Assembly: GCF_900156475.1 (NCBI RefSeq)
Contig: NZ_FTNR01000001.1
Coordinates: 62,001-126,000 of the forward strand
DNA from: Natronorubrum thiooxidans
Lineage (GTDB): Archaea > Halobacteriota > Halobacteria > Halobacteriales > Natrialbaceae
Direction of reading: 5' to 3'
DNA: 64,000 nt
Positions within the stretch are counted from its first letter, which is position 1, and each line of letters opens with the position of its first letter. Of this stretch, positions 1 through 64,000 are shown piece after piece. Both the position numbers and the translations under genes were made by a program. The notes below the pieces were generated by a model. That model did no database searches. It had not been told where the DNA came from and was given only the letters and a program-made list of their open reading frames with translations.

Positions 1-23
1 TCGTCGACGCCGCCGACGAGTAA
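1..23 (+). CDS. C-terminal tail of an upstream gene (possible)
   Basis: From base 3 the plus strand reads VDAADE and then a TAA stop at 21-23. The acidic ending and the hairpin just after it fit the 3' end of a haloarchaeal gene that begins outside the window. Only seven codons are visible, so neither the gene nor the frame can be confirmed. Confidence 0.3.
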
Positions 24-30
24 CGACGCC

Positions 31-56
31 ACTCGAGCGACCTGGGCCGCTCGAGT
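31..56. terminator. Hairpin after the upstream gene
   Basis: ACTCGAGCG (31-39) pairs perfectly with CGCTCGAGT (48-56) across an 8-base loop, eight bases after the putative stop at 23. No T-run follows, so termination is inferred from position only. Confidence 0.4.
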
Positions 57-143
57 CGACACCATGCAAACAGCGCCGACGCACCTTCTACGAGACCGAC
101 AGTCACAGTCGGTTTTATTAGTGTAACATGTGAACATGTCTGC

Positions 144-569
144 ATGCATCGTGTTTTAGTGCCCGTCGACACGAACGAGGACCGAGCGATCACACAGGCC
201 AGATACATCGCATCGCTGCCCGACGCAGCTGATTCGGTCGAAGCGTATCTGCTGTTTATCTTCACCGACGAAAGCGAGGACCTCCCGAAGGATTTCAAGC
301 AGTTCAAATCGGCGTCGCGGATCGGCTCCGTTCGCCGGGCGAAAGAACACCTCGAGGACAACGGTATCGACGTGACGGTCCTCGAGGGCAGCGGTGACGT
401 CGAGAAGGGCGACATCCTGACGCGGGCCGACGAGTACGACGTCGATTCGATCGTTCTCGGTGGGCGGAAACGCTCCCCGGTCGGAAAAGCGGTGTTCGGC
501 AGCGTCACCCAGTCCGTGATCTTGAACACTGACCTCCCGGTCGTCGTTACGGGCGGCAGCGGCGACTGA
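144..569 (+). CDS. Universal stress protein (UspA family)
   Basis: A 141-residue single-domain UspA protein of the HUP/adenine-nucleotide alpha-hydrolase-like fold. The N-terminus [10 protein letters not shown] is the usual first strand, and the C-terminal nucleotide loop G-x2-G-x9-G(S) lies around residues 106-120 ([16 protein letters not shown]), so ATP binding is likely. Proteins of this family are soluble and help cells cope with stress by mechanisms that are mostly unresolved. Box A (ggttttatta, 111-120) lies about 28 bases before the ATG, so the transcript is probably leaderless. It is one of three Usp genes in the window (also 3599 and 34314). Confidence 0.9.
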
Positions 570-816
570 ATCGGCTCCCGAGCGGTTCTGAAGCGATTTC
601 TCCCCAGACGTAGCGTCGTGCGGGTACATGCCCAGACCGTTCTCTCGACCGCCACACCCCTTCGCCATCGTTCGCCGTTCGCTGTTTGATACTGTGCTCA
701 ATGATTGATGCGCCGCGCATTGTCACACGTTCGCTAACCGGTCGGTGCGATGATCGAGGCGTCGCCGCTGTCTAACGCCCTGTCGGCCGAGTTCGCACAC
801 CGTCGGGACTGTGCGT

Positions 817-2265
817 TCAGTGCCCGTCCTCGTCCAGGTTCACGGCGATGTTTTTCGTCTGAAGGTACGAATCGAGCGCCTCGAGGCCTTTCTCACGGCC
901 GATCCCGCTCTGTTTCATCCCGCCGAACGGTGTCTCGATTGAGCCGCCGAACCACTCGTTGACGTAGACGCCACCGGCGTCGATGTCGCGGGCCATCCCG
1001 AGCGCTTGTGCGACGTCTCGAGAGAACACGCCGCCGGTTAGCCCGAACTCGACGCCGTTGGCGATCTCGATCGCCTCCGCGCGGTCCGCGAACGGAATCA
1101 CCGCAAGCACCGGACCGAAGATCTCTTCCTGTGCAATCTGCATCTCCGGTTCGACGTCCGAAAAGACCGTCGGCGGGACGAAATGGCCATCTCCGTCGAG
1201 CGGTTCGCCGCCGGTCTCGAGCGTCGCCCCTTCCTCGAGGCCGGTCTCGATGTAGTCGACGACCGTCTCGAAGTGCTCGGCGTGATTGAGCGGCCCCATG
1301 TCCGGATCATCCGTGCCTGGACCGAGTTCGTACGACGCTGCGTGGTCGACGAGCAACTCGACGAACTCGTCGTAGATCGATTCGTGAACGAGTGCCCGGT
1401 CGGCCGCGGAGCAGATCTGGCCGGCGTTCGTAAAGATGCCCGTCGCGATCCAGAACGCCGCCTCGTCCAGATCCGCGTCGGGCATGACGATTGCCGGGTT
1501 CTTGCCGCCGAGTTCGAGCGTGACCGGGGTGATCGTCTCCGCCGCAGCTTTCATCACGGCCCTGCCCGTCGGCACGCTGCCGGTGAACGTGAGCTGGTCG
1601 ACGCCGTCGTGGGACGTCAGTGCGACACCGGGTTCTGTCCCGCCGGTGACGACGTTTACGACGCCGTCGGGAACGCCGGCATCCCGACAGAGCGCCGCCA
1701 GGTGAAGCGCCGACAGCGGCGTCGTCGGGGCCGGTTTCACCACGACCGTGTTACCGGCCGCCAGGGCGGGTGCAACCCCTCGAGCAGTGATGCTCAGCGG
1801 GAAGTTCCACGGAATGATCTGGCCGCTGACGCCGTAGGGTTCTCGAACGGTCATATCGAGCGTCTCGTCGCCGCGCGGGACGCTTTTGCCCTCGAGTTTG
1901 TCGGCTGCGCCGGCGTAGTACTCGAAGTACCGGACCGCGTCTTCCACGTCGCTTTGGGCCTGTGTCAGCGGTTTCCCCTGATCGCGGCTTTCGATTCGCG
2001 CGAGGTCGTCGGCGTTGGCTCGGATTTGTGTCGCGACGGTTTGCAAGATCTGTCCCCGTTCGACGGGTGTCTTTGAACGCCACGCCGACAACGCCTCGCG
2101 AGCCGCGTCGACCGCTCGATCAACATCGGCCGTGGTTGCTGTGGCGAACCGCGCGATAGGCTCACCGGTCGCGGGATCGTTCGTCACGAGAGCGTCGTCT
2201 GTCGATGCGGGTACCGATTCGCCGTCGATGTGGAGCTGATAGTGTCCGTTGAGATCCATGGTCAT
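817..2265 (-). CDS. NAD(P)-dependent aldehyde dehydrogenase
   Basis: A 482-residue member of the aldehyde dehydrogenase superfamily that oxidises an aldehyde to its carboxylate. IPWNFP (residues 151-156) and the cofactor-binding FTGS (227-230) are present. The general base is Glu251 in LELGGKNP and the nucleophile is Cys285 in GQICSA. The open frame extends to 2394, but the upstream residues are not family-like, so I take the MTMDLNG start at 2265 (2259 is also possible). A TATA-like element on this strand near 2372-2378 implies a 5' leader of roughly 80 bases. The substrate cannot be read from sequence; closest-looking subgroups are betaine-, succinate-semialdehyde- and vanillin-type enzymes. 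Confidence 0.93.
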   Translation of the reverse strand: MTMDLNGHYQLHIDGESVPASTDDALVTNDPATGEPIARFATATTADVDRAVDAAREALSAWRSKTPVERGQILQTVATQIRANADDLARIESRDQGKPLTQAQSDVEDAVRYFEYYAGAADKLEGKSVPRGDETLDMTVREPYGVSGQIIPWNFPLSITARGVAPALAAGNTVVVKPAPTTPLSALHLAALCRDAGVPDGVVNVVTGGTEPGVALTSHDGVDQLTFTGSVPTGRAVMKAAAETITPVTLELGGKNPAIVMPDADLDEAAFWIATGIFTNAGQICSAADRALVHESIYDEFVELLVDHAASYELGPGTDDPDMGPLNHAEHFETVVDYIETGLEEGATLETGGEPLDGDGHFVPPTVFSDVEPEMQIAQEEIFGPVLAVIPFADRAEAIEIANGVEFGLTGGVFSRDVAQALGMARDIDAGGVYVNEWFGGSIETPFGGMKQSGIGREKGLEALDSYLQTKNIAVNLDEDGH

Positions 2266-2621
2266 ACGTGCGCTGGCAGCGGCGCAGCGAAGGACGCTAG
2301 GTTTGCTCGCGACACCGCTGTAACCGGCCCAAGGGGATTGTTTCAGATAGAGATATTGGCTTTTTGACGACATATAAACCATCAGTGGTTTCACTTAATC
2401 AATATTGATCGATAATGAGTCCGGTGATGGTTACAAGCCGTCGCTAGATCGACACCCTACTCGATACTGTCGGCGTGACACACAGCGAATATCGGCCGCG
2501 ACCGTCCTCGGTGGTCGGATGCGAACCTGCGGCGGGCCGAGAAACGCAAGACACGTTCGACGCCGTTGATACTCGCTTCCGGTTTACGGGCCCTTATCCG
2601 GGAGGCGATAGATGTGAACGT
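2266..2621. other. Divergent intergenic region (aldehyde dehydrogenase / SDR)
   Basis: This spacer holds the promoters for two diverging genes. A minus-strand TATA (ggtttatat, about 2371-2379) serves the dehydrogenase, and cttatc near 2593-2598 lies about 27 bases before the SDR ATG. I see no further gene, although the frame of the SDR is open back to 2475. Confidence 0.6.
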
Positions 2622-3485
2622 ATGTCAGTCACACGACCGGATCTCTCCGGGCAGACGGCGTTTATTACCGGGACGACACGCGGCATCGGCAAATCGATCG
2701 CGCTCGCACTGGCCGAGCAGGGCTGTAACATCGTCTCGACCGGGAAGACCAGCGAGGAAGACGACGACTACGCGGACCGCGACCTCGAGGGATCGATCGA
2801 GCAGACGGCTCGCGAAGCCAGAGAGTGCGGTGTCGAGGCGTTGGCGCTCAAACTCGACGTTCGAGACGAAGCGGCGGTCGAAGCGGCAGTCGAGCGCGCC
2901 ATCGACGAGTTCGGCACGGTCAATATCGTCATCAACAACGCGAGCGCAATTCAACTCGCGACCGTCGAGGACCTGCCACCGAAGCGGTTCGATCTGCTGA
3001 CCGACGTCAACGTGCGGGGCACCTACCTCACCTCTCGAGCCTTCGCCGACCATCTGCGCGAGGTCGACAACGCGTGGCTGTTGACGAACGCGCCGCCAGT
3101 CGGGATCGACCGCTCGCCGGGGTCGGGACCGTACGCGTGGTCGAAACTCGGGATGACGTTCATTACGCTGTCGCTTGCGAGCGAACTCGGCGGCGACGAC
3201 GTCGGCTGTAACGCCTTTTGGCCCGTGACGGCGATCGATACGCGTGCAACGCGGTACTTTGGCATGGGAACCGAAGACGACTGGCGGACCCCCGAGATCG
3301 TCAGCGACACCGTCCTCGAGATCCTCAGTCACGACCCGGCCGAGTACACGGGCAACAGCGTCTATGACGAGGAACTCCTCCGTGAGGCCGGTGTCGACGA
3401 CTTTTCGAAGTACAACCTGACCGAAGGTGATCCGGAACCGACCTCCGCACAGCTGTTCGATCCTGACTACCGCCGCTCGGACTGA
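2622..3485 (+). CDS. Short-chain dehydrogenase/reductase (HSDL2-like)
   Basis: A 287-residue Rossmann-fold oxidoreductase of the classical SDR type. The cofactor motif TGTTRGIG is near residues 15-22, INNASA replaces the usual NNAG, and the YAWSK (YxxxK) pair is in place. The usual catalytic Ser strand reads LLTNAPP, so the Ser is not obvious. The long C-terminal tail with TEYTGNSV-type sequence resembles the HSDL2/citronellol-catabolism branch. The start at 2622 is preferred to 2475 because the Rossmann fold begins there, a GGAGG-like stretch precedes it, and a TATA-like box lies about 27 bases upstream. The substrate is unknown. Confidence 0.85.
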   Translation: MSVTRPDLSGQTAFITGTTRGIGKSIALALAEQGCNIVSTGKTSEEDDDYADRDLEGSIEQTAREARECGVEALALKLDVRDEAAVEAAVERAIDEFGTVNIVINNASAIQLATVEDLPPKRFDLLTDVNVRGTYLTSRAFADHLREVDNAWLLTNAPPVGIDRSPGSGPYAWSKLGMTFITLSLASELGGDDVGCNAFWPVTAIDTRATRYFGMGTEDDWRTPEIVSDTVLEILSHDPAEYTGNSVYDEELLREAGVDDFSKYNLTEGDPEPTSAQLFDPDYRRSD

Positions 3486-3598
3486 CTCGCGCCGCTTTTC
3501 GTACCCAGCTGAGCGTGGCGAGTCACGGATCGATTGCCAGTGGGGTAGAACCGCCGAAACGCCTATTGAACGGCGAGGAGATGTCGTAGACGATCGAT

Positions 3599-4045
3599 AT
3601 GTACGACCGGATACTCGTGCCGACGGACGGGAGCGATCCAGCAGCCGCCGCGATCGAGGAAGCAATCGAACTGGCCGCACAGAACGACGCCGAACTTCAC
3701 GCACTGTACGTCGTCGAACCGATCCCGCTTGGAGGCTTCTCGGCTGGCGCGGAACCGGCATCGGCCGAATGGGGCGACGTCGTCGAGGAACAGCGAGACG
3801 AGGGGACAGCCGCGACCGCCGACATCGCCGAGCAGGCACGCGACCACGGCCTCGAGGTCGTCGACGCGATCGAACACGGCAAGCCGAATGTCCAGATCCT
3901 CGAGTACGCCGACGAGCACGATATTGACGCGATCGTGATGGGCACGCACGGCCGATCGGGTGCGGACCGACTCGTCCTCGGCAGCGTCACGGAGAAGGTC
4001 GTCCGAAAGAGCGACGTCCCAGTCCTCACCGTCCGAATGGAGTAA
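3599..4045 (+). CDS. Universal stress protein (UspA family)
   Basis: A 148-residue UspA protein beginning MYDRILVPTDGS, with a complete nucleotide loop GTHGRSGADRLVLGSV near residues 118-133, so ATP binding is expected. The middle carries a Glu/Ala-rich insertion typical of haloarchaeal versions. Its last 20 bases overlap, tail to tail, the 3' end of the minus-strand spermidine-synthase-like gene (stop at 4026), so the two transcripts must be antisense to each other there. Confidence 0.92.
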   Translation: MYDRILVPTDGSDPAAAAIEEAIELAAQNDAELHALYVVEPIPLGGFSAGAEPASAEWGDVVEEQRDEGTAATADIAEQARDHGLEVVDAIEHGKPNVQILEYADEHDIDAIVMGTHGRSGADRLVLGSVTEKVVRKSDVPVLTVRME

Positions 4046-5687
4046 CGACGAGTGGCGGCCTGGACTCCGTCTGCTGTGTCGCCGCTATCGGTGGCTCGCC
4101 GCCTACCGACTGGGACGGCGACGGTGGCTCACTCGATCCGGAGCCGTCCTCGGTTTCTTCGATCACGTACCGCTGACCCAGCATGGGGTCGAGGAGGCTG
4201 TCGACTTCACCGCGGTCGTCCCGGAGGATCGGGGCGTCGCTGTCGTCGGAGGCGGGCATGTAGTTGCCGACTGCCTCCGACAGGTCGACGCTCAGGTTGC
4301 GCGCGTCGTTTCGCTCGGCGAGCTCGGCCTCGCTGAACCCGGTTTCATGGTTCGTCGCCACGATCTGAATGTTCTGGATGTCGTTCGACTCCGAGGTGCG
4401 GAAGCTGTAGGTATCGGGGAAGGCCTGGTCCATCGTTCGCTGTTGGGCGTGGTAGAACTCGGATGCAGGACCGTTCGGTGCGGCGATGACGTTCGCGTAG
4501 AACACCCCGTCGTCGGTCAGCCGATCGCTGACCAGATCCATGAATTCGACGGTCGTCAGGTGAAACGGCACCTGATCCTGCTTGTAGGCGTCGAGGATAA
4601 TGACGTCGTAGGTCTCGTCGGTGTTCTGGAGGAACTGCCGGCCGTCGTTCGTGTGGGCGGTCATCGTCTCGCTTTCCTCGAGGCCGAAGTAGTCTTCGGC
4701 GGCAGTCGTGACGCCGGGATCGATCTCGACGACGTCGACGGTGGCGTCGTAGTGGTCCTCGAAGTCCTGTGGGCCGACATAGCCGCCACCGCCGATGAAT
4801 AGTACGCGGTCGACGTCGTCGACATCCTCGGTCATGAGCATCGGCAGGTGAAAGTAGCGTGTGTACTCGAAGACGTGTCGGTCGGGCGCCTCGAGGTCGA
4901 TCGCGCTGTGGCGTGCCCCATCGAGGTACATTATTCGGGTATCGCCGTCGTCGATGATCTCGAGTTCCTGATAGGCGGTCTGGGTCTGGTAGACGACGTC
5001 GCCGCGGTGGTCGTACGTGATCGGGCCGGCACCGGTCGCGGCGACGAGCAACAGGACGATCGTGACGCTCGCGAGGAGTGGCTTCCGTGAGATCGACGGC
5101 AGCGTCAGGACGATGGCCGTGCCGACGAGGAGACCGCCAAAGAGGACGCCGATGGTGTCGATGCTCATCGCCGGGATGAGGACGAACGTGGTCGCGGCCG
5201 AGCCAAGGATGCTCCCGATCGTCCCGAGCGCGTAGACGTGGCCGGACGCTTCGCCAACGCCCGCTTTCTGTGAGAGTTCGGCGGCGTAGGGACTGATAAA
5301 GCCGAGCAGGTAGGTTGGCGGTCCGAACAGGATGATCGCCGACGGGAGCGCGGCGTACCGCGGCGGCAGCGCCAGCGTCGACGTCTGTATCAGCAGTAGA
5401 TCGCTCGCGTAGATCACGATCGCGACGTACAGCGCCGTCGCGAGCAACAGCCACGACATCTCCCGGTTCGTCGCCCCGCGTGCACGTTTGCCACCTTGCC
5501 AGTAGCCGAGGCTCAACGCGGCGAGAACGACCGTCAGAATGCCACCGACGGTATATATGTGGCTGCCGAACTGCGGGGCGATGATCCGCACCGCGAGAAT
5601 TTCCAGCCCCATACTGGTGACCCCGGAGACGAAGACCGCGAGTTCGGGCTTGGTCGGCCGGTAGGCCGCAGCAGTCCGCAGATCCAT
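4026..5687 (-). CDS. Membrane-bound spermidine-synthase-like protein
   Basis: A 553-residue fusion of a hydrophobic N-terminal half (about seven membrane segments up to residue ~225) and a cytosolic class I methyltransferase-like spermidine/spermine synthase domain. In the second half GGGGYVG, VEIDPG and ILDAYKQDQVPFHL match the nucleotide/aminopropyl-donor core. The same architecture is widespread in Bacteria and Archaea as 'fused MFS/spermidine synthase', and its substrate is generally unknown. The C-terminus is a low-complexity Ser/Pro/Glu tail. It is convergent with the Usp gene and overlaps it by 20 bases. Confidence 0.85.
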   Translation of the reverse strand: MDLRTAAAYRPTKPELAVFVSGVTSMGLEILAVRIIAPQFGSHIYTVGGILTVVLAALSLGYWQGGKRARGATNREMSWLLLATALYVAIVIYASDLLLIQTSTLALPPRYAALPSAIILFGPPTYLLGFISPYAAELSQKAGVGEASGHVYALGTIGSILGSAATTFVLIPAMSIDTIGVLFGGLLVGTAIVLTLPSISRKPLLASVTIVLLLVAATGAGPITYDHRGDVVYQTQTAYQELEIIDDGDTRIMYLDGARHSAIDLEAPDRHVFEYTRYFHLPMLMTEDVDDVDRVLFIGGGGYVGPQDFEDHYDATVDVVEIDPGVTTAAEDYFGLEESETMTAHTNDGRQFLQNTDETYDVIILDAYKQDQVPFHLTTVEFMDLVSDRLTDDGVFYANVIAAPNGPASEFYHAQQRTMDQAFPDTYSFRTSESNDIQNIQIVATNHETGFSEAELAERNDARNLSVDLSEAVGNYMPASDDSDAPILRDDRGEVDSLLDPMLGQRYVIEETEDGSGSSEPPSPSQSVGGEPPIAATQQTESRPPLVVTPFGR

Positions 5688-5790
5688 TGGCTAAACCCAG
5701 TTGATCCGCCCGTGAGTACTTGTCGGCTCGTTGCAGGGCCTCGAGTCCGGTCCGTCGCTTGTTACTCGAGACCGATTGCGGTGGTCGTCC

Positions 5791-6015
5791 TCACCGTCGC
5801 GTCATCACGGACGTCAGGACGAACAGCGCAACGGCCACGCCCGCGACGGTCGTTGTTTGGTACTCGAGGGCCCCGACGAGCGCGGCTCCCCGGACGATCA
5901 TCACGGCAAACAGCACCGAGAGGAGCGCGTTCAACACGGCCAGTACGCGCGGGTCGCCACGGGAGGACTCGAGGCCCTCCCGGAGGCCGTCGCGATCGGC
6001 GTCGGGATCTGCCAT
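5791..6015 (-). CDS. Small two-helix membrane protein
   Basis: A 74-residue protein. Residues ~1-25 are charged (MADPDADRDGLREG), followed by two hydrophobic helices at about 27-47 and 54-70 and an RR end. No family is recognised. It lies between the spermidine-synthase-like gene (same strand, promoter side) and a divergent SRPBCC gene. The amphipathic layout and haloarchaeal acidic head support a real gene rather than a chance frame. Confidence 0.6.
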   Translation of the reverse strand: MADPDADRDGLREGLESSRGDPRVLAVLNALLSVLFAVMIVRGAALVGALEYQTTTVAGVAVALFVLTSVMTRR

Positions 6016-6104
6016 GCGGAGAGACGGGGCCGTCGCTCACTTAGCCGTTTCCCTGTCGCCAGCGACTCGGCAGTCGCGGGCAGCGGCAGCCGGCGACACC
6101 GGCA

Positions 6105-6110
6105 TTTATG
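6105..6110 (+). promoter_or_regulatory. Box A that fixes the SRPBCC start
   Basis: tttatg is centred about 28 bases before the ATG at 6135, the spacing of a leaderless archaeal promoter. It argues against the in-frame ATG at 6108, which lies within this element. Confidence 0.6.
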
Positions 6111-6134
6111 TCAGTCGGCTCGAACGGAGTCGGT

Positions 6135-6542
6135 ATGCAGGAGGTCACGGTGTCTCGAGTCGTCGATGCGTCGCCCGTCGTCGTCTCGCGCTGGCTCGAG
6201 CCGGCGACGATCGTCGAGGCAGAGGGGAGCTTTACCGTCGAGACGATCGACGAGCGAGCCGACGCCACCATCGTCGTCGCCAGCGGCCCCGGGATGCACC
6301 TGCCGCTGCGCTTCGAGGAGCGCGACGACGGACTGTACTACACACAGGAGGGCGAACAGGGGCCGTTCGCCCACATGGAGACGTGGATTGACGTCGAGGA
6401 CGTGGCTGATGGCACACAAGTCACGTTCCGGTCGTCGGTCTCGCTTGCGGCCCCGCTGCCATTTGGCGACCGAATCGCCGCCTGGAAACGAAAGGGCGAA
6501 CTCACGCGCGCACTCGAGGCACTCGAGACGGAGTTCGCGTAA
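6135..6542 (+). CDS. SRPBCC-fold (START/polyketide-cyclase-like) protein
   Basis: A 135-residue protein with the alternating strand pattern of the SRPBCC ligand-binding fold. It has VTVSRVVDASPVVVSRWL at the start, central antiparallel strands, and a closing amphipathic helix (GELTRALEALETEF). Such proteins form a deep hydrophobic pocket, and the ligand is unknown. A start at 6108 would add nine residues, but the box A at 6105-6110 favours 6135. It diverges from the small membrane protein gene and converges on the CobW-type gene. Confidence 0.75.
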   Translation: MQEVTVSRVVDASPVVVSRWLEPATIVEAEGSFTVETIDERADATIVVASGPGMHLPLRFEERDDGLYYTQEGEQGPFAHMETWIDVEDVADGTQVTFRSSVSLAAPLPFGDRIAAWKRKGELTRALEALETEFA

Positions 6543-6565
6543 CGGAGTCGCTGTCCCCGGCTCCG

Positions 6566-7810
6566 TCAGGGTTCCCGGAGCACGACGTCCTCGTCGCCCT
6601 CGTTCGGAAACGGGTTCTCGAGGTCGCTCGCCTGCTCCCATTCGTCGTCCGTCACCAGACAGTCCTCGAGTCGTGCGTGCAACTGCTCGGCGTCGAGGTC
6701 GGTCCCGATGAAGACCAGCTCGGTCTGTCGGTCGCCGTGTTCGTCGTGCCACTCGAGGTCGGGTCGGTTGGAGCGATACAGCTCCTGTCTGACCTCGGGG
6801 AGCGCGGCGATCCATGGCCCCCTGACGGTCGCCCGAATCGAGGGGCCGGCCTGGGAGAGGTCGACTTTGACGTCCCGGCCGGCGATCCACGCGAGCCCCT
6901 TCGATCGGACGATACTCGAGGGAAGGTCCCGGAGGACGGTTGCGAGCCGTTCAGGGTGAAACGGCCGTCGCGCGCGGAACACGAGCGATTCGATGCCGTA
7001 GACCTCGTCGGGGTGGCGGTGGTCGTGGTGGTCATCGTGGCTCTGCCGGCTCTCCTCGCTTTGGTGATCGTGATGTGCATCGTCCGCGCGCTCGTCGGCC
7101 AGCGCGTGCTGCCAGCCGGCCAACTCGCCCATCCGGGCGGCATCGAACAGGTCGACGCCAAGAATTCGATCGGGATCGACCGCGCTGAATTCCGTTCGGA
7201 TCGTCTCGGCGTCGGGCTGGAGTGCGTTGACGAGTGCCTCCGCTTCCTCGAGCTCTGACTCGTCGCAGAGATCGGTCTTGTTGAGTAAGACGAGGTTTGC
7301 GACCTCGAGTTGCTCGATCAGCAGATCCGCGAGCGGGCGCGTCTCGTCGTCCGCTGTCTCGCCACGGCGTTCCGGCACGTCTTCGCCGGCGAACGTGTCG
7401 AGAAAGCGCCGCGTGTCGAGGACGGTCACGAGCGCGTCGATTTCGTAACTGGCCGCGACCCGCGAGGCGGTCGTAAACAGCCGTGCAACCGGTTCTGGCT
7501 CCGAGATTCCTGAGGATTCGACGAGCAGATGGTCGAACGCCCGCTCGCGGGCCAGTCGGACGACAGCCGTCTCGAGGTCGTCCTGGAGTTCACAGCAGAT
7601 ACAGCCGTTCGAGAGCTCGGTGACGCCGCCGGCGTCGAGGTCGGATCCCTCGGCGACAAGTTCGGCGTCGACGTTGACTGATCCCATATCGTTGACCAGC
7701 ACGGCGAGGTCGCGGTCGCCGGCGTTTTCCAGGAGGTGATTGAGCAGTGTCGTCTTGCCCGCCCCAAGACTACCCGAGAGGACAGTGACAGGGATCTCGT
7801 CGGAGTGCAT
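6566..7810 (-). CDS. CobW/ZNG1-type G3E GTPase, metal chaperone
   Basis: A 414-residue P-loop GTPase of the COG0523 group. It has Walker A GSLGAGKTT (residues 13-21), the metal-binding CxCC in NGCICCE (70-73), NKTD as the base-recognition motif and a C-terminal CobW_C domain. Between the domains is a His/Asp-rich stretch (HHDHQSEESRQSHDD and continuing), which is typical of zinc or cobalt chaperones. The family inserts metals into client enzymes in the cytosol. The frame is open to 7897, but family members start immediately before the first strand (MHSDEIPVTVL), so 7810 is chosen. Confidence 0.9.
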   Translation of the reverse strand: MHSDEIPVTVLSGSLGAGKTTLLNHLLENAGDRDLAVLVNDMGSVNVDAELVAEGSDLDAGGVTELSNGCICCELQDDLETAVVRLARERAFDHLLVESSGISEPEPVARLFTTASRVAASYEIDALVTVLDTRRFLDTFAGEDVPERRGETADDETRPLADLLIEQLEVANLVLLNKTDLCDESELEEAEALVNALQPDAETIRTEFSAVDPDRILGVDLFDAARMGELAGWQHALADERADDAHHDHQSEESRQSHDDHHDHRHPDEVYGIESLVFRARRPFHPERLATVLRDLPSSIVRSKGLAWIAGRDVKVDLSQAGPSIRATVRGPWIAALPEVRQELYRSNRPDLEWHDEHGDRQTELVFIGTDLDAEQLHARLEDCLVTDDEWEQASDLENPFPNEGDEDVVLREP

Positions 7811-8152
7811 ACCGTGCTGTTGTGACTCGAGGGGCAAGAAGCGTCGTATCATCTCCGTGCTGGTCGCAGAGTGGTGTGCTAAGCTAACCGATGGCATTAT
7901 ACTGGTTCAGTGGTGACTGGGCCTACGGGAGCACCGACACGGCAATAGACACACCACCAGCTCCCGTTTTCACGACACGTTGACGGTGCTGAGTCGTGAT
8001 GCCGTTCGCCCAGTGTGGCGACGGCTCTGATACGGGAACCGGAAGGCGACTCTTTGTTCGCGGTCGAGACTGGTAACTGTTCGGCAGACAGCCGTCTGAC
8101 GAGCGGCTCGGACGCGACATACTTTTGTCTCCGGGCCCGAGCATGACCGACG
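7811..8152. other. Divergent intergenic region (CobW / Get3-like operon)
   Basis: No convincing gene is seen here. A minus-strand TATA-like stretch (around 7895-7903, reading CAGTATAATG) could serve the CobW gene. acatacttttg (8114-8124) lies about 30 bases before the 8153 start. Confidence 0.5.
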
Positions 8153-8449
8153 ATGACACTCGCCGATCGGATCGAATCCTTCCGCGCCACGCTCGAGGAG
8201 TGGCTCCGCGGGCTCTATCACGGGATGTTTACCCATCCTGCCTACGAGAAGATCGAGGCCGAGGCCGAGGACACGGAGGACGCGTTTATGCTTGCGTGTT
8301 TCCCCGACGCGTTCGGTATTCCGAGCCCAGTCTCGTACTACACGGCCGAACTCCTGCCGTATCTCGAGGACGAGTACCAGTCCTGGGAGCGTCGGATGTG
8401 GGACCGCCAATCGGTCATCGAGCGCAAGGGTCACCAGTATCACTTCTAA
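8153..8449 (+). CDS. Conserved small protein paired with the Get3-like ATPase
   Basis: A 98-residue soluble protein with no recognised domain. It is rich in aromatic and acidic residues and reads as alpha-helical (ADRIESFRATLEEWLRGLYH at the start), with a C-terminal WERRMWDRQ helix. Its stop is three bases before the start of the ArsA/Get3-like ATPase, so the two are very likely one transcript and perhaps one complex. The start is supported by a TATA-like box about 30 bases upstream. Confidence 0.75.
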   Translation: MTLADRIESFRATLEEWLRGLYHGMFTHPAYEKIEAEAEDTEDAFMLACFPDAFGIPSPVSYYTAELLPYLEDEYQSWERRMWDRQSVIERKGHQYHF

Positions 8450-8452
8450 TCG

Positions 8453-9427
8453 ATGACACAGTTCACCTTCTTCGGCGGCAAAGGCGGTGTCGGCAAAACG
8501 ACCGTCTCGAGCGCCTACGCGCTCGAGTGTGCCGAGGCGGGCCTCGAGACGCTCGTGGTTTCGACGGACCCAGCCCACAGCACCGCCGACGTCTTCGACC
8601 AGGAGTTCGGCGACGAGCCCCGCTCCGTCGAGGGCTACGACGGGCTCTCGGCGATGGAGATCGATCCCGAACAGGAGGTCCAGGACCACCTGCAGGATCT
8701 CAGACGCCAGTTGAACTCCCAGTTGAGCGCGGCGATGGTCAACGAGGTCGACATCCAACTCGAGATGGCCCACCAGACGCCCGGGGCCTACGAGGCCGCG
8801 CTGTTCGACCGGTTCGTCGATGTGATGCGAAACGCCGATCCCTACGACCGGGTCGTCTTCGACACCTCCCCGACCGGCTCGACGCTCCGGCTGCTCGCCC
8901 TGCCGGAGCTGCTCGAGCGCTGGATCGAACGCCTGATGGACAAACGCGAGCGGAGTATCGATCTCTTCGAAAAGGCCGCGATCGGTAACCAAGAGCCCCG
9001 GCGCGTGATGGAGGGGGATCCGATCCTCGCGCGCCTCCAGGGGCGCAAGGAACGCTTCGAATTCGCCAGTAACGTGTTACGCGAGGACGCCGCCTTCTAT
9101 CTCGTACTGAATCCCGACGAACTCTCGATCCGGGAAACGAGTCGCTCACTTGAGACGCTGTCCGACGCCGACCTTCCCGTTCGCGGGCTCGTGGTCAATC
9201 GCCTGACACCGGAACCGGAGCCCCACGAGGAGGGCCGCGGTGCCACTTACCTCCGTGACCGGGTCGACACCGAACGCGACCGCCTCGAGTACATCGAGGA
9301 GACGTTCGACGTCCCGGTCGTCGCGACCATCGAGACGCGCGTCGAGGAAGTGCGCGGAAGCATTCTCGAGGACGTCGCGGGCGACCTCGAGATTTCAGTC
9401 GATGACGATCGACCGCGGACGACCTGA
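8453..9427 (+). CDS. ArsA/TRC40/Get3-family ATPase
   Basis: A 324-residue deviant-Walker ATPase. The signature GGKGGVGKTT is at residues 8-17 with Lys in the deviant position, switch I is STDPAHS, and switch II is DTSPTGSTLRLLALPE. In most Get3/ArsA proteins the last motif reads DTAPTGHTLR, so the usual His is Ser here. No CxxC pair of the Get3 dimer zinc site is visible and no arsenic-binding cysteines are seen, so targeting of tail-anchored proteins or arsenite extrusion cannot be assigned. The upstream partner gene is three bases away. Confidence 0.85.
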   Translation: MTQFTFFGGKGGVGKTTVSSAYALECAEAGLETLVVSTDPAHSTADVFDQEFGDEPRSVEGYDGLSAMEIDPEQEVQDHLQDLRRQLNSQLSAAMVNEVDIQLEMAHQTPGAYEAALFDRFVDVMRNADPYDRVVFDTSPTGSTLRLLALPELLERWIERLMDKRERSIDLFEKAAIGNQEPRRVMEGDPILARLQGRKERFEFASNVLREDAAFYLVLNPDELSIRETSRSLETLSDADLPVRGLVVNRLTPEPEPHEEGRGATYLRDRVDTERDRLEYIEETFDVPVVATIETRVEEVRGSILEDVAGDLEISVDDDRPRTT

Positions 9428-9560
9428 GACTGGCGGCGAGTTCACTGGTCTGATCGCGAGTTTGCAATCTTTCAGCCGATTCCCGATACTCGGTTTACAC
9501 GAACAAGTGGTTTGGTGTATTCTGGGATACACGAGTGGTACTAGTACGAACTCCAATGAA

Positions 9561-9570
9561 TTATATTTAT
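9561..9570 (+). promoter_or_regulatory. Box A of the cstA gene
   Basis: ttatatttat is an AT-rich TATA element in a GC-rich context, 39-48 bases before the ATG at 9609. This implies a 5' leader of about 15 bases. Confidence 0.6.
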
Positions 9571-9608
9571 ATTCCTCCCGTTCCATCCGTACCTAGAGAG
9601 ATAATACC

Positions 9609-11471
9609 ATGGTTGGAGTGATTTGGATCGTGGCACTGGTGCTGATAACGTTTACCACCGCGTACATCGGGTACGGGCGGTACCTCTCGCAGTTCGTGGG
9701 GCTCGACGATAGTCGAGAGACGCCAGCACACAAGTACCAGGATGGACAGGAGTACGTACCGGCGAAGAAGCCGGTGTTACTGGGGCATCACTATTCGAGT
9801 ATCGCGGGCGGCGCACCCGTTGTCGGCCCGATCACGGCCGCACTGGTCTGGGGCTGGGTGCCGGCCGTACTGTGGGTAGCGATCGGAAACCCACTTTTGG
9901 GCGCGGTTCACGACTTCATTTCGCTGTCGAGTAGCCTTCGACACGAGGGGAAATCGATCGGTTACATTATCGGCGAGTACGTCGGTGAACGCGGCAAGGA
10001 CATGCTGTTGTGGTTTGCGTTCTTGCTGACGATTCTGGTCGTCGCCGTATTCGCGCTGGTTATCGGCGTCGTACTCAATGCGTATCCGTCGGCGGCGACC
10101 GCGAGCCTACTATATGTCACACTCGCGTTCGTCTTCGGCATCTGGCTCTACCAGTTAGGACTGCCGTTCTCGGTCGGAACGGTCATCTTCGTCGCGGGCG
10201 TGTTCGGGTCGGTCTGGGCCGGCATCCAGTACCCGATTGCCATCGTTCCCGGCGACTACGCCGCGGGAACGATCGTGTTGTTCGATTCAGCGACGTTCTT
10301 CCCGGAACTGCTCGGCAGTGCAAACATCGGCGCGTGGGTGTTGGTGATGCTCGTCTACGGAGGCGCTGCGAGTGTCCTGCCGGTCTGGATGCTGTTGCAG
10401 CCGCGTGACTACCTCTCGTCGTTCCTCCTGTACACAGGGGTCGGCGGGAGCCTGCTTGCGGTCATCGTCGGCACGTTCATAACCGGGATGGGCACCGACG
10501 CTGTCCACCCCGACACGGGCGCACAACTAAGCTTCGAAATCACGACCGGGGCCTGGTACGGCTTCCTCGGACAGGCTGGGCCGCTCGCGGAGTCGCTCCC
10601 GCTCATGCCGTTGTTCCCGCTGTTGTTCCTCACCATCGCGTGTGGGACCATCAGCGGCTTCCACTCGCTGGTCTCCTCGGGAACCACGGCAAAACAGTTG
10701 AACAAGGAAAGCGACGCCAAACTGATCGGCTACGGTGGCATGCTCGCAGAAGGGCTGCTGGCGGCTGTCGCACTCTCAGCGGTGACGGTCGTCGCGATCC
10801 CGGCTGCATCCGGCGGTATCGGGCTCGCACTGCCAAACTTCGCGACCGGTGGTGGGGCGATCCTCACCGCACTCGGGATCCCCTTCGAGTTCGCCGCGCC
10901 CTTTATGGCACTCGTGCTCGCGAGTTTCCTGCTGACGAGCATGGACACGGCCGTCCGACTGGGCCGGTACATGTTAGAGGAGATCGTCGGCACGCCGGAG
11001 ACGACGATCGAAACGTATGCAGCGAATCGCTACGTCAACACGACGACCATCGCCGTCGTGGCGTTCTTCCTGCTCGGCAGCGGTCGGTGGGAAGACCTCT
11101 GGACGCTGTTCGGCGGGGCGAACCAGCTGCTGGCATCGCTTGCGCTGCTGACCGGGACCGTCTGGCTGGCCAACTGGAGTGAGTCCAAGCAGCTGATCTC
11201 GACCGGCGGTCCGATGATGTTGATGGGGTTCATTACGGTCATTGGACTCACCTGGACTGGACTCTATCAGATCCTCGGCGGCCGATTACTCGGCATCACT
11301 GCCGAGGCCGAGACGACGCTACTCGGGCAGGCGTCGGCCGTCGTTCAGATCGTCATCATCGCGGTCCTCATCGGACTCGCGCTGTCGTTGTTCAAGATCG
11401 GCTACGACAACATGATGACGGCCCGTGGAACCGGCGACGGGGTCGCAACCGACGTCACATCCGACGACTGA
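9609..11471 (+). CDS. cstA: CstA carbon-starvation / pyruvate-peptide carrier
   Basis: A 620-residue polytopic membrane protein of the CstA family, with roughly 16 hydrophobic segments. Family landmarks include the N-terminal GYGRYLSQF, the KPVLLGHHYSSIAGGAPVVGP stretch (residues ~54-74), NPLLGAVHDF, and ISGFHSLVSSGTTAKQL. Bacterial relatives import pyruvate or peptides under carbon limitation; the substrate in haloarchaea is inferred from homology only. It is a single-gene unit with a strong TATA upstream and a hairpin/T-run directly after the stop. Confidence 0.92.
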   Translation: MVGVIWIVALVLITFTTAYIGYGRYLSQFVGLDDSRETPAHKYQDGQEYVPAKKPVLLGHHYSSIAGGAPVVGPITAALVWGWVPAVLWVAIGNPLLGAVHDFISLSSSLRHEGKSIGYIIGEYVGERGKDMLLWFAFLLTILVVAVFALVIGVVLNAYPSAATASLLYVTLAFVFGIWLYQLGLPFSVGTVIFVAGVFGSVWAGIQYPIAIVPGDYAAGTIVLFDSATFFPELLGSANIGAWVLVMLVYGGAASVLPVWMLLQPRDYLSSFLLYTGVGGSLLAVIVGTFITGMGTDAVHPDTGAQLSFEITTGAWYGFLGQAGPLAESLPLMPLFPLLFLTIACGTISGFHSLVSSGTTAKQLNKESDAKLIGYGGMLAEGLLAAVALSAVTVVAIPAASGGIGLALPNFATGGGAILTALGIPFEFAAPFMALVLASFLLTSMDTAVRLGRYMLEEIVGTPETTIETYAANRYVNTTTIAVVAFFLLGSGRWEDLWTLFGGANQLLASLALLTGTVWLANWSESKQLISTGGPMMLMGFITVIGLTWTGLYQILGGRLLGITAEAETTLLGQASAVVQIVIIAVLIGLALSLFKIGYDNMMTARGTGDGVATDVTSDD

Positions 11472-11514
11472 TCGCGACACCGGGTCGCGATTTCGATTAC
11501 AGGCGCAGTTTTTT
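11471..11514 (+). terminator. Hairpin plus T-run after cstA
   Basis: ATCGCGAC (11471-11478) pairs with GTCGCGAT (11484-11491) starting at the stop codon, and a run of six T follows at 11509-11514. A second hairpin (CTCGAGG / CCTCGAG, 11518-11538) comes next, in the gap to a convergent gene. Confidence 0.6.
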
Positions 11515-11611
11515 CGACTCGAGGGCTTCGGCCTCGAGCCCGCGCGACTGCGGTCGTCCGTTCGACGCTACAGCGAATTCGAAACCGAGACACAACCGCG
11601 CTGAGAGCCAG

Positions 11612-12244
11612 CTACTTTCGGAGCCGCCGCGAGAGTCGCCCGAGCAGTCCCGGTTCGTCCGACTCGATCGGTTCCCAGAGCCGAAACGCGGTCGCGACGT
11701 CAGCGTTGTCGCTCGCAACGAGGTCCGTGCTGTCGGGGGCGACGACGGCCAGATTGATCTCGTAGTGGCCGTGGAAGCCGTACTTCAGCATCGTTCGCCC
11801 GTCGAATTCCGCGACGCGCTCGCGGATCGAGTCGGGAATCGAGGGTGCGATCGCGACGAACGTAAACGCCGTCGCGAAGTGTTCCTCGGTCGGCTCGATC
11901 CACTCGTCGGCCAGCCGCTCGCCGAGGTCGACGAACCGATCGAGCGTCCGGTCGTCGACGCGGTCGACCCGCCTGACGAACAGGTGTTCCGTCGACTCGT
12001 GTTCGGCGATCGAGAGCGCGGGGTGGAGAAACTGTTTCTTGCTCACTAGGTCCATCCGTCCGTACAATGTGAACCGCTCGCCGTCGACGGTGTACTCTTT
12101 CTCGAGGTCGTAGTTGTGCAGCAGTCGATCGCTCACTCGATCGACGTACTCGTCGTCCCAGTCCGGGACTCCCTCGAGGCGCTCGTCCGCCTGCCGGTCG
12201 GTCGTCGGCTCGCGTGACTCCGTGGCGGACTCGTCGTCGTCCAT
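11612..12244 (-). CDS. Conserved haloarchaeal protein, function unknown
   Basis: A 210-residue soluble, acidic protein. The N-terminal ~30 residues are charged and disordered-looking (MDDDESATESREPTTDRQ), followed by a compact alpha/beta region (VDGERFTLYGRMDLVSKKQF). No catalytic motif or metal site stands out. The start at 12244 is chosen because the open frame above it (to 12349) has Arg-rich, non-acidic composition. It is convergent with cstA. Confidence 0.7.
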   Translation of the reverse strand: MDDDESATESREPTTDRQADERLEGVPDWDDEYVDRVSDRLLHNYDLEKEYTVDGERFTLYGRMDLVSKKQFLHPALSIAEHESTEHLFVRRVDRVDDRTLDRFVDLGERLADEWIEPTEEHFATAFTFVAIAPSIPDSIRERVAEFDGRTMLKYGFHGHYEINLAVVAPDSTDLVASDNADVATAFRLWEPIESDEPGLLGRLSRRLRK

Positions 12245-12349
12245 GTGTGGTGATGCCACGTCGCGAGTAAAAGTCCGTCGGCACCGCGACGGCCGCACCA
12301 TCGTGCCAGCAGTTAAGCGGCGGGAGTCCGTACACTGTGTCGAACACAC

Positions 12350-12574
12350 ATGGGAAAAGAACGCGAGGCGTGTGGTCGCTGTTCGATGTCGGTCGCCGTC
12401 GACGTCGCAAACAGCGACCGAGACGCCGACGAGCGGACTGCTCGAAACCCCTACGGCGAGGACCGGATCGAGGTCGACGAAGACCAGTTACGAACGCTTT
12501 CGCCCAGTGCGTGGCTGGGGGCGCTCTCGAGTCGCCTCGACGGCGTCGCGAATCGACTGATCTGGCGGCAGTAA
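12350..12574 (+). CDS. Small CxxC protein
   Basis: A 74-residue acidic protein with an N-terminal CGRC pair (residues 9-12) that could bind a metal as part of a dimer or act in redox chemistry. The rest (NPYGEDRIEVDEDQLRTL and on) is hydrophilic with a helical end. No family recognised. It diverges from the 11612 gene and converges on the YchF-type gene 27 bases downstream. Confidence 0.55.
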   Translation: MGKEREACGRCSMSVAVDVANSDRDADERTARNPYGEDRIEVDEDQLRTLSPSAWLGALSSRLDGVANRLIWRQ

Positions 12575-12601
12575 GAGATCAGTCCGAGTTTGCGCGTCGA
12601 A

Positions 12602-13801
12602 TCAGTTCGTCGTGATGATTTCAATCACGTCGCGTGGTTCGACCTCGTAGTCTTTGCCGAGTTGTCGGTTGCTCCGGCAGTCGATCCCGTGCAGGAAGCC
12701 ATCACCGATGTCGGAGTGAAGGCTGTAAGCGAAGTCCTCTGCCGTCGAGTTCGGCGGGATCAAATAACAGTCGGGCAACACCTCGCCGCGTTCGTTGCCG
12801 AGGCCGTTTGCCCCACCGGGGAACACAGGCGTCACCTCGAGGACGTCGAACAGCGCGGACTCGATGGCCGCCTGCACGCCCGTCGCGCCGTACTCCGAAA
12901 GGAAGTCGCGGATCTGTTCTAAGCCCTGTTCTTGGTCGCCCGAGATATCGCCGACGATCTCGAAGTCGTCGTCGCCGGGTCGGTAGTCGACGACGCCGGC
13001 CTGATCGGCCGACTTGAGCGCCTTCTCGGCGTGGGCACTGCAGGGGACGATCGTCAGGTGTTCATACTCCGGATCGGCCGTGATCTCCTCGTAGTTGTCC
13101 TGCGCCTCGGGGGTGTCCATCTTGTTCGCCGCGATGACCATCGGTTTGGTCTCCTTGCGGATTTCGCGAGCCAACTCGAGGCGGTCGTCGTCGTCCCACT
13201 CCTCGGGGTCGAAGCCGACGTCGACGCGTCGGATGAGACGTTTAATCTCGTCTTCAGTAGTTTTGAACGCGCTCATCTGCTCGGCGAGTTCCTCCTCGAT
13301 GGCGTCGTCTTCGGTCGTGTAGCCCGAGGCGTAGCGGTTGATCCCCTTCTCTAAGACGCCGAGATACCACTGGTCGAGTTCCTCCTCTAAGAAGGCGATG
13401 TCCTTGCGCGGGTCGTGGCCCTCGGTCGGCTCGCCCTCTAAGTCCGTCTCGCCGGAGAAGTCGACGACGTGGACGAGCACGTCGGTCTCGTTTAAGTCCG
13501 AGAGGAACTGGTTGCCAAGCCCGTTGCCCTCGTGTGCGCCGGGAATCAGTCCGGCGACGTCGACGAGTTTCGTCGGCACGAATCGGGTGCCGTGGTCGCA
13601 GTAGCCAACCGACGGCGTACACTCCTCGTCGAACTCTGGGGCCGCACAGTCGACGCGAACGTAGGCCTCGCCCACGCTGGGATCGATCGTCGTGAACGGG
13701 TAGGCCCCTTCGGGTACGTCGTTCATCGTCGCCGCGTTGAAAAAGGAGGACTTGCCGACAGACGGTTTGCCGACGAGTCCGATCCGGTAACTCGTACTCA
13801 T
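12602..13801 (-). CDS. YchF/OLA1-related GTP-binding protein with TGS domain
   Basis: A 399-residue TRAFAC GTPase of the Obg/YchF branch found in Archaea. G1 GLVGKPSVGKSS is near residues 8-19, G3 DVAGLIPGAHEG follows, G4 is NKMD, and a TGS domain ends the protein (EDFAYSLHSDIGDGF and on). Relatives associate with ribosomes and the translation stress response; the bacterial YchF prefers ATP, whereas NKMD here points to guanine recognition. The ATG at 13801 fits the family N-terminus. Confidence 0.92.
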   Translation of the reverse strand: MSTSYRIGLVGKPSVGKSSFFNAATMNDVPEGAYPFTTIDPSVGEAYVRVDCAAPEFDEECTPSVGYCDHGTRFVPTKLVDVAGLIPGAHEGNGLGNQFLSDLNETDVLVHVVDFSGETDLEGEPTEGHDPRKDIAFLEEELDQWYLGVLEKGINRYASGYTTEDDAIEEELAEQMSAFKTTEDEIKRLIRRVDVGFDPEEWDDDDRLELAREIRKETKPMVIAANKMDTPEAQDNYEEITADPEYEHLTIVPCSAHAEKALKSADQAGVVDYRPGDDDFEIVGDISGDQEQGLEQIRDFLSEYGATGVQAAIESALFDVLEVTPVFPGGANGLGNERGEVLPDCYLIPPNSTAEDFAYSLHSDIGDGFLHGIDCRSNRQLGKDYEVEPRDVIEIITTN

Positions 13802-14118
13802 TATCCATCCCTCGAGCGGCCCGGCTAAACGGGTTTTGTTCCGGTTTCGCAGTGGTAAGAGAGCTCTTATCATGGCTGGCAGTGGGTCGTCTCGCAGCCG
13901 CTGTGTGATCCTGTAGTAACAACTGAAATAATTTACACACTGATCGCACAGCTGTCGTGTGATCAGATGTGCATTGACGTTCAGTGGCTACGACACCTCG
14001 AGCCGTCCCACAACCGGGCAATCGTCGCTAAAAGCGTGGTACACACCCACAGGACCGTGCTCGTGGTATCGTGACCCTCGCAAGTCTTATCCGTGTATCG
14101 GCACTACGTTTGGTTGTA
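13802..14118. other. Divergent intergenic region (YchF-type / cspA)
   Basis: No gene is seen. It contains the promoters for the two diverging genes, including cttatc near 14086-14091 for cspA. An A/T-rich patch around 13918-13937 is unassigned. Confidence 0.5.
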
Positions 14119-14313
14119 ATGGCGAAAGGTAACGTTGATTTCTTCAACGACACAGGCGGCTACGGTTTCATTTCGACGGACGACGCGGACGATGACGTTT
14201 TCTTCCACATGGAAGACGTTGGCGGTCCGGACCTCGAGGAAGGCACAGACATCGAATTCGATATCGAACAGGCCCCCAAGGGTCCCCGCGCGACGAACGT
14301 CACCCGCGAGTAA
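14119..14313 (+). CDS. cspA: Cold-shock domain protein
   Basis: A 64-residue single cold-shock (OB-fold) domain that binds single-stranded RNA/DNA. RNP-1 GYGFIS (residues 14-19) and RNP-2 DVFFHM (26-31) are present. The starting aromatic-basic pattern of bacterial CspA (KWFN) is KGNVDFFN here, as usual in haloarchaea. The start at 14119 is set by a box A (cttatc, 14086-14091) about 30 bases upstream, which suggests a leaderless mRNA. Confidence 0.95.
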   Translation: MAKGNVDFFNDTGGYGFISTDDADDDVFFHMEDVGGPDLEEGTDIEFDIEQAPKGPRATNVTRE

Positions 14314-14450
14314 TATCGGCATCTCCGTCGCTTGACGGCGACTTTGTATGACGACATTTTCCAGACAACTACGCTCCATAGTCACGACGCTTACACCGTT
14401 GCACGGCCGTGTGCACTCGCGTGGACAGTGACTGCCAGTGGCGACTACTG

Positions 14451-14532
14451 ATACGGACTACCGTCGTCACGTCCCGCCGATCACCGACCCTGCCGCTGGT
14501 GATCGACGGTCACTCGGTACAGCAGACCGTAT
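14451..14532. repeat. Dispersed palindromic element, copy A
   Basis: An 82-bp near-palindrome with ATACGG at one end and CCGTAT at the other. The core CCGCCGATCACC and GGTGATCGACGG face each other around CGACCCTGCCGC-type loop sequence. It has the same ends, core and loop start (GACCC) as copies at 29570 and 61498. It lies between cspA and the endonuclease IV gene, ending 53 bases before the latter. The arms have diverged more here than in the other copies. Confidence 0.85.
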
Positions 14533-14585
14533 GTGTCTCGAGTCGCTCCGGTATCCCTATCAGGGATCGGTACTGACGAGACGCT

Positions 14586-15455
14586 ATGAAGATCGGTGCA
14601 CACGTTTCGATTTCCGGCTCGCGCGTCTCCTCCGACGACGAAACACCGCCGTACGACGACATTCGGAACGCGGTTCATCGCCAACTCGCCTTCGGCGGCA
14701 ACTGCGGACAGATCTTTACCACCTCGCCGCAGGTCTGGGCCGAACCCGAGATCAGCGACGAGGCTGCCGAGGGCTTTCGGGCCGAATCCGACGAAACCCT
14801 CGAAGGGCCGTGGGTGATCCACTCCTCGTATCTGGTCAATCTCTGTACGCCCAAAGACGACCTCCGCCAGAAATCCAAAGCAAGCATGCAGGCGGAACTC
14901 GACGCCGCAGAGCAACTCGGTATTCCGTACGTCAACGTTCACCTCGGCGCGCACACGGGCGCTGGCGTCGAGGGCGGCCTCGACAACGCGGCGAGTCTGA
15001 TCGACGACCTCGAGGTCCCCGATGGGGTCGAGATCCTGATCGAGTCCGACGCGGGCAGCGGAACGAAACTCGGCGGCGAGTTCGCCCATCTCGCGGGGAT
15101 CATCGACCGCACCGAGACCGAGATCGGCATCTGTATCGACACCGCCCACACGCTGGTCGCGGGCAACGACCTCACGACCCCCGAAGCCGTCGACGAAACC
15201 GTCAGCCGCTTCGACGACGAGGTCGGCCTCGAGTACCTGCAATATCTCCATCTCAACGACTCGAAACACGACGTCGGCACACACAAGGACGAACACGCCC
15301 ACGTCGGCGAGGGCTACATCGGTGAGGACGGCATGCAAGCGATCGTGAACCATCCCGACCTGCGCGAACTGCCGTTTGCACTCGAGACGCCGACCGAGGA
15401 CGGCCGCGGCTTCGCGTGGAACATCCAGAAAGTCAGGGAACTGCGCGACGACTAA
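14586..15455 (+). CDS. nfo: Endonuclease IV (AP endonuclease)
   Basis: A 289-residue TIM-barrel, tri-zinc AP endonuclease of base excision repair. Family motifs are visible in order: [10 protein letters not shown] at the start, [12 protein letters not shown] near residue 115, [11 protein letters not shown] near 180, and [11 protein letters not shown] near 218, with HAHVGEG contributing zinc ligands. Length and motif order match bacterial Nfo. The ATG at 14586 begins exactly at the family N-terminus. Palindromic element copy A sits immediately upstream. Confidence 0.95.
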
Positions 15456-15536
15456 CTCACGTCCGACGCGATCGTGTTCCGCTTCTTCGACTGTCCTAAC
15501 GGGAAGCTATAGGACAACTCGACGACAAATACGCGC

Positions 15537-15908
15537 ATGGAGTCATCCGAAACGACGTCTACGCTCGGTATCGCGCTTGGCGCTGTCCTCATTGGTGTCG
15601 GCATCGCCGCCTACGTCCTCTCTGATTTCGCGAGTATCACTGCACTCATTCCGGCCGTTTTCGGTGTCATCATCGCTATCCTCGGCGTCGTGGGTCGACA
15701 GACGGAGCGACGCCGTGTCGCCGTTATCGGGATCGGCGTGCTCGCTCTGCTTGGCGTCGTTGGCTCCGCTCGCGGGATCTCCGACGTGATCGCCCTGTTG
15801 ACTGGCGGGACCGTCGACTCGACGATCGCCGCGGTCGCACAGGGATCGATGATCCTGGTCGGTCTTATCCTGCTTTTCACCGTGGGTCGAGAACTGGGCC
15901 GGAACTAG
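15537..15908 (+). CDS. Four-helix small membrane protein
   Basis: A 123-residue protein with four predicted membrane helices at about 10-30, 34-52, 58-78 and 92-115, separated by short loops (RQTERRR between the second and third). No family is recognised. The third helix is followed by SARGISDVIALLTGGTVDS, a polar stretch. It stands alone between nfo and a methyltransferase gene. Confidence 0.65.
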   Translation: MESSETTSTLGIALGAVLIGVGIAAYVLSDFASITALIPAVFGVIIAILGVVGRQTERRRVAVIGIGVLALLGVVGSARGISDVIALLTGGTVDSTIAAVAQGSMILVGLILLFTVGRELGRN

Positions 15909-15919
15909 GAATCGACCCG

Positions 15920-15925
15920 TTTTTA
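15920..15925 (+). promoter_or_regulatory. Box A supporting a GTG start
   Basis: ttttta lies 25-30 bases before the GTG at 15950, so the transcript probably begins at that GTG. No ATG in frame is closer. Confidence 0.55.
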
Positions 15926-15949
15926 CTCGAGACGGTCAAACCACTCCTC

Positions 15950-16747
15950 GTGCGCGAGTTCTCCGAAGATTACCTCCGCCGGACCCGCCAGGGGATGTGG
16001 GACGACTCCCGAGAGGCGCTTGCCCCGCTCGCCCTCGAGTCCCGCGAGCGAATCCTCGACGTCGGCTGTGGCACCGGCGAGCTAAGCCGCGTGCTCGAGG
16101 CCGACTCGTCGGCCGACGTGATCGGCTGCGATGCCGATCCGGACCTGCTCGCAGCGGCCCGCGAACACGTTCCAGCCGTCGCCGGCGACGCGCTGCGACT
16201 CCCGTTTCCCGACGACAGCTTCGACCTCGTGGTCTGTCAGGCGCTGTTGATCAACCTCCCCGATCCGGCGGCCGCCCTCAGGGAGTTCGCCCGCGTCTCG
16301 AGCGATCGCGTTGCGGCCATCGAACCCGACAACGCCGCCGTCGAGGTCGACTCGAGCGTCGACGCCGAAGGCCGCCTCGAGCAACGAGCACGGCAGGCCT
16401 ATCTCGAGGGCGTGCCGACGGACGTCGCCCTCGGTGCCGACGCTCGCACGGCGTTCGAGGACGCGGGTCTCGAGTCGATCTCGACGCGTCGATACGACCA
16501 CGTTCGGACCGTTGAACCGCCCTACAGCGAAGGGGCGCTGCTCGCGGCCCGGCGCAAGGCAACCGGGGCGGGACTGGCCGACGACCGCGAGACGATGCTT
16601 GCCGGCCCGCTGACTGAGGCGGCGTACGACGACCTCCGTAGCTCGTGGCGACAGATGGGCCGGAACGTCATCGCACAGATGGAAACACGGGAGTACCGCC
16701 GTGAGGAATCCGTACCGTTCTTTGTCACTGTTGGCCGAGTTGTCTGA
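15950..16747 (+). CDS. SAM-dependent class I methyltransferase
   Basis: A 265-residue protein with motif I ILDVGCGTGELSR (residues ~35-48), the acidic ribose-binding CDAD (~60), and FDLVVCQALLINLPD as motif IV. It belongs to the UbiE/Methyltransf_11-like group. The target is unknown. GTG appears to be the start codon, supported by a TATA-like box 25-30 bases before it. It is followed by a convergent small membrane protein gene. Confidence 0.85.
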   Translation: MREFSEDYLRRTRQGMWDDSREALAPLALESRERILDVGCGTGELSRVLEADSSADVIGCDADPDLLAAAREHVPAVAGDALRLPFPDDSFDLVVCQALLINLPDPAAALREFARVSSDRVAAIEPDNAAVEVDSSVDAEGRLEQRARQAYLEGVPTDVALGADARTAFEDAGLESISTRRYDHVRTVEPPYSEGALLAARRKATGAGLADDRETMLAGPLTEAAYDDLRSSWRQMGRNVIAQMETREYRREESVPFFVTVGRVV

Positions 16748-16768
16748 CAGGACCGTCCGACACTCGAC

Positions 16769-16969
16769 TTATTCGTGTTCTTGACTGTCTTGTTGGCCCA
16801 GCAGCGAGACGACGATGCCCGCGAATCCGAGTCCGACGATCACGACGCCGGTGAGCAAGTCGACCGCACCAAACAGAGCGAGTACCGAGCCCGTCATGAC
16901 GAGCGCGAGATTGGGAAGCATCGCGACACGGGGTGAACGGAGCCGCTGCAGAACCGACGAGACGCTCAT
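16769..16969 (-). CDS. Small two-helix membrane protein
   Basis: A 66-residue protein with an amphipathic basic head (MSVSSVLQRLRSPRV), then two hydrophobic helices (about 19-36 and 38-57) and a polar QQDSQEHE tail. No family recognised. Its stop is 22 bases from the convergent methyltransferase stop. Confidence 0.55.
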   Translation of the reverse strand: MSVSSVLQRLRSPRVAMLPNLALVMTGSVLALFGAVDLLTGVVIVGLGFAGIVVSLLGQQDSQEHE

Positions 16970-17180
16970 ACGAGGACACTCGCTGGAAGCGCAAAATCCG
17001 TTGTCATCGCCCCCGAAACTCGAGGCTGACGTCGGTGTCCAGAAAGGAGCGGTGAAACTGCTCGAGTGCACGCTCGTCGAGAAATCGTATCGATCGCGCC
17101 GCGGTTACGGACTGCCTCGAGCAGGTCGAGTCGACGGTCACGGCCTTGCAGAACCGACGGGTCGATCAGGGTCGACGGCG

Positions 17181-17843
17181 TTAGACGACGTCACCGCGGA
17201 CTGTCACACCCTCTTGTTGTTCCCGCCAGGCATGAAGCTCGTGGGCTGCCTGTTCTGCGTCCTCGTCGTCCAGCCCGAGCATCTCGAGGGCGGCCGAGAG
17301 CGTCGGCAGTGCCAGTTCACTCTCGCGAAGCTTCCGGAACGCCTCTTCGCTTCGCGTGCCGTCAGCCCAGAGACAGACGCCGCGCGGGTCGAGCAACTGC
17401 GTGTAGTCCTCGCGCAGTGTCGCGCCGCGCAGTCGCTGGGTGACGTTGTCCTCGAAGGACGCGTTACAGACCTCGAGGTGGATCGGTTCGTCGTCGCCGA
17501 GCAGGTGGGCGCCGAGACATTTCTCGGGGGCGGCGTGTCCGTTGGCGTTCGCCCGGAGGTGGTTGGGGTAGGCGGCGGCCCAGTCCGCTCGAACGGATTT
17601 GCCGACGCCCTCGATATCGTACGCCTCGCCCACATCGGTCTCTCGGGCAGTGGACTCGCTGTCGTCTCGCACCAGGATGTCCTTGGTCAGATAGATATCG
17701 AGGCGGTCGACGGGATCGACGCCGAGTGCAACGTCACCGAAGGCCCAAATCTCCCGAACTGGGACGGGCATTCGGTCTCTTTCGACGGTGTCGACCAACT
17801 CCTCGAGCCGGTCGACCGCATCGCGGCGGTCAAAGCCACTCAT
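17181..17843 (-). CDS. Conserved haloarchaeal protein, function unknown
   Basis: A 220-residue soluble protein beginning MSGFDRRDAVDRLEELVDTVER. The segment IWAFGDVALGVDPVDRLDIYLTKDIL resembles the strand-loop-acidic pattern of nucleotidyltransferase-like folds, but the catalytic DxD is not convincing. A CLGAHLLGDDEP stretch and a helical C-terminus follow. The start at 17843 lies below a much longer open frame that has non-haloarchaeal composition. It is followed, 70 bases upstream on the same strand, by the hotdog-fold gene. Confidence 0.7.
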   Translation of the reverse strand: MSGFDRRDAVDRLEELVDTVERDRMPVPVREIWAFGDVALGVDPVDRLDIYLTKDILVRDDSESTARETDVGEAYDIEGVGKSVRADWAAAYPNHLRANANGHAAPEKCLGAHLLGDDEPIHLEVCNASFEDNVTQRLRGATLREDYTQLLDPRGVCLWADGTRSEEAFRKLRESELALPTLSAALEMLGLDDEDAEQAAHELHAWREQQEGVTVRGDVV

Positions 17844-17913
17844 TACGTACGGGTGCGTGCTCGAGTCGCAAAACGGTTTCTTCGGCCCCTGCTCGAAGCC
17901 ACGGTCACCCCGC

Positions 17914-18381
17914 TCACGCTCCTCGATCTCGCGCGACGTAGACCGTCTTCCCAACGGTTGCGTGGACCGTTCCCGCCGCGTCGACGAGCTCGACAGTGTA
18001 GTGGCGGTCGATCGACTCCGTCCCTTCGGTTGCGAGTTCGGCTCGAATCGACTCGAGTTCTGCGTCAGACAGCCGAAAGCTGGCGTACAGCGTCTCTCGA
18101 GCGGGCTTTTTGAATCGAACCTCGGCTTCCTTGTCCCAGACGACGTACTCCTCGCCAAGCGTTTTCAGGAGCATCATCATATAAAAGGGGTCGACGGCTG
18201 CATAGATGCTCCCGCCGAAGATCGTCCCGACGTAGTTGCGTGTCCGCCAGGAATGTGGGAGCGTAATACGAATCTCCTGCCAATCGGGGGCGACGTACGT
18301 GACCCGGCCGCCGGTCCCGCGGTAGGCCGGAAACAGGTTGAAGCCAAGTCGGTAGAGGCGAGCTTTCAGGGAATCGAACAT
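17914..18381 (-). CDS. Hotdog-fold protein (DUF4442 / thioesterase-like)
   Basis: A 155-residue hotdog-fold protein. The pattern SWRTRNYVGTIFGGSIYAAVDPFYMMML (in pieces, around residues 55-82) is the helix plus GG-S/A motif of DUF4442 and PaaI-like thioesterases, but no clear catalytic Asp or Glu is positioned as in PaaI. Its role in acyl-CoA handling is inference. The open frame extends to 18465, but the family start is MFDSLKARLYRLG. Confidence 0.75.
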   Translation of the reverse strand: MFDSLKARLYRLGFNLFPAYRGTGGRVTYVAPDWQEIRITLPHSWRTRNYVGTIFGGSIYAAVDPFYMMMLLKTLGEEYVVWDKEAEVRFKKPARETLYASFRLSDAELESIRAELATEGTESIDRHYTVELVDAAGTVHATVGKTVYVARDRGA

Positions 18382-18502
18382 GCGCTCGACTCGAGTGGCC
18401 GTCCGGAAAGCTATTTGTGAACGAGTATCCCATTTCCCGCCGTTGTCTCGCTGTCCGCGGCTCACTCGCGCAGAGGGCGTCCACTCGTGTCAGGAGAGCA
18501 CC

Positions 18503-18510
18503 TTTTTTAT
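18503..18510 (+). promoter_or_regulatory. Box A of the alpha/beta-hydrolase gene
   Basis: ttttttat lies 24-31 bases before the ATG at 18534. It selects that start over the longer open frame beginning at 18417. Confidence 0.6.
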
Positions 18511-18533
18511 CCGTTCCGGGCGAACGAAATCGT

Positions 18534-19271
18534 ATGCGACACCGAATCTTCGGCGAGGACGGCGACACAGACCTCGTGTTCGTCATGGGCTGGGGCAACC
18601 GCTGGACCCACGAGAACGTCAGCTGGCTCATCGGAAAGCTGACCGACGCCGGCTACCGCGTCCACGCCTTCGAACTTCCGACGAACATCGACGATTTCAA
18701 AGCCGACTGGCTCGAGCCGATCGCCGAGTACGTCCTCGAACTCGAGGAGTACCAGCTGCTGGGCCACAGCGCAGGTGCACTCGTCGGTCAGGCCCTCGAT
18801 GGTGCGGACAATCACGTCTACCTAAGCCCGTGGTGGGGGTATAGCGAGGCGTATCCGGAACCACTGCTGGATGTGGTAGCAAAACTGCCGACGACGTTCC
18901 CCTGTCTGCCGATCGGCGAGATGGACCGCGAAGCCCTCGGCGAGAAGGCGACCGATCACCAGCTCGCGACGCTGCCGCGATGGGTGTCGCCGGCGTTCGT
19001 CCGGGAGACCCGTCGGGCGCAGGCAGAGTTGCTGACGATCGACCACGACGCGATCGTCTTCTGTTCGCTGCGCGATCCCGTGGTCAGTCTCGCTCCGATC
19101 GGCGAACGGGTTCCCGCCGACCACGTGGTCCTCTACGACGGCGGCCACGAACTGTTCTCCGCTGTGAGCCGCGACCGCCACATCGACACGCTGCTTGCTG
19201 CCCTCGAGGACGGGGCCGACGCCCTCGAGGAAGACCCGAAAGCGGACGAAGAAGAGCCAGTCTCAGCCTGA
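18534..19271 (+). CDS. Alpha/beta-hydrolase
   Basis: A 245-residue alpha/beta-hydrolase fold protein. It has an oxyanion loop near VFVMGWGNRWTHEN, a nucleophile elbow LLGHSAGALVG (Ser near residue 79), an acidic residue in FCSLRDPVVS, and the catalytic His in YDGGHELF. The C-terminus is an acidic tail (EEDPKADEEEPVSA). It could be an esterase or a lipid hydrolase, and no substrate can be assigned. Confidence 0.8.
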   Translation: MRHRIFGEDGDTDLVFVMGWGNRWTHENVSWLIGKLTDAGYRVHAFELPTNIDDFKADWLEPIAEYVLELEEYQLLGHSAGALVGQALDGADNHVYLSPWWGYSEAYPEPLLDVVAKLPTTFPCLPIGEMDREALGEKATDHQLATLPRWVSPAFVRETRRAQAELLTIDHDAIVFCSLRDPVVSLAPIGERVPADHVVLYDGGHELFSAVSRDRHIDTLLAALEDGADALEEDPKADEEEPVSA

Positions 19272-19390
19272 CCGATTCGGCCGTCGTCTCCTCGAGCGGC
19301 GAGTTCGACACTGTCGCCCTCGAAACGCCACCGACGTGACTCGACGAAGAGACGAAACGGACATACGCGTTCGTCGGTAACCTGACGCCG

Positions 19391-20350
19391 ATGGACTGTA
19401 ACCGGTGTGACGAAGAGGCGGTCATGCACGCCGCCTACTCCGGGGCGCATCTCTGTGCGGATCACTTCCGCGAATCGGTCGAAAAACGGGTGCGCCGCCG
19501 CGTGCGTCGGGACGACCTCGTCCCACACGACGCGACGCCAGAGAACCCACAGACGTGGGTGATCGGCCTTTCGGGGGGTAAAGACAGCGTCGTCCTCACG
19601 CAGATTCTTCACGACACCTTTGCGAAAGATCCTCGCATCGAACTCGTCGGCCTGACGATCCACGAGGGCATCGAGGGCTACCGGGACAAGAGCCTCGAGG
19701 CCTGCATCGACCTCACCGACGACCTCGAGATCCGCCACGAAGTCGTCAGCTACGAGGAGGAGTTCGGCGTTCGAATGGACGACGTCGTCGAGGACGACCC
19801 CGAAAACATGGCCGCCTGTGCCTACTGTGGCGTCTTCCGGCGGGATCTGCTCTCGACGTACGCCGACGAACTCGAGGCGGATCTCCTGTTGACGGGCCAC
19901 AACTTGGACGACGAGGCTCAGTCAGCGCTGATGAACTTCCTCGAGGGCGACGTCGAACAGATGGCAAAACACTTCGATGCCAGCCTCGGGCCGCTCTCCG
20001 AACGCGACGAGCAGGACGAGTTCGTCCCCCGTGCGAAACCCCTTCGAGACGTCCCCGAAAAGGAAGTCGCCCTCTATGCTCACCTCAACGACCTCCCCGC
20101 CCACATCACGGAGTGTCCGCACTCGAGTGAGGCCTACCGCGGCGAGATCCAACAGCTCCTCTACGGGCTCGAGGAGAATCATCCGGGAACCCGCCACTCC
20201 ATTCTCTCTGGGTACGAAGAACTGGCCAGCATCCTCTCCGACGAGTTCAGCGGCGATGACGGCGCTGACTTACAGGACTGTGCCGAATGCGGGTCGACGA
20301 CGACCCGCGAAATCTGTCGGAAGTGTTCGTTACTCGAGTCACTCGTCTGA
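19391..20350 (+). CDS. ncsA: tRNA 2-thiouridine synthase NcsA/CTU1
   Basis: A 319-residue PP-loop ATPase of the TtcA/CTU1 group that 2-thiolates wobble uridine in Lys, Glu and Gln tRNAs using the ubiquitin-like SAMP2 pathway in haloarchaea. It has an N-terminal zinc site (CNRC, then C22), the PP-loop SGGKDS (residues 61-66), the catalytic CAYC pair near residue 142, LLTGHNLDDEAQ and a C-terminal zinc ribbon (CAEC...CRKC). The ATG at 19391 begins the zinc site. Confidence 0.92.
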   Translation: MDCNRCDEEAVMHAAYSGAHLCADHFRESVEKRVRRRVRRDDLVPHDATPENPQTWVIGLSGGKDSVVLTQILHDTFAKDPRIELVGLTIHEGIEGYRDKSLEACIDLTDDLEIRHEVVSYEEEFGVRMDDVVEDDPENMAACAYCGVFRRDLLSTYADELEADLLLTGHNLDDEAQSALMNFLEGDVEQMAKHFDASLGPLSERDEQDEFVPRAKPLRDVPEKEVALYAHLNDLPAHITECPHSSEAYRGEIQQLLYGLEENHPGTRHSILSGYEELASILSDEFSGDDGADLQDCAECGSTTTREICRKCSLLESLV

Positions 20351-20604
20351 GTCCCACTGGAGAGCCGTCTTACGGTGGCGTTCCACGGAATTTTCGCTCG
20401 CATCCTCGAGGCGAAAAGCCGATTTTGTGTCTGTATACGGCTGTAAACAGGCGTCTTGTCGGCCACAAAGACGGAAACGTGATTGGTCTCACAGCAAACC
20501 GTCTGTCTGACTCCCCGGCTCTGGAGAGAACTGTCGTGACTCTCGGTCGCTATTGGTCAGGAAACGAGAACGGCAAAAACGGGCCGTCTCGGTAGCAACA
20601 CGGT

Positions 20605-20867
20605 GTGCCGCGTGCGGCGGGTGGTGTGTCAAGTGCCGCGTGCGGCGGGTGGTGTGTCAAGTGCCGCGTGCGGCGGGTGGTGTGCCAAGTGCCGCGTGCG
20701 GCGGGTGGTGTGTCAAGTACCGCGTGCGGCGGGTGGTGTGTCAAGTACCGCGTGCGGCGGGTGGTGTGTCAAGTACCGTGTGCGGCAGGTGGTGTGTCAA
20801 GTACCGTGTGCGGCAGGTGGTGTGTCAAGTACCGTGTGCGGCAGGTGGTGTGTCAAGTACCGTGTGC
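20605..20867. repeat. 28-bp minisatellite, nine full units plus a partial one
   Basis: Head-to-tail tandem repeats without spacers at 20605, 20633, 20661, 20689, 20717, 20745, 20773, 20801 and 20829, then an 11-base partial unit. Each unit holds the mini-palindrome CCGC-GT-GCGG and ends in GTGTGTCAA. Units 1-4 begin GTGCCGCG (unit 3 has one further change), 5-6 begin GTACCGCG, and 7-9 begin GTACCGTG and have GGCAGG for GGCGGG. The array ends three bases from the ftsZ2 stop. Because 28 is not a multiple of three, it opens spurious frames on both strands. Confidence 0.97.
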
Positions 20868-20870
20868 CGA

Positions 20871-22058
20871 TTACCGGATCACGTCGACGCCGTTCTGTTT
20901 CTCGAGTTCCTCGCGGCCGCCATCGCTGTGGGCGCCGACGTTGGAACCGCCGTCTTCGATGTGATTGCTCGCGTCGAAGTCGGTGTTTTTCACGCCCTCG
21001 ATGCTCTGCCGGGACTTGTCGGCCTGCTTCTGGGTCGTCGGACCGAGCACCTGTGCGCTCTGGACGCCGGTCATGATCGCCATGACTCGCACTTTGCCCT
21101 TGTAGTTGTCCTGGATGCGGGCCCCCCAGATGACGTTCGCCGAGGCCTCGAGGCGCTCGGTGATGTTGTCGGCGATGCCCTCGGCCTCTTTGAGGGTGAG
21201 GTCGGGACCGCCAGTGATGTGAACGAGGCCACCCGAGGCACCGCGGTAGTCGACGTCCAACAGCGGGTGGTTCATCGCGTCTTTGACGACCTCGTCGGTC
21301 TTGTTCTTGTCCTGGGTCTCACCGACCAGCATGACGGCGACGCCACCCTGGTTCATGATGGTGGACATGTCCGCGTAGTCTAAGTTGATCAACGAGGGCT
21401 GGGTGATCGTCTCCGAGATTCCCTTGACCGTCTCGGCGATGATCTGGTCCATCACCGAGAACGCCTTGCCGATCGGGAGGTTCGGGACGTAATCCAGCAG
21501 CCGGTTGTTGTCCAACACGATGATCGAGTCGGCCTGCTCGCGCAACTTCTCGAGGCCTTCCTCGGCTTTCACCGTGCGGGCGCGCTCGACGTTGAACGGT
21601 GTCGAGACCATCCCGACGACGATCGCCCCCTGTTCTTTGGCGATCTCGGAGACGACGGGGGCGGCACCGGTCCCGGTCCCGCCACCCATGCCTGCGGTCA
21701 CGAACACGAGGTCTGCGTCTCCGAGAACCTCCTTGATCGTGCCCTGGGCCATCTCGGTCGCGCGTTCGCCCATCGATGGATCACCGCCAGCGCCGAGCCC
21801 GTTGGTGAGCGATTTGCCGACCAGGATTTTCGTGTCGGCCTCGATCATCTTGAGGTGCTGTTTGTCCGTGTTGATCGCCACGGTATCGGCACCGTCGACG
21901 CCGATGTTGTACAGGCGGTTGATCGTGTTGTTACCCGCACCGCCACAGCCGACGATGACGATCCGTGGATCGCCGAACTCGTCGTCGTCCATGTCGGCGT
22001 CCATCTCTCGGGACTCCTGCTCCGCGTTCTCGAGTGCGTCTTGAACGATATCCTGCAT
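20871..22058 (-). CDS. ftsZ2: Cell-division tubulin FtsZ2
   Basis: A 395-residue FtsZ. It has [13 protein letters not shown] (~33-45), the tubulin signature GGGTGTG (125-131), [10 protein letters not shown], and the T7 loop NLDYADM, so GTP binding and hydrolysis at the polymer interface are expected. The N-terminus [13 protein letters not shown] is that of haloarchaeal FtsZ2, which drives constriction. The frame opens six codons earlier (22076), but 22058 matches the family, lies two bases after the cdrS stop, and is preceded by AAGGTG, a Shine-Dalgarno-like match inside cdrS. It is therefore co-transcribed and probably coupled with cdrS. Confidence 0.97.
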
Positions 22059-22060
22059 CG

Positions 22061-22240
22061 TTACACCTTCGCCCACGTTCGTTTGCTGGACTGGTCACTC
22101 GCTCCGTCCTGTTGTTCGTTGACCATTTCACGGACGGCTGACCGGATCGCCTCGCTCCGGTTCGGAAACTCGCCCGAGTCGACCAGTTGTTCGACCTCCT
22201 CGATCTGCTGTTTCGGAATTCGCAGTGTCACACGCTCCAT
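22061..22240 (-). CDS. cdrS: Ribbon-helix-helix regulator CdrS
   Basis: A 59-residue ribbon-helix-helix protein. [20 protein letters not shown] gives the DNA-contacting strand and first helix, and [16 protein letters not shown] the second helix. In Halobacterium and Haloferax the orthologue just upstream of ftsZ2 is CdrS, a regulator of cell division. The start at 22240 is chosen because RHH proteins begin a few residues before the strand. The stop is two bases from the ftsZ2 ATG. The upstream region carries the GTCTTAC cluster described separately. Confidence 0.93.
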
Positions 22241-22258
22241 AGTTGTATTCCCTGTAGA

Positions 22259-22430
22259 GTAAGACGGCGGCGCGCCCCTGTCAGACGCGGCATGTCTTAC
22301 ACCGTAACCGCCCGACATCGGACGTTTTTCGGTGTTTGCCGACCGTTGTAAGACAACCGTCTTACGCGACTAAGTGGAAGACTGTCAGAGGCAATAAAAC
22401 TTTCGTCGAATGTGACTTTCTGTGTCTTAC
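22259..22430 (-). promoter_or_regulatory. cdrS-ftsZ2 promoter with five GTCTTAC-type motifs
   Basis: GTCTTAC or its complement GTAAGAC occurs at 22259-22265, 22294-22300, 22348-22354, 22359-22365 and 22424-22430. The third and fourth form a perfect inverted repeat GTAAGAC-N4-GTCTTAC. Two of the copies share the extended TGTCTTACAC. A minus-strand box A (TTTTATT, 22393-22399) lies between the motif at 22424 and the inverted repeat, so transcription would begin near 22370 with a leader of about 130 bases. The layout is that of an operator bracketing a promoter. Confidence 0.75.
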
Positions 22431-22438
22431 ACTGGTCG

Positions 22439-23116
22439 TTATGTATGACTGTCTCGACCGAGCACATCTGCAGCTGGTGTCCGACGACCACAGCCGGGAC
22501 AGAACGACCAGTCGGACCTGATTTCGTCGCCACACTCACAGAACAGCCGTCTCGAGGTTTTTTCGCCACAGTTGGGACAGTACACGTGGTCGTCGTCGAC
22601 GCACTCGCCACACTGGTCACACTGGGTTCGTGTCCCATCGATTGATCTCTGACAGTCGGTGTCTGCGTCGCCCGTGGCTCGGTTTTCCTCGGCTGGCTCC
22701 TGTCTGACAGACTCTTGTTCTTGTCCGCGTCGATGCGGCTGCTCGTCGCGTTGCCGACTTCGGCCTCGAGTCGACCGTGTCGAGTCAGGGTGTTCATCCT
22801 CGAGCGAGACAGTGACGGTGACCGCTCCCGGGGCTGATCGATCCCGGGGCGGCTTCTCCCGGCGTTCAGCCGCCGACTCGAGGCCGAGTTCGTCGAGTCG
22901 ATCCGCGAGCAGTTCGTCGACGCGATCACGAACCAACTCGTCGATCGCCCCCGACTGCCCGGCATCGGGTCGTCGCTCACGGTCCGCGCCTCGAGTCGGT
23001 CCCCCGTCGTCGAGATACGCGCGAAGCGCCTCCCGCATCGCTTCGCTTTTCGAGAGCTCGAGGGTCTCGAGTCGCTCGACGAGGGCATCGTCGGCGCGGA
23101 ACGTGATCTTGCTCAT
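22439..23116 (-). CDS. cdrL: Ribbon-helix-helix / zinc-ribbon regulator CdrL
   Basis: A 225-residue protein with an N-terminal RHH (MSKITFRADDALVERLETLE, then SKSEAMREALRAYL), a long charged and probably disordered linker (~35-160), and a C-terminal pair of zinc ribbons (CDQC, CPNC, CEC, CPGC). The orthologue in Halobacterium is CdrL, which binds the cdrS-ftsZ2 promoter. Here it lies 198 bases upstream of cdrS on the same strand, with its own TATA-like box near 23143 and probably a leaderless mRNA. The divergent neighbour is tRNA-Tyr. Confidence 0.88.
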   Translation of the reverse strand: MSKITFRADDALVERLETLELSKSEAMREALRAYLDDGGPTRGADRERRPDAGQSGAIDELVRDRVDELLADRLDELGLESAAERREKPPRDRSAPGAVTVTVSLEDEHPDSTRSTRGRSRQRDEQPHRRGQEQESVRQEPAEENRATGDADTDCQRSIDGTRTQCDQCGECVDDDHVYCPNCGEKTSRRLFCECGDEIRSDWSFCPGCGRRTPAADVLGRDSHT

Positions 23117-23246
23117 GTGCGAGTTATCCCGATAGTTGACACTCCACCTATATCAATCATTCTTCCATTTCGGGTTGCCGACGGCGTTCCCTGCCGTCGA
23201 AAATAACAACCCTTATGTTATCCAGAGCGGCTACGTTGAAGTGCAA

Positions 23247-23320
23247 CCGCCCTTAGCTCAGACTGGTAGAGCAGTCGACTGTAGATCGACTTGCCCCCCG
23301 TTCAAATCGGGGAGGGCGGA
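23247..23320 (+). tRNA. tRNA-Tyr (GTA anticodon)
   Basis: A 74-base cloverleaf. Acceptor CCGCCCT pairs with AGGGCGG and a single A discriminator follows. The D-arm is GCTC/GAGC, the anticodon arm GTCGA/TCGAC with the GTA anticodon at 23281-23283, and the T-arm CCCCG TTCAAAT CGGGG. The C1-G72 pair is the archaeal tyrosine identity. No intron and no encoded CCA are seen. A TATA-like cttatg lies about 30 bases upstream. Confidence 0.95.
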
Positions 23321-23433
23321 CTGCTTTTCCGCGGACAAATCCGTGAGCAGAAATCCTGTCGATCCCGACACGATTTGAGCGTGTAAGTTGCAGCCCAGAA
23401 CGGCGCTTTGGGCCGCACGCCCGGAACATCTTC

Positions 23434-23458
23434 CTCCGTTCAAATCGGAGAGGGCGGA
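23434..23458 (+). repeat. Duplicated 3' end of tRNA-Tyr (T-arm plus acceptor)
   Basis: CTCCG TTCAAAT CGGAG AGGGCGGA repeats the T-arm and 3' acceptor strand of the tRNA-Tyr located 138 bases upstream. The T-stem differs at two paired positions, so pairing is preserved. No 5' half is present nearby. It looks like an attachment site remnant or a partial tRNA duplication. Confidence 0.85.
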
Positions 23459-23548
23459 CTTTTGTTGCGAACACCGTGAGTAGTCACACGTTCACATGAC
23501 CGTCGAGTGAGGCGAACGTTTTTCTCGTCCCGGTTCGACCCACCCGGT

Positions 23549-23839
23549 ATGAGCGATTTCGACCTCGATCTTCGCGCGGTCGAGGAACACATCGACGAGG
23601 AACTCGAGATCGAAGGCAGTGTCGTCCTCGGCGTCTTGGATGGAACGACGCCGGCCGACGAGTGGCTCGAGGCGATTTCGAAGGGGAACCTGCTCGTCCT
23701 CACCGTCGAGGGCGACGTCAACGAGTTAGCGTCCGGATTCGCCCGCGACGTCAAAGAGTCGGGTGGCAGTCTGATCCACTTCCGGGGCTTTTTGCTCGTC
23801 GCCCCGCCGGGTGTGGATGTCAGTACTGAGCGGTTGTAA
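23549..23839 (+). CDS. Conserved haloarchaeal protein, function unknown
   Basis: A 96-residue acidic protein. The pattern GSVVLGVLDGTTPADEWLEAISKGNLLVLTVEGDVNELA (in pieces, residues ~22-65) gives alternating strands and helices of a small alpha/beta domain, and no catalytic residue is apparent. The start at 23549 is chosen over 23507 because the earlier part lies outside the conserved-looking acidic region. Its last 20 bases overlap the 3' end of the convergent VOC gene. Confidence 0.7.
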   Translation: MSDFDLDLRAVEEHIDEELEIEGSVVLGVLDGTTPADEWLEAISKGNLLVLTVEGDVNELASGFARDVKESGGSLIHFRGFLLVAPPGVDVSTERL

Positions 23840-24512
23840 ACGTCAGGAAGTGTCCGTCTGGGTCGCGAACGACGACCCGCTCGTCCGTGTCGCACTCGAG
23901 CGACTGTACTCGATCACCAATCGCCTCGAGCGCTGCCGCCGGCTCGTCGGTTTCGAACCCGAGGTCGACGTGGACGCCGCCGCGGGCGTCGGCGATCCCA
24001 AGCTGTGGCTCCCAGAGTTCGAGTGCCATCGGGCCGTTCATACGCACGCGCCTGCGACCGTCGCCGATGTCGCCCGTCTCGAACCTGAGGTCGGCGTAGA
24101 ACGACGCCGCGCGCTCGAGAGACTCGACCTCGAGGACGACCTCGAAGAGGCCGTCGATACCCGGTCCCGCGACGTCTTGCTGGCCGAGTTCGACGCAGTT
24201 GCCGTCGGGATCGTACAGATAGAGCGAACTGACGGGGCCGAACTGGGCTTCCTCGAGGTCGTAGTCCTCGCTCAGCCGGTCCCACCAGTCGTCGTACTCC
24301 GAGTGGGGAATCGAGAACGCGTAGTGGGTGTGGAGGCCGCCACGCGGAAAGCTGTTGGGACGCCGAAGAACGAGATCGGTCTCGCCCGCCGTGAACACGA
24401 GTTCGTTCTCCCGTTGCTGCGTGAGCGAGAGCGCCAGCGTCTCCTCGTAAAACGACCGCGCTCGCTCGAGGGACTTGACTTCGAGGGCGAGCCAGGACAG
24501 CCCAGTGAGCAT
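23820..24512 (-). CDS. VOC-family protein (glyoxalase/extradiol-dioxygenase fold)
   Basis: A 230-residue protein of two VOC repeats: SWLALEVKSLERARSFYEETLAL at the start and GLFEVVLEVESLERAASFYADL near residue 122. VOC proteins carry a divalent metal bound by residues from the two halves. The GGLHTHYAFSIP stretch holds the likely His of the first half and GGVHVDLGF of the second. Activities in the family include glyoxalase, dioxygenase and resistance proteins; none can be picked here. The start is the ATG at 24512. Confidence 0.85.
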   Translation of the reverse strand: MLTGLSWLALEVKSLERARSFYEETLALSLTQQRENELVFTAGETDLVLRRPNSFPRGGLHTHYAFSIPHSEYDDWWDRLSEDYDLEEAQFGPVSSLYLYDPDGNCVELGQQDVAGPGIDGLFEVVLEVESLERAASFYADLRFETGDIGDGRRRVRMNGPMALELWEPQLGIADARGGVHVDLGFETDEPAAALEAIGDRVQSLECDTDERVVVRDPDGHFLTFTTAQY

Positions 24513-24625
24513 AGGTGACTCTACTCTCGGGAGGTGCATATGTGCTCTGGCGAGGACGGGATCCGTTCGATCGTGTGCGCCTGTTGGCTACACGTTTATG
24601 CACAGCGCGTTCATACGATTGACAG

Positions 24626-25309
24626 ATGACATTCCGTGTCGACGAGCGTGCGACGGAGTTCCGTGCAATCGACCGCTTCGACGGCGGCGTCGGCTGGATC
24701 GCCCACCCCGACGAACGGATGCAGCGGGCGAGTCATGCCCTCGAGATCGACGGCGAGGTCTGGGTTTTCGATCCCGTCGATGTCGAGGGGATCGACGAGT
24801 TGCTCGCTGAGTTCGGCGACGTCGCCGGTGTCGTCGTGTTGCTCGATCGCCACAAGCGCGACGCTGCGGCGATCGCAAACCGCCACGACGTCCCAGTCTT
24901 TCTGCCCGACTGCTTCGAGGGTGTCACCGAAGAACTCGATGCGCCGGTCGCTCGCTTTTCCGAGACGCTTTCGGATACCGGCCTCGAGGCCCAGACGGTA
25001 GTCGACAACCGGTTCTGGCAGGAGGTCGCCCTCTACAACCCGGCCGATGGGACGCTCCTCGTCCCCGAATCGGTCGGGACGGCGTCGTACTTTCTCGCCG
25101 GGAGCGAACGTCTTGGCGTGCATCCGATGCGTCGACTCCGCCCACCGCGGGCGGAACTGGGGCGCTTTCAGCCCGAGCGGGTGCTCGTCGGCCACGGCCA
25201 CGGCGTCCTGACCGACGCTGGGACGGCACTCGAGGATGCGCTGACGAAATCGGTCCGGCACACGCCACAGCTGTATGCCGGGATGGTCCGCCAGTTCGTC
25301 CCGCTCTAG
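24626..25309 (+). CDS. Metallo-beta-lactamase-like protein with degraded metal motif
   Basis: A 227-residue protein with the layout of an MBL-fold hydrolase: VGWIAHPD, then GEVWVFDPVDVEGIDELL, VAGVVVLLDRHKRDAA, and LVGHGHGVLTD near the end. The first metal motif should read HxHxDH; here it is LDRHKRDAA, leaving only one His. The late GHGHG is intact. It may therefore have lost metal-dependent catalysis or use a different site. A TATA-like gtttatg lies about 28 bases upstream of the ATG. Confidence 0.7.
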   Translation: MTFRVDERATEFRAIDRFDGGVGWIAHPDERMQRASHALEIDGEVWVFDPVDVEGIDELLAEFGDVAGVVVLLDRHKRDAAAIANRHDVPVFLPDCFEGVTEELDAPVARFSETLSDTGLEAQTVVDNRFWQEVALYNPADGTLLVPESVGTASYFLAGSERLGVHPMRRLRPPRAELGRFQPERVLVGHGHGVLTDAGTALEDALTKSVRHTPQLYAGMVRQFVPL

Positions 25310-25376
25310 ATCGCCGTCTCGCGGTGTCACTCGCGTGGCATACAACTAACTACAAGCCGCGCCTAAGACGACCACT

Positions 25377-25796
25377 ATGGTCTACATCACGCGCGCTCTC
25401 GTCGATGTCCTGCTCGATCTGGCCAGCGACGCCGACCCGAACCGCGTTGCGACCGGCGTCTCGGTCACCCTCGCCGACGAACTCGAGGGGGCTGGATCCG
25501 GACTCCCGCCCGACACACCGGTGTTTACGGATTTCTTTCTCCCCGATCCGGGAAACGCCGTCAACGCCGTGTTCGGCGTCAACCTCTCGACACCTGCCCG
25601 GCAGGCCCAGGGTCAGTTCGTCTCCCACCCGGTCCGAGAACTCGAGGTGACCCGGCGAGATGACCTCGCGGAAGTGATCTTCGTGGCCGTCCCACCATGG
25701 GAGCTCGACGAACGGTCGTTCGCTGCGTTTGATCGCCGCGGCACGCGCCAGTCACTCGATGTCATCGACGCTAGCCCGCCCGAGCAGTCACTGTAA
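25377..25796 (+). CDS. Conserved haloarchaeal protein, function unknown
   Basis: A 139-residue protein beginning MVYITRALVDVLLDLASDADP. The central SVTLADELEG and TPVFTDFFLPD, then NAVFGVNLSTPARQAQGQFVSHP, are the recognisable-looking conserved portions. The residues give mixed alpha/beta prediction with no membrane segment. No family is recognised. It lies 67 bases after the MBL-like gene in the same direction and may be in the same transcript. Confidence 0.7.
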   Translation: MVYITRALVDVLLDLASDADPNRVATGVSVTLADELEGAGSGLPPDTPVFTDFFLPDPGNAVNAVFGVNLSTPARQAQGQFVSHPVRELEVTRRDDLAEVIFVAVPPWELDERSFAAFDRRGTRQSLDVIDASPPEQSL

Positions 25797-25821
25797 CCGA
25801 GCGCACAGCAGCGAGCGTGCA

Positions 25822-26031
25822 CTACTCGAGATAGCCGAGGCCGCGAAGCTGTTCGGTGATCTCTTCGAACTCGGCTTCGGTGAGTTCGCCTTCCTTCTGG
25901 TGTTGGATGACGATGCTGCGAAGCAGGAATCGGACGAGGTCACTCGTGCTCTGGAAGCTCGTTCCTTCGATCGTATCATCGACGCGGTCAGCGAGATCCT
26001 TTGGAATCGAAACCGTCGTGTACTCGGTCAT
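25822..26031 (-). CDS. Ribbon-helix-helix DNA-binding protein
   Basis: A 69-residue protein with an N-terminal RHH (TEYTTVSIPKDLADRVDDTI, then SFQSTSDLVRFLLRS), followed by an acidic helix pair (EGELTEAEFEEITEQLRGLG). It is probably a dimeric transcriptional regulator. The long open frame to 26208 is Arg-rich and out of character, so the start MTEYTTVS at 26031 is used. It converges on the 25377 gene and diverges from the 26130 gene. Confidence 0.8.
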   Translation of the reverse strand: MTEYTTVSIPKDLADRVDDTIEGTSFQSTSDLVRFLLRSIVIQHQKEGELTEAEFEEITEQLRGLGYLE

Positions 26032-26129
26032 ACGCCATACTCCGTCGCCGACGCCAAAGGCGTATCGACCGTGCGGGATCTGCGTCAGTCTTCGTAGCGG
26101 TTTTGCTATCGGACGCGCTACTGGTCGGT

Positions 26130-26459
26130 ATGGGAGTCCGGCCACCCTCGAGCGGAGACGACGACGAACCGGAGAGTATCGAATTCGGCATCGCCGCCGT
26201 CGACGCACATCTCAGAACGGCAGACCTCTCGTTTCCGGCGACAACAGACGATGTCGCCGCTGAACTCGGACACGAGCAGATCCCGTATGACGTCCACGGC
26301 AACGACGTCGCGCTGGGGGCGATGCTCGATGAAGTGGACACGGCGGAGTTTCGCTCCCGCCAGGAACTGCTTAACGCCCTCCACGAACCGTTCGAGGAGT
26401 ACCGTCGGAACAACTCCGGCGGCGTCTTCCAGCAGATGCGATCGATGCTCCCGTTTTGA
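26130..26459 (+). CDS. Conserved haloarchaeal protein, function unknown
   Basis: A 109-residue protein with a Gly/Ser/Asp-rich beginning and then IEFGIAAVDAHLRTADLSFPATTDDVAAELG, which reads as a helix, strand, helix. The end (EPFEEYRRNNSGGVFQQMRSMLPF) is amphipathic. No family is recognised. A weak TATA-like ttttgc lies about 27 bases before the chosen ATG, and the upstream extension to 26001 overlaps the divergent RHH gene. Confidence 0.65.
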   Translation: MGVRPPSSGDDDEPESIEFGIAAVDAHLRTADLSFPATTDDVAAELGHEQIPYDVHGNDVALGAMLDEVDTAEFRSRQELLNALHEPFEEYRRNNSGGVFQQMRSMLPF

Positions 26460-26483
26460 AAACGGTCGTCACGACTCGTCATC

Positions 26484-27425
26484 TCACTCTCGATCGTCGC
26501 GCGTAATCTGCTCGAGACGGCGTCGCTGTTCGCGATGGAGCGTAACAAGCATATCGGAGAGCACGCCGAACATGAGTAACTGGACGCCAAGCAGGATGGC
26601 GGCCGCGGACGCCATCGCCATGATCTCGTGTCCCTGTCCGTGCTGGATCCACTGCCAGAGGACGTACGTCGCAATGAAGCCACCGGAGACGATACCGCCG
26701 ACGCCGAGGCTGCCAAAATAAAACAGCGGGTTGTTGGTCTTGGCGAGTGAGTACAACGCGAGAATGATCGTCCCGCCGTCTTTGAGCGGATGGAGATTCG
26801 TCTCCGATGCCTCCGGCCGGGCGCTGTAACTGACCGGGACGACCGTGGTGTCGATCCCGTGTTTGACACACTCGACGGCGAGTTCGGTTTCGATCGTAAA
26901 GCCGTCAGAGTCGAGCGAGAGGCGCTCGAACGAGTCGACCGTAAACGCCCGATACCCCGAGAGAATGTCGTCGTAGTCGGCCCCGTGAATGAACCGGAAC
27001 GATTTGTTGATCGCCCGGTTGCCGAACCCGTTCAACGCCTTCATCGCGTCGTCGTCCATATCGGCAAACCGGTTGCCGATCACGTGGTCGTACCCACGCG
27101 AGAGCGGCTCGAGCATCCGATCCGCGTCGGCCGGATCGTAGGTCCCGTCGCCGTCGACCATCAACACGTAGGAGACATCGACGTATTCGAGGGCTTCGCG
27201 GACGGCCTGTCCTTTGCCGTCGCCGGACTGGACCAGAACGTGTGCGCCGCGCTCGCGGGCGATCTCACGCGTGTCGTCCTCGGAGTCGCCATCGACGACG
27301 AAGACGTTCGTGTAGCCTTCTGCGTGAAAGCCGTCGATGACGTCGCCGATCGTGGCTGCTTCATCGAGCGTCGGGATAAGAATACAGACATCCTCGGCGG
27401 CGAGCTCGCGCGTCTCCTGACTCAT
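26484..27425 (-). CDS. aglJ: Dolichol-phosphate glycosyltransferase AglJ
   Basis: A 313-residue GT2 family glycosyltransferase with an N-terminal catalytic domain. VCILIPTLDEAATIGDVI and VDGDGTYDPADADRML (the DxD-type site) give the DPM1-like core, and two C-terminal membrane helices follow (about 235-255 and 270-290). In Haloferax volcanii AglJ adds the first hexose to dolichol phosphate in N-glycosylation of the S-layer. The start MSQETRELAAEDV at 27425 matches my recollection of the AglJ N-terminus, whereas the frame is open to 27488. aglM lies 150 bases upstream on the same strand. Confidence 0.9.
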   Translation of the reverse strand: MSQETRELAAEDVCILIPTLDEAATIGDVIDGFHAEGYTNVFVVDGDSEDDTREIARERGAHVLVQSGDGKGQAVREALEYVDVSYVLMVDGDGTYDPADADRMLEPLSRGYDHVIGNRFADMDDDAMKALNGFGNRAINKSFRFIHGADYDDILSGYRAFTVDSFERLSLDSDGFTIETELAVECVKHGIDTTVVPVSYSARPEASETNLHPLKDGGTIILALYSLAKTNNPLFYFGSLGVGGIVSGGFIATYVLWQWIQHGQGHEIMAMASAAAILLGVQLLMFGVLSDMLVTLHREQRRRLEQITRDDRE

Positions 27426-27575
27426 GGCGAGAACCTCTCCATCGCCAACCGACAGCCTCGAGCCCGCACCAACCGCGTCATTGTCCATCGGCAGGGACTC
27501 TCCTCTGTGACTGCAAAAACGTACTGATTGACCAGTGACTGGTTTATCACTGCGGCTCGAGCGAGCCGTGTGACG

Positions 27576-28865
27576 TTACCAGGTCAACCCTTCGTAGACC
27601 TCGAGTGACTCCTCGTCGACGTCGATCCGGCGACCGTCGACGACCACGCGCTGGACCATTCCGTCGAACGCGAGATCGTCGAACTCGGGCCAGTCGGTCG
27701 CGACGACCGCACCGTCGGCGTCCGCGAGCGCGGCGGCGGCCGACTCGGCGTACTCGACCTCGGGATATTTCGGTCGGACGTTCTCCATCGCGACCGGGTC
27801 GTAGGCGACGACGGCTGCCCCACGATCCTGTAGATACTCGATCACGTCAAGCGCGCGCGACTTGCGGATGTCGTCGGTGCCGGGCTTAAAAGAGAGGCCG
27901 AGCACCGCGATCCGTGCGCCCTCGAGGTCGACGTGGGCCGCAAGCGAGTCGACCAGTCGGCGGGGCTGGGCGTCGTTGATCGCGACGACGGCGTCGAGCA
28001 GGGCCGGATCGTACCCCTGCTCGCGGGCCCCGGCCCGCAGCGCGTCGACGTCTTTCGGGAAACAGGAGCCACCCCAGCCCAGCCCCGAGCGCATGAATCG
28101 CTCGGAGATGCGGTCGTCGAGGCCGACTGCCTCGAGCACCTCGTAGGCGTCCGCGCCGTACTCCTTTGCGATGTTTCCCAGTTCGTTGACCAGCGAGACC
28201 TTCGAGGCGAGGAAGGCGTTGTTGGCGTACTTGATGAGTTCGGCCTCGCGGATGTCGGTCTCGACGAGGTCGGTCGCCTCACGGTCGACGATTGGTGCGT
28301 ACAACTCGCGCAACGTCGCGGCGGCATCCTCGCTCGTTGCGCCGACGACGACCTTGTCGGGCTCGAGGAAGTCCGTCACGGCCGTCCCCATCCGCAGGAA
28401 CTCGGGGTTCATCGCGAGCTCGAGATCGTCGCCAACTCGTTTGCCGGATTCGTCCTCGAGAATGGGTCCGACGACGTCCTCGGTCGTTCCGGGGAGCACC
28501 GTGCTCTTGACGACCACGAGGTGGTCGTCGGCTTTTGCCGCGAGCGCGCGACCGAGGGATTCGGAGCCGGCGCGCATGACGGCGAGGTCGAGGCTGCCGT
28601 CCTCGGCCTGCGGCGTGGGCAGACAGAGGAAGGTGAGGTCGGTCTCCCGAACTGCCGCGTAGTCGGTGGTCGCCCGCAGATTCGTGCCCGCGTGCTCGGC
28701 GATACGGTCTGCGAGGCCCGACTCGTGGATCGGGGCCTCGCCCGCGTTGATCGTATCGACGATCTCCTGGTCGATCTCGATGTTGACGACCTCGTGGCCG
28801 AGGTCTGCGAGACAGGCCGCGACCGTGGTGCCGACGTAGCCGCTGCCGACGATAGAGACGTGCAT
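27576..28865 (-). CDS. aglM: UDP-glucose 6-dehydrogenase AglM
   Basis: A 429-residue nucleotide-sugar dehydrogenase that oxidises UDP-glucose to UDP-glucuronate with two NAD. The N-terminal Rossmann motif is SIVGSGYVGTT, the catalytic Cys sits in WGGSCFPKDVDAL (near residue 255), and the C-terminal domain has VLGLSFKPGTDDIRKSRAL. In haloarchaea AglM supplies hexuronic acid for the N-linked glycan that AglJ starts, so the adjacent genes form one pathway module. Confidence 0.9.
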   Translation of the reverse strand: MHVSIVGSGYVGTTVAACLADLGHEVVNIEIDQEIVDTINAGEAPIHESGLADRIAEHAGTNLRATTDYAAVRETDLTFLCLPTPQAEDGSLDLAVMRAGSESLGRALAAKADDHLVVVKSTVLPGTTEDVVGPILEDESGKRVGDDLELAMNPEFLRMGTAVTDFLEPDKVVVGATSEDAAATLRELYAPIVDREATDLVETDIREAELIKYANNAFLASKVSLVNELGNIAKEYGADAYEVLEAVGLDDRISERFMRSGLGWGGSCFPKDVDALRAGAREQGYDPALLDAVVAINDAQPRRLVDSLAAHVDLEGARIAVLGLSFKPGTDDIRKSRALDVIEYLQDRGAAVVAYDPVAMENVRPKYPEVEYAESAAAALADADGAVVATDWPEFDDLAFDGMVQRVVVDGRRIDVDEESLEVYEGLTW

Positions 28866-28974
28866 GCTGTGTTCGACGAAGGGGGGTCGTTAGTCGTTTT
28901 TGGCTTCGATTTGTGCGGTCGCGTGCTGGCCCGATCCACACCGCTTATTTCGGTTCGGCCCGCCCGTTCGAGCA

Positions 28975-29502
28975 ATGACGAATCAGGCACTCATCGATGC
29001 CCTGCGCGAGGCGGATGCCGTCCAGTTCGGCGAGTTCGAACTCTCTCACGGCGGCACCAGCGAGTACTACGTCGACAAGTACCTCTTCGAGACCGATCCG
29101 GGCTGTCTCGAGGCAATCGCCGATGCCTTCGCCGAGCGCGTCACGCCGGAGGACAAACTCGGCGGCGTCGCCCTCGGCGGTGTCCCGCTTGCGGCTGCGA
29201 CGAGCGTCGCTGCCGGCGTCCCCTACGTCATCGCGCGCAAGCAGCGCAAGGAGTACGGCACTGCGAACTTAGTCGAGGGCCGCCTCGAGGACGGCGAAGA
29301 AGTCGTTGTCCTCGAGGACATCGTGACGACGGGGACGAGTCTCGTCGACGCGATCGAAGCACTCCGGGACGCCGGGGCGACCGTCGACCGCGCGCTGGTT
29401 GTCGTCGACCGACAGGAAGGCGGCCGCGAAAACGTCGAAGCCGCAGACGTCGAGATGGAGGCGCTTGTCACCGCCGAAGAGTTGCTGGCCGATCGGAACT
29501 GA
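28975..29502 (+). CDS. pyrE: Orotate phosphoribosyltransferase
   Basis: A 175-residue type I phosphoribosyltransferase that makes OMP from orotate and PRPP in pyrimidine synthesis. The PRPP loop [12 protein letters not shown] is near residue 113, and the flexible catalytic loop [10 protein letters not shown] near residue 87 is complete. The start at 28975 is supported by cttattt (28944-28950), 25-31 bases upstream. Sequence upstream to 28900 belongs to the aglM promoter region. Palindromic element copy B lies 67 bases after the stop. Confidence 0.95.
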
Positions 29503-29569
29503 CACCGAGCGCTCGGGTCGTTTTGCTCTATGACCCGTCCGTTCTGCCCCCGTCTCGAGTCGACGACAG

Positions 29570-29649
29570 ATACGGTTTACTGTAGTCAATTACCGCCGAT
29601 CGCCGACCCGTTCTGGCGATCGGCGGTAAATAGTTACAGCAATCCGTAT
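29570..29649. repeat. Dispersed palindromic element, copy B
   Basis: An 80-bp near-palindrome bounded by ATACGG and CCGTAT. Its core is a perfect 15-bp stem TTACCGCCGATCGCC / GGCGATCGGCGGTAA around a GACCCGTTCT loop, extended by imperfect outer arms (ACTGTAGTC and TAGTTACAGC). It lies between pyrE and the 3' end of the convergent membrane protein gene, with only six bases to the latter's stop. Confidence 0.95.
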
Positions 29650-29655
29650 GAAGGC

Positions 29656-30018
29656 TCACCGGCGGCGCTTGTACCGGCGGTATCCGACGACAGCTAGGCT
29701 CAGAGCGAGCACTCCGCCGACCGCAAGCGCGCCGCCGACGATCCACTGGCTCCGAAATCCGATCAGCATCACGCCGAGGCTCGCACTAAAGAGGCCAGCG
29801 TGAACGAGCACCGCGACCATAACGAACGCGAGCAGTGTCGATCGCGAGCCCTGGCTGAACGCCTCTTCGAGGTCGTTACCACTGTCACCATCCCCGCCAC
29901 CGATCGGGTCGTCCGCAAACGGGTCCTCGAGCGGGTCGTCTCCGAACGGGTCGTCGAACGGATCGTCGTCCGGTGGCGGATCGAAGCCCACGACCTGTGG
30001 TAGCCGACTCGGAGCCAA
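29656..30018 (-). CDS. Membrane protein with an Asp-Asp-Pro-Phe repeat head
   Basis: A protein of up to 120 residues. Its cytosolic head has a DDPF-type repeat (DDPFDDPFGDDPLEDPFADDP) and a Gly/Asp linker, followed by two hydrophobic helices at roughly 62-84 and 90-112 and a basic RRYKRRR tail. The first codon of this frame is TTG at 30018, so the true start may be a downstream GTG (around the PQVVGF segment). No family is recognised. The thrS leader promoter lies just upstream, diverging. Confidence 0.7.
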   Translation of the reverse strand: MAPSRLPQVVGFDPPPDDDPFDDPFGDDPLEDPFADDPIGGGDGDSGNDLEEAFSQGSRSTLLAFVMVAVLVHAGLFSASLGVMLIGFRSQWIVGGALAVGGVLALSLAVVGYRRYKRRR

Positions 30019-30050
30019 AACGGTTCGGTCGACGGCGCCCCATCACAATG

Positions 30051-30058
30051 TTTTTATT
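30051..30058 (+). promoter_or_regulatory. Box A of the thrS transcript
   Basis: tttttatt is the only good TATA element upstream of thrS. It lies 26-33 bases before the ATG at 30084, so the transcript probably begins at or next to that ATG and runs on ~150 bases to thrS at 30234. No TATA is seen 25-30 bases before thrS itself. Confidence 0.65.
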
Positions 30059-30083
30059 CCGCTCGAGACTACGCATAGCCACG

Positions 30084-30125
30084 ATGGTAGGTGTCCGCTT
30101 TACAGGGGCTTTCGCCCGTTTTTAA
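30084..30125 (+). CDS. Possible leaderless 13-codon upstream ORF in the thrS leader
   Basis: ATG GTA GGT... TAA encodes MVGVRFTGAFARF. Its ATG coincides with the expected transcription start, so it would be read as a leaderless ORF. The single threonine is codon 7 and uses ACA, a codon haloarchaea rarely use. Translating it would open the stem-loop that covers it (30086-30137). It is short enough to be chance, so coding is only a hypothesis. Confidence 0.4.
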   Translation: MVGVRFTGAFARF

Positions 30126-30172
30126 TCTACACCTACCGCTCGCTGTGTCGACACGGGTCCACAGACGAGCGG
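30086..30172 (+). promoter_or_regulatory. Structured 5' leader of thrS
   Basis: Two hairpins abut. In the first, GGTAGGTGT (30086-30094) pairs with ACACCTACC (30129-30137) and encloses an inner GGGC-TTTC-GCCC hairpin followed by five Ts. In the second, CCGCTCG-CTGTG (30136-30147) pairs with CACAG-a-CGAGCGG (30160-30172). They share two bases (30136-30137). The second loop contains GGT, the sequence of a tRNA-Thr anticodon. Regulation of thrS by this leader is inferred from the structure. Confidence 0.6.
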
Positions 30173-30233
30173 CCAGAGCGGACGTCAAATCGGACTTCTC
30201 ACCGAAGTTCACAACCAAGCCATAGTAACAGCC

Positions 30234-32183
30234 ATGTCAGAATCAGATCCACAATCACAGGAGCAACTCGTGGTCGTACTGCCAGACGGTTCCGAACTTG
30301 AGGTCGACGCGGGATCGACGGTCGAAGACTGCGCCTACGAGATCGGTCCCGGCCTCGGCCGTGACACGGTCGCGGGCAAACTCGACGGCGAACTCGTCGC
30401 CAAAGAAGCGCCCGTCTACGACGGTGTCGACCTCGAGATCGTCACCGACCAGTCCGATGAGTACCTCCGCGTGATGCGCCACTCCGCCTCGCACTGTCTC
30501 GCCCAGGCCGTCGAACGCCACTACGACGACGTCGACCTCGCCATCGGCCCGCCGACGGACGACGGCTTCTACTACGACTTCGACAACCTCGACATCGACG
30601 AGGAAGACCTCGACGCCCTCGAGGACGAAATCGAGGCCATCATCGAGGAGGATTACGAGATCGAACGCGAGGACGTCTCGATCGAAGAGGCCGAAGACCG
30701 CCTCGCCGGTGAGCCGTACAAACTCGAGTTACTCGAGGAGTTCGCCGACGAGAACGACGAGGTCTCGTTCTACAAACAGGGCGAGTGGGAGGACCTCTGT
30801 GCCGGCCCGCACGTCGATTCGACGGGCGAGATCGGCGTCGTGGAACTGCTCGAGATCGCCGGGGCCTACTGGCGCGGCGATGAGGAAAACACGATGCAGA
30901 CGCGCATCTACGGCACGGCCTTCGAGGACGAAAGCGACCTCGAGGCCTACCTCGAGCGCAAGCAGGAAGCCGAAAAGCGCGACCACCGGAAGATCGGCAA
31001 CGAGATGAACCTGTTCTCGATTCAGGACGTCACCGGCCCCGGACTGCCGCTGTATCACCCGCCGGGGAAGACGGTACTCAAAGAACTCGAGGACTTCGTC
31101 GAGGACCTCAACAAAGACGCCGGCTACGACTACGTCGAGACGCCCCACGTCTTCAAGACGGACCTCTGGCACCGTTCTGGCCACTACGAGAACTACGCCG
31201 ACGACATGTTCATCTTCGACGTCGGCGACGACGAGTTCGGCCTGAAGCCGATGAACTGCCCCGGCCACGCCGCCATCTTCCAGGACCAGTCCTGGAGCTA
31301 CCGCGACCTCCCGATCCGCTACGCCGAAAACGGGAAGGTCTACCGCAAGGAACAGCGCGGCGAACTCTCGGGGCTCTCCCGTGTCTGGGCGTTTACGATC
31401 GACGACGGCCACCTGTTCATCCGGCCCGACCAGATCGAACGCGAAGTCGAGGAGATCATGGACATGATCACGGACGTCTTGGAGACGTTCGACCTCGAGT
31501 ACGAGATGGCCCTGGCCACCCGCCCCGAGAAGTCGGTCGGCAGCGACGAGATCTGGGAACACGCGGAAGAACAACTCGAGAACGTCCTCGAGAAGCGCAA
31601 TCTCGACTACGAGTTAGAGGAGGGCGACGGCGCGTTCTACGGCCCGAAGATCGACTTCGCGTTCGAGGACGCCATCGGCCGCTCGTGGGACGGGCCGACG
31701 GTCCAACTGGACTTCAACATGCCCGAACGGTTCGACCTCTCCTACGTGGGCGAGGACAACGACGAACACGAGCCGGTGATGATCCACCGCGCGCTCTATG
31801 GCAGCTACGAACGATTCTTCATGATGCTCATCGAGCACTACGAGGGTCGCTTCCCGCTGTGGCTCGCGCCCGAACAGCTTCGTGTGCTGCCGATCTCGGA
31901 TAACAACCTCGGCTACGCCCATCAGGTCGCAAACGAGTTCGACGAGTTCCGCGTCGAGGTCGACGACCGCGACTCGACGCTCGAGCGCAAGATCCGTGCG
32001 GCCCACGACGACCGCGTGCCCTACCAGATCATCGTCGGCGACAACGAACAAGCCGACGGCAACATCTCGGTCCGTGACCGCTTCGAGGATCAGGAGTACG
32101 ACGTCGAAATCGACGCGTTCAAGGCCCACCTCGAGGCCGAACGCGACGAGCAGCGGACGGAGCCGGACTTCTTGCAGGACTGA
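30234..32183 (+). CDS. thrS: Threonyl-tRNA synthetase
   Basis: A 649-residue class II aminoacyl-tRNA synthetase with the bacterial-type domain order: TGS domain (~10-70), editing domain with the HSASHCLAQ (HxxxH) motif near residue 83 and [10 protein letters not shown] near 190, catalytic core with MNCPGH holding the zinc Cys, motif 2 around [11 protein letters not shown], and the C-terminal anticodon-binding domain. The ATG at 30234 fits the family start and is preceded by the structured leader. A 9-bp hairpin lies 43 bases after the stop. Confidence 0.97.
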
Positions 32184-32226
32184 GCACGGTCGCTCGAGGT
32201 CGGTTTTGTGTTCGATCAACGGTTTT

Positions 32227-32248
32227 GCAGTCTGTGACTACAGACTGC
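32227..32248 (+). terminator. Perfect hairpin downstream of thrS
   Basis: GCAGTCTGT (32227-32235) pairs perfectly with ACAGACTGC (32240-32248) around a GACT loop, 43 bases after the thrS stop, with TTTT just before rather than after it. It may stabilise or end the mRNA. Confidence 0.5.
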
Positions 32249-32356
32249 CTGCGATGTGGACGCTCCCGCTGTCGCGACGACTAGGTCCATGTTTGTGGTA
32301 ATCTCACGCATTTTTCCAATCGAAATATCCATAGTTGCGGAATCGTGCATAGGTAT

Positions 32357-33067
32357 ATGAACAGAGCAGAGAAGGCAGCCCTGCAGTTGCGGGCCGTCGA
32401 CGTGTTGCGAATGTTAAAAGAGACACGGACGTACGATGAACTCGCCGAGACGACAGCGCTTCCGGCGGGCGATCTCAACCGGTACGTCAACGGCCACGTC
32501 CTTCCGGGTGCCGAGCGCGCGCGAACCGTCGTCGAGGACCTCGGCCGGGAAGCGCTGGCCGACGAACTCGAGTCACGGATCCGTGTCGACGAGGAAGGGT
32601 ACGTCGACAACTCCGCGACCGTCTTCGATCAGCCGTTTCTCGACCTCGTCGCTCCCGTCGTTGCAAACGGGTTCGATTTCGACCGCCCCGACGTGGTGCT
32701 GACCGCCGCGACGGACGGGATCACGCTCGCCGCCTCACTCGCGAGTTACTACGGCACGCGGTGTGCGTACGCCAAAAAGCGCAAGGAGACCGCCGTCGAG
32801 GAGTTCATCGAGGCGCGCGAACGGCTGCAGTCGGGGATCGAACTCACCTATTACCTCCCGGAGTCGGCGATCAACGCTGGCGAGTCGGTGCTCGTCGTCG
32901 ACGACCTCATCCGCTCGGGCGAAACACAAGAACTCCTGCTCGATATTGTCGACACCGCCGATGCAAACGTCGCGGGTGTCTTCGCTCTCATCGCGGCTGG
33001 TGAGGACGGTATCCAGCGGGCTCGCAACCACACTGATGCGCCGGTTGGGGCGTTGACGACAGTCTGA
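32357..33067 (+). CDS. HTH-phosphoribosyltransferase regulator
   Basis: A 236-residue fusion of an N-terminal helix-turn-helix (residues ~1-60, TYDELAETTALPAGDLNRYVNGH) with a type I phosphoribosyltransferase domain that contains a PRPP loop VLVVDDLIRSGETQ near residue 175. Archaeal proteins of this shape are annotated as PRTase-like transcription regulators and may sense a nucleotide or PRPP. The frame also offers a GTG at 32345, but the box A-like gaaatatcc (~31 bases away) supports the ATG at 32357. The PRTase reaction, if any, is unknown. Confidence 0.8.
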   Translation: MNRAEKAALQLRAVDVLRMLKETRTYDELAETTALPAGDLNRYVNGHVLPGAERARTVVEDLGREALADELESRIRVDEEGYVDNSATVFDQPFLDLVAPVVANGFDFDRPDVVLTAATDGITLAASLASYYGTRCAYAKKRKETAVEEFIEARERLQSGIELTYYLPESAINAGESVLVVDDLIRSGETQELLLDIVDTADANVAGVFALIAAGEDGIQRARNHTDAPVGALTTV

Positions 33068-33255
33068 TCGGTCGCCGCGCTTTCTTGTCGTTCGACTCGA
33101 GCAGCCGTCAACGGTCTACTCGAGTGTCAGCGCCGCCGTGTGCGGACAGTGATGGGACGGGGCCATGACGTCCTGCATGAAAGACCATGTGAATCACTAC
33201 CACATTATTAATCATTAGGTTTATAGTGTTCCCCCCTGTTGGTGGTAGTACGAAC

Positions 33256-33705
33256 ATGACGAAGACAGTCATCCTCGGCGTGATCGGTTCCGACGCACAC
33301 GTCGTCGGGATCACCATCCTGGAACAGGCGTTTGAGGCAGCCGGCTTCGACGTTGTCAACCTTGGAGTCCAGAGCTCCCAGGAAGAGTTCGTCGACGCCG
33401 CAACGGCTCACGACGCCGAGGCTGTACTCGTTTCCTCCCTCTACGGTCACGCGAAACAGGACTGTGAGGGCTTCCACCAGCAGATTGTCAACGCTGGCCT
33501 CGAGGATGTCACGACCTATATCGGCGGCAACCTCGCCGTTGGACAGGACGACTTTGAGGAAACCCGGACGTTCTTCCGGGAGATGGGCTTCGACCGGGTC
33601 TTCGACTCCGAAACGGATCCCGAAGAGGCGATCGAGGCGCTCCGGGCCGACCTGGATATGCGGTCCTCGGAATCCGAACAAGAGAGCCACACCGTTTCGG
33701 CCTAA
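33256..33705 (+). CDS. Methylaspartate (glutamate) mutase S subunit
   Basis: A 149-residue B12-binding Rossmann-like domain. The DxHxxG cobalamin motif is in GVIGSDAHVVG (residues ~8-18), followed by VNLGVQSSQEEFVD and VLVSSLYGH, which match the sigma subunit of glutamate mutase (GlmS/MamA). It would bind adenosylcobalamin and pair with an epsilon subunit in the methylaspartate cycle. No epsilon subunit lies next to it in this window. The start at 33256 matches the family N-terminus; a box A-like ggtttatagt is about 37 bases upstream. Confidence 0.88.
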   Translation: MTKTVILGVIGSDAHVVGITILEQAFEAAGFDVVNLGVQSSQEEFVDAATAHDAEAVLVSSLYGHAKQDCEGFHQQIVNAGLEDVTTYIGGNLAVGQDDFEETRTFFREMGFDRVFDSETDPEEAIEALRADLDMRSSESEQESHTVSA

Positions 33706-33772
33706 GCCACACCGCGACTCGAGCCCCCCGTTTCATAACCACGCTGTCGCGCGATGCCGTTTTTGCAGTCGA

Positions 33773-34201
33773 TCAGTCGGTTCGCGTTGACTCGATTTCG
33801 TCGAATAGCGATTCGACACGTGTTTTCACGTCGTCACGGATCTCTCGAACCGTCTCGAGATCCTGTCCGTGTGGATCCGGTAAGTCCCAGTCGCGGACGT
33901 CGGTGTCGGCCTCAAGTTCGAGCGTCGAACAGCCCATCGTCGCGACGTACTCACAGGACTCGAGGGTTTCAGTCGCGATTTTCTGGGGGTCGCGATCTGA
34001 GAGGTCAATCCCGACCTCGGCCATCGCATCGCGGACGACGTCGTGGACGGCGTCGGCCGGGTGTGTGCCACCCGAGTGAATCGATATCTCGTCGGCGAGT
34101 TCACGAGTCTCGCGTTCGCGTTCGGCGTATGCGGTCGCCATCTGGCTTCGCCCGGCGTTCTGGACACAGACGAGTGCGATCTGTGTTTCGGCGTCGGTCA
34201 T
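33773..34201 (-). CDS. Low-molecular-weight phosphatase / arsenate-reductase-like protein
   Basis: A 142-residue protein with a P-loop CVQNAGRSQ (C-x5-R-S) starting at residue 12, which is the signature of both LMW protein tyrosine phosphatases and thioredoxin-type ArsC. The DP loop appears as WDLPDPHGQD near residue 105. One further Cys (EYVATMGCS) is placed as in ArsC, which favours arsenate reduction, but no ars genes are adjacent. It is convergent with the mutase gene. Confidence 0.85.
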   Translation of the reverse strand: MTDAETQIALVCVQNAGRSQMATAYAERERETRELADEISIHSGGTHPADAVHDVVRDAMAEVGIDLSDRDPQKIATETLESCEYVATMGCSTLELEADTDVRDWDLPDPHGQDLETVREIRDDVKTRVESLFDEIESTRTD

Positions 34202-34313
34202 GCGTATCGGGTGGCGCGGATCACTCCTAACTGTTCATATGTGGGTGTCTGTGAGAAACATACGCACGGATACGTCTTCGACGTGTCGCGCCCAGCCACC
34301 GTCGGAGCGACAC

Positions 34314-34748
34314 TCACCGAACGATCGTCACCGGAACCGGGGAGCGACGAGCCACCTTCTCGGCCACACTGCCGAGGAGAATGCGACTCGCGCCCGTCCG
34401 ACCGTGGCTACCGATTGCGATCAGATCGACGTCGTGTTCGTCGGCGTAGTCGACGATCGAGCGCGAAATTCCGCCGATGACGTGGTCCGTCTCGAGTTCC
34501 ACGTCGTGATCGGCAGCCCGTTTGCGTGCCTGCTCGAGGAGTTCTTCGGCCCGATTCTCGTGGTGTTTTTGGATCTCCTCGTAGTTCGCCATCGCGCCGC
34601 CTTCGATACCTGTTGCGCCGTAGAAGTCCCCGGGATCGAGGACGTGAAGTGCCGTAATCGTGGTATCGGCATACTCCGTACAGGCAAACTCGAGTGCGTC
34701 CATCGATTGGGCCGAGTCGTCTACCGGAACGAGAACGTGGTCTACCAT
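34314..34748 (-). CDS. Universal stress protein (UspA family)
   Basis: A 144-residue UspA protein starting MVDHVLVPVDDSAQSMDALEF. The nucleotide loop reads GSHGRTGASRILLGSV near residues 113-128, intact for ATP binding. The Usp start is set by the family N-terminus; the frame is open to 34925 but that extension has non-Usp, Arg/Ser-rich sequence. It lies between the ArsC-like gene and L15e, all on the minus strand. Confidence 0.9.
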   Translation of the reverse strand: MVDHVLVPVDDSAQSMDALEFACTEYADTTITALHVLDPGDFYGATGIEGGAMANYEEIQKHHENRAEELLEQARKRAADHDVELETDHVIGGISRSIVDYADEHDVDLIAIGSHGRTGASRILLGSVAEKVARRSPVPVTIVR

Positions 34749-34997
34749 CTGTCGCGTGTACGTCGGCCAATAAAATAAGCCTCCGGCCGCTAGTGGCGCG
34801 CCAAGCCTGACCTGCTGGCTCGATCTGATGGTGCGGGTCGATTCGAGCCTGTAGTCGACGCTTGGAAAGGGAGTAGTAGCGGCGAAAAACCTCGATCGAA
34901 TTGGGGACGGTCGGTGGCTGAACACGGTCGACAGCAGTCGCTTCGGACTCGTCGGACTCGAGTCGAGAAAATCGAAATGGAAGAGCGTCGGTCGAGG

Positions 34998-35588
34998 TTA
35001 CTTTGCGCGACCCTGGCCGCCGTTGTTGGACGGACGGACCTTCTCGGCACCTTTGCCGCGGTTGTTGAGGCCGCGGTTGGCCTTGCCGGCGTTGGTCAGG
35101 CCACGGAAGGCGCGGTTCTGATGGGCGCTGCCACAGATCCAGTTCAGGTCGTCGTCGTTCTCGATTGCGGGGTGGTTCGGATCGACGAGAATCACTTCGA
35201 ACCACTTCTGCGAGCCGTCTTCACCGACCCAGTAGCTGTTGAGTACCCGCATGTTGGGGTACTTCCGGGAGACGCGCTCCTCACCGATGCGCTGGATGTT
35301 CTTGCGCCGCCCGATGCGGTTGACACCCTGGCGCTTCGTTCGTCGGCCGGCCGTAAAGCGCTCTTTCCGGGCGGTCCCTTTGCGGACCGAAACCCGCGTC
35401 ATGATGATGCCTTGTTTGGCCTTGTAGCCGAGTTCGCGTGCTTTGTCGAGGCGGGTGGGGCGGTCGATACGCTCGATTGCGCCCTGGTTTCGCCATTCCT
35501 GCTTTCGCTGCCACTGCAGCTCCCCGAGCTTGCCGTCGTCGGGGTCTTTCCATGCCTCCTTGATATGGGAGTAGAAGCTTTTTGCCAT
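34998..35588 (-). CDS. rpl15e: Large ribosomal subunit protein eL15 (L15e)
   Basis: A 196-residue ribosomal protein present in Archaea and Eukarya. MAKSFYSHIKEAWKDPDDGKL opens the family, RPTRLDKARELGYKAKQG follows, and the C-terminus is Arg/Asn/Gly-rich as expected. Although basic for its family, it has the acidic patches usual in haloarchaea. A TATA-like ttatac on this strand near 35737-35743 suggests a leader of about 125 bases, which carries the hairpin at 35627-35641. Confidence 0.97.
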   Translation of the reverse strand: MAKSFYSHIKEAWKDPDDGKLGELQWQRKQEWRNQGAIERIDRPTRLDKARELGYKAKQGIIMTRVSVRKGTARKERFTAGRRTKRQGVNRIGRRKNIQRIGEERVSRKYPNMRVLNSYWVGEDGSQKWFEVILVDPNHPAIENDDDLNWICGSAHQNRAFRGLTNAGKANRGLNNRGKGAEKVRPSNNGGQGRAK

Positions 35589-35626
35589 TGTATGTTCCCG
35601 CGGGCGTTTTCTGGTTCAATCCTGAC

Positions 35627-35641
35627 CGGGGCTTTGCCCCG
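35627..35641 (-). promoter_or_regulatory. Hairpin in the L15e leader
   Basis: CGGGGC (35627-35632) pairs with GCCCCG (35636-35641) around a three-base loop, about 40 bases before the L15e ATG and within the putative 5' leader. Its GGGGCTTT-GCCC core resembles the inner hairpin of the thrS leader. Regulation is only a possibility. Confidence 0.45.
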
Positions 35642-35813
35642 CGGATCACATTCCGACCTGTAGCACAATGCCGAGCAGGTGCCCGCTGACGCCCGCGACC
35701 CAGCGAGTCTGCGTGAACCTATCCAACTCTCGAGTATAAGAGCTTCGAACTCCACGAACGGCGGACTCGAGAGACATCAAACGTCGGTCGGCGTCGAAAA
35801 CTCGTGTGCTGAC

Positions 35814-36347
35814 CTATCGCTTGAGTGGGGTTCGTCTCTCGACGGCTGCCGGCGTCACACCGTTGATCGCCGCGAAGACGGCTCCGAGGATCAGCCCGTA
35901 GACGAGATGGCCAAGCGCGAACAGCAGTGCACTGACCAACTCACCCGCAATGCCGGGGATAGGCAAGAACGGAAGCGGGAGCGTCTCCACGCCAGCCCCT
36001 GCCATCGCCACCGGGAAGAGGACACCGCCGGCGAAGAGACCGAGGAGCGCACCGAAGGCGAGGCCAGCGATCACGTAGTCGATGAACGTCTCCAGCAGCT
36101 CTTGGCCCACGGTCCTCGAGACGAGGGTCGCAAACACCAGCCCGAACAGGACGCTGATTATTAGATGGAACGTCCAGCCGACTGCAACTGCTGTTCCCCC
36201 GCCGGGGACGAGTCCGCCGAGTAGTTCGATCTGGTTCGCACCGAGATGGAGGACCAGCCCCATGGCGATCCCGCCGACCAGTCCGCCAGTGAATCCACCA
36301 CCCCAGATACCGACGCTGTCGATACCATGCGTGGTATTCTCACTCAT
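35814..36347 (-). CDS. Small multi-pass membrane protein
   Basis: A 177-residue protein with about five membrane segments, rich in Gly (GGGFTGGLVGGIAMGLVLHLG at the start and GLAFGALLGLFAGGVLFPVAM in the middle). Residues between helices are short. No recognised family; the arrangement resembles small channel or scaffold proteins. The start at 36347 is chosen because the sequence above it to 36476 is basic and non-membrane. Confidence 0.65.
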   Translation of the reverse strand: MSENTTHGIDSVGIWGGGFTGGLVGGIAMGLVLHLGANQIELLGGLVPGGGTAVAVGWTFHLIISVLFGLVFATLVSRTVGQELLETFIDYVIAGLAFGALLGLFAGGVLFPVAMAGAGVETLPLPFLPIPGIAGELVSALLFALGHLVYGLILGAVFAAINGVTPAAVERRTPLKR

Positions 36348-36559
36348 GGTTTGAGGTACGGGCGCGAGTAGAATGAATCCCCTCATCCGTCGATAGCCGT
36401 GACAATACTGGCTGCGAACACGAGCACACGTCGCTCGGATTCGATCCGTGGCTGCCACGGACATTTCATATCGCAAAATAGGATTTAAAACAGGTCACAG
36501 CGCACTCGCTGTCCACGGAACCAGCTGCGACCCGAATCGCGATTGAAAACGTGAAGCCG

Positions 36560-37471
36560 TTACGAAAGCGAGTCGGTCACGCTGTCGAACGATCCCGTCT
36601 CGATCGAGGCAGCTACCTCCTCGCTGTCGATTGCATCCGGCACGTGCTGGGGGTACTTGCGGCGGAAATACCCCAGGGTGTTCGTCAGGTCACGCCGGAG
36701 GAACTGGGTTGCGTTCTCGTGATCCGTCGGAATCGCCTGTGGCCAGTCGAAAATTTTCACGCCGTCCTCGCTGACGAAGACGTTGTACTCGCTCATGTCC
36801 GCGTGGACGTAGCCAGTCTCGTAGGCGAGTGCGATCTCCTCGAGCAACAAGTCGAGGACACCGAGGACCTGCTCGTCCGTGAGTTTCGTCTGTGAGAGCT
36901 CGACGCCGTCCATCTTTTCCATGACGATAACGTGGCGGTTCTGGCCGATCGGTCGGGGAACCGAGACGTCCGGATACAGTGCCTCGAGGATATCATGCTC
37001 CCGTTCGGCGGCTTTTCGAGCGGTGTACATCCAGGAGACGTGCTCGTTGTCCGACGTGTAATCGCGTTCTTTGTGGACTTCCCGGAAGTTCGTATAGCCT
37101 TCGCGGTGGTACTTCAGGGCGAGTGGCTTGTAGGATTTGACCTCGTAGACGTCACTTTCCTTCCCAACACCCAGTGGGGAGCCGAACTCGCTGATCGTGT
37201 CCTGTTCGACGAGCGCTCGCAACGCGAGGATATCGTACCCCTCGAACTGGAGGGTGTACCCCTCATACTGGATCGTTTTCTTTTCGACTAACCCGCGCTT
37301 GAGACAGCGCTCGAGTCGGTAGTCGACCTCCTCTTCGGTCAGGCCGGAGAACTTCGGAAGCTTCTCCCGCTGGACCCACTCCGAAAAGCGCATCCCCTGT
37401 TCGACCCCCGAAAGGAGATAGAAGTCCTCGGCCTCGAGTTCCGGAAGTAATCCGGCGACGTTCCGCACCAT
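36560..37471 (-). CDS. rio2: RIO2-type serine/threonine protein kinase
   Basis: A 303-residue atypical protein kinase. The N-terminal winged helix (~1-90) is diagnostic of RIO2, followed by the ATP loop GVGKESDVYEV near residue 98, catalytic HADMSEYNV and metal-binding IFDWPQAI. RIO2 acts in maturation of the small ribosomal subunit. The first codon at 37471 begins the winged helix, with a TATA-like element (tttttacg on this strand) about 25 bases away. Confidence 0.94.
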   Translation of the reverse strand: MVRNVAGLLPELEAEDFYLLSGVEQGMRFSEWVQREKLPKFSGLTEEEVDYRLERCLKRGLVEKKTIQYEGYTLQFEGYDILALRALVEQDTISEFGSPLGVGKESDVYEVKSYKPLALKYHREGYTNFREVHKERDYTSDNEHVSWMYTARKAAEREHDILEALYPDVSVPRPIGQNRHVIVMEKMDGVELSQTKLTDEQVLGVLDLLLEEIALAYETGYVHADMSEYNVFVSEDGVKIFDWPQAIPTDHENATQFLRRDLTNTLGYFRRKYPQHVPDAIDSEEVAASIETGSFDSVTDSLS

Positions 37472-38036
37472 ACGCGAGATAGCTGGTGGATACGTAAAAA
37501 CGTCGTGACGCGCACCGCAGGTGGGTCGACCGCCGGCGGGCGATCACCGCAAGCCGCAACTGAGCAGTTCGAACTCGAGTGTCGAACCTGTTTTCGGCCG
37601 GTGTGGCTCGTTGTACCCCGTCTTCCGGACAGCCAGTCGCGTTCAGCGCGACGTGTCGGGCCTCGAGCGTGGTTCACTGCCAGCCATAAATCATATACTG
37701 GGATATAGAATCAAAACTCACCGTGTTTGAGACGGGCATCCCTGTCGATACCCTGGCGTCAAACGGACGAGTTGGCGATCCCATGGAGTACGCGAGTCAA
37801 CAGCGGAGTCTATAGTAGCCACTGACCGTTTGCACTCTCATCGTACGGCGACTCTGGATGGGTGTGTGATCGGTTCAGTTGTTGGCCACACACAGCAAAA
37901 ACAGCACGGCAGGTCCCGCTGGCAGTCACGGCGGCGCGGCAAGTGGTCGGCGACTGCAGATTTCGAAGGCGCTACGCTGTCGATCGGCTCGGGGCGACGG
38001 ACGGCCCCGTATCGGCCGTCGTGGTCCGGCCGCGTG
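37472..38036. other. 565-base spacer between rio2 and the acyl-CoA synthetase gene
   Basis: No gene here is supported. Short frames are present but none has haloarchaeal-like composition or a recognisable start signal. The region holds the rio2 promoter at its left edge and an A/T-rich patch (ccataaatcatatac) near 37684-37698. It is the 3' side of the acyl-CoA synthetase gene. Confidence 0.5.
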
Positions 38037-39650
38037 TTATCCTTGCCCGACCATGCCGTCTTCTTCGTCCCACTCCTCTTCGCGGAGTTCGTACTTCTGG
38101 ATCTTGCCCGTCGCCGTCTTGGGCAGTTCGTTGACGAACTCGACGCGGTGGACGACCTTGTAGCCGGCGAGTTTGTCGCGGGTAAACGCCGTCAATTCGT
38201 CCGGAGAGATCGGTGGGTTCTCGGGGTCGTTGTTCGATGGCACGACGAACGCCTTCGGCGTCTCGCCCCACTTCTCGCTCGGGGACGGGATGACGGCCAC
38301 GTCCGAGACAGCCTCGTGGTCGAACAGCGTGTCCTCGAGTTCAATACTCGAGATGTTCTCGCCGCCGGAGATGATGATGTCCTTTTCGCGGTCCTGGATG
38401 GCGATCATGCCGTCGTCGTTGACAACAGCCAGGTCGCCGGTGTGGAACCAGCCCTCGCGTTTGTCGTTGAACGCTTCGTCGGTCTCCTCGGGTTTCTCCC
38501 AGTAGCCTTCCATGACCTGGTTACCACGAACGAGGATTTCGCCGATGGTTTCGTCGTCCCACGGCACTTCGGTACCCTCGTCGTCGACGACTTCGACGTC
38601 GGTAGCCAGCGGGGCGATCCCCTGGCGCTTTTTGAGCGCGAAGCGACGGTCGCTGTCCTCGTCGATGAGGCGTCGAGTCGCGGAGGTGCCGATGAGGGGC
38701 CCGGTCTCGGTCGCGCCGTAGAGCTGGCGGAAGTGCCAGCCAAACTCCTCTTCGACAGTTTCGATGATGCTTTCCGGCGGTGCAGCGCCGGCTGCGGTGA
38801 CACGCATCGGGTTGTCGCCCGTCAGTTCGACGTCGTTCTCCTCGCGGTACTCCTCGAGGAGGCTGAGCACCGTCGGGGCACAACAGAGGAACGAGACGTC
38901 TTCCTCGGCGATGTCGGTGAAGATCTGTCCGGCGTCGACGCCGCGGGTACAGACGTGTTTTGCGCCCATGCCCGTGATGGCGTAGATATGACCCCAGCCG
39001 TTGACGTGGAACATCGGCAGCGTCCAGAGGTAGACGTCGTCGTCGGTGATCTCGTGGTGGATCGTGACGAGCTGGGCGTGCAGCGACTCGGTGCGGTGGG
39101 TCCGCATGACGCCTTTCGGGTCGCCAGTCGTCCCTGAGGTGTAGTTGATTGTGATGACGTCGTCCTCGCTCATCTCTGGGCGCTCGTAGTCGGGTTCGGC
39201 GTCGTCGATGAGCGCCTCGAAATCTTCCCAGTCACCCTCGACGGCGTCGGCATCGTTCGTGATGAACGTCTCGACTGGGACCTCGTCTCGAATCGCTTCG
39301 ATCTGCTCTGCGTACTCGTAGTCGGCGATCACGGCTGTGACGCCGGCGTCGTTGAGCATGTACTCGTAGTCCTCGGGCGTCAGCCGGTAGTTCAGCGGCG
39401 CGTGGATCGCACCGAGTTGCATGATCCCGTATGCCGACTCGAGGTGGTAGTGCGTGTTCGGGTCGAGGACCGCCACGCGGTCACCCTTCTCGATACCGCG
39501 CTCTTGCAACACTGCAGACAGTCGGTCGGCCCGGTCGCCGAACTCGTCGTAGGTGAACCGTTCGCCTGTCGTCGCAACGATCGCTTCTTCGTCGCCGTAA
39601 TACTTGCGCGCCCGGTCGAGGAAATCGGTTACTAAGAGCGGGACTTCCAT
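38037..39650 (-). CDS. Acyl-CoA synthetase (AMP-forming ligase)
   Basis: A 537-residue ANL-superfamily enzyme that activates a carboxylate to acyl-AMP and then the CoA ester. The P-loop TSGTTGDPKGVM is near residue 165, followed by YGATETGP, GWFHTGDLAV and a catalytic Lys near the end (ELPKTATGKIQKYELR). The motif set is that of medium/long-chain fatty-acid-CoA ligases. A TATA-rich stretch (tttataatattc) just upstream fits a regular promoter. The acyl substrate is not determinable. Confidence 0.92.
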   Translation of the reverse strand: MEVPLLVTDFLDRARKYYGDEEAIVATTGERFTYDEFGDRADRLSAVLQERGIEKGDRVAVLDPNTHYHLESAYGIMQLGAIHAPLNYRLTPEDYEYMLNDAGVTAVIADYEYAEQIEAIRDEVPVETFITNDADAVEGDWEDFEALIDDAEPDYERPEMSEDDVITINYTSGTTGDPKGVMRTHRTESLHAQLVTIHHEITDDDVYLWTLPMFHVNGWGHIYAITGMGAKHVCTRGVDAGQIFTDIAEEDVSFLCCAPTVLSLLEEYREENDVELTGDNPMRVTAAGAAPPESIIETVEEEFGWHFRQLYGATETGPLIGTSATRRLIDEDSDRRFALKKRQGIAPLATDVEVVDDEGTEVPWDDETIGEILVRGNQVMEGYWEKPEETDEAFNDKREGWFHTGDLAVVNDDGMIAIQDREKDIIISGGENISSIELEDTLFDHEAVSDVAVIPSPSEKWGETPKAFVVPSNNDPENPPISPDELTAFTRDKLAGYKVVHRVEFVNELPKTATGKIQKYELREEEWDEEDGMVGQG

Positions 39651-40070
39651 GTGGCTCAGCTTTGAACATTGTTTATAATATTCTTTATGGATCTATAATC
39701 GACATCGAGTCTAGATGAATCGGTGTCTGGCGAAGATGTTCGCCTTGATCGGTACGGTTCGAAAAAAGAGTGGCCGACTGGCGTGAAACACGGAGACGGT
39801 AGCTACTTGATACGATCACCTGTCGGCTCGTTGTGACCGCTGCCCGCCGACCGTGACAGCCCGTTCTCGAGTGCCAACTCGATGCGCCAGACCGGACCGT
39901 TCGACGTCGATTTTCGGATTTCATACCTATGTCTGACGCGGCCTCGAGAACCGACTCCGAGGCTCCGTCGCGTTCTGTTTCTGGTCCAGATCGATCACCG
40001 CGAGCAGAGGGGACGTTCTTTTCGGGCGTGAGTTCCCGTCGCAACCCCTAACTCGGTTGCTAGCGATCAG
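39651..40070. other. Divergent intergenic region (acyl-CoA synthetase / lipoate ligase)
   Basis: A 420-base spacer. On the left is an AT-rich promoter for the synthetase (tttataatattc, 39670-39681). A 40-codon frame at 39929-40051 is not convincing. No other gene is seen. Confidence 0.5.
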
Positions 40071-40913
40071 ATGAATATGACTGACCTCGCCGAGCGTTCG
40101 TGGCGGTTGCTTCGAGACGAGCCCCGTGATGGGGCGACACAGATGGCCCTCGAGGAAGTGGCTGCGACGACGGCACTCGAGGACGATATCCGGACGGTCC
40201 GGGTGTACTCGTGGGAGCCGAGTACGCTCTCGCTTGGGTACCGACAGGACGCCGAGACGGTCGACTGGGAGTACTGCGAGCAGGCAGGGATCGACGTCAC
40301 GCGCCGGCAAACCGGCGGCGGCGGGATCTATCACGACCGATACGCCGATATCTCGTATACCATCGTCGCTCCCGCGGACGAAGTCCCGGGCGATCTGATG
40401 GACTGCTACGAACTGTTCTGTGAGCCAGTGCTCGAGGGACTCGAGCGGATGGGCGTCGACGCCGACTTCGCCGCCGTCGAGCAGTCGTCGATCTACTACC
40501 CCTCCTGTTACCTGCGGGATATCAACCCGGCCCACGACGTCGTCGCGCCCGCGAGTGCGGGCGAGAACGCACGGAAGATCAGCGGCAACGCCCAGTACCG
40601 CCAGCGCGACGTCGTCATCCAGCACGGTTCGATCAGCTACGCCCTCGAGCCCGACCATCACGTCGGCGTCTTCGAGACGGACCTCGAACCAGCCGTGTTC
40701 ACCGACCGAGTGACGAGCATCCGTGACGAGATGGGAATCGATCGCGAGGACGCCGTCGACACCCTCGCGACGGCGCTGGGCGAGTGGTGTGACGCGGACG
40801 CGGGCGACTGGCGCGACGACGAACTCGAGGCCGCTGCTGACCTCGCCGACCGGAAGTTCGGTGCCGACGCCTGGGTTCGTAATCGAGAGGTGCTCGAGGC
40901 GGGCGAGCAGTAA
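40071..40913 (+). CDS. Lipoate-protein ligase A family
   Basis: A 280-residue BirA/LplA-fold ligase. The lipoyl-AMP motif RRQTGGGGIYHD is near residues 78-89 and the Lys-containing KISGNAQYR near residue 164 contacts the phosphate. Such enzymes attach lipoate or octanoate to E2/GcvH proteins. Bacterial LplA is ~340 residues with a C-terminal accessory domain; here the end forms a helical extension (DELEAAADLADRKFG). A second ATG at 40077 could also be the start. Confidence 0.88.
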   Translation: MNMTDLAERSWRLLRDEPRDGATQMALEEVAATTALEDDIRTVRVYSWEPSTLSLGYRQDAETVDWEYCEQAGIDVTRRQTGGGGIYHDRYADISYTIVAPADEVPGDLMDCYELFCEPVLEGLERMGVDADFAAVEQSSIYYPSCYLRDINPAHDVVAPASAGENARKISGNAQYRQRDVVIQHGSISYALEPDHHVGVFETDLEPAVFTDRVTSIRDEMGIDREDAVDTLATALGEWCDADAGDWRDDELEAAADLADRKFGADAWVRNREVLEAGEQ

Positions 40914-40973
40914 GACGAGTCGACTCGAGTCACAGACAGTGGGGTCGTCGACCGGGCCACCGGAGCGCCGGTC

Positions 40974-41252
40974 TTAACTGAGGATCGCTTTCCAACTCCA
41001 GCCACCGAGAATAATCACGACGAGCGCGAGGACGAAGAACGCTCCCCACTGCTGGCCTTCGGTCTCCGCGATCGGTGCGAAGACGTTGACGAGGCCAGTC
41101 CACTGCATCAACGCGAGCGCGAGTATCACCAGCGACAGTATCGAGACGACAGCGATCCCGAGCCAGTTGCGGGCCATCCACTGCCCTTCCGCTTCGGCCT
41201 CGTCTCTGGAAGTCGTGGGCGTTTCCGTCGGCTCTCGATCCGGTTCGGACAT
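40974..41252 (-). CDS. Small two-helix membrane protein
   Basis: A 92-residue protein. An acidic, disordered N-terminus (MSEPDREPTETPTTSRDEAEAEG) precedes two hydrophobic helices at about 30-50 and 63-83 and a short GGWSWKAILS end. No family recognised. It converges on the lipoate ligase gene. The chosen start omits a more neutral 22-residue extension. Confidence 0.6.
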   Translation of the reverse strand: MSEPDREPTETPTTSRDEAEAEGQWMARNWLGIAVVSILSLVILALALMQWTGLVNVFAPIAETEGQQWGAFFVLALVVIILGGWSWKAILS

Positions 41253-41342
41253 ATCCTCTTCTAAAACCGTCTCTTGGGAAACGGTTCCACCTGCAGCCTC
41301 CGGGTTCGACACGAGCACGGTTCAGAAACCGACTGCGAGCCG

Positions 41343-42014
41343 TTAGCCGAGCACGCTGTCGCGTCGACGCCGCAACGTTCCGCGGACGAACGGCGTCGCT
41401 GGAAAGATCCCGAACTCGAGGCGTTCAATCTCGTCGACTGCGAAGGCGTCGTGGCCGACGAACCGCGGAAGCGTCTCGCGGGTGAGTTGGCAGCCACCGG
41501 CAACACGCTTCCAGAGCGGGTTGAGCAGCTGCTGGCCGGTTCCCTGCCAGCCGTCGGCGTGAACGTGCTCGAAAAACCGGAACTCACCACCTGGTTTCAA
41601 CACCCGTGCAACCTCATCGACGGCGGCGTCGGGGTCCTGAACCGTACAGAAGACGACGCTGGCGAGGACGACGTCGAAACTGTCGTCGGGGTAGGGCAAC
41701 GATTCGGCGCGGGCGTCTCGGAGCGTCACGTCGAGGCCGGCCTCTCGAGCGGTGCGTGCCGCCCGCGTTCGCATGTGTGGGTCCGGTTCGATGGCGTGGT
41801 ATTCGAGCACCGACGGCTCCGTGTCGGCAACGAACGGAAACATATCGCCGGTGCCACAGCCCAGTTCGAGCACACGCCCCGAGAGGTTCTGTACGAGGGA
41901 GTTCCGATGGGGTGCAAGCAGGAACGCCTGTGGGAGCCAGTCGTAGAGCGTCGCAAAGAGGGGGTGGGCGATCTCGTGGTCTCGAGTCGGTGGCTGCGTG
42001 TTCGGTTCGGGCAT
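41343..42014 (-). CDS. SAM-dependent methyltransferase (UbiE/PmtA-like)
   Basis: A 223-residue class I methyltransferase. Motif I is VLELGCGTGDMFPF (~45-58), followed by the acidic IEPDPHM, VTLRDARAESLPYPDDSFDVV and FFEHVHADG. It resembles the phospholipid/UbiE-like methyltransferases. Its target is unknown. The frame is open to 42503, but that part is an Arg/Ser-rich shadow, so the start is the ATG at 42014. Confidence 0.85.
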   Translation of the reverse strand: MPEPNTQPPTRDHEIAHPLFATLYDWLPQAFLLAPHRNSLVQNLSGRVLELGCGTGDMFPFVADTEPSVLEYHAIEPDPHMRTRAARTAREAGLDVTLRDARAESLPYPDDSFDVVLASVVFCTVQDPDAAVDEVARVLKPGGEFRFFEHVHADGWQGTGQQLLNPLWKRVAGGCQLTRETLPRFVGHDAFAVDEIERLEFGIFPATPFVRGTLRRRRDSVLG

Positions 42015-42252
42015 CTGTCTCGAGTGTGGGGCAAGAGTCAGGTAACCGTTTCCCACGCGACCGTTGTCGATCCCGCGTTCCGTGACGATATTCGGAAGCG
42101 TTCGCTGAAGGCGATCCATACCACGGTTCTCGAACAGCCACAGATAGCCGTTCGGCAGGCGTCTTCCGGCTGTTTCGAACTGATGGATAACTCGATATGT
42201 CAGCCAATAGATGACACCATAAATCATAGTACGTGGTTGTCGTAGTCCGTAC

Positions 42253-42888
42253 ATGACTATGTTCGACGATCGAACCGACGCCGGCGAACAGCTCGCGGCC
42301 CATCTCGAGCGCCGCGGCCTTGAGGCCGATATCGTCCTCGGGATTCCTCGCGGTGCCTTGCCCGTTGCTCGTCCGGTCGCCGACGCGCTAGATGCCGACC
42401 TCGACGTCGTCGTCGCCAGGAAGATGGGAGCCCCGAGAAATCCCGAACTGGCGATCGGGGCCGTCGCGAGCGACGGGAGCGTCTGGCACAACGACGCCCT
42501 CATCGACCGACTCGGCGTCTCCGAAGACTACCTCGAGGAGGTCCGGACGAAAGAGGCCGAAAACGCCCGCGAGAAGGCAACTCGGTACCGTGACGGCGCT
42601 GAACTACCGAGTCTCGAGGGAAAACGCGTGGTCGTCGTCGACGACGGCGTCGCGACCGGGGCAACCGCGATGGCCTGTCTGCGGCAGGTACGGGACGCCG
42701 ACGCCGCGTTCGTTGCGCTTGCAGTGCCAGTCGGTTCGCCGCGGAGTATTGACGACCTCGAGGCTGAAGCCGACGAAGTGATTGCCCTGGAGACGCCACC
42801 GTCGTTTCGTGCTGTCGGCCAGTTCTACCAGACGTTCGGGCAGGTAAGCGACGAAGAGGCGATCGACTACCTTCAGACGGAGCCGTAG
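42253..42888 (+). CDS. Phosphoribosyltransferase-domain protein
   Basis: A 211-residue protein of the PRTase fold. ADIVLGIPRGALPVARPVAD gives the first loop, and VVVVDDGVATGATAMACL near residue 127 is the PRPP loop. The lid region RKMGAPRNPELAIGAVASDG is that of COG1926 'predicted phosphoribosyltransferase'. Reaction unknown. A TATA-like accataaat about 32 bases upstream supports this start. Confidence 0.88.
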   Translation: MTMFDDRTDAGEQLAAHLERRGLEADIVLGIPRGALPVARPVADALDADLDVVVARKMGAPRNPELAIGAVASDGSVWHNDALIDRLGVSEDYLEEVRTKEAENAREKATRYRDGAELPSLEGKRVVVVDDGVATGATAMACLRQVRDADAAFVALAVPVGSPRSIDDLEAEADEVIALETPPSFRAVGQFYQTFGQVSDEEAIDYLQTEP

Positions 42889-42906
42889 GAACTGCAATAC
42901 CGCCGA

Positions 42907-43047
42907 TTATTCGATCGGTGTCTGTCGATTCCGCATATCAGCACCGCAGTTGGGACACTGTTCTGGGGCCGTCGCACGGACCACAGTTCCGCAGTCGAAA
43001 CACTCGTAGGTCGATTCTTCTTTCGGGTTGAGTTTGACGTCTTTCAT
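42907..43047 (-). CDS. Rubrerythrin-like zinc-ribbon small protein
   Basis: A 46-residue protein, ATG at 43047 and stop at 42907-42909. It carries two CxxC pairs, CFDC and CPNC, spaced 11 residues apart as in a rubredoxin-like knuckle (MKDVKLNPKEESTYECFDCG begins it). It would bind one iron or zinc. The acidic composition and motif symmetry support coding. It converges on the phosphoribosyltransferase gene with 18 bases between stops. Confidence 0.8.
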   Translation of the reverse strand: MKDVKLNPKEESTYECFDCGTVVRATAPEQCPNCGADMRNRQTPIE

Positions 43048-43148
43048 GGGGCGTGGGATTTCGATTGAGGAATAATAGGGATATTAGGATATGCGTGTCC
43101 GTTAGATAGCTAGCGTCGACGATTTTTGACGGTTCACTATTCAACCCC

Positions 43149-46040
43149 TTACGCAGTGTTTGCCGGAACATCGAGTTCCTCGAAGAGGATCGTGAACAGC
43201 TTTCGCTGCACGATCCGGATGTGACGATAGAACGCGGCCGGCGAGATCTCGAGTGTCTCGGCGATAGCTTCGCCCGAGCGCTCCCGTGGCGATTCGAAGT
43301 AGCCGCCGTAGTAGGCCAGTTGGACGACCTCGAGTTGGCGGTCGGTGAGTCGCTCGAGCAGTTCGGCCCGGAGGTCGCGAGTGGTCGTTCGATCGACGCT
43401 GCGTTTTGCGTGGAGGGCGACGTCCGAAAAGGCGTTCGAGACGACGTCGATGCTCGCTCTGGCGTCGACAGTCCGTGGGACGTCGACGACGATCCGCGTC
43501 TGCTCCGGCGTCGCCTCGACGCTGTGTAACACGACGCCGTGGTCTGCAAGCTGCAGCGCCAGAAACGGCGACGAGAGCTCGAGCAGGACCGTTCCGTTCC
43601 CGCCGGGTTCGCCACCGCTGATCACCTGTGCGCGCTCGACGGCAACGAGTTCGGCGGTCGCGTCGACGACGGCGTCCGGATCGGCGTTTTCGACCGTCGC
43701 GAACACCGCAGCACCGTCTTCGTGGAGACGGACACCGCCGTCGAACGACAGGACACAGCCGACCGTCTGTGCAAGCCGGGAAAACACGAAACTGTCGTCG
43801 ACGACGTCGAACTCGATGCGCGTCCGGGAGTCGGTCAACAGCGCCTGTTTGCGTTCGACGGCGGCGATCGCGGCGGCGATCGTCTCACCGAGTTCCGCGA
43901 GGACGGCCCGCGTCACCTCGCCGAACGCGTCGGGCTGGTCGGCGTAGACGGTCAACACGCCGTAGGTGAACTCGTCGTACGCCAGCGGGACACTGGTGAT
44001 CGACTGGTACTCCCGCGCGAGGGCCTCGGAGCGCCAGAGCTCGTCGTGGAGCCGATCGACGACGTTCGAGACGACGGTCACGTCACGAGTCGTTGCCGTG
44101 AGCACTGCCGGCTCGCGTCCCTCCGCAAGCGACAGTGAGACGCTGTCGAGGTAATCCTGTCCGCGTCCCGTCCCGCAGTGTGCGTTCGGGACGAGCCGTT
44201 CGTCCGTCACGTCCACAGCGCCGATCCAGGCGAACGAAAACCGCTCGTCGGAGGTGAGCCGTTCGCAGACGGCCGCTTCGATCTCCTCGCGGGTTTCCGC
44301 CCGGACGAGTGCGGCGTCGATCTCGCGGATGATCTCGTTGATCTGGTTGAGTCGGGTGAGTTCCCGGTTCCGCCGTTTGAGTTCCCTGTCACGTTCACGG
44401 AGCGTTCGCTCCCGTTCGACCCGGTCGAGCGCCGCCGTTGCCGTCGTCGCCACCAGATCGGTCAGCTCTCGAGCGACGTCGTCGAACGCGTCGGACTGCG
44501 ACGAGCCGACGACGAACACGCCGTGGTCGCCGAGCGGGACGAACGCGCCGCTTCTGAGATCGGTCGTCGGATCCGAGAGCACGTCCGCGTCGTGGATATC
44601 CTCGAAAAAGCGAGACTGGCCCTCGACGAAGACCCCGCCTGCGATGCTGTCAGTGGTCGCCCGCCGCTGTGAGAGCGGCCCGTGAAGCCGTTTTAACCCT
44701 GGTGAGATCGCGGCCGGCCGAAGCACGTTCTCGTCGGTATCGAACAGGTGGGCCCCGCTCGCCTCGAGGTCGAGGATCTCGGGGGCGTCTTCGACGACGA
44801 TGTCGGCGATCTCGCGGTCAGTTTCGGCGTAGAGCAGTTTTTGCGTCGTTCGGTGCAGCGCTGTCAGCGCCTCCTCTCGGTGTTTGCGTGTCGTCACGTC
44901 CCGGCAGCTATAGAGGAGCGTGCCGTCCTGAATCGAGACCTCACGGACGTTGATGAGCAGCGTGTGCTCGCGACCCGCCCGATCGGTCGCCGTACACTCG
45001 ATGTTGGTCAACACGCCGTCGGCCTCGAGCACCTCGCGGTCGAACAGGTCCGACCCGAGGAGTTGGTCGATCGTCCCCATCTCGTGGATCTCCTCGTCCG
45101 TGTAGCCGAAAATGAAGTGGACGTTCGGACAGACGTAGGTAAACTCGCCTGCATCGTTCGTGATGAGGACGGTATCGGTCATGTTGTTCAGTGTTACCCG
45201 GTGCAGTTCCTCTGATTCGCGCAGTTCCTGTTCGAGGCGGACGCGCTCGGTGACGTCGCTCGCCCGTGCAAGTAGCGAGCCGACCGTTCCAGAGTCGTTG
45301 TAGACCGGCCGAATGGTCACCTCGAGCGTGTGTGGGTCGGTCGCCTCGCTGTCCTCGTCGGCGATCTGCGCTTGTGTCACTTCCCTGTGGACGACCTCGC
45401 CAGCGGCGGCCCGCTCGAGTGCCGCCTCGAGTACCGTTCGTCCCGCCTCGGCACACCGCCACCATGGGAGGTCGGCAAACGACTGCCCGCGGACAGCAGT
45501 CTCGGTCGCGTTGATCGCCTCGAGGGCGACCGCGTTGGCTCGGCGAACGCGTCCGTCGGGTGCCAGCACCCACGAATACGTCTCCGGATCATCGAAAACC
45601 GCACTGAACTGGCGCGACTGTGCGCGCCGTTCTCGTCGCTCCCGCCCTGTCTCGAGTGCGCGCTCGAGCGCTGCAATCAGGTCTGTGGCGCGTCGATCTT
45701 CGGGGACGTACTCCGTTACGCCCGCCGCGATCGCTGCACTCGCGAGCGTTTCGTCGCCATCACTGGGGGCGAGCACGACCGGACACTCCGGCTCGCGCTC
45801 GCGAACTCGCTCGAGGAGGTCGAGGCCGCGTGCGTCCGGGAGCTGGTGGAGCGACAAGATACAGTCGACTGGCCGGGCTGCGAGGATCTCGAGCGCCGTC
45901 TCGACGGTTGACGCCGTAAGCAGTTCGGCGTCGAATTCGCGCTCGGCGACAGTCGAGACTGGGTCGCCATCTTCGGCTGGGATCGTCTCGTCGGCGACGA
46001 CGAGGAGATGGGTGTCGTCGACGGTCCGTGCGGAAGCCAT
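43149..46040 (-). CDS. Large Bat-like sensor/regulator (receiver, PAS, GAF, HTH-10)
   Basis: A 963-residue regulator. It has an N-terminal receiver-like domain (~10-125), PAS domains (~140-390), GAF-like domains (~395-720), a bacterioopsin-activator N-terminal module and an HTH-10 at the C-terminus (LTDRQLEVVQLAYYGGYFESP, then GEAIAETLEISPAAFYRHI). The receiver reads DCILSLHQLPD where the phosphoacceptor Asp normally follows the Ser, so Leu replaces it, and the late Lys is absent. It probably senses redox or light and controls transcription. A second Bat-like gene lies at 48947. Confidence 0.88.
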   Translation of the reverse strand: MASARTVDDTHLLVVADETIPAEDGDPVSTVAEREFDAELLTASTVETALEILAARPVDCILSLHQLPDARGLDLLERVREREPECPVVLAPSDGDETLASAAIAAGVTEYVPEDRRATDLIAALERALETGRERRERRAQSRQFSAVFDDPETYSWVLAPDGRVRRANAVALEAINATETAVRGQSFADLPWWRCAEAGRTVLEAALERAAAGEVVHREVTQAQIADEDSEATDPHTLEVTIRPVYNDSGTVGSLLARASDVTERVRLEQELRESEELHRVTLNNMTDTVLITNDAGEFTYVCPNVHFIFGYTDEEIHEMGTIDQLLGSDLFDREVLEADGVLTNIECTATDRAGREHTLLINVREVSIQDGTLLYSCRDVTTRKHREEALTALHRTTQKLLYAETDREIADIVVEDAPEILDLEASGAHLFDTDENVLRPAAISPGLKRLHGPLSQRRATTDSIAGGVFVEGQSRFFEDIHDADVLSDPTTDLRSGAFVPLGDHGVFVVGSSQSDAFDDVARELTDLVATTATAALDRVERERTLRERDRELKRRNRELTRLNQINEIIREIDAALVRAETREEIEAAVCERLTSDERFSFAWIGAVDVTDERLVPNAHCGTGRGQDYLDSVSLSLAEGREPAVLTATTRDVTVVSNVVDRLHDELWRSEALAREYQSITSVPLAYDEFTYGVLTVYADQPDAFGEVTRAVLAELGETIAAAIAAVERKQALLTDSRTRIEFDVVDDSFVFSRLAQTVGCVLSFDGGVRLHEDGAAVFATVENADPDAVVDATAELVAVERAQVISGGEPGGNGTVLLELSSPFLALQLADHGVVLHSVEATPEQTRIVVDVPRTVDARASIDVVSNAFSDVALHAKRSVDRTTTRDLRAELLERLTDRQLEVVQLAYYGGYFESPRERSGEAIAETLEISPAAFYRHIRIVQRKLFTILFEELDVPANTA

Positions 46041-46202
46041 TCGTGGTCACTCGCATTCGATAGTGATAGAATCCATCGGTTTTCCTCGCAGTTGGGACCG
46101 CCGTGAATCTCTCGAGGCGGCTGGATCACTCTCTCGACGGCGGATCGGTCGAGTCAAAATGGTCGTGCCCGTCCGCGCGCTGCGCTCGTGGACTGGTCTG
46201 CG

Positions 46203-46622
46203 CTACTCTGCGTCGAAATCGAGCGCGACCGAGTTGATACAGTAGCGTTTTCCGGTGGGATCGGGCCCGTCATCGAAGACGTGACCGAGGTGGCCGCCGC
46301 AGTTGCCACACAGGACCTCGGTCCGGCGCATGCCGTTACTGGTGTCGAGTCTGGTTTCGATGCGATCGTCGTCGGTATCGTAGAAACTGGGCCAACCACA
46401 GCCGGACTCGAACTTCGTCTCGGAGTCGAACAGTTCAGCACCACAGCCGGCACAGACGTAGCTCCCGTCGGCGTTGTGATCGACGAACTCGCCGCTAAAG
46501 GGTGGTTCGGTCCCGGCTTCCCGGAGGATACGGTACTCCTCATCGCTCAGTTCGGACCGCCACTCGCTGTCGGTCGGGGATTGGTCGGCGTCGGACCCGT
46601 GATCGTCCGTTTCGTGTGCCAT
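46203..46622 (-). CDS. msrB: Peptide methionine (R)-S-oxide reductase
   Basis: A 139-residue MsrB that repairs oxidised methionine. Zinc knuckles CAGC and CGNC are present, and RTEVLCGNCGGHLGHVFDDGP and RYCINSVALDFD match the family, with catalytic Cys in RYCIN and the resolving position elsewhere. The N-terminal 25 residues are disordered and acidic. The ATG at 46622 precedes the conserved WRSELSDEEYRILRE. Confidence 0.95.
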   Translation of the reverse strand: MAHETDDHGSDADQSPTDSEWRSELSDEEYRILREAGTEPPFSGEFVDHNADGSYVCAGCGAELFDSETKFESGCGWPSFYDTDDDRIETRLDTSNGMRRTEVLCGNCGGHLGHVFDDGPDPTGKRYCINSVALDFDAE

Positions 46623-46674
46623 GTGGGGGTGTTAGTGGCGAGACACCAAAGAGTCTGTCTGCGTCGCGTCACCG

Positions 46675-46863
46675 TTATCGACTCGTGATCACGTCTGTGC
46701 TGCCACATTCCGGACACTGTGTCATTCGTCCCAGTTTCGGGACCTCGATCCGTCCCCATGCGTCGTCACCGCCGGGGGCTTCGAATCCGCAGTTGCGACA
46801 TCGTGACTGGCCGAGACTGACTGATTCGGTCACCATACACCGATATATGTCAGTCAGTCCCAT
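46675..46863 (-). CDS. Small two-CxxC zinc-ribbon protein
   Basis: A protein of up to 62 residues with CRNC and CPEC pairs 27 residues apart, as in a zinc ribbon (SRCRNCGFEAPGG ... MTQCPECGSTDVITSR). The true start may be the in-frame ATG at 46836 (MVTESVSLGQ), which would give 53 residues; a clear box A is missing for both. It lies 52 bases from msrB and 46 bases from the next gene, all minus strand. Confidence 0.7.
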   Translation of the reverse strand: MGLTDIYRCMVTESVSLGQSRCRNCGFEAPGGDDAWGRIEVPKLGRMTQCPECGSTDVITSR

Positions 46864-46909
46864 AGGTGTTGTTCACGCTGTTCGTGAGTCTCACAGCGAG
46901 TGACAGACG

Positions 46910-47488
46910 TCAATCGGAACGAGACGACGGTGGTTCGATACGACCCCGGCCGTAGCTGGTCGTCCGGTCGCTCGGCCGGTCGACGATCACCTCATCGTTT
47001 CGATGCTCGTCGTCGACGGGTACCGATGGGTCCGTCTCGTCGTCGATGAGCGCATCGATCCGGTCAAAGACGCCGATCATGTCCTCGCCGTCGTGGCAGG
47101 GAGCCACGTGGAGGAGTTCGTCATCCTCGTCGAACTCCGCAAGGGCAACCGTCGGCAGCCGCCACACGTCGTAACACTCGCCCGTAATCGAAGAGTCGAT
47201 GTGAGTCTCTCGAAAGAACGGCTCGAGCGATCGACTGGTGCGAGCCGCCCACGATTCGAACGCCTCGAGTCGCGTTTCGATCCGCTGGAGGTGTGGAATC
47301 CGCGTCGCGTGGTCCGTCTGTTCGACCTCCTTGCCCCAGACGCCAATCTCGACCGACTCGACCGGCGCGTTCGACTCGAGGTCGTCGAGTCGCTCCAGGG
47401 CGCGTTCCTGGGTCGGACCCGTGCTCATTGGGGTGAACGAACGGATCCATAGCTCGACCGTCTTCGGAGTGGTGGTGTGGTGTGACAC
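46910..47488 (-). CDS. Conserved haloarchaeal protein, possible HTH-family
   Basis: A 192-residue protein. The first part KTVELWIRSFTP and ERLDDLESNAPVESVEIGVWGKEVE form the conserved region, followed by ELLHVAPCHDGED and a disordered tail. Related haloarchaeal proteins are often annotated 'HTH domain protein', but I cannot point to a clear HTH. It is upstream of the zinc-ribbon and msrB genes and may share their transcript. Confidence 0.65.
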   Translation of the reverse strand: MSHHTTTPKTVELWIRSFTPMSTGPTQERALERLDDLESNAPVESVEIGVWGKEVEQTDHATRIPHLQRIETRLEAFESWAARTSRSLEPFFRETHIDSSITGECYDVWRLPTVALAEFDEDDELLHVAPCHDGEDMIGVFDRIDALIDDETDPSVPVDDEHRNDEVIVDRPSDRTTSYGRGRIEPPSSRSD

Positions 47489-47766
47489 GCTGATCTCTTT
47501 CGAGGGTGTCTACGGATGTGCACAAAAGTGTTGGTCAAGCTATCATTTCGCCTGACCTATCGCCTTGGACGGCCTGTGGCGACTATCGGTCTGTGGTGGG
47601 TGTCCCGACGGAGCGAGACATCCGTTCGCTGATCGATGGCCACTGTCGCTGAGCCAATCGAGGGTGTCCTCCGCGATATCGCGTCGAATGTCAGACCGAA
47701 CGGTTGTTTTTCACGATGGTCATATGAAGGTGAACGCATTCACCGCTCGAGTCTCATCACCGGGGT

Positions 47767-48837
47767 ATGTATCGAAGACGAGCGCTGTCCGCTGTTGGCG
47801 GATCGGTCGCCACACTCTCACTCGCTGGCTGTCTGGGCGATGACGACGATGGCTCGAGTCAGGGGACAAATACCGAGGAGGAAACGGAGAACGAGGAGGA
47901 GACAGACACTGATACCGACGATGGAAACGCGGAGACGGAGAGCGAGGAGGAGACGACCGGACAGACGGTAGACGAATCGGCGGAACTGATCGCAACAGCC
48001 GATGAGACACTCGACGAGGCCGTCGACGAATTCGAGGCGGCACTCGACGACACCGACGATCCACTGGGCGAGCGTTCGAACGCAATTGAAACGCGGCCGA
48101 TCGAAGCCCGGATCGACGACGCCGAGACCAATCTGGCGGCTGCACGAGACGGGGCGACCGACGACCAACTCGAGACGATCGCGGCGCTCGAGGATGTCGT
48201 CGAGTTCCTCCGTGACTTCGTGGCTGTTTTCTCGGCGTTCGGCGACGCGATGGATGAGTTCGAGGTCTGGGAGCAGTATCTGGATCAAGAGCGGTGGGAA
48301 GACGCGGTCCGAGTGGCCGAGCGAGCGGAATCATATAACGACGACGCGATGGATAGCATGACGGTCGCACGGTCGACGTTCGACGATATCGAGACTGATG
48401 CGCTCAAAGACGTCGACGAGATTGACCGTGTCGAACTGGAGGTCACACTCGAGGAACTCGAGGACATGCTCACCGTCCTGGACGTGTTCTTCACTGGTGG
48501 GCGACAGTTTGCCGAAGCCATGATCCCCTTCGATGATGCGATCACCGCACTCGAGGCGGAACGGTTCCAGACTGCCGCTTCCGAGTTCTCGGCAGCCGAT
48601 GCTGCGTTCACGAAGGCGTACCATACGTTCACCGACGCTGAAGACGACGCGCCGGCTGAGTTCCGAAGCGATCTGATCGACATGTCCTGTGAACTCGATG
48701 CGCTGAGCGATGCCGCGGCGTACTACGCGCTCGGTGCGTCCGAGTACGCAGACGGAAACTACTCGCGTGGGGACGAGTACTTCGCCGACGGCGAAGCCGC
48801 CGCAGAGCGGTGTAATCGCTCCGACGTCGCGCTCTGA
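47767..48837 (+). CDS. Tat lipoprotein with coiled helical domain
   Basis: A 356-residue secreted protein. The twin-arginine head MYRRRALSAVGG and lipobox LAGC (Cys22) predict Tat export and lipid anchoring, the main route for haloarchaeal lipoproteins. A Glu/Thr/Asp-rich linker (~25-70) precedes a long alpha-helical region with repeats of the form ETADEALDEAVDEFE. No enzymatic motif. It lies upstream of the second Bat-like regulator. Confidence 0.85.
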   Translation: MYRRRALSAVGGSVATLSLAGCLGDDDDGSSQGTNTEEETENEEETDTDTDDGNAETESEEETTGQTVDESAELIATADETLDEAVDEFEAALDDTDDPLGERSNAIETRPIEARIDDAETNLAAARDGATDDQLETIAALEDVVEFLRDFVAVFSAFGDAMDEFEVWEQYLDQERWEDAVRVAERAESYNDDAMDSMTVARSTFDDIETDALKDVDEIDRVELEVTLEELEDMLTVLDVFFTGGRQFAEAMIPFDDAITALEAERFQTAASEFSAADAAFTKAYHTFTDAEDDAPAEFRSDLIDMSCELDALSDAAAYYALGASEYADGNYSRGDEYFADGEAAAERCNRSDVAL

Positions 48838-48946
48838 GGTCGCGACGGCTCCGTCGACCGCAGGTCGATGCCCGTGAGCGGTCACCGTGACTGACCGTCG
48901 AATCACCCCGAGTTCGTTATGAGGGTCAAGCGCAAATCACCAGTCG

Positions 48947-50593
48947 ATGGACCACCGGCACGAACTCGCCGAAGCGACACTCGAGACGCTGCCGCTCACT
49001 GTTGCCGTCATCGATGCCGATGGCGAGATCCTGCTGACGAATCAGTCCTGGCGAGCGTTCGGCTCGGACGACCACCCGACGGATCACCTCGGCGTCGACT
49101 ACATCGCGACTGCCGCGATGGACGACGACGACCACGCCAGACGCGCCATCGACGGCCTCGAGGCCGTCATCGACGGCGAGCAGGAGACGTTTTCGATGGA
49201 GTACCCTTGCCACACGCCCGAACAAAAGCAGTGGTTCCTGATGCGGGCCAACCGGTTTACCGTCGATGGCGACGTCCGTGTCTCGGTCGTTCACCTCGAG
49301 ATCACCGACCGCAAGCTGGCAGAACTCGCCGTCGAGGAGACGACCGCGGAACTCCGCGAGGAACATCAAGCACTCGAGCACGTCCTCGAGCGTGTCGACG
49401 GGCTGCTTCGGGACGTCATCGACGCTGCCGTCGGCGCGGCCACACGCGACGAGATCGAACGGGGCGTGTGTACACGGCTCATCGAAACCGATCCCTACGT
49501 TCTCGCCTGGATCGGCCGAACCGACGTCACGAACAACCGCCTCGCGCCCCGCGAGTGGGCGAGCACGGATGACGTCCCGCTCGAGGATGGCGACCTCGTC
49601 CTCGGCTCGGACGACAGCCATCCGGCCGTCGAGGCACTCGAGACAGGGGAGCCACAGGTTATTCACGACCTCGAGACGTTCGCGGAGGCGGACCACTGGT
49701 GGCCAGCAGGCGCTGGCACGGCGTTTCAGTCGGTCGCGGCATTCCCGTTGACCTACGGCGACGTCACGTACGGCGTGCTCGTTCTCTTTGCCTCGGAGCC
49801 GAACGCCTTCGGCGAACGGGAGCGACTCGTCCTCGAGTCACTCGCGGAGACGATCGCAACCGCGATGAACGCGATCGAGGCCCGACAGATGCTCGCAAGC
49901 GATACCGTTGTCGAACTCGAGGTCGCGGTCGAAGACCCCTCGCTGTTCGTGACGATCCTTGCCGACGACCTCGAGGCGACGATCACCTATCGGGGACTGA
50001 CCTACGACAAGGATGGGGAACCGGTCGCGTTTTTCCACGCCGATCGCGCTCTCGAGAGCGTCCCCGAGGCGACCACGATCGACGGCGTGACCGACGTGAC
50101 GATCCTGTCGGCATCCGACGACGGAACGCTCCTCGAGGTCGCCGTTCGCGACAGCGTCGTGACGGCGCTGTCCGAACACGGGGCATCGATCCGCCGCTTC
50201 GACGCCAGTGTCTCGGCAGGGCATACGAACCACTCGACGGCCACCGGTGCGGTGGTCGCTGATCTCACCATCGACCTTCCGAACGGCCAGTCCGCCAGGT
50301 CGGCGTATGACCTGCTCGAGGGTCGCTATGACACCGTTGAACTGATTCGCTACCACGAGACGGACCACCCCACTGAGACGCCACAGAACCTGATGGGGCG
50401 GCTGGAATCGTCGCTGACCGACCGCCAACTCACCGCGCTCCGGACGGCCTACTACGCCGATTACTTCGAGTGGCCACGGAACGTCTCGGGCGAGGATCTC
50501 GCCCAGTCGATGGATATCTCTCGCTCGACGTTTCACCAGCACCTCCGAACCGCCCAGCGAAAGTTCCTCGACGAACTGTTTGCTGGCGACTGA
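48947..50593 (+). CDS. Bat-like regulator (PAS, GAF, HTH-10)
   Basis: A 548-residue protein. An N-terminal PAS (~10-125), GAF-like domain (~160-310), bacterioopsin-activator module (~320-460) and C-terminal HTH-10 (LTDRQLTALRTAYYADYFEWP and EDLAQSMDISRSTFHQHLRT) follow the order of Bat. No receiver domain is present. Bat in Halobacterium activates bop and crtB1 under low oxygen and light. The gene ends 253 bases before crtB, whose promoter carries a UAS match, so crtB is a likely target. A TATA-like gttatg lies about 30 bases upstream of the start. Confidence 0.88.
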   Translation: MDHRHELAEATLETLPLTVAVIDADGEILLTNQSWRAFGSDDHPTDHLGVDYIATAAMDDDDHARRAIDGLEAVIDGEQETFSMEYPCHTPEQKQWFLMRANRFTVDGDVRVSVVHLEITDRKLAELAVEETTAELREEHQALEHVLERVDGLLRDVIDAAVGAATRDEIERGVCTRLIETDPYVLAWIGRTDVTNNRLAPREWASTDDVPLEDGDLVLGSDDSHPAVEALETGEPQVIHDLETFAEADHWWPAGAGTAFQSVAAFPLTYGDVTYGVLVLFASEPNAFGERERLVLESLAETIATAMNAIEARQMLASDTVVELEVAVEDPSLFVTILADDLEATITYRGLTYDKDGEPVAFFHADRALESVPEATTIDGVTDVTILSASDDGTLLEVAVRDSVVTALSEHGASIRRFDASVSAGHTNHSTATGAVVADLTIDLPNGQSARSAYDLLEGRYDTVELIRYHETDHPTETPQNLMGRLESSLTDRQLTALRTAYYADYFEWPRNVSGEDLAQSMDISRSTFHQHLRTAQRKFLDELFAGD

Positions 50594-50761
50594 GTCGATC
50601 TGTAGTCGGTCGACAGGAGCCGTTCTGGCGGGCCAATTTCGATTTGCTCCCGTAATCGCGTTTGTCCACCGTCTTTGACGACCGAACACCGGTCTCTCGA
50701 TGACTCACAGCCGTCTGTGGCTGTCTGCGTGAATTCATTCAGCCTGTAGCAACAGTCACAA

Positions 50762-50776
50762 ACCCCACTAGTGAGG
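50762..50776 (+). promoter_or_regulatory. Bat-type UAS upstream of crtB
   Basis: ACCCCACTAGTGAGG matches the Halobacterium bop UAS consensus, as I recall it (ACCcnactagTTnGG), at every specified position except one (second T is G). It lies seven bases before the crtB TATA, the same relation as at bop. Confidence 0.7.
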
Positions 50777-50782
50777 GGGAGG

Positions 50783-50807
50783 TATTTTATACGTATCTGT
50801 CGTATAA
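50783..50807 (+). promoter_or_regulatory. crtB box A and overlapping inverted repeat
   Basis: tattttata (50783-50791) is the TATA element. TTATACG (50787-50793) and CGTATAA (50801-50807) form a perfect inverted repeat with a 7-base gap overlapping the TATA. A regulator bound here would block or aid TBP. Transcription would begin near 50815, giving a ~30-base leader. Confidence 0.65.
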
Positions 50808-50845
50808 ACGTCATCCCACCGCGGCCAGCGGGCACGAGGCTGAGA

Positions 50846-51796
50846 ATGCAACAGGAACACATCAACGCAGGCAAGTCGATCCAGAAGCAGACCGGGAAGA
50901 CGTTCTATCTCGCAACCAGATTCCTCCCGAAACGGGTTCGCCACGCCACGCACGTCCTCTATGCGTTCTTCCGGATCGCCGACGAGATCGTTGACGATGC
51001 AGCCGGCGTCCCCCCCGACCAACAACGGGCCGAACTCGAGTCGCTTCGCAAACAGGCCCTCGGCGAGACCGAACCGGACGGCCCGGTTCTCGTTGCGTTT
51101 AACGAACTCCGACAGGAGTACGACATCACTGCCGCCGAAATCAACGTCTTCATCGACGCGATGCAGTCGGATATCGACACCGACCGCTACGAGACGTATG
51201 CCGACCTCGAGTCGTATATGCGCGGCTCGGCCGCTGCTGTCGGCGTGATGATGACCGCGATCATGGACCCCGAAGACCGGGAGACGGCACTTCCACACGC
51301 CGTCAAACTCGGCGAAGCGTTCCAGATGTCCAACTTCCTGCGAGACGTTCGCGAGGACATCATCGAACGCGACCGGATCTACCTGCCACAAAAAACGCTT
51401 CGCACACACGGCGTCTCAGCCGAGCAGATCGAACGCCTCGAGTACTCTGAGTCGTTCGGACGGGCCATGGCTGCAGAGCTCAAGCGAACGGAGGACCTCT
51501 ACCGAGAGGGCGTCGCCGGCATCCGGTATCTCCCCGAAGACTGCCAACTCCCCGTCTTACTCGCAGCCGTCCTCTATGCGGAACATCATACCATCATCCG
51601 CAATCAGCAGTACGACGTCTTGAGTACCGAGCCGTCGCTCTCGACGGCCCGAAAGCTGTGGTGTCTCGCCAAGACCCGCTGGCATTGGCACTGGAACCGC
51701 GATCCCGAGGCCGTCTTCCAGCGAGTGTCTGCCGTGCCCGCCCTCGAGACGGATCGAAGCGAACCCGGACACGGCGGTCGCGTGCCGACACAGTAA
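50846..51796 (+). CDS. crtB: Phytoene synthase
   Basis: A 316-residue head-to-head prenyltransferase that joins two geranylgeranyl-PP into phytoene, the first step to bacterioruberin and retinal. Both Asp-rich motifs are present: ADEIVDD (near residue 46) and NFLRDVREDIIERDR (near residue 172), and the middle has SYMRGSAAAVGVMM. The start at 50846 is the family N-terminus (MQQEHINAGKSIQ). The upstream TATA and UAS tie it to the adjacent Bat-like gene. The C-terminus is extended and disordered. Confidence 0.94.
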   Translation: MQQEHINAGKSIQKQTGKTFYLATRFLPKRVRHATHVLYAFFRIADEIVDDAAGVPPDQQRAELESLRKQALGETEPDGPVLVAFNELRQEYDITAAEINVFIDAMQSDIDTDRYETYADLESYMRGSAAAVGVMMTAIMDPEDRETALPHAVKLGEAFQMSNFLRDVREDIIERDRIYLPQKTLRTHGVSAEQIERLEYSESFGRAMAAELKRTEDLYREGVAGIRYLPEDCQLPVLLAAVLYAEHHTIIRNQQYDVLSTEPSLSTARKLWCLAKTRWHWHWNRDPEAVFQRVSAVPALETDRSEPGHGGRVPTQ

Positions 51797-51845
51797 CGGT
51801 CTCTGCCGTGTCGTTTCTCACGACCGTTATTGCGTGTGAGAAACG

Positions 51846-51851
51846 CTTATG
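51846..51851 (+). promoter_or_regulatory. Box A that fixes the Tat-lipoprotein start
   Basis: cttatg is centred about 30 bases before the ATG at 51878 and only about 15 before the alternative ATG at 51863. It therefore supports the 51878 start. Confidence 0.55.
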
Positions 51852-51877
51852 CCCGTCCGTCCATGCGTTCGACTCGA

Positions 51878-52462
51878 ATGACGACCGGTTACGACCGCCG
51901 CCGATTTCTCCAACTCGCGGGTACTGGCGCTGGCGCTTCACTCGCCGGCTGTACCGACCTCGAACTGCTCAACAGCGACGATGAAGCCGACTTGCTCACT
52001 GTCGCTGTCGGCCCGAGCCAAGACGAGGTCGATGAACTGATCGACGACTTCGAATCCGGTGAGATCGATCGCACAACGGCCCAACAGCGCGAACAGGAAC
52101 TGTTCGAAGACGCTATTTCGACGTTCGAGAGTCGGGCCGAAGACAACCCCGATCTGACGATCGAGGAGTCGACCGAACAGATCGGGCTCTTTCGAGTCGA
52201 TGCCGATGGCGCGCTTCTCATCGACGTGCTCAGAGACGGCGAAGTGAACTCGATCCACACGGCCAGCGCGTACGATCAGTTCCTCGAGCGACAGCAACAA
52301 CAGCCAGCACCGCCGACAGAACCACCGGAGGACGAGACAGAAGACGACGAGTCCAGCGAGGCCGATGACGGCGAAACGAGCGATGACGCTGATGACGCCG
52401 ACGAATCCGGTGCCGACGCGGGCGACGAAGACGGGACTGGCGAGACATCCGACGACCAGTAA
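51878..52462 (+). CDS. Tat lipoprotein with acidic C-terminal tail
   Basis: A 194-residue secreted protein. The Tat motif YDRRRFLQLAG and lipobox SLAGC (Cys at ~25) predict export by Tat and lipid anchoring. A helical middle (ELIDDFESGEIDRTTAQQREQELFEDA) is followed by a Gln-rich linker and a C-terminal ~60-residue tail made almost wholly of Glu, Asp, Ser and Gly. No enzymatic motif. It is the second Tat lipoprotein of the window and lies directly after crtB. Confidence 0.82.
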   Translation: MTTGYDRRRFLQLAGTGAGASLAGCTDLELLNSDDEADLLTVAVGPSQDEVDELIDDFESGEIDRTTAQQREQELFEDAISTFESRAEDNPDLTIEESTEQIGLFRVDADGALLIDVLRDGEVNSIHTASAYDQFLERQQQQPAPPTEPPEDETEDDESSEADDGETSDDADDADESGADAGDEDGTGETSDDQ

Positions 52463-52526
52463 TCTGCGCGAGCGCTGGCTCCGGTCGTCGAAGCCGACTG
52501 GCCGGGCACACCACGGGTCTCGTTCG

Positions 52527-53018
52527 CTACCGCGGGCGGTCGATACGGAACGGGCTCTCGCGCTCGGTCCAGTCCCACCCTGGAATCCGTTCCTGAAAAC
52601 CGGCCGCCAGCGCTGCCTCGCAGTCATCGATGCCGGCGTTTTCGGTTTCGTCGCCGTGGACCTGCACATCGGCGTAGTGAAAGGTCGCCTCGCCAAGCGT
52701 CCGCAGGGGCTGGGTGCCGGCGATCGTCGCCGCGAGCTCGCGGCCGAGAATCTCGTCGACAATGAAGCCGGGGTAGTCGCCCTCGACGTCGAGGTCCCGA
52801 AGAATCGCCACCATTGCGGCAACGTTGACTGCCAGATCGCCGTCGGCGAAGACGGCGTCGACTTCGTCGAGGTACTGCGCTTCGGTCACGTGGTCGACAT
52901 CCGTCTCGAAGATTTCGCCGAGCTCATCGCGGACGCGATTGATTACCGGGACGACGGTCTCAGCCCGGTCTCTAACCCAGTCTCGCTCCGCCACGACGCG
53001 TTCCGGTGTCAGCTCCAT
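52527..53018 (-). CDS. Conserved haloarchaeal protein, function unknown
   Basis: A 163-residue soluble acidic protein, mostly helical. The segments ERDWVRDRAETVVPVINRVRDELGE, NVAAMVAILRDLDVEGDYPGF and PLRTLGEATFHYADVQVHGDE appear conserved-looking, but I recognise no family. The gene is convergent with the Tat-lipoprotein gene. A minus-strand TATA-like ttttatac lies about 48 bases before the start. Confidence 0.7.
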   Translation of the reverse strand: MELTPERVVAERDWVRDRAETVVPVINRVRDELGEIFETDVDHVTEAQYLDEVDAVFADGDLAVNVAAMVAILRDLDVEGDYPGFIVDEILGRELAATIAGTQPLRTLGEATFHYADVQVHGDETENAGIDDCEAALAAGFQERIPGWDWTERESPFRIDRPR

Positions 53019-53358
53019 ATACCCCCTGTTCGTGACGGATCATCCTGATGTTTGCGAAGGCTTTTATACTACGCAAAGAGTAGCGTCGAATAAGCGGGTT
53101 CTCCCTGGAATCTTCCCGCACGAACCAGGATAACCGACCTGGGAGCGTGTTCGTCACAGCACGGAATACCACGATGATCCGGGATACTGGACGGTTATGA
53201 TCACCGTTGTCTCACGATGACAGTGTCGATCAACGATCTCGATACCAGTTCGTAGCGACCGTCTCCGGGCTCTTCTCGAGTCCCAGTTCCCGATCGTTCC
53301 ACTCGACTGAACATCTGCTCCTTGTCGGCGAGTTCACGCAAGCCACAATCGGCGACCT
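53019..53358. other. 340-base spacer upstream of aCPSF1
   Basis: It contains a symmetrical AT element ttttatac (53061-53069) that could serve both directions. If used on the plus strand, it would give the aCPSF1 mRNA a leader of about 270 bases. No other gene is convincing. Confidence 0.45.
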
Positions 53359-55296
53359 ATGAGTACTGTAGAGCAGCAACTCGACGATCTGGAAGCAGAG
53401 ATCACGAGCGAGTTACCGAGCGATATCTCGGTCTCCTCAGTGAAATATGAAGGCCCGGAATTGGTGGTCTATACGCGCGATCCGAAGAAGTTCGCCCAAC
53501 AGGGCGATCTTGTTCGGAAACTCGCGAGCAAGCTCCGCAAGCGGATCACCATCCGTCCCGACCCGAGCGTTCTCTCACGACCCGACGAAGCTCGCGCGGA
53601 GATCATGGATGTCGTCCCCGAAGAGGCGGGCATCACGGACCTGGATTTCCACGCCGACACCGGCGAGGTCGTCATCGAGGCCGAAAAGCCCGGGATGGTC
53701 ATCGGCCGTCACGGGTCGACGCTCCGTGATATTACGAAAAACGTCGGCTGGACGCCCGAAGTCGTCCGGACACCGCCGATCGAGTCCTCAACGGTCTCGA
53801 ACGTCCGCAGTTACCTCAAACAGGAACGCGACGAACGCCGGGATATCTTGGAGAAGGTCGGCCGGCAGATCCACCGCGAGGAGATGTCCGACGACGAGTA
53901 CGTCCGCATCACGACGCTCGGCTGTTGTCGCGAGGTCGGCCGTGCGTCATTTATCCTTTCGACGCCCGAAACACGGATTCTCGTCGACTGCGGTGACAAG
54001 CCCGGTGCAGAGGGCGAAGTGCCGTACCTCCACGCCCCCGAGGCGCTCGGTGCGGGTCCCCAGACCATCGACGCGGTCGTGCTCACTCACGCCCACCTCG
54101 ACCACTCCGCGCTCATCCCACTGCTGTTCAAGTACGGGTACGACGGGCCGATCTACTGTACCGAACCCACGCGCGATATGATGGGACTGTTGACCCTCGA
54201 CTACTTGGACGTCGCAGCCAAGGAAGGTCGCACGCCACCGTACGAGAGCGAACAGGTCCGCGAAGCGATCAAACACTGCATCCCGCTCGAGTACGGCGAC
54301 GTCACCGACATCGCCCCCGACGTCAAACTCACGTTCCACAACGCGGGCCACATTCTCGGTTCGGCCGTCTCACACTTCCACATCGGTGACGGCCTCTACA
54401 ACGTCGCCTTTTCCGGTGACATTCACTACGACGACACGCGCCTGTTCAACGGTGCCGTCAACGACTTCCCGCGCGTCGAAACGCTGGTCCTCGAGTCGAC
54501 CTACGGCGGTCGCAACGACTACCAGACCGACCAGCAGGATTCCGAGGAGAAACTCAAGGAAGTCATCAACGAAACCTACGACCGGGGCGGCAAGGTTGTC
54601 ATCCCCGCCTTCGCGGTGGGTCGCTCCCAGGAGATCATGCTCGTCATCGAGGAGGCGATGCGCAACGGCGACATTCCCGAGATGCCGGTCCATCTCGACG
54701 GGATGATCTGGGAGGCGACGGCGATCCACACGACCTATCCCGAGTACCTGCGCGACGACCTCCGCGATCGGATCTTCCACGACGATGAGAACCCCTTCCT
54801 CGCCGAGGAGTTCAACCACATCGACGCCGGCGAGGAGGAACGCCAGGACGTCGCCGACGGCGATCCCTGTATCATCCTCTCGACCTCGGGGATGGTCACC
54901 GGCGGCCCGATCATGTCCTGGCTCGGTCACCTCGGTCCCGATCCGGACTCGACGCTCGTCTTCGTCGGCTACCAGGCCCAGGGAACCCTCGGCCGCCGCA
55001 TCCAGAACGGCTGGGACGAGATCCCGACCAGCGAGGTCGGTGCGATGGGTAACAACGGCGGCGGCCGTGGCACCCTCTCGCTGAACATGAACGTCGAAAC
55101 CGTCGATGGCTTCTCCGGCCACGCCGACCGCGCCGGCCTCGAGAACTTCGTCAAAACGATGAATCCACGCCCCGAGAAGGTCCTCTGTGTCCACGGCGAC
55201 GAACGCTCGACACAGGATCTCTCCTCGGCGCTGTATCACGACTACAACATCCGGACGTTCGCGCCGAAGAACTTGGAGACGTTCCGGTTCCTCTGA
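53359..55296 (+). CDS. fttA: aCPSF1 / FttA ribonuclease
   Basis: A 645-residue archaeal cleavage and polyadenylation factor homologue of the metallo-beta-lactamase/beta-CASP family. An N-terminal pair of KH-like domains (~1-160, with GMVIGRHGSTLRDI) precedes the MBL motif LTHAHLDHSALIP (near residue 242), followed by the beta-CASP domain and a C-terminal GFSGHADRAGLENF with the last metal residues. The protein acts in transcription termination by cleaving the 3' end of nascent RNA. Start and length match the family. It is convergent with bluB, 12 bases apart. Confidence 0.96.
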   Translation: MSTVEQQLDDLEAEITSELPSDISVSSVKYEGPELVVYTRDPKKFAQQGDLVRKLASKLRKRITIRPDPSVLSRPDEARAEIMDVVPEEAGITDLDFHADTGEVVIEAEKPGMVIGRHGSTLRDITKNVGWTPEVVRTPPIESSTVSNVRSYLKQERDERRDILEKVGRQIHREEMSDDEYVRITTLGCCREVGRASFILSTPETRILVDCGDKPGAEGEVPYLHAPEALGAGPQTIDAVVLTHAHLDHSALIPLLFKYGYDGPIYCTEPTRDMMGLLTLDYLDVAAKEGRTPPYESEQVREAIKHCIPLEYGDVTDIAPDVKLTFHNAGHILGSAVSHFHIGDGLYNVAFSGDIHYDDTRLFNGAVNDFPRVETLVLESTYGGRNDYQTDQQDSEEKLKEVINETYDRGGKVVIPAFAVGRSQEIMLVIEEAMRNGDIPEMPVHLDGMIWEATAIHTTYPEYLRDDLRDRIFHDDENPFLAEEFNHIDAGEEERQDVADGDPCIILSTSGMVTGGPIMSWLGHLGPDPDSTLVFVGYQAQGTLGRRIQNGWDEIPTSEVGAMGNNGGGRGTLSLNMNVETVDGFSGHADRAGLENFVKTMNPRPEKVLCVHGDERSTQDLSSALYHDYNIRTFAPKNLETFRFL

Positions 55297-55308
55297 CGAC
55301 GCGACCGG

Positions 55309-55977
55309 TCACTCGGTTTCGGCTGCCGCCGTCGACTCCCAGCGGCCCTCGTGGACGAGCGCGTCGATGTCCATGCGCTCGCGCCACCCTTTCTGCTGGA
55401 GGACAGGCTCGTCGGGGAAGCCGTCTTCGGGGTACCCCAGACAGAGGTACGCGATCGGTTTGACGTGGGGCGGAATGTCGAGTACCTCCTGGACCTCGTA
55501 GGGGTAGAGCACGCTCACCCAGCCGACACCGACGCCTTCCGCGCGAGCGGCCAGCCAGAGGTTCTGGACTGCTAGACACGTCGAGTAGACGTCGGTGCGC
55601 TTCATCGAACTCCGGCCGAGAACGTGGGGTGCACCCCGCGTCGGATCACAGGTCACGCAGATGTTGACCGGCGACTCACGGATCCCCTCGAGTTTCAACG
55701 CGGCGTACTCCGATCGCGTCGGCTCCTCATAGCCCTCTCGAGCGGCCGCGATGGCGCGGTCGGCAATCTCGGCGATCTCGGTTTTCGTCTCGTCGTTCCG
55801 AATGACGATCAGGTCCCAGGGCTGTGAGAAGCCGACGCTTGGGGCGTGGTGGGCCGCCTGAATGAGGCGCTCGAGGATATCCTCGGGGAGCGCCTCGTCT
55901 CGAAACCGGCGGATATCCCGACGTGCGTAGATGGTCTTGTAGACTGCGTCTCGCTCGTCGTCGGTGAATGAAACCAT
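55309..55977 (-). CDS. bluB: BluB-like 5,6-dimethylbenzimidazole synthase
   Basis: A 222-residue nitroreductase-fold flavoprotein. It matches BluB through RDIRRFRDEALPED, AAHHAPSVGFSQPWDLIVI (near residue 40) and EGVGVGWVSVLYPYEVQ. The enzyme breaks FMN to form the lower ligand of vitamin B12. Start at 55977 is the family's short N-terminus (MVSFTDDERDAVY), well below the end of the open frame. The presence of a B12-dependent mutase S subunit elsewhere fits cobalamin use in this organism. Confidence 0.9.
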   Translation of the reverse strand: MVSFTDDERDAVYKTIYARRDIRRFRDEALPEDILERLIQAAHHAPSVGFSQPWDLIVIRNDETKTEIAEIADRAIAAAREGYEEPTRSEYAALKLEGIRESPVNICVTCDPTRGAPHVLGRSSMKRTDVYSTCLAVQNLWLAARAEGVGVGWVSVLYPYEVQEVLDIPPHVKPIAYLCLGYPEDGFPDEPVLQQKGWRERMDIDALVHEGRWESTAAAETE

Positions 55978-56060
55978 TGTTTCAGCCGATAAAGCAGAGT
56001 TGCATAAAGACAGTGATCGGGTGCGGACAGCGACGGATGGCCCCGGACGCGGGAACGCGT

Positions 56061-56873
56061 TCAGTTCTCTGTCTCGGACGGATCGACGACCTTGTCCGTC
56101 TCGGGGTAGACGCCGACCTGCTCGCAGATGTCGCCCATCGGACAGGCGTCGGGATCCTCGAGACAGGCGGGTTTGCGGGCCGTACAGTACTCGCGGCCGA
56201 ACTGAATCGACGCCGTGTGGCCGAAGCCGCATTTGGCCGCGGGCACGTCTCGCTCGAGTGTCTCGCGGACTGTCTCGTGGTCAGCGTCGGGTGGGGCGAT
56301 ACCCATGCGCCGATAGATGCGGTGGACGTGCGTATCGACGGGAAACACACCCGTCCGGCCACCCGAGAACAGCAACACACAGTCGGCCGTCTTGGGACCG
56401 ACGCCGCGAACGTCGAGGAGGGTCTCACGAACCGTCGACGGCTCCTCGTCTTTGACGTAGCGATCGAACGCGGCGGCGGAGCCGAATTCCTCGAGGACCC
56501 ACGCGGCCGTGTCGATGATCGTCTCGGACTTCTGGTTGTACAAGCCGGCACCACTGATCGTTTCGGCGAGCGTCGACTGCTCGGCGCTTGCAAGCGATTC
56601 GGCGAGGTCGATGTCGTCGTCCCCGTATGTGCTCATCAGTTCGTCGTGAGCCGGCTGGCTCGCCTTGTCGCTCGTGTTCTGACTCAGGATCGTCCGGACG
56701 AGACAGACGAAGGCATCCTGGCTGCCGCCGGTCTGGTCCCAGAATATCGACTCATCGTCGTCGATCGTGACGGCGTTCTGTCCGCCGTCGATGTTGTGTT
56801 CGGGAAAGCCACGATCGCCGTAGCGATAGGCGAGGCGATTCACGACGGTTTCTGCGCGAGAGTCTGTGGCCAT
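56061..56873 (-). CDS. nth: Endonuclease III / HhH-GPD DNA glycosylase
   Basis: A 270-residue glycosylase/AP lyase. It has the helix-hairpin-helix LLDVRGVGPKTADCVL with the catalytic Lys, the VDTHVHRI with the catalytic Asp, and a C-terminal cluster of four Cys (CTARKPAC ... CPMGDIC). The spacing is C-x6-C-x6-C-x5-C rather than the usual 6-2-5. An N-terminal stretch (DGGQNAVTIDDDESIFWDQ) is not in bacterial Nth. The ATG at 56873 is chosen; the frame continues to 57668 over the DUF2270 gene of the other strand. Confidence 0.9.
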   Translation of the reverse strand: MATDSRAETVVNRLAYRYGDRGFPEHNIDGGQNAVTIDDDESIFWDQTGGSQDAFVCLVRTILSQNTSDKASQPAHDELMSTYGDDDIDLAESLASAEQSTLAETISGAGLYNQKSETIIDTAAWVLEEFGSAAAFDRYVKDEEPSTVRETLLDVRGVGPKTADCVLLFSGGRTGVFPVDTHVHRIYRRMGIAPPDADHETVRETLERDVPAAKCGFGHTASIQFGREYCTARKPACLEDPDACPMGDICEQVGVYPETDKVVDPSETEN

Positions 56874-56969
56874 CAGTTGGAGGTCGTAGAGCAGTCGAAC
56901 TAACGGTTGTGATCGACTGGCCGACTGGATCACCACGTTCTTTCGCTCTCGAGTCACACGTAAGAGACG

Positions 56970-57674
56970 ATGGCGAAGCGATCTACGAAAGACGTCGATC
57001 CAACCGACGCCGAACACCGCGAGGTCGGTGCGGGCCTGCTCGAGGAACAGATGGGGCCGAGTTCGTCGCTGGCACACCTCTATCGCGGCGAAGTCCACCG
57101 GATGCAGGTCTGGCGAGAACGCCTCGATCAGACGACGAACTGGGCGGTAATCGTCATGAGTGCAATTCTCACGTGGGCGTTCTCGAGTCAGAACAACCCC
57201 CACTACATCATCTTGCTGGGCACGACGGCACTCGTCGCGTTTCTGTTCATTGAGGCCCACCGCTATCGTGGCTACGACATCTGGCGGGGGCGAGTCCGTA
57301 TGTTCCAGCGAAACGTCTTCGCGTACGGTCTCGACGCCTCCGGCGGGCTCGAGGACCCGGACTGGCGTCGCAAGCTCGGCCAGGATTATCGGAGACCGGT
57401 CATCAAAATCTCCCTCGAGGAATCGATCGCCCACCGACTGCGACGGATCTACCTGTTTCTGTTCTCGGTCATGCTCGGGGCCTGGAGCATCCACGTCGTT
57501 ACGTTTGCGTCCCGTCCGTGGCCAGACAGTGCAGCGATTGGCCCGATTTCGGGGCTCCTGGTGACTGGCATCGTCGTCGCACTCTACCTCGTCGCCGTCG
57601 GGATTGCGTTCCGACCCCGCACGTGGCAGGCAGAAGATGAACTCCACGAACAGGCCGTCGGCAGTCATCGGTGA
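56970..57674 (+). CDS. DUF2270-family membrane protein
   Basis: A 234-residue protein. The conserved YRGEVHRMQVWRERLDQTTNWAV (in pieces, residues 39-61) precedes a pair of helices, and two further helices lie near 155-175 and 195-218. The family is widespread in Archaea and Bacteria and has no known function. It diverges from nth and converges on the DUF371 gene 36 bases away. Confidence 0.85.
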   Translation: MAKRSTKDVDPTDAEHREVGAGLLEEQMGPSSSLAHLYRGEVHRMQVWRERLDQTTNWAVIVMSAILTWAFSSQNNPHYIILLGTTALVAFLFIEAHRYRGYDIWRGRVRMFQRNVFAYGLDASGGLEDPDWRRKLGQDYRRPVIKISLEESIAHRLRRIYLFLFSVMLGAWSIHVVTFASRPWPDSAAIGPISGLLVTGIVVALYLVAVGIAFRPRTWQAEDELHEQAVGSHR

Positions 57675-57710
57675 CGACCGTGGTAGAGGAACGACCGGCT
57701 GATAGCCTGC

Positions 57711-58124
57711 TCACTCCACGGTGATCGCCACCGTCGCCTCGGCCCCGCCGGCTAAGGCGGCGACGAGGTCGCGGTCGAACCCCTCGGCCGCAAACGGGGC
57801 GTCGTTCATGATCGTCCGATCGTCGACGTACTCGCTCGTCCGCCCGACGAGACTGCGCTCGTTGGTCAACTCGAGGTCGGGATCGCCCCGCCCAGATACC
57901 GAGTCCGCGTAGCCGCCGGCCTCGATCGTGACCGTGATCGTCGCCTCGGCGTTTTGGCAGGCTTCAATAAACTCGGGATCGAAGTCGGCGGGTGCACGAT
58001 CGGCGTCGATGGCAAGGATGCAGTCTCCAGCGGGGGTGAGAAAGTCGTCAGTGGTGACCTCGAACGTACTCGGATGGTCGGCGGAGACGTGCTCGTGGCC
58101 GCGAGCATGGATGATCTCGTCCAT
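57711..58124 (-). CDS. DUF371-family protein
   Basis: A 137-residue archaeal protein. The start IIHARGHEHVSADHPSTFEVTTDDFLTPAGDCILAI (in pieces) and the later ATITVTIEAGGYADSV match the DUF371 fold of small beta-sheet archaeal proteins. Function is unknown, and no catalytic motif is evident. The ATG at 58124 begins the conserved start. It follows the phosphodiesterase-like gene on the same strand. Confidence 0.85.
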   Translation of the reverse strand: MDEIIHARGHEHVSADHPSTFEVTTDDFLTPAGDCILAIDADRAPADFDPEFIEACQNAEATITVTIEAGGYADSVSGRGDPDLELTNERSLVGRTSEYVDDRTIMNDAPFAAEGFDRDLVAALAGGAEATVAITVE

Positions 58125-58270
58125 GTCCAGCGGTTCGGTGCCGGGCAGAAAACGGTCTCGAAGTCCGTCGCCGGTATCCTGCGCAGGGTGTGTCGAGACG
58201 TGTCGAGTTACCCGCTGGAGAGAGCCCCTGTCGGCGAGAGAACAGCCGTAGTGTGCCTGGGACAGCGCGA

Positions 58271-59614
58271 TCAGACGAGACTCGCACCGTCGAAATCGCC
58301 GCGGCTGTACTCGATGTCCATCAGGTCGAGGATGGTCGGCGTGATGTCGAACAGGTCGGCATCATCGATCGTCGCATCGGCGTGATCGATGTACAGCGAG
58401 GTGTTATCGAAGCTGTGCATCCCGTTTCGGGGGCCGGTGGTGAAGATTTCGGAGTCGGCTTTGAACCCGGACTTGAGGTCGAAGCCCTTGTTCGGAATCG
58501 CGACCAGATCCGGCGCGATGTCGTCGTGATCGCCGCGGAACGCCGCTTCCTTCTCGACGACGCGCTCGACGACCGGGTTGCCGTCCGGCCCTTCGAGCGC
58601 CTCGAGGTCGGCTTTGAGCTGATCGCGAACCTCGTCGTACTCCTCCTCGGGGACCGAGCCGCGCGGTTCGCGACCCTCGAGGTTGATGTAGAACCGACCG
58701 GGGATGAACGAGTAGGCTTTGGTGTCGTCGGTGATGTCACCCAGTTCTTCGGGTTCGTCGGTCGCAAACGAGAGCCAGCCTTCCTCCTGAAGCCACTCGT
58801 TGAAGTGAACCTCGTAATCGAGGCTGGTAAAGCCGTGGTCGGAGGCGACGATCATCGTGACGTCGTCCGGCAGCGCCTCGCGCAGGTGACCAATGTAGTC
58901 GTCGATCTTCTGGTAGAACTCGATGAACTCGTCTTTGTACTCGCCGTCGCGTTCGTAGTCTTTGAACAGGAAGTGGTTGACCCGGTCGGTCGTCATGAAG
59001 ACGCCGAAAAAGAGGTCCCAGTCGTCTTCCTCGATGTAGTGTTTGAACGCCTCGAAGCGAGCGTCGACGGTCGCGTGTGCGTCCTCGATGAACTCGGCTT
59101 TGTCGTCCTGGTGGCCGAGTTTCGGATTGACGTCGATCCGGTAGTCCAGCGTCTCGAGGTAGTCACGGACGTCATCCGGGTAGGCCGCCTTATCGAGACC
59201 AGGAGAGAGAAAGCCCGAAACCATCCGCTGGACGTTTCGTTGTGGGGGAAAGGTGACGGGGACGTTCATTACGGTCGCCTTTCGGCCGTCTTCCTGGACG
59301 CGGTCCCAGACGCGGTCGGCCTGGACCTCACGTCCCATCGGGACGTAGGTGTCGTAGGTCCCAACCTCGCGATCCTGAAAGCCGTAGACGCCCGTCTCGC
59401 CGGGATTCATCCCGGTGGTCAGCGATGGCCAGCAGGCGCTCGATTCGGGTGGAACGATGCTCGAGATCTCGCTTGCGGTCCCGTCATCGGCGAGTGCAGC
59501 GAAGTTCGGAAACAGTTCTTCGTTCTCCGAGAGGAGACTGTACGGCACGCCGTCGACCCCGATAAATGCGACTCTGGGGGCTCCGTCACCCCGCAATCGA
59601 TCGAACAGACCCAT
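58271..59614 (-). CDS. Alkaline-phosphatase-superfamily phosphodiesterase-like protein
   Basis: A 447-residue member of the type I phosphodiesterase/nucleotide pyrophosphatase group. Metal and catalytic residues are visible in VAFIGVDGVPYSLL (near residue 16), PPESSACWPSLTTGMNPGE (the nucleophile is probably the Thr or Ser here), VFMTTDRVNHF and ASDHGFTSL. No signal peptide is visible, so it may act in the cytosol. Substrate unknown. The ATG at 59614 is preferred to 59641. Confidence 0.85.
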   Translation of the reverse strand: MGLFDRLRGDGAPRVAFIGVDGVPYSLLSENEELFPNFAALADDGTASEISSIVPPESSACWPSLTTGMNPGETGVYGFQDREVGTYDTYVPMGREVQADRVWDRVQEDGRKATVMNVPVTFPPQRNVQRMVSGFLSPGLDKAAYPDDVRDYLETLDYRIDVNPKLGHQDDKAEFIEDAHATVDARFEAFKHYIEEDDWDLFFGVFMTTDRVNHFLFKDYERDGEYKDEFIEFYQKIDDYIGHLREALPDDVTMIVASDHGFTSLDYEVHFNEWLQEEGWLSFATDEPEELGDITDDTKAYSFIPGRFYINLEGREPRGSVPEEEYDEVRDQLKADLEALEGPDGNPVVERVVEKEAAFRGDHDDIAPDLVAIPNKGFDLKSGFKADSEIFTTGPRNGMHSFDNTSLYIDHADATIDDADLFDITPTILDLMDIEYSRGDFDGASLV

Positions 59615-59806
59615 GACCGGACGTAGTTCGACCGCATACAAGAAGGTTCGTTTCGAGACATTCTATTGAGAACATCTACAACGGGGCCACGACCACGATG
59701 ACGATCCAACGGCATCGACACACCGGGGTGACGTGACTCGGAGTGACTGTCGGCGGAGCAGCCTCAACCCAGACGACAGCGATATCTGCCGCCTTTCAGT
59801 AAGGGA

Positions 59807-59935
59807 TTACTCGTCGCGTTCGTCGTCCTCGGTGGCGTCGAAGTTCGCGGGGACGACCGTCAGGTGAGCCATACCGACACCGGCGTCGGTGTCGTCTGCT
59901 CGAGGCGTCTGTGGGGACCGGTTGCTTGCTGCCAT
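59807..59935 (-). CDS. Possible small acidic protein with a conserved-looking core
   Basis: A 42-residue frame from ATG 59935 to a TAA at 59807-59809, MAASNRSPQTPRADDTDAGV then GMAHLTVVPANFDATEDDERDE. The core is GMAHLTVVPANF between hydrophilic flanks. A strong box A (TTTTATTT on this strand, 59962-59969) lies about 31 bases before the start, as for a leaderless gene. I do not recognise a family. It diverges from the rosR-like gene. Confidence 0.55.
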   Translation of the reverse strand: MAASNRSPQTPRADDTDAGVGMAHLTVVPANFDATEDDERDE

Positions 59936-60338
59936 AACAAATCAGTGTAGCACACCAACCCAAATAAAATTACTCATGCTCATAATGCATGAACCAAACG
60001 TGTACAAATAACTCTCGTGAATCAGGCGGTGACAGCGCCGGCAACGTTGTTTTCTTCGCCTTTGGGACACTCGATAACGGCGTGGATTTCTTTCGGTGGG
60101 TTTGGTCCGGGCTCGAGGGCTTCCCAACGGTTGACCAGACATGTGCGGTCCACGATCGATCAAAACGTACGTTCCGAATCGTGTATTATCTTCGGGATGA
60201 CGGTCAGCAGAGGGCCCCGAACCGGTGACAGTATCCACTCCTATCCGGCGGTATAGCGACTGATCGGGCAAAAGCCAATCAACGTACATGAACGAATAGT
60301 TGGCAAGTCTTAAATAGTCTGATGACATTTACAAAAGT
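59936..60338. other. 403-base divergent spacer before rosR-like gene
   Basis: It contains box A elements for the small protein (59962-59969, minus) and for the PadR regulator (cttaaata near 60309-60316, plus, about 27 bases before its start). A perfect 10-bp palindrome AACGTACGTT lies at 60164-60173. Short frames here do not look coding. Confidence 0.55.
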
Positions 60339-60698
60339 ATGTCAGAGGCACAATCAATCAGCGGCGAACAGAGTATTGTACGCGAACTTACCGCGTTCCA
60401 GAACAACATCCTCGTCATCCTCGCCAAGGAGCCGATGTACGGGCTGGCGATCAAACGTGAACTCGAGGACTACTACGGGACGGAAGTTAATCACGGGCGG
60501 CTCTACCCTAACCTCGACGAACTCGTCGATCTCGGACTGGTCGAAAAAAGCGAACTCGACAAGCGAACGAACCAGTACTCGCTGACCGACGACGGCTACG
60601 ACGCCGTCCTCGACGGCATCGAATGGACGCTCTCGAAGGTCGTCACGGGCGACGACCGCGCCGACGAGATCAACGAGATCGTCGAGAACAGCTACTGA
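60339..60698 (+). CDS. rosR: PadR-family winged-helix regulator (RosR-like)
   Basis: A 119-residue winged-helix protein with an N-terminal disordered SEAQSISGEQS, the HTH around NILVILAKEPMYGLAIKREL and the wing NHGRLYPNLDELVDLGL, ending in a helix for dimerisation. RosR of Halobacterium salinarum is a PadR-type regulator of the oxidative response, and the order rosR, rnhA-linked gene, rnhA, tfb around it matches what I recall of that genome (VNG0254-VNG0258). The ATG at 60339 fits a leaderless promoter. Confidence 0.85.
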   Translation: MSEAQSISGEQSIVRELTAFQNNILVILAKEPMYGLAIKRELEDYYGTEVNHGRLYPNLDELVDLGLVEKSELDKRTNQYSLTDDGYDAVLDGIEWTLSKVVTGDDRADEINEIVENSY

Positions 60699-60758
60699 AC
60701 GCGACTCCGAACTCCACCAGAACGGTTTTTTGTGGATGAACGCACGCGTCGAGACACA

Positions 60759-61406
60759 TCACCGGACGTGTGTGTCAGGCATCGATTCGCCGGCAACGTC
60801 GTAGACGAGTCTGATCGAGTCCTCGATCACGGCTCGTTGCTCGGCTGATGGCCAACTGTTGCGCACGAAATACTCCGTCTGAAACTCCGATAGCTCTGCC
60901 TCTGTGAGGTCTTCGATCCGTTTCGCGTAGTGGTTACCGACGAAATCGGCGAGCGCTGTGGCGTTGTCGCCGTGAACGTCGCCGTGGGCCGTCCGCACGG
61001 CTGCTGCGAGTTCGCGGTTGTGGGCGTCGACGACATCCCAATCGTCGGGATCACCCGTGCCCTCGAGCGGAATTTCGACTGCCCGCGAGATATCGTCGAT
61101 GCGATCAGTCCTGATGACGCCCTCGGCTTCGTCGTGCCACTCTGCGGGGTGGAGGACGAGGGTGTCGTCACCGTCGTCGTCGCGAACACGGGCGGTGAAC
61201 TCGTGGGCCTCGAGGAGTTCTTCCCGTCGTTGTGCGTGGGCCTGGGCCTCGTTGTCGTCGGGTGTCGTCCGCGCGAGTCGAGTGAGTCGTTCGGCGTCGT
61301 CGACGACGTCGACGGGGAGTTCCTCGCTCGCGGAGTCGTCCGTGTTGTCCGCGGCGCTGTCAACGCTGTCGGCTGCCCCGGCAGGCGATTCGTTCGAATC
61401 GGTCAT
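60759..61406 (-). CDS. rnhA-linked conserved protein
   Basis: A 215-residue soluble acidic protein. The first 50 residues are low-complexity (Ser/Asp/Asn/Glu), followed by a helical region (ERLTRLARTTPDDNEAQAHAQRREELLE) and ASP/Glu-rich alpha/beta segments to the C-terminus. In haloarchaea genes at this position are sometimes annotated as 'RnhA operon protein'. Function unknown. Palindromic element copy C lies between it and rnhA. Confidence 0.75.
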   Translation of the reverse strand: MTDSNESPAGAADSVDSAADNTDDSASEELPVDVVDDAERLTRLARTTPDDNEAQAHAQRREELLEAHEFTARVRDDDGDDTLVLHPAEWHDEAEGVIRTDRIDDISRAVEIPLEGTGDPDDWDVVDAHNRELAAAVRTAHGDVHGDNATALADFVGNHYAKRIEDLTEAELSEFQTEYFVRNSWPSAEQRAVIEDSIRLVYDVAGESMPDTHVR

Positions 61407-61497
61407 ACCGATCCGTACGCACTCGAGGGTTTTTCCCTTGCTGGTCTCGGCGCTGTCTCGCACTAACGTCGGTGATCGGGAGAGGGGACCCCACCTC

Positions 61498-61578
61498 ATA
61501 CGGTCTGCTGTAACGAGTTACCGCCGATCACCGACCCGTCTCTGGTGATCGGCGGTAATTGACGACAGCAGTCCGTAT
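61498..61578. repeat. Dispersed palindromic element, copy C
   Basis: An 81-bp near-palindrome. The core stem is TTACCGCCGATCACC / GGTGATCGGCGGTAA, the loop starts GACCCG, and ends are ATACGG and CCGTAT with ACTGCTGT-type outer arms. The last T is the first base of the rnhA stop codon read on the minus strand. It lies between rnhA and the rnhA-linked gene. Confidence 0.95.
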
Positions 61579-62171
61579 CAGCCCTGATCGAGCACGTTGT
61601 TTGCGAGTTCGTCCGCGCGGTCGTTGACCTCGCGGGGAACGTGTTCGAGTGTCCACTCGTCGAACGCGGACAGCAGTTCGTGGACGGTGATGCGCTGTTC
61701 GCGCAGTTCGGGATTGTTCGTATCGTACTCCCCGCGGACTTGCTTGACGATCAGTTCGGAGTCGCCGCGGATGTGGACTTCGTCGTAGCCGTAGTCGCGG
61801 GCCGTCTCGAGCGCCGAAATGAGCGCTGCGTACTCGGCCTGATTGTTCGTCGTCGTCCCGATCCGTTCGCCGCCTTCGGCGACGATACCGTCGCCGGTGA
61901 CGATCACCCAGCCAGTGGCTGCCGGACCCGGGTTGCCGCGACACGCACCGTCGAAATAGACGTGTGCACGGCCGCCCCCCTCACGTAGCAGGGCCTCGAT
62001 ATCCTGTGGGTTCTCGCCTTGAATCACCACCTTGTCGTCGTAGGCGACCGCCGTCGCGTCCTCGCGGCTTGCCCGCCAGCGCTCGTGGTCGGTGTTTCCC
62101 GATTCGACGGCTACGCCCGCATCCTCGAGTCGTTCTCGAGCGGCCTCGACGTCGCACTCGATAACCGGCAT
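61578..62171 (-). CDS. rnhA: Ribonuclease HI
   Basis: A 197-residue type 1 RNase H. The C-terminal ~130 residues hold the catalytic tetrad around YFDGACRGNPGPAATGW, the next acidic in NNQAEYAALISAL, and IRGDSELIVKQV, with the final Asp in VNDRADELANNV. The N-terminal ~65 residues form an extension (residues 1-60) seen in halophilic enzymes. It removes RNA from RNA-DNA hybrids. Its 3' end overlaps the dispersed element by one base. Confidence 0.94.
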   Translation of the reverse strand: MPVIECDVEAARERLEDAGVAVESGNTDHERWRASREDATAVAYDDKVVIQGENPQDIEALLREGGGRAHVYFDGACRGNPGPAATGWVIVTGDGIVAEGGERIGTTTNNQAEYAALISALETARDYGYDEVHIRGDSELIVKQVRGEYDTNNPELREQRITVHELLSAFDEWTLEHVPREVNDRADELANNVLDQG

Positions 62172-62298
62172 TCGTGGCTGTTTTCGGCTGGAATCGGATA
62201 AAGTCTTTCCGGTTCCGAATCGTAAACCGTGTCTCTAACGCGCTGTATCCGCTGATTTCGGCAAATTAACGTCAACGGACCAAGACCCGGGCCAAGGA

Positions 62299-62306
62299 TT
62301 TATATA
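62299..62306 (+). promoter_or_regulatory. Box A of the tfb gene
   Basis: tttatata at 62299-62306 is a canonical TATA box centred about 31 bases before the ATG at 62334, consistent with a leaderless mRNA. A second AT stretch (actataaaag, 62320-62329) lies closer and is less likely to be the TATA. Confidence 0.65.
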
Positions 62307-62333
62307 CGTTGGTGATACTACTATAAAAGTGCG

Positions 62334-63296
62334 ATGACACGGTCCACCCGCCAGCGGGAGCGAATGCGTGAGACGGACGAGACCGAGGATCAGGAAGGGG
62401 TTCGTGAATGCCCCGAGTGTGAATCGGACAATCTCGTAAAAGACTCCGACCGGGGTGAGCTCATCTGTGAAGACTGTGGGCTCGTCGTGGAGGAAGAACA
62501 GATCGATCCCGGTCCTGAGTGGCGGGCGTTCAACCACCAGGAACGGCAGGAAAAGTCCCGCGTCGGCGCGCCGACGACCCAGACGATGCACGACAAGGGA
62601 CTGACGACGACGATCGACTGGAAAGACAAAGACGCCTACGGCCGTTCTATCTCCTCGAAAAAGCGCAGCCAGATGCATCGACTGCGCAAGTGGCAAGAAC
62701 GCATCCGAACCAAAGACGCCGGGGAACGGAACCTGCAGTTCGCACTCAGTGAGATCGATCGGATGGCCTCGGCACTCGGCGTCCCGCGCTCGGTTCGGGA
62801 GGTCGCCTCAGTCATTTATCGACGCGCGCTCAAAGAAGACCTCATCCGCGGGCGATCGATCGAGGGCGTCGCGACGTCTGCACTGTACGCCGCCTGTCGC
62901 AAGGAAGGTATCCCGCGCAGCCTCGAGGAGATCTCGGAAGTCTCCCGCGTCGAACGCAAAGAGATCGGTCGAACGTATCGGTACATCTCACAAGAACTCG
63001 GCCTCGAGATGCGTCCCGTCGACCCGAAAAAATACGTGCCTCGCTTCTGTTCCGAACTCGAACTCTCCGAAGAAGTCCAGACCAAGGCCAACGAAATTAT
63101 CGAGAAGACGGCCGAAGAAGGCTTGCTTTCGGGGAAATCACCCACCGGCTACGCCGCCGCCGCGATCTATGCTGCCTCGCTGCTCTGTAACGAAAAGAAG
63201 ACCCAGCGCGAGGTCGCCGACGTGGCCCAGGTGACCGAGGTGACGATCCGGAATCGGTATCAAGAACAGATCGAAGCGATGGGAATTCACGGCTAG
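62334..63296 (+). CDS. tfb: Transcription initiation factor TFB
   Basis: A 320-residue TFIIB-type factor that recruits RNA polymerase to TBP-bound promoters. The N-terminal zinc ribbon ([12 protein letters not shown] and [10 protein letters not shown]) is followed by the B-finger/linker ([21 protein letters not shown]) and two cyclin folds ([16 protein letters not shown] and [16 protein letters not shown]). Haloarchaea have several TFBs; the neighbourhood resembles tfbG of Halobacterium, but the paralogue cannot be settled here. Confidence 0.95.
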
Positions 63297-63367
63297 GTCG
63301 TCCGCTCACCAGCGTCGCTTTTTTGCATCGCACTATTCAAACCGAGCGACTGCAAACGCGAGTGTGT

Positions 63368-64000
63368 TCACTCCTCTTTGCCGACGCTGATGACCTGCAA
63401 CAGCGAGTAGACCGGCACGCCCTCGAGTTCTTCGAGGCCCTGTTTGTCCGCGAGAACGACACACGCGAGGGGCTCGCCGCCTTCGGCGCGGATAGCCTCG
63501 ATGGTTTCGCGCATCGTGGTGCCGCTGGTGATCGTGTCGTCGACGATGTAACACTCGCGGTCGCGAATCCCGGCGAAGTTCCGGCTAAACGTGCCGCCGA
63601 GTTCTTCGATGTCGCCTTCTTCCCACTGGTGTTTCGCGGGCGTGTACGTTCCGAGATCGGTCTCGAGTTCGCGCGCGACGAGCGTCGCGATCGGGCCGCC
63701 GGCTTTCTCGATGCCGATTGTGAGATCGACGCCCTCGCCGTGTTTGGCGAGCATGTCGGCCATCGCTTCCGCAATTGCCCCCATTCGTTTGCTGTCTCGG
63801 CCAACTGCAGACCAGTCGACGTGGATGTCCTGTGGGCTGCTTCCGGGGGTGGCGGCTCCCTCCCGGGTTGGCATATCGGTCGGCTGTGCCGTTGCTCCAC
63901 TGCGTTCGACGAGCCAGCTCGCCGTCTCCCGTGAAACGTTCAGTTCGTCCGCGATCTCGCCTTTGGAGAGCCCGCGGGCTGCGAGCTCCGCTGCGCTCTC
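63368..64000 (-). CDS. gfcR: GfcR transcription regulator (HTH plus PyrE-like domain), partial
   Basis: The C-terminal part of a minus-strand gene whose 5' end lies beyond the window. Visible residues run from an HTH (GLSKGEIADELNVSRETASWLVE) through a type I phosphoribosyltransferase domain with the PRPP loop CYIVDDTITSGTT and end at SVGKEE. In Haloferax volcanii GfcR, an orotate-phosphoribosyltransferase-like protein, controls genes of glucose and fructose breakdown. Loss of the start prevents checking length. tfb converges on it, 71 bases away. Confidence 0.85.
   Translation of the reverse strand, partial: ESAAELAARGLSKGEIADELNVSRETASWLVERSGATAQPTDMPTREGAATPGSSPQDIHVDWSAVGRDSKRMGAIAEAMADMLAKHGEGVDLTIGIEKAGGPIATLVARELETDLGTYTPAKHQWEEGDIEELGGTFSRNFAGIRDRECYIVDDTITSGTTMRETIEAIRAEGGEPLACVVLADKQGLEELEGVPVYSLLQVISVGKEE

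Follow-up and report, generated by a model that had tools for sequence, protein, structure and literature searches.

A conserved word behind ftsZ2, probably a 3'-UTR RNA element, has been amplified into tandem arrays in several haloarchaeal lineages

Results

The ftsZ2 locus and its tandem array

In the window (the whole stretch of 64,000 nucleotides of Natronorubrum thiooxidans that was analyzed), ftsZ2 is preceded by a cdrS-like gene, a layout that matches the published cdrS-ftsZ2 locus or operon (PMC7439475, PMC8406309), and is faced by a convergent NcsA/TtuA-like gene, which is not a constant neighbor of the motif described below. The space behind ftsZ2 holds by far the top-scoring tandem array of the window (Tandem Repeats Finder [TRF]; period 28, 9.3 copies, 97% matches, score 443), which a genome search found to be single-copy, with no other significant place in the genome. 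A reading made earlier from the sequence only had described nine 28-bp units reaching to within three bases of the ftsZ2 stop, and both TRF and the coordinates bear this out, the gap being exactly three bases. The polarity of unit variants that it noted also stands, and its grouping into units 1–4, 5–6, and 7–9 differs slightly from that in the TRF register, which gives units 1–3, 4–6, and 7–9 and a further change private to unit 3. Several GTAAGAC/GTCTTAC half sites (window positions 22255-22435) that precede the cdrS-like gene and ftsZ2 are visibly conserved in relatives and form a candidate operator, perhaps of CdrS or CdrL.

Table 1. Features of the window, with their positions, strands, and basis
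Feature	Position	Strand	Basis
28-bp tandem array (nine units plus 8 bases), read as ftsZ2 3' UTR	20608..20867	-	Tandem Repeats Finder
Nine full 28-bp units of the array	20608..20859		
Motif span: eight exact GACACACCA and one GGCACACCA	20622..20854	-	
Exact GACACACCA, + strand starts	20622, 20650, 20706, 20734, 20762, 20790, 20818, 20846		
GGCACACCA variant, + strand start	20678		
ftsZ2; stop TAA at 20871-20873, probable ATG start (MQDIVQ..) at 22058	20871..22058	-	
First run of five T past the array; probable terminator U-tract, same layout in relatives	20575..20579	-	
cdrS-like ribbon-helix-helix gene upstream of ftsZ2	22061..22318	-	Named from sequence and position
Convergent gene, CxxC tRNA-thiolation type ATPase (NcsA/TtuA-like)	19391..20350	+	Named from sequence
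Second motif site: hairpin ACGGGAGC..GCTCCCGT, GACACACCACC in loop (7948-7958), then TTTT	7925..7970	+	

Each array unit bears GACACACCA(CC) on the ftsZ2 strand, one of the nine reading GGCACACCA instead. Frames on the + strand stay open across the array, as the unit length of 28 is not divisible by three and the units contain no stop; a conserved protein is not expected from it, since the units of relatives measure 15, 21, and 27 bp. The units lie head to tail, without the unique spacers that separate CRISPR repeats, and neither a CRISPR nor a coding-repeat reading fits. Rfam covariance models gave only chance-level matches in the window, far below the gathering score. The array is unlikely to be an assembly artifact, because three other Natronorubrum genomes have an array of this kind in the same place.

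A conserved word behind ftsZ2 in Natrialbaceae

An FtsZ2 orthologue is present in the relatives searched (query, 20871-22049). Within 300 nt past the ftsZ2 stop, 119 Natrialbaceae genomes contain 170 copies of the 9-mer GACACACCA, all in sense and none in antisense orientation, against a mean of 1.3 and at most 4 copies in dinucleotide shuffles of the same 3' regions. The copies come from 55 genomes, which represent 9 of 28 genera; neither the members of an array nor genomes that are related to each other count as independent. The copies are single, paired, or in tandem at 15, 21, 27, or 28 bp, and while the linkers differ, arrays and scattered copies have in common the core YGACACACCAC(C), read on the ftsZ2 strand. 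A scan for paired motifs matched 36 of 125 genomes of the family, mostly behind ftsZ2, and its reversed control gave three hits. The gene downstream of ftsZ2 varies between genomes, and the element therefore follows ftsZ2 rather than its neighbor.

About half of the 119 genomes lack the motif behind ftsZ2. In a set of 48 named loci, most of them outside the family, those with the word behind ftsZ2 all belonged to family members; the exceptions were one stray 8-mer and two GACACACC 8-mers, which coincide with CxxC codons in the convergent gene. FtsZ2 function in general therefore does not depend on the motif. The stretch read of the ftsZ1 3' region in the window's genome contains no motif.

Arrays turn over among close relatives. 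The three further Natronorubrum genomes with a 28-bp array carry 9, 6, and 5 motif copies, which together with the window's own array gives 9, 9, 6, and 5 units in four sister species, a copy-number variation typical of variable-number minisatellites and seen also in the Natrinema hispanicum group (27-bp unit, one to four copies). In Natronorubrum genome G001, eight of the nine units are identical, which reveals recent homogenization; these counts support the earlier proposal that the array grew by local duplication. A further Natronorubrum relative, G005, has a 21-bp array with 7 motif copies that is without the GCCG/CGGC palindrome yet keeps GACACACCAC, and in the other five relatives of this set the shared word occurs at two or three scattered places. 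In three Natronococcus genomes the unit measures 15 bp (GACACACCACCGATC); about 5 to 9 copies stand in tandem, with scattered copies after them. The linkers of the 27- and 28-bp units are alike and, judged by this likeness, may be of common origin; those of the 21- and 15-bp units are different.

Position and predicted structure of the motif

Among the 55 motif-bearing genomes, the 47 with a T-run have every motif copy before the first such run, which mostly lies 10 to 59 nt beyond the last motif. When the linkers were shuffled and the motifs held fixed in these 55 genomes (of which related ones are not independent), prediction left the native motif less paired than in the controls in 93% of genomes (mean z for unpairedness, 1.5) and gave the native sequence the more stable fold in 95% (mean z, -2.4); in the window's genome, the unpairedness of the array motifs is only mildly better than in the controls (z, 0.74). 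The predicted folds of the window array contain GCCG/CGGC-type stems, often pairing adjacent units around the motif.

Long closing stems are also in excess. At least 6 Watson-Crick pairs close the motif in 21 of 56 non-redundant copies (against 2.3 with shuffled flanks and 6.3 with flanks swapped between copies) and at least 9 pairs in 8 of them (0.1 and 0.5, respectively). These stems vary by genus, examples being CCGGCACGAC/GTCGTGCCGG, GCGAATTCGC/GCGAATTCGC, GTCCGCGAC/GTCGCGGAC, and GCGCGACCGGACCG/CGGTTCGGTCGCGT. Among the hairpins of a Natrinema set, two pairs of the stem show changes on both sides, 93.6% of cells pair, and the loop motif is invariant; in Natrinema genomes G147 to G149, a single loop holds two words. 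The structured ftsZ2 3' UTR envisaged in the sequence-only reading is thus supported by predicted folds, but the CCGC-GT-GCGG hairpin that it quoted cannot form as written, as it would need a 2-nt loop, and the stem is not the conserved part: what is kept is the unpaired GACACACCAC.

The hairpin site at 7948 and a dispersed element in Haloprofundus

Of the 38 non-array GACACACCA sites of the window's genome, all of which were viewed, a single one, at 7948, occupies the loop of a compact hairpin with T's behind it (Table 1). It lies in the divergent intergenic region between a cobW-like and an arsA-like gene; the site is kept in G001 and G002, and in the seven remaining Natronorubrum genomes the word was not found there.

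Outside Natrialbaceae, Haloprofundus (Haloferacaceae) harbors a dispersed intergenic element of about 200 to 300 bp with two motif copies, present at nine loci (L381 to L389, in G254, G207, G310, and G200) and at NZ_CP083667.1 91098-91476; G254 has six paired-motif copies, and a TATA-like stretch stands upstream of most copies. Across the nine copies aligned, two TGACACACCA words do not vary, and complementary arms (GAGA..ACGTAG / CTGCGT..TCTC; 87 to 92% of cells paired) enclose the first of them. Stem covariation in this set does not exceed that of shuffles, and single-sequence folds of the loci are not uniform; the motif copies probably lie in loops. The element had no match in 166 other Haloferacaceae genomes, nor did its loci match any Rfam covariance model. 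It could be a multicopy small RNA or a mobile DNA repeat, of which we tentatively prefer the small RNA.

Discussion

Proposed function

The array is probably the expanded form of a GACACACCAC RNA word that is common in the ftsZ2 message tails of related haloarchaea, where it would lie mostly in hairpin loops, and the motif probably serves as a docking site for a putative regulator rather than being a random minisatellite. We favor a role at the level of RNA because the copies are sense-only, are placed between the stop codon and the T-run, and are predicted to occupy loops. With a probability of roughly 0.6, the ftsZ2 array would be a multiplied cis-acting 3'-UTR element whose core is read by a putative trans-acting factor. 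The functional core would be single-stranded YGACACACCAC(C), offered by hairpin loops or by unpaired linkers in the stretch from the stop codon to the terminator T-run, and the factor binding it would most likely be a sequence-specific RNA-binding protein. Several sites per mRNA would raise occupancy and so set the stability, translation, or 3'-end formation of the ftsZ2 mRNA; alternatively, the ftsZ2 mRNA would titrate the factor. Transcription and binding of the element, the protein nature of the binder, and the direction of regulation are what we infer from these patterns.

Such a role has precedents. The study of Brenneis and Soppa (PMC2636863) reports that in haloarchaea the direction in which translation is regulated depends on the 3' UTR acting jointly with the 5' UTR, and so shares with our proposal the 3' UTR as regulatory site; the genes studied there are others, and its abstract names no conserved sequence word. 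In Halobacterium, mRNA and ribosome levels of ftsZ2 part ways, and the gene is probably regulated post-transcriptionally (PMC8303175). CdrS, the product of the gene immediately before ftsZ2, works at the DNA level, for the most part upstream of transcription starts (PMC8406309), and does not suggest itself as the reader of the word.

The nearest analogy is with the Csr/Rsm system, in which CsrA/RsmE recognizes a short word repeated in loops with variable stems, both on mRNAs and on protein-sequestering RsmZ-type small RNAs (PMC4005645). The ftsZ2 element resembles these targets in being a repeated short word predicted to be single-stranded in loops of variable stems, but the word is GACACACCAC, not A(N)GGA, its loops offer no GGA, and the setting is an archaeal 3' UTR as opposed to a bacterial system. 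We know of no CsrA-like protein in haloarchaea. A full Csr-like post-transcriptional system, in which a putative protein would read YGACACACCAC in loops, the ftsZ2 mRNA would be its main target or sponge and tie in cell division, and the Haloprofundus small RNAs would share the word, is a tentative extension that we regard as possible, if doubtful.

Alternative explanations

Stable predicted folds between the stop codon and a T-run would also suit a terminator or 3'-end protector, whose hairpins stop RNA polymerase or block exonucleases and whose loop sequence is incidental. We consider this unlikely: the loop word is conserved while the stems change, the palindrome-free array of G005 still has it, and archaeal terminators rely on a U-tract, a hairpin not being strictly needed (PMC8716108). 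The ftsZ2 element may resemble the U-tract terminators that work with aCPSF1 in ending near a T-run, but the KH domains of aCPSF1 recognize U-tracts, whereas the ftsZ2 word is C/A-rich and upstream (PMC8716108). Termination alone would leave the invariant loop sequence unexplained, with the T-run located beyond the motifs. Slippage amplifying a chance sequence into a functionless array would account for the clear slippage history and the copy-number changes, and in its tandem units, local duplication, and polar variants the array does resemble a VNTR minisatellite; such neutrality is nonetheless hardly credible for a word whose core is kept in nine genera amid unrelated linkers and that exists in single-copy form, without tandem repetition.

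If the word were instead read as DNA, by an initiator or another DNA-binding protein to which RNA is irrelevant, one would point to the GACACACCAC that ends some origin-box-like repeats of the family beside orc1/cdc6 genes, and to the G-strings that end haloarchaeal origin recognition boxes (ORBs) (PMC3528665). The ftsZ2 units differ from these in having neither a TTTCA..TGAA dyad nor any inverted copy, all 170 copies sharing one orientation, and many copies sit in stem loops before a T-run; we rejected an origin or ORB function at ftsZ2 and deem any DNA-level site quite improbable. An antisense RNA in place of a protein is a decidedly unlikely partner as well. A short, repeated, single-stranded loop word would suit kissing interactions, but in the window's genome exact TGACACACCACC is confined to the array and a single further place, one-mismatch sites are near the control count, and the one notable complement, GTGGTGTGTC in 16S rRNA, does not track the motif across species.

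We also considered and rejected 16S rRNA as a pairing partner: the word is exactly complementary to GTGGTGTGTCG in the 16S rRNA of the window's genome, but motif-rich species such as G157 have TGTTGTGCC there and several motif-less ones GGTGTGCC, so that the rRNA site does not follow the motif. A likeness to the 16S decoding site (CTTGCACACACCGCCCGTC versus CTTGACACACCACCCGCC) is apparent by eye, but the core GACACACCAC consistently differs, and we take it as chance. A literature search for the string ACACACCACC in archaea found no relevant paper.

A factor-binding RNA word, our preferred reading, would bear on how archaeal FtsZ levels are set post-transcriptionally. To our knowledge, sequence-specific RNA regulons are almost unknown in archaea. 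The word amplified behind ftsZ2 could serve as bait for finding a binding factor, and the genomes bearing 1 to 12 copies as a natural dose series; such a factor, if found, would define the first Csr-like regulon in haloarchaea, and one linked to cell division.

Other occurrences of the word

Away from ftsZ2, the remaining paired copies in the family fall mostly within origin-box-like repeats, several of them beside orc1/cdc6 genes. At L231 to L236 and L239, GACACACCAC is followed by GTTTCA.GTGAA-like dyads, and Orc1/Cdc6-like genes adjoin the repeats in L231, L232, L233, and L236. In two g28 genomes (G056 and G109, loci L347 and L348), a 10-pair stem encloses a loop with two GACACACCA words, at a distance from all recognized gene 3' ends. 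In other families, a 28-bp array (L391 2258-2433, in G359) and an 18-bp array (L393 1906-1985, in G185), neither with a recognized ftsZ2 beside it, both contain GACACACCAC. Viral contigs scanned for paired motifs yielded 22 scattered stretches.

Follow-up and report, generated by a model that had tools for sequence, protein, structure and literature searches.

The window analysed here, a stretch of 64,000 nucleotides from the genome of Natronorubrum thiooxidans, carries a gene for a bacterial-type threonyl-tRNA synthetase (thrS), and the region immediately ahead of this gene holds a promoter, a very short open reading frame and a number of RNA pairings (Table 1). The promoter consists of ATCACAATG followed by the box A TTTTTATT, and throughout the Natrialbaceae, the family to which the window genome belongs, the form CATCACAAnG-CTTTTAT is kept at the same distance upstream of the mini-ORF. 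The ATG of this ORF (30084-30086) lies 26 nt downstream of the box A. This spacing from the promoter, which is what we have to judge by on this point, suggests that transcription starts next to the ATG and that the mini-ORF would be leaderless, with its start codon at, or within a few nucleotides of, the 5' end of the transcript. An original prediction, made from the letters of this DNA, had drawn attention to the leader, and its positions for the box A, the ATG, the ORF, the ACA codon and both of its stems could all be verified in the sequence. When the leader was searched against Rfam with E values up to 5, T-box families included, no family matched. Elsewhere in the window the same database places a known element, the eL15-Euryarchaeota ribosomal protein leader, at 35608-35679 on the minus strand (41 bits).

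Table 1. Features of the thrS locus (positions in the window; S1, S2 and S3 are the pairing strands discussed in the text)
Feature	Position	Strand	Support or remark
Promoter, upstream motif and box A	30042..30058 (box A 30051-30058)	+	conserved upstream motif in Natrialbaceae
Upstream ORF, 13 codons, predicted leaderless	30084..30125	+	stop in frame in 95/95 distinct leaders (+1 frame 0/95, +2 frame 7/95)
S1, 5' strand in ORF codons 1-5	30085..30098	+	pairs with S2 (via 30085-30094) or S3 (via 30090-30098)
Putative regulatory Thr codon ACA, codon 7	30102..30104	+	in all thrS-anchored Natrialbaceae leaders and in the divergent L180
Small hairpin within the ORF (GGGC/GCCC)	30106..30117	+	noted by eye in the majority of relatives, with altered sequence
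S2, proximal partner of S1, few bases past the uORF stop	30129..30138	+	shuffle test and covariation
Second stem-loop (30136-30147 / 30160-30172), one bulged A	30136..30172	+	comparable stem in other Natrialbaceae leaders, without conservation of the loop
S3, distal partner of S1	30178..30186	+	mainly Natrialbaceae; matching changes
TTCTC, T-stretch + TC, candidate termination site	30196..30200	+	9 nt after S3
thrS, bacterial-type threonyl-tRNA synthetase	30234..32183	+	NCBIfam TIGR00418 668 bits; TGS, tRNA_SAD, tRNA-synt_2b, HGTP_anticodon

As had been predicted, the only Thr codon among the 13 codons of the ORF (MVGVRFTGAFARF followed by a stop) is an ACA. This codon had been called rare, and among 22 window genes it does account for just 6.7% of Thr codons, even though ACT is rarer still (5.1%). 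Another finding concerns the codon beside it, the Phe codon TTT at 30099-30101, which is nearly invariant in thrS leaders in spite of the fact that TTC is the preferred Phe codon (82% in window genes).

To compare this ORF among haloarchaea, leaders were drawn from named genomes (N. bangense and N. sulfidifaciens being the closest named relatives of the window genome), near relatives, pattern matches and fetches anchored on thrS. This gave a set of 95 distinct leaders of thrS, covering some seven families, and all of these leaders contain GGT(G/A)NCNN(C/T)TTTACA. The ORF in these leaders is promoter-spaced and mostly 10-18 codons long, and in every one of them the frame of the motif opens with an ATG located two or three codons ahead of it and closes with a stop 3-11 codons past the ACA. 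A stop no further than 11 codons from the ACA is found in the ORF frame in all 95 leaders, in the +1 frame in none and in the +2 frame in seven, and, even though it sits at seven different distances from the ACA, the ORF stop is in frame 0 every time. Five leaders have their start shifted upstream by a single codon, still in frame, and in two others the 5' part of the ORF has been swapped for a long unrelated stretch that runs in frame to FT..ARF-stop. A divergent leader (L180, from genome G198) reads ATG GCA GAA GTC AGC GTG ACA GGT CGG GCC CTG TGA, and thus retains the start, the ACA at codon 7, the stop and a stem (GGCAGAA/TTCTGCC), having lost the TTT and the GGTG. Retention of this ACA without its surrounding motif argues that codon 7 is probably read as a Thr codon, and rules out UUUACA as a pure RNA motif. 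Part of the sample outside Natrialbaceae was found with a pattern that includes TTTACA, and the invariance of TTTACA there is therefore biased; the thrS-anchored samples are free of such a requirement, and in these all Natrialbaceae loci carry TTTACA, and the loci outside the family show the TTTACA form, the divergent form, or no element. An ORF conserved in no relative had been named as an outcome that would refute the prediction, and we found it kept across the 95 leaders; as a whole, the comparison strongly suggests that the mini-ORF is under selection.

The leader as a whole folds more stably than 200 out of 200 dinucleotide shuffles (z -4.4). Both stems of the original prediction are present, the first one pairing GGTAGGTGT (30086-30094) with ACACCTACC (30129-30137) and the second one having 30136-30137 in common with it, and the minimum-energy fold uses, instead of the first one, a further pairing, absent from that prediction, of GGTGTCCGC (30090-30098) with GCGGACGTC in S3. 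The helix of S1 with S2, which occurs in nearly all lineages, beats shuffles with a combined p of ~1e-51 and that of S1 with S3 with a combined p of ~2e-17 (59 non-redundant leaders in both cases), values that gauge consistency rather than independent events because the leaders are mutually related. A MAFFT alignment of full leaders had S2 out of place in several rows, and register-matched blocks were therefore used to count covariation; such blocks lean towards the helix, and slid and shuffled partners served as controls. In 38 register-matched rows 90.9% of the S1:S2 cells are paired, compared to at most 52% with the partner slid, and two pairs are changed on both sides, with 8 double-change cells, a level reached by 0 of 500 shuffles. 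Most of these double changes turn U-A into C-G and come from families f3, f7 and f10, and a lack of covariation in the stems, which had been named as an outcome adverse to the prediction, was hence not what we saw for S1:S2. One leader of family f7 (from genome G107) has an insert of ~100 bases with inverted repeats between the end of the uORF and S2, and keeps S2.

For S3, matching changes on the two strands were seen as GGUGUCUGC/GCAGACACC and as GUGUCCGU/ACGGACAC, in two leaders each, and as GGUGUCUA/UGGACACC in one more. As a universal partner S3 had to be rejected, being confined to most Natrialbaceae and a few others; it was unsupported in families f7, f4 and f5 and in most f1 leaders with UAC as codon 5, and outside Natrialbaceae, apart from a few S3-bearing leaders, S1:S2 is the one pairing supported. 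Because the part of S1 that pairs with S3 overlaps the part that pairs with S2, the two helices are mutually exclusive, and most Natrialbaceae leaders accordingly hold mutually exclusive RNA structures that overlap the ORF. Two smaller elements of the original prediction fared less well. The T-run GTTTTT within the first stem is present here, but relatives mostly have CTTCTAA, no role for it is supported, and as a terminator it was discarded, being confined to the window genome. Recognition of the second hairpin in the manner of tRNA-Thr, through a GGT in its loop, finds no support, as that loop varies freely among relatives, reading ACGGGTC here and ACGGTTC or ACGGCTC in the closest ones.

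The very high nucleotide conservation right after the promoter, represented by GGTAGGTG, could in principle reflect a DNA operator for a transcription factor acting at the transcription start. However, the spacing of the half-repeats varies, both halves change together (GGCAGAA/TTCTGCC in L180, GTGACTG/CAGTCAC in L095), and such an operator leaves the constraint on the ORF frame unexplained, which makes it the least probable of all the readings weighed here.

Intergenic termination sites in H. volcanii are characterized by a T stretch with a conserved TC; some of these sites have a hairpin no more than 10 nt ahead of them, and one hairpin site, when tested, terminated 59% of transcripts (PMC7237163). 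A similar signal lies between the leader ORF and the gene, where a stem followed by a T-stretch with TC is enriched far above shuffles. Of 61 Natrialbaceae leaders, 43 have it no more than 20 nt past S3, mostly at 9-10 nt (shuffles give 0.8 leaders on average and 5 at most). Past S2, a TTCTC or TTTTC follows within 18 nt in 19 of the 25 leaders from outside core Natrialbaceae (0.5 on average and 4 at most in shuffles), compared to 1 of 22 Natrialbaceae leaders. This is a strong pattern which, having been noticed in the same leaders that were later counted, is not an independent test. The exact motif is absent after S3 in 18 of the 61 leaders, and lies ahead of S3 in just two Natrialbaceae leaders. 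With the signal placed after S3 in Natrialbaceae and after S2 in other lineages, the candidate terminator stem would be S1:S3 in the former and S1:S2 in the latter. A scan for bacterial-type terminators, which does not cover archaeal ones, gave no site.

It is also conceivable, although we consider it unlikely, that the uORF does sense Thr-tRNA and that control is exerted on translation or stability of the thrS message, with the pairings of S1 altering access to the start region or to an RNase site. In most Natrialbaceae leaders, in fact, ~25-90 nt separate S3 from the thrS start downstream of it, an SD-like AGGTG adjoins thrS in some lineages, and in some Natrialbaceae the TTCTC is found inside a small hairpin rather than in a free U-tract. 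On the other hand, most Natrialbaceae thrS starts have no SD, and, whichever of the two architectures is present, the T-stretch with TC keeps to the end of the stem. Sequestration of the thrS SD by S2, an idea prompted by the AGGTG near thrS in family f7, was rejected, as S2 shows no general pairing to the thrS ribosome-binding region in excess over shuffles (combined p 0.96).

The distribution of the leader is closely tied to that of its gene. A covariance model of the leader (R1), run on 75 Natrialbaceae genomes, matches 74 of them, 73 once and one twice (the second match being weak, E 0.04), and the 75th genome has no thrS match either. Wherever pattern and model matches could be placed, by tblastn or by coordinates, they sit ahead of thrS, the exceptions being isolated one-mismatch or weak matches (L090, L091, L325 and L326, for example), and every full-length covariance-model match that could be placed is at a ThrRS gene. 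In many other haloarchaea thrS is leaderless and the element is absent. Four genomes with two thrS genes (G110, G126, G205 and G252) have one leaderless copy and one with the leader, an arrangement reminiscent of a housekeeping gene paired with an inducible one. Genome G291 carries, besides a bacterial-type thrS, an archaeal-type ThrRS (with the PF08915 editing domain) under the same uORF leader, whose ORF reads ATG CTA GTG GGT GAG TGC TTT ACA CGC CGG GCG TAA, and this archaeal-type enzyme is not an orthologue of the thrS of the window. From its placement, then, the leader element is apparently one that tracks ThrRS function, not gene lineage.

Babski et al., in their Table 2, listed 16 uORFs in long 5'-UTRs of H. 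volcanii, including one before a tryptophan--tRNA ligase gene (HVO_A0127, 23 aa) and one before pheS (HVO_2948, 26 aa) (PMC4983044), and for this reason the regions upstream of pheS and trpS were read in 25 genomes. At 20 of the 25 pheS loci, including that of the window genome, there is an ORF with leaderless spacing and a Phe run near its end (MAPESHVSAGIDDQSDRPQSGFGFFFAR is an example, and runs such as FGFFF or FGFFFAR are seen), and in 18 pheS-leader ORFs chosen by promoter spacing alone Phe makes up 13.7% of the residues, compared to 3.3% in window genes. The pheS uORF of haloarchaea is likely to act as a Phe attenuator. As for trpS, an ORF containing Trp codons stands ahead of the gene at 10 of 11 second-copy loci (MTAALEWQWRWQIPSRADSSFAAGDAA, often with WRW or WRWRW, and in one case with a single Trp), a count in which the ORFs were selected by their Trp content and the strict promoter filter was passed by 5 of the 11 loci. 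These ORFs are enclosed by stems that covary, their strands changing together (CCGCUCUCGAG/CUCGAGAGCGG, UCUACUUC/GAAGUAGA and GCUGUCCGCUGG/CCAGCGGACAGU), and strand 1 recurs as a later copy. The main trpS copies are leaderless, and no such ORF was seen there, at 25 hisS loci or at 6 full-length leuS loci, short leuS matches that do not reach the gene start having been left out of the count; the hisS and leuS loci rule out a general leader for all synthetases. In the three cases of thrS, pheS and trpS the featured amino acid of the leader ORF is that of the downstream synthetase.

These findings bear on two further readings. A structured RNA bound by ThrRS or by tRNA, either as a tRNA-mimic operator like that of E. 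coli thrS or in a T-box-like fashion, with the ORF being incidental, would be in keeping with a conserved stem that contains a conserved internal UUUACA and with an element specific to thrS. We nonetheless hold it to be very improbable, given that the ORF frame is strongly selected and outlives loss of the RNA motif in L180, that the GGT loop is not conserved, that Rfam offers no match, that a ThrRS of an unrelated type has this same leader, and that the Phe and Trp sister leaders encode peptides with codon runs. Alternatively, the mini-ORF could be the gene of a functional micropeptide that happens to precede thrS and is no cis-acting sensor, as conservation in frame of MVGVRFTGAFARF-like peptides across families might suggest. 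Codons 4-5, however, vary (Val/Gly/Asp and Arg/Cys/Tyr/His) with the pairing kept, and both the restriction of the placeable full-length model matches to ThrRS genes and the agreement between the featured amino acid and the downstream synthetase speak against a micropeptide, which we regard as extremely improbable.

Taken together, our results point to a ribosome-mediated attenuator by which the supply of charged tRNA-Thr would set the expression of thrS, and we consider this quite probable. The idea of an attenuator with stalling at the ACA was already part of the original prediction, and is well supported by the comparison, through the frame, the invariant ACA, the exclusive pairings and the Phe and Trp sister leaders; what stood of that prediction is thus its observation of the leader and this idea, and what did not is the tRNA-mimic loop and the role of the T-run. 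A short, conserved, in-frame ORF with cognate codon or codons, as expected for a leader peptide, is indeed there. When Thr-tRNA is ample, the ribosome would reach the stop codon, vacating S1 and covering S2 or its beginning, so that the freed S1 could pair with S3 and transcription would stop at around 30196-30200. When Thr-tRNA is short, the ribosome would stall with the ACA in its A site and mask S1 (nucleotides ~1-18 of the transcript and some bases downstream, for an assumed footprint), the terminator-like stem would be blocked, and thrS would be made. Since a stalled ribosome would prevent S1:S3 and one at the stop codon would favour it, we propose that thrS is induced by starvation. In lineages that have no S3, S1:S2 itself would be the terminator-like stem, and in Natrialbaceae leader RNA that is not translated S1:S2 would form first. 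Several features count against this picture, namely the single Thr codon of most thrS leaders, the support of S3 mainly in Natrialbaceae, the shortness of the TTCTC, which in its exact form is missing from 18 of 61 Natrialbaceae leaders and in some is located inside another hairpin, and the near-invariant TTT beside the ACA, which a Thr sensor alone would not require. The pheS and second-copy trpS leaders of relatives would share this design, with Phe and Trp codons in place of the Thr codon. We find it likely, if with somewhat less assurance, that there is a haloarchaeal family of leader-peptide attenuators, in which leaderless ORFs would tune thrS, pheS and second-copy trpS to how far the cognate tRNA is charged, termination taking place at a T-stretch, and, as part of the same joint reading and with the same assurance, that this would be a putative archaeal form of ribosome-mediated transcription attenuation, with a terminator and a mode of initiation of its own.

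Leader-peptide attenuation is a textbook bacterial mechanism that needs coupled transcription and translation; ribosome-mediated examples are the thr, trp, his and pheST leaders of E. coli, and classical attenuators have runs of cognate codons. Like the E. coli attenuators, the thrS leader has an early short ORF, cognate codons, exclusive overlapping stems and then a putative terminator-like element, and the haloarchaeal pheS and trpS leaders have codon runs, as do pheL and trpL. In contrast to the bacterial systems, the haloarchaeal thrS leader ORF is leaderless by promoter spacing, most of these leaders have a single rare Thr codon, the candidate terminator is a T-stretch with TC in place of a hairpin followed by a long U-run, and the strand common to both stems is S1, located in the first codons. 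The proposed control of thrS also resembles T-box riboswitches, such as those of B. subtilis thrS and thrZ, in linking a synthetase to its tRNA via alternative leader stems; the haloarchaeal leader, however, matches no T-box model, and has a translated-looking ORF in place of a specifier loop. Leader hairpins ahead of thrS are likewise found in the E. coli thrS operator, where ThrRS represses its own synthesis through tRNA-like hairpins, but in haloarchaea the loop is not conserved, there is no conserved loop like the anticodon of tRNA-Thr, and conservation indicates that the ORF is required. The uORFs of H. volcanii, known to us by their listed lengths alone, likewise precede pheS and a tryptophan--tRNA ligase gene; thrS is absent from Table 2 of that study, which, as far as we could find, mentions neither regulatory codons nor alternative stems nor attenuation (PMC4983044).

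In the open-licence papers searched we found no description of leader-peptide attenuation for Archaea, which does not prove that none exists, and haloarchaeal leaders have been described as short, with structured control not being typical (PMC4983044). If our reading is true, archaea too would use the moving ribosome as a sensor, archaeal transcription and translation would be coupled tightly enough for attenuation, and leaderless mRNA starts could serve such a mechanism. With uORFs mapped ahead of pheS and of a trpS gene, H. volcanii is a genetic model in which these ideas would be directly testable.

Follow-up and report, generated by a model that had tools for sequence, protein, structure and literature searches.

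The promoter of the phytoene synthase gene crtB in Natronorubrum thiooxidans contains a conserved element, ACCCCACTAGTGAGGG, at positions 50762–50777 (+ strand) of the 64 000 nucleotide stretch of DNA analysed here, which we refer to as the window. On the comparative evidence set out below we consider it probable (roughly 0.7) that this element is a crtB upstream activator site (UAS) bound by Bat-clade HTH_10 activators, namely a non-LOV Bat encoded beside crtB, an unlinked LOV-type Bat, or both. The arrangement would best be read as a variant of the known Bat/UAS system that is dedicated to crtB, with bacterioruberin and retinal synthesis as its outputs.

Architecture and conservation of the crtB promoter

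The crtB gene (50846–51796, + strand, ATG at 50846) encodes a protein of 316 aa with an SQS_PSY domain (E value 1.5e-69), and has 54 % identity to the crtB1 locus of Halobacterium salinarum. Upstream of it three conserved blocks, the UAS, a TATA box and ATCTGTCGTA, are held at constant spacing in 24 genera, the position matrix for these blocks having been built from 66 promoters. The UAS is an imperfect dyad, recognized from per-column information and from family-wide matches to a composite pattern (see below), and its right half, GTGAGGG, is its best-conserved part. The TATA box (TTTTATA, 50785–50791, + strand) follows seven bases 3' of GTGAGGG, and is separated by eight bases from the 15-mer ACCCCACTAGTGAGG (50762–50776, + strand). 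This 15-mer was pointed out in an earlier note on the same DNA, made from the sequence alone, and is found where that note placed it; it shows one mismatch to a putative bop UAS consensus, ACCCNACTAGTTNGG. The inverted repeat described together with it proved to be unconserved. The third element, ATCTGTCGTA (50795–50804, + strand), follows the TATA box and precedes the inferred transcription start, equals the UAS in conservation by per-column information and is retained in some promoters from which the UAS has been lost. Further downstream, a conserved CATCC (50812–50816, + strand) marks the putative start region, the start being placed by its distance from the TATA box, with a predicted leader of about 33 nt. 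A conserved RNA structure in this 5' leader was considered and rejected, as single-sequence folds disagree and RNAalifold returned no consensus structure.

The UAS-like sequence is real and not a chance occurrence. In the 4.2 Mb genome of the organism itself, ACYNNACTAGTNNGG occurs once, at the crtB site. Across 125 Natrialbaceae genomes the composite pattern CTNGTGAGG-N8-TTTTATA matched once in each of 40 genomes (40 matches in all), and comparison with crtB coordinates placed every match upstream of crtB at a distance of no more than about 120 bases; the reversed control pattern gave no match in the same 125 genomes. The proposal of a Bat-type UAS at a crtB promoter adjoining a Bat-clade gene is thus sustained by conservation throughout the family. 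The absence of the UAS from close relatives, which the earlier note had named as grounds for abandoning its proposal, was not observed, because the element is conserved family-wide. It is absent from the crtB promoters of Haloferax, Halorubrum and related genera (Haloferacales), where no Bat directly adjoins crtB.

Candidate regulators

The gene upstream of crtB (48947–50593, + strand) encodes a protein of 548 aa, which was described in the earlier note as a Bat-like PAS-GAF-HTH-10 protein, a description upheld by Pfam (N-terminal PAS_4, then GAF_2, BAT and a C-terminal HTH_10, the GAF-BAT-HTH_10 core matching above the cut-off), by phylogeny and by motif checks. Orthologues, defined by E values of up to 1e-120, are present in 62 of the 125 genomes as a single copy per genome, in every case near crtB and in none at another location, and form a single clade (support 100) in a quick tree of the GAF-BAT-HTH regions. 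This tree nests them, with an SH-aLRT of 100, in a group of 40 rows that includes H. salinarum Bat, to which the window protein is approximately 33 % identical, together with Bats adjoining crtB genes of a second type in other haloarchaea and one other paralogue from the same genome; 12 further paralogues from this genome fall outside the Bat group in the GAF-BAT-HTH tree. The LOV motif GxNCRFLQ, seen in sister Bats, is absent from the window protein and from the 18 orthologues checked, all of which have PAS_4 instead, and an EYPCHxP motif in the N-terminal PAS domain is invariant (19 of the 19 orthologues checked). Light sensing by this protein, one of the two functions suggested previously, is therefore unsupported; oxygen or redox sensing by this putative sensor is possible.

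In two genomes the bat match contains one TGA (G085:C50:42211-43809 and G075:C1:829373-830971), and these genes may be broken. The crtB gene may likewise be broken in G066, where it gives two matches (G066:C2:917123-918072), and in G057, where only a fragment was found (G057:C13:192666-192872). Further upstream in the window, on the minus strand, lies a gene for a 963 aa sensor-regulator (43149–46040) with receiver, PAS, GAF, BAT and HTH_10 domains; many relatives have a homologue of it 3.5–7 kb upstream of crtB. No small CPxCG-type (brz) ORF was found directly beside the window Bat gene; the nearest ORF of this type, a zinc-ribbon-like open stretch of 65 aa (CRNCG...CPECG), is at 46801 on the minus strand, a few kilobases upstream.

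The second Bat-group member of this genome is encoded elsewhere (G000:C41:58495-60408, equivalent to L313:7996-9909). It contains PAS, BAT and HTH_10 domains and an intact LOV motif, GRNCRFLQG, complete with the adduct cysteine, and is likely to be a blue-light sensor of the LOV photoreceptor type. Orthologues of this LOV-Bat are present in 97 of the 125 genomes, and the LOV motif was also seen in five of the seven further clade members checked. Just upstream of it, near L313:7825 on the minus strand, is a small zinc-finger-like ORF; in Halobacterium, small zinc-finger genes are found near Bat homologues (PMC3184054). The HTH domains of the crtB-linked Bat and the LOV-Bat are only 61 % identical, a value equalled by one other paralogue.

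Co-occurrence of the UAS with Bat-clade proteins

The UAS was scored in all crtB promoters fetched, with a cut-off of 8 (the 99.9 percentile of the null was 7.7). Scores above the cut-off were obtained at 54 of 57 loci with both regulators, at 37 of 42 with the LOV-Bat only, at six of ten with the crtB-linked Bat only (all four failures concern the second Natrialba crtB copy, which does not adjoin bat) and at two of 25 with neither. The UAS is therefore present at 97 of 109 loci with either paralogue compared with 2 of 25 with neither, a raw contrast that overstates the evidence because distant genera and crtB genes of the second type are among the latter loci. Among genomes lacking both regulators, the UAS has decayed while the TATA region is still recognizable in G051, G052, G057, G077 and G121 (an incomplete genome). 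In G006 both the UAS and the TATA box have been lost. Exceptions occur in both directions: G025 has an intact UAS and G003 a near-intact one (one core mismatch, shifted spacing) with neither regulator, and G095, G097 and G123 have the LOV-Bat and a weak or lost UAS. Independent pairs on the crtB tree (three agreeing, none opposing, three tied; p 0.25) were consistent with this association but did not reach significance, because there were too few independent events.

These data bear on the suggestion in the earlier note that the neighbouring Bat controls crtB. That gene is indeed of the Bat clade and linked to crtB, but it is not the only candidate, because the UAS is retained in most genomes that have the LOV-Bat but not this gene. 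No relocated orthologue of the crtB-linked Bat was found at E 1e-120 in the UAS-positive, Bat-negative genomes among the 125; these held only paralogues of 28–41 % identity and, in G048, a C-terminal remnant (63 %). It is tempting to speculate, though we do so tentatively and at somewhat less than even odds, that a single dedicated site is the common target of two Bat-clade paralogues, one crtB-linked with PAS_4 and GAF domains and the other an unlinked protein that is a true LOV photoreceptor, such that carotenoid synthesis would integrate light with a second signal and either protein alone could maintain the site.

As the genome contains 27 BAT-domain hits, another paralogue could bind the UAS. 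An explanation in which some other HTH_10 paralogue, or another conserved factor, occupies the site while the neighbouring bat gene is linked to it by descent only would accommodate the persistence of the UAS without an adjacent Bat in G005, G025, G027, G050 and G104. We regard it as unlikely, however, since orthologues of the window Bat are never found away from crtB and the UAS is missing from most loci that have neither Bat-clade protein. Moreover, Natrialba has two crtB copies, and the ACTAGT core is kept only in the copy beside bat (L108, L109, L113, L114, L400, L401).

Much less probable still is that the conserved block is simply core promoter, comprising an extended BRE-like region and initiator elements, with no dedicated regulator. 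The block does abut the TATA box at constant spacing, and the TATA box and CTGTCGTA are equally conserved, but the composite is found at no other promoter in the 125 genomes, decay of the UAS is not coupled to that of the TATA box, and the crtB promoters of the Haloferacales do without the element.

In 17 of the 41 bat-crtB loci examined, representing 11 genera (L054, L056-L060, L073, L087, L089, L090, L092-L094, L097, L103, L104 and L109), the UAS and the 3' end of bat overlap, the last codons typically reading DPTSEG-stop. Conservation of the UAS as coding sequence for the Bat C terminus is nevertheless highly improbable, and we rejected it as a coding by-product because its conservation persists without overlap: the UAS is similarly conserved in the 24 bat-linked loci that do not overlap, among them the window, in which 168 nt separate the end of bat from the UAS, and its right half is maintained in 25 loci that do not adjoin bat.

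Finally, the inverted repeat TTATACG-N7-CGTATAA (50787–50807), which overlaps the TATA box and was put forward in the earlier note as a second regulatory element, has perfect 7 bp arms but can be dismissed as an operator because it is unconserved, being complete in this genome only among 81 crtB loci compared, with arm columns close to zero across 24 genera (0.08 and 0.01 bits at 50792–50793 and 0.01 at 50806). Conservation within it is confined to the TATA box and CTGTCGTA (50797–50804), and the apparent palindrome is the TATA box plus this separately conserved element; no second exact match to the TATA box with CTGTCGTA was found elsewhere in the window.

Opsin and retinal genes and a proposed mechanism

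No opsin was found among the window genes examined, in agreement with the earlier note, but the organism is not opsin-free, as its genome contains two opsin genes. Downstream of one of these come a lycopene cyclase-like gene, whose Pfam match is weak and falls slightly short of the cut-off, and then a brp/blh-type beta-carotene dioxygenase gene (L004:9925-12891). It is probable that crtB supplies the synthesis of retinal as well as that of bacterioruberin. Neither opsin locus has a composite UAS-TATA site at the required spacing. A weaker UAS-like sequence (score 10.1) precedes the cyclase-like gene (L004:10972, minus strand), with no TATA box at the crtB spacing. Sharing of the UAS by opsin and retinal genes in the manner of a regulon was thus not seen, the strong composite occurring only at crtB in this genome.

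Our current working model is that the crtB-linked non-LOV Bat, the LOV-type Bat (G000:C41:58495-60408), or both would bind 50762–50777 and, positioned beside the TATA box at constant spacing, would recruit the basal machinery. The resulting increase in phytoene synthase would feed the synthesis of bacterioruberin and of retinal for the organism's own opsins. Control of bacterioruberin in haloarchaea is poorly known. The present system offers a cis-element dedicated to one gene and two named candidates for its activator, of which one is probably a LOV photoreceptor, while the losses seen across the family amount to a natural experiment; light control of archaeal carotenoids thereby becomes directly testable.

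Comparison with known systems

In Halobacterium, joint control of bop, brp, bat and crtB1 by Bat and a common UAS has been reported (PMC1502140, PMC1447603), and Brz also influences bop and crtB1 (PMC2253796). The window resembles this H. salinarum regulon in having a Bat-clade HTH_10 activator gene near crtB and a UAS beside the TATA box, crtB1 being a reported target (PMC1502140, PMC1447603, PMC2253796). It differs in that the site of the window type is found only at crtB and is absent from opsin promoters, in that the regulator has PAS_4 in place of the LOV-like domain, and in the lack of a brz-type gene directly adjacent to the regulator gene. A second point of comparison is the Halorubrum BAT-LOV* protein (Yee et al., 2015; PMC4682037), also a Bat-family protein with GAF and HTH domains, for which redox/light sensing has been proposed; its LOV-like domain lacks the cysteine, is flavin-binding and shows a response to reduction (PMC4682037), whereas the LOV motif is missing from the window protein and intact (GRNCRFLQG) in its unlinked paralogue.

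Pairs of a second-type crtB with a Bat-clade gene upstream are found in Halarchaeum, Haloarcula and other haloarchaea (L124-L129, L203-L208). They differ from the window in that crtB is in most cases about 50 % identical and Bat 32–44 % identical, Bat often contains a LOV domain and the promoter layout is different. In several of them ACTAGTTAGG or ACTGGTAAGG-like sites are present, and the related sites ACTAGTTAGG, ACTGGTAAGG and ACCAGTCAGG were observed in L124-L129 and L208, which suggests a wider Bat-site theme. A crtB-dedicated variant of the Bat/UAS system was not described in the literature searched, which covered few subscription journals. The Bat/UAS system itself is known; what is different here is its dedication to crtB, the non-LOV Bat paralogue and, possibly, the action of a LOV-Bat on the same site.
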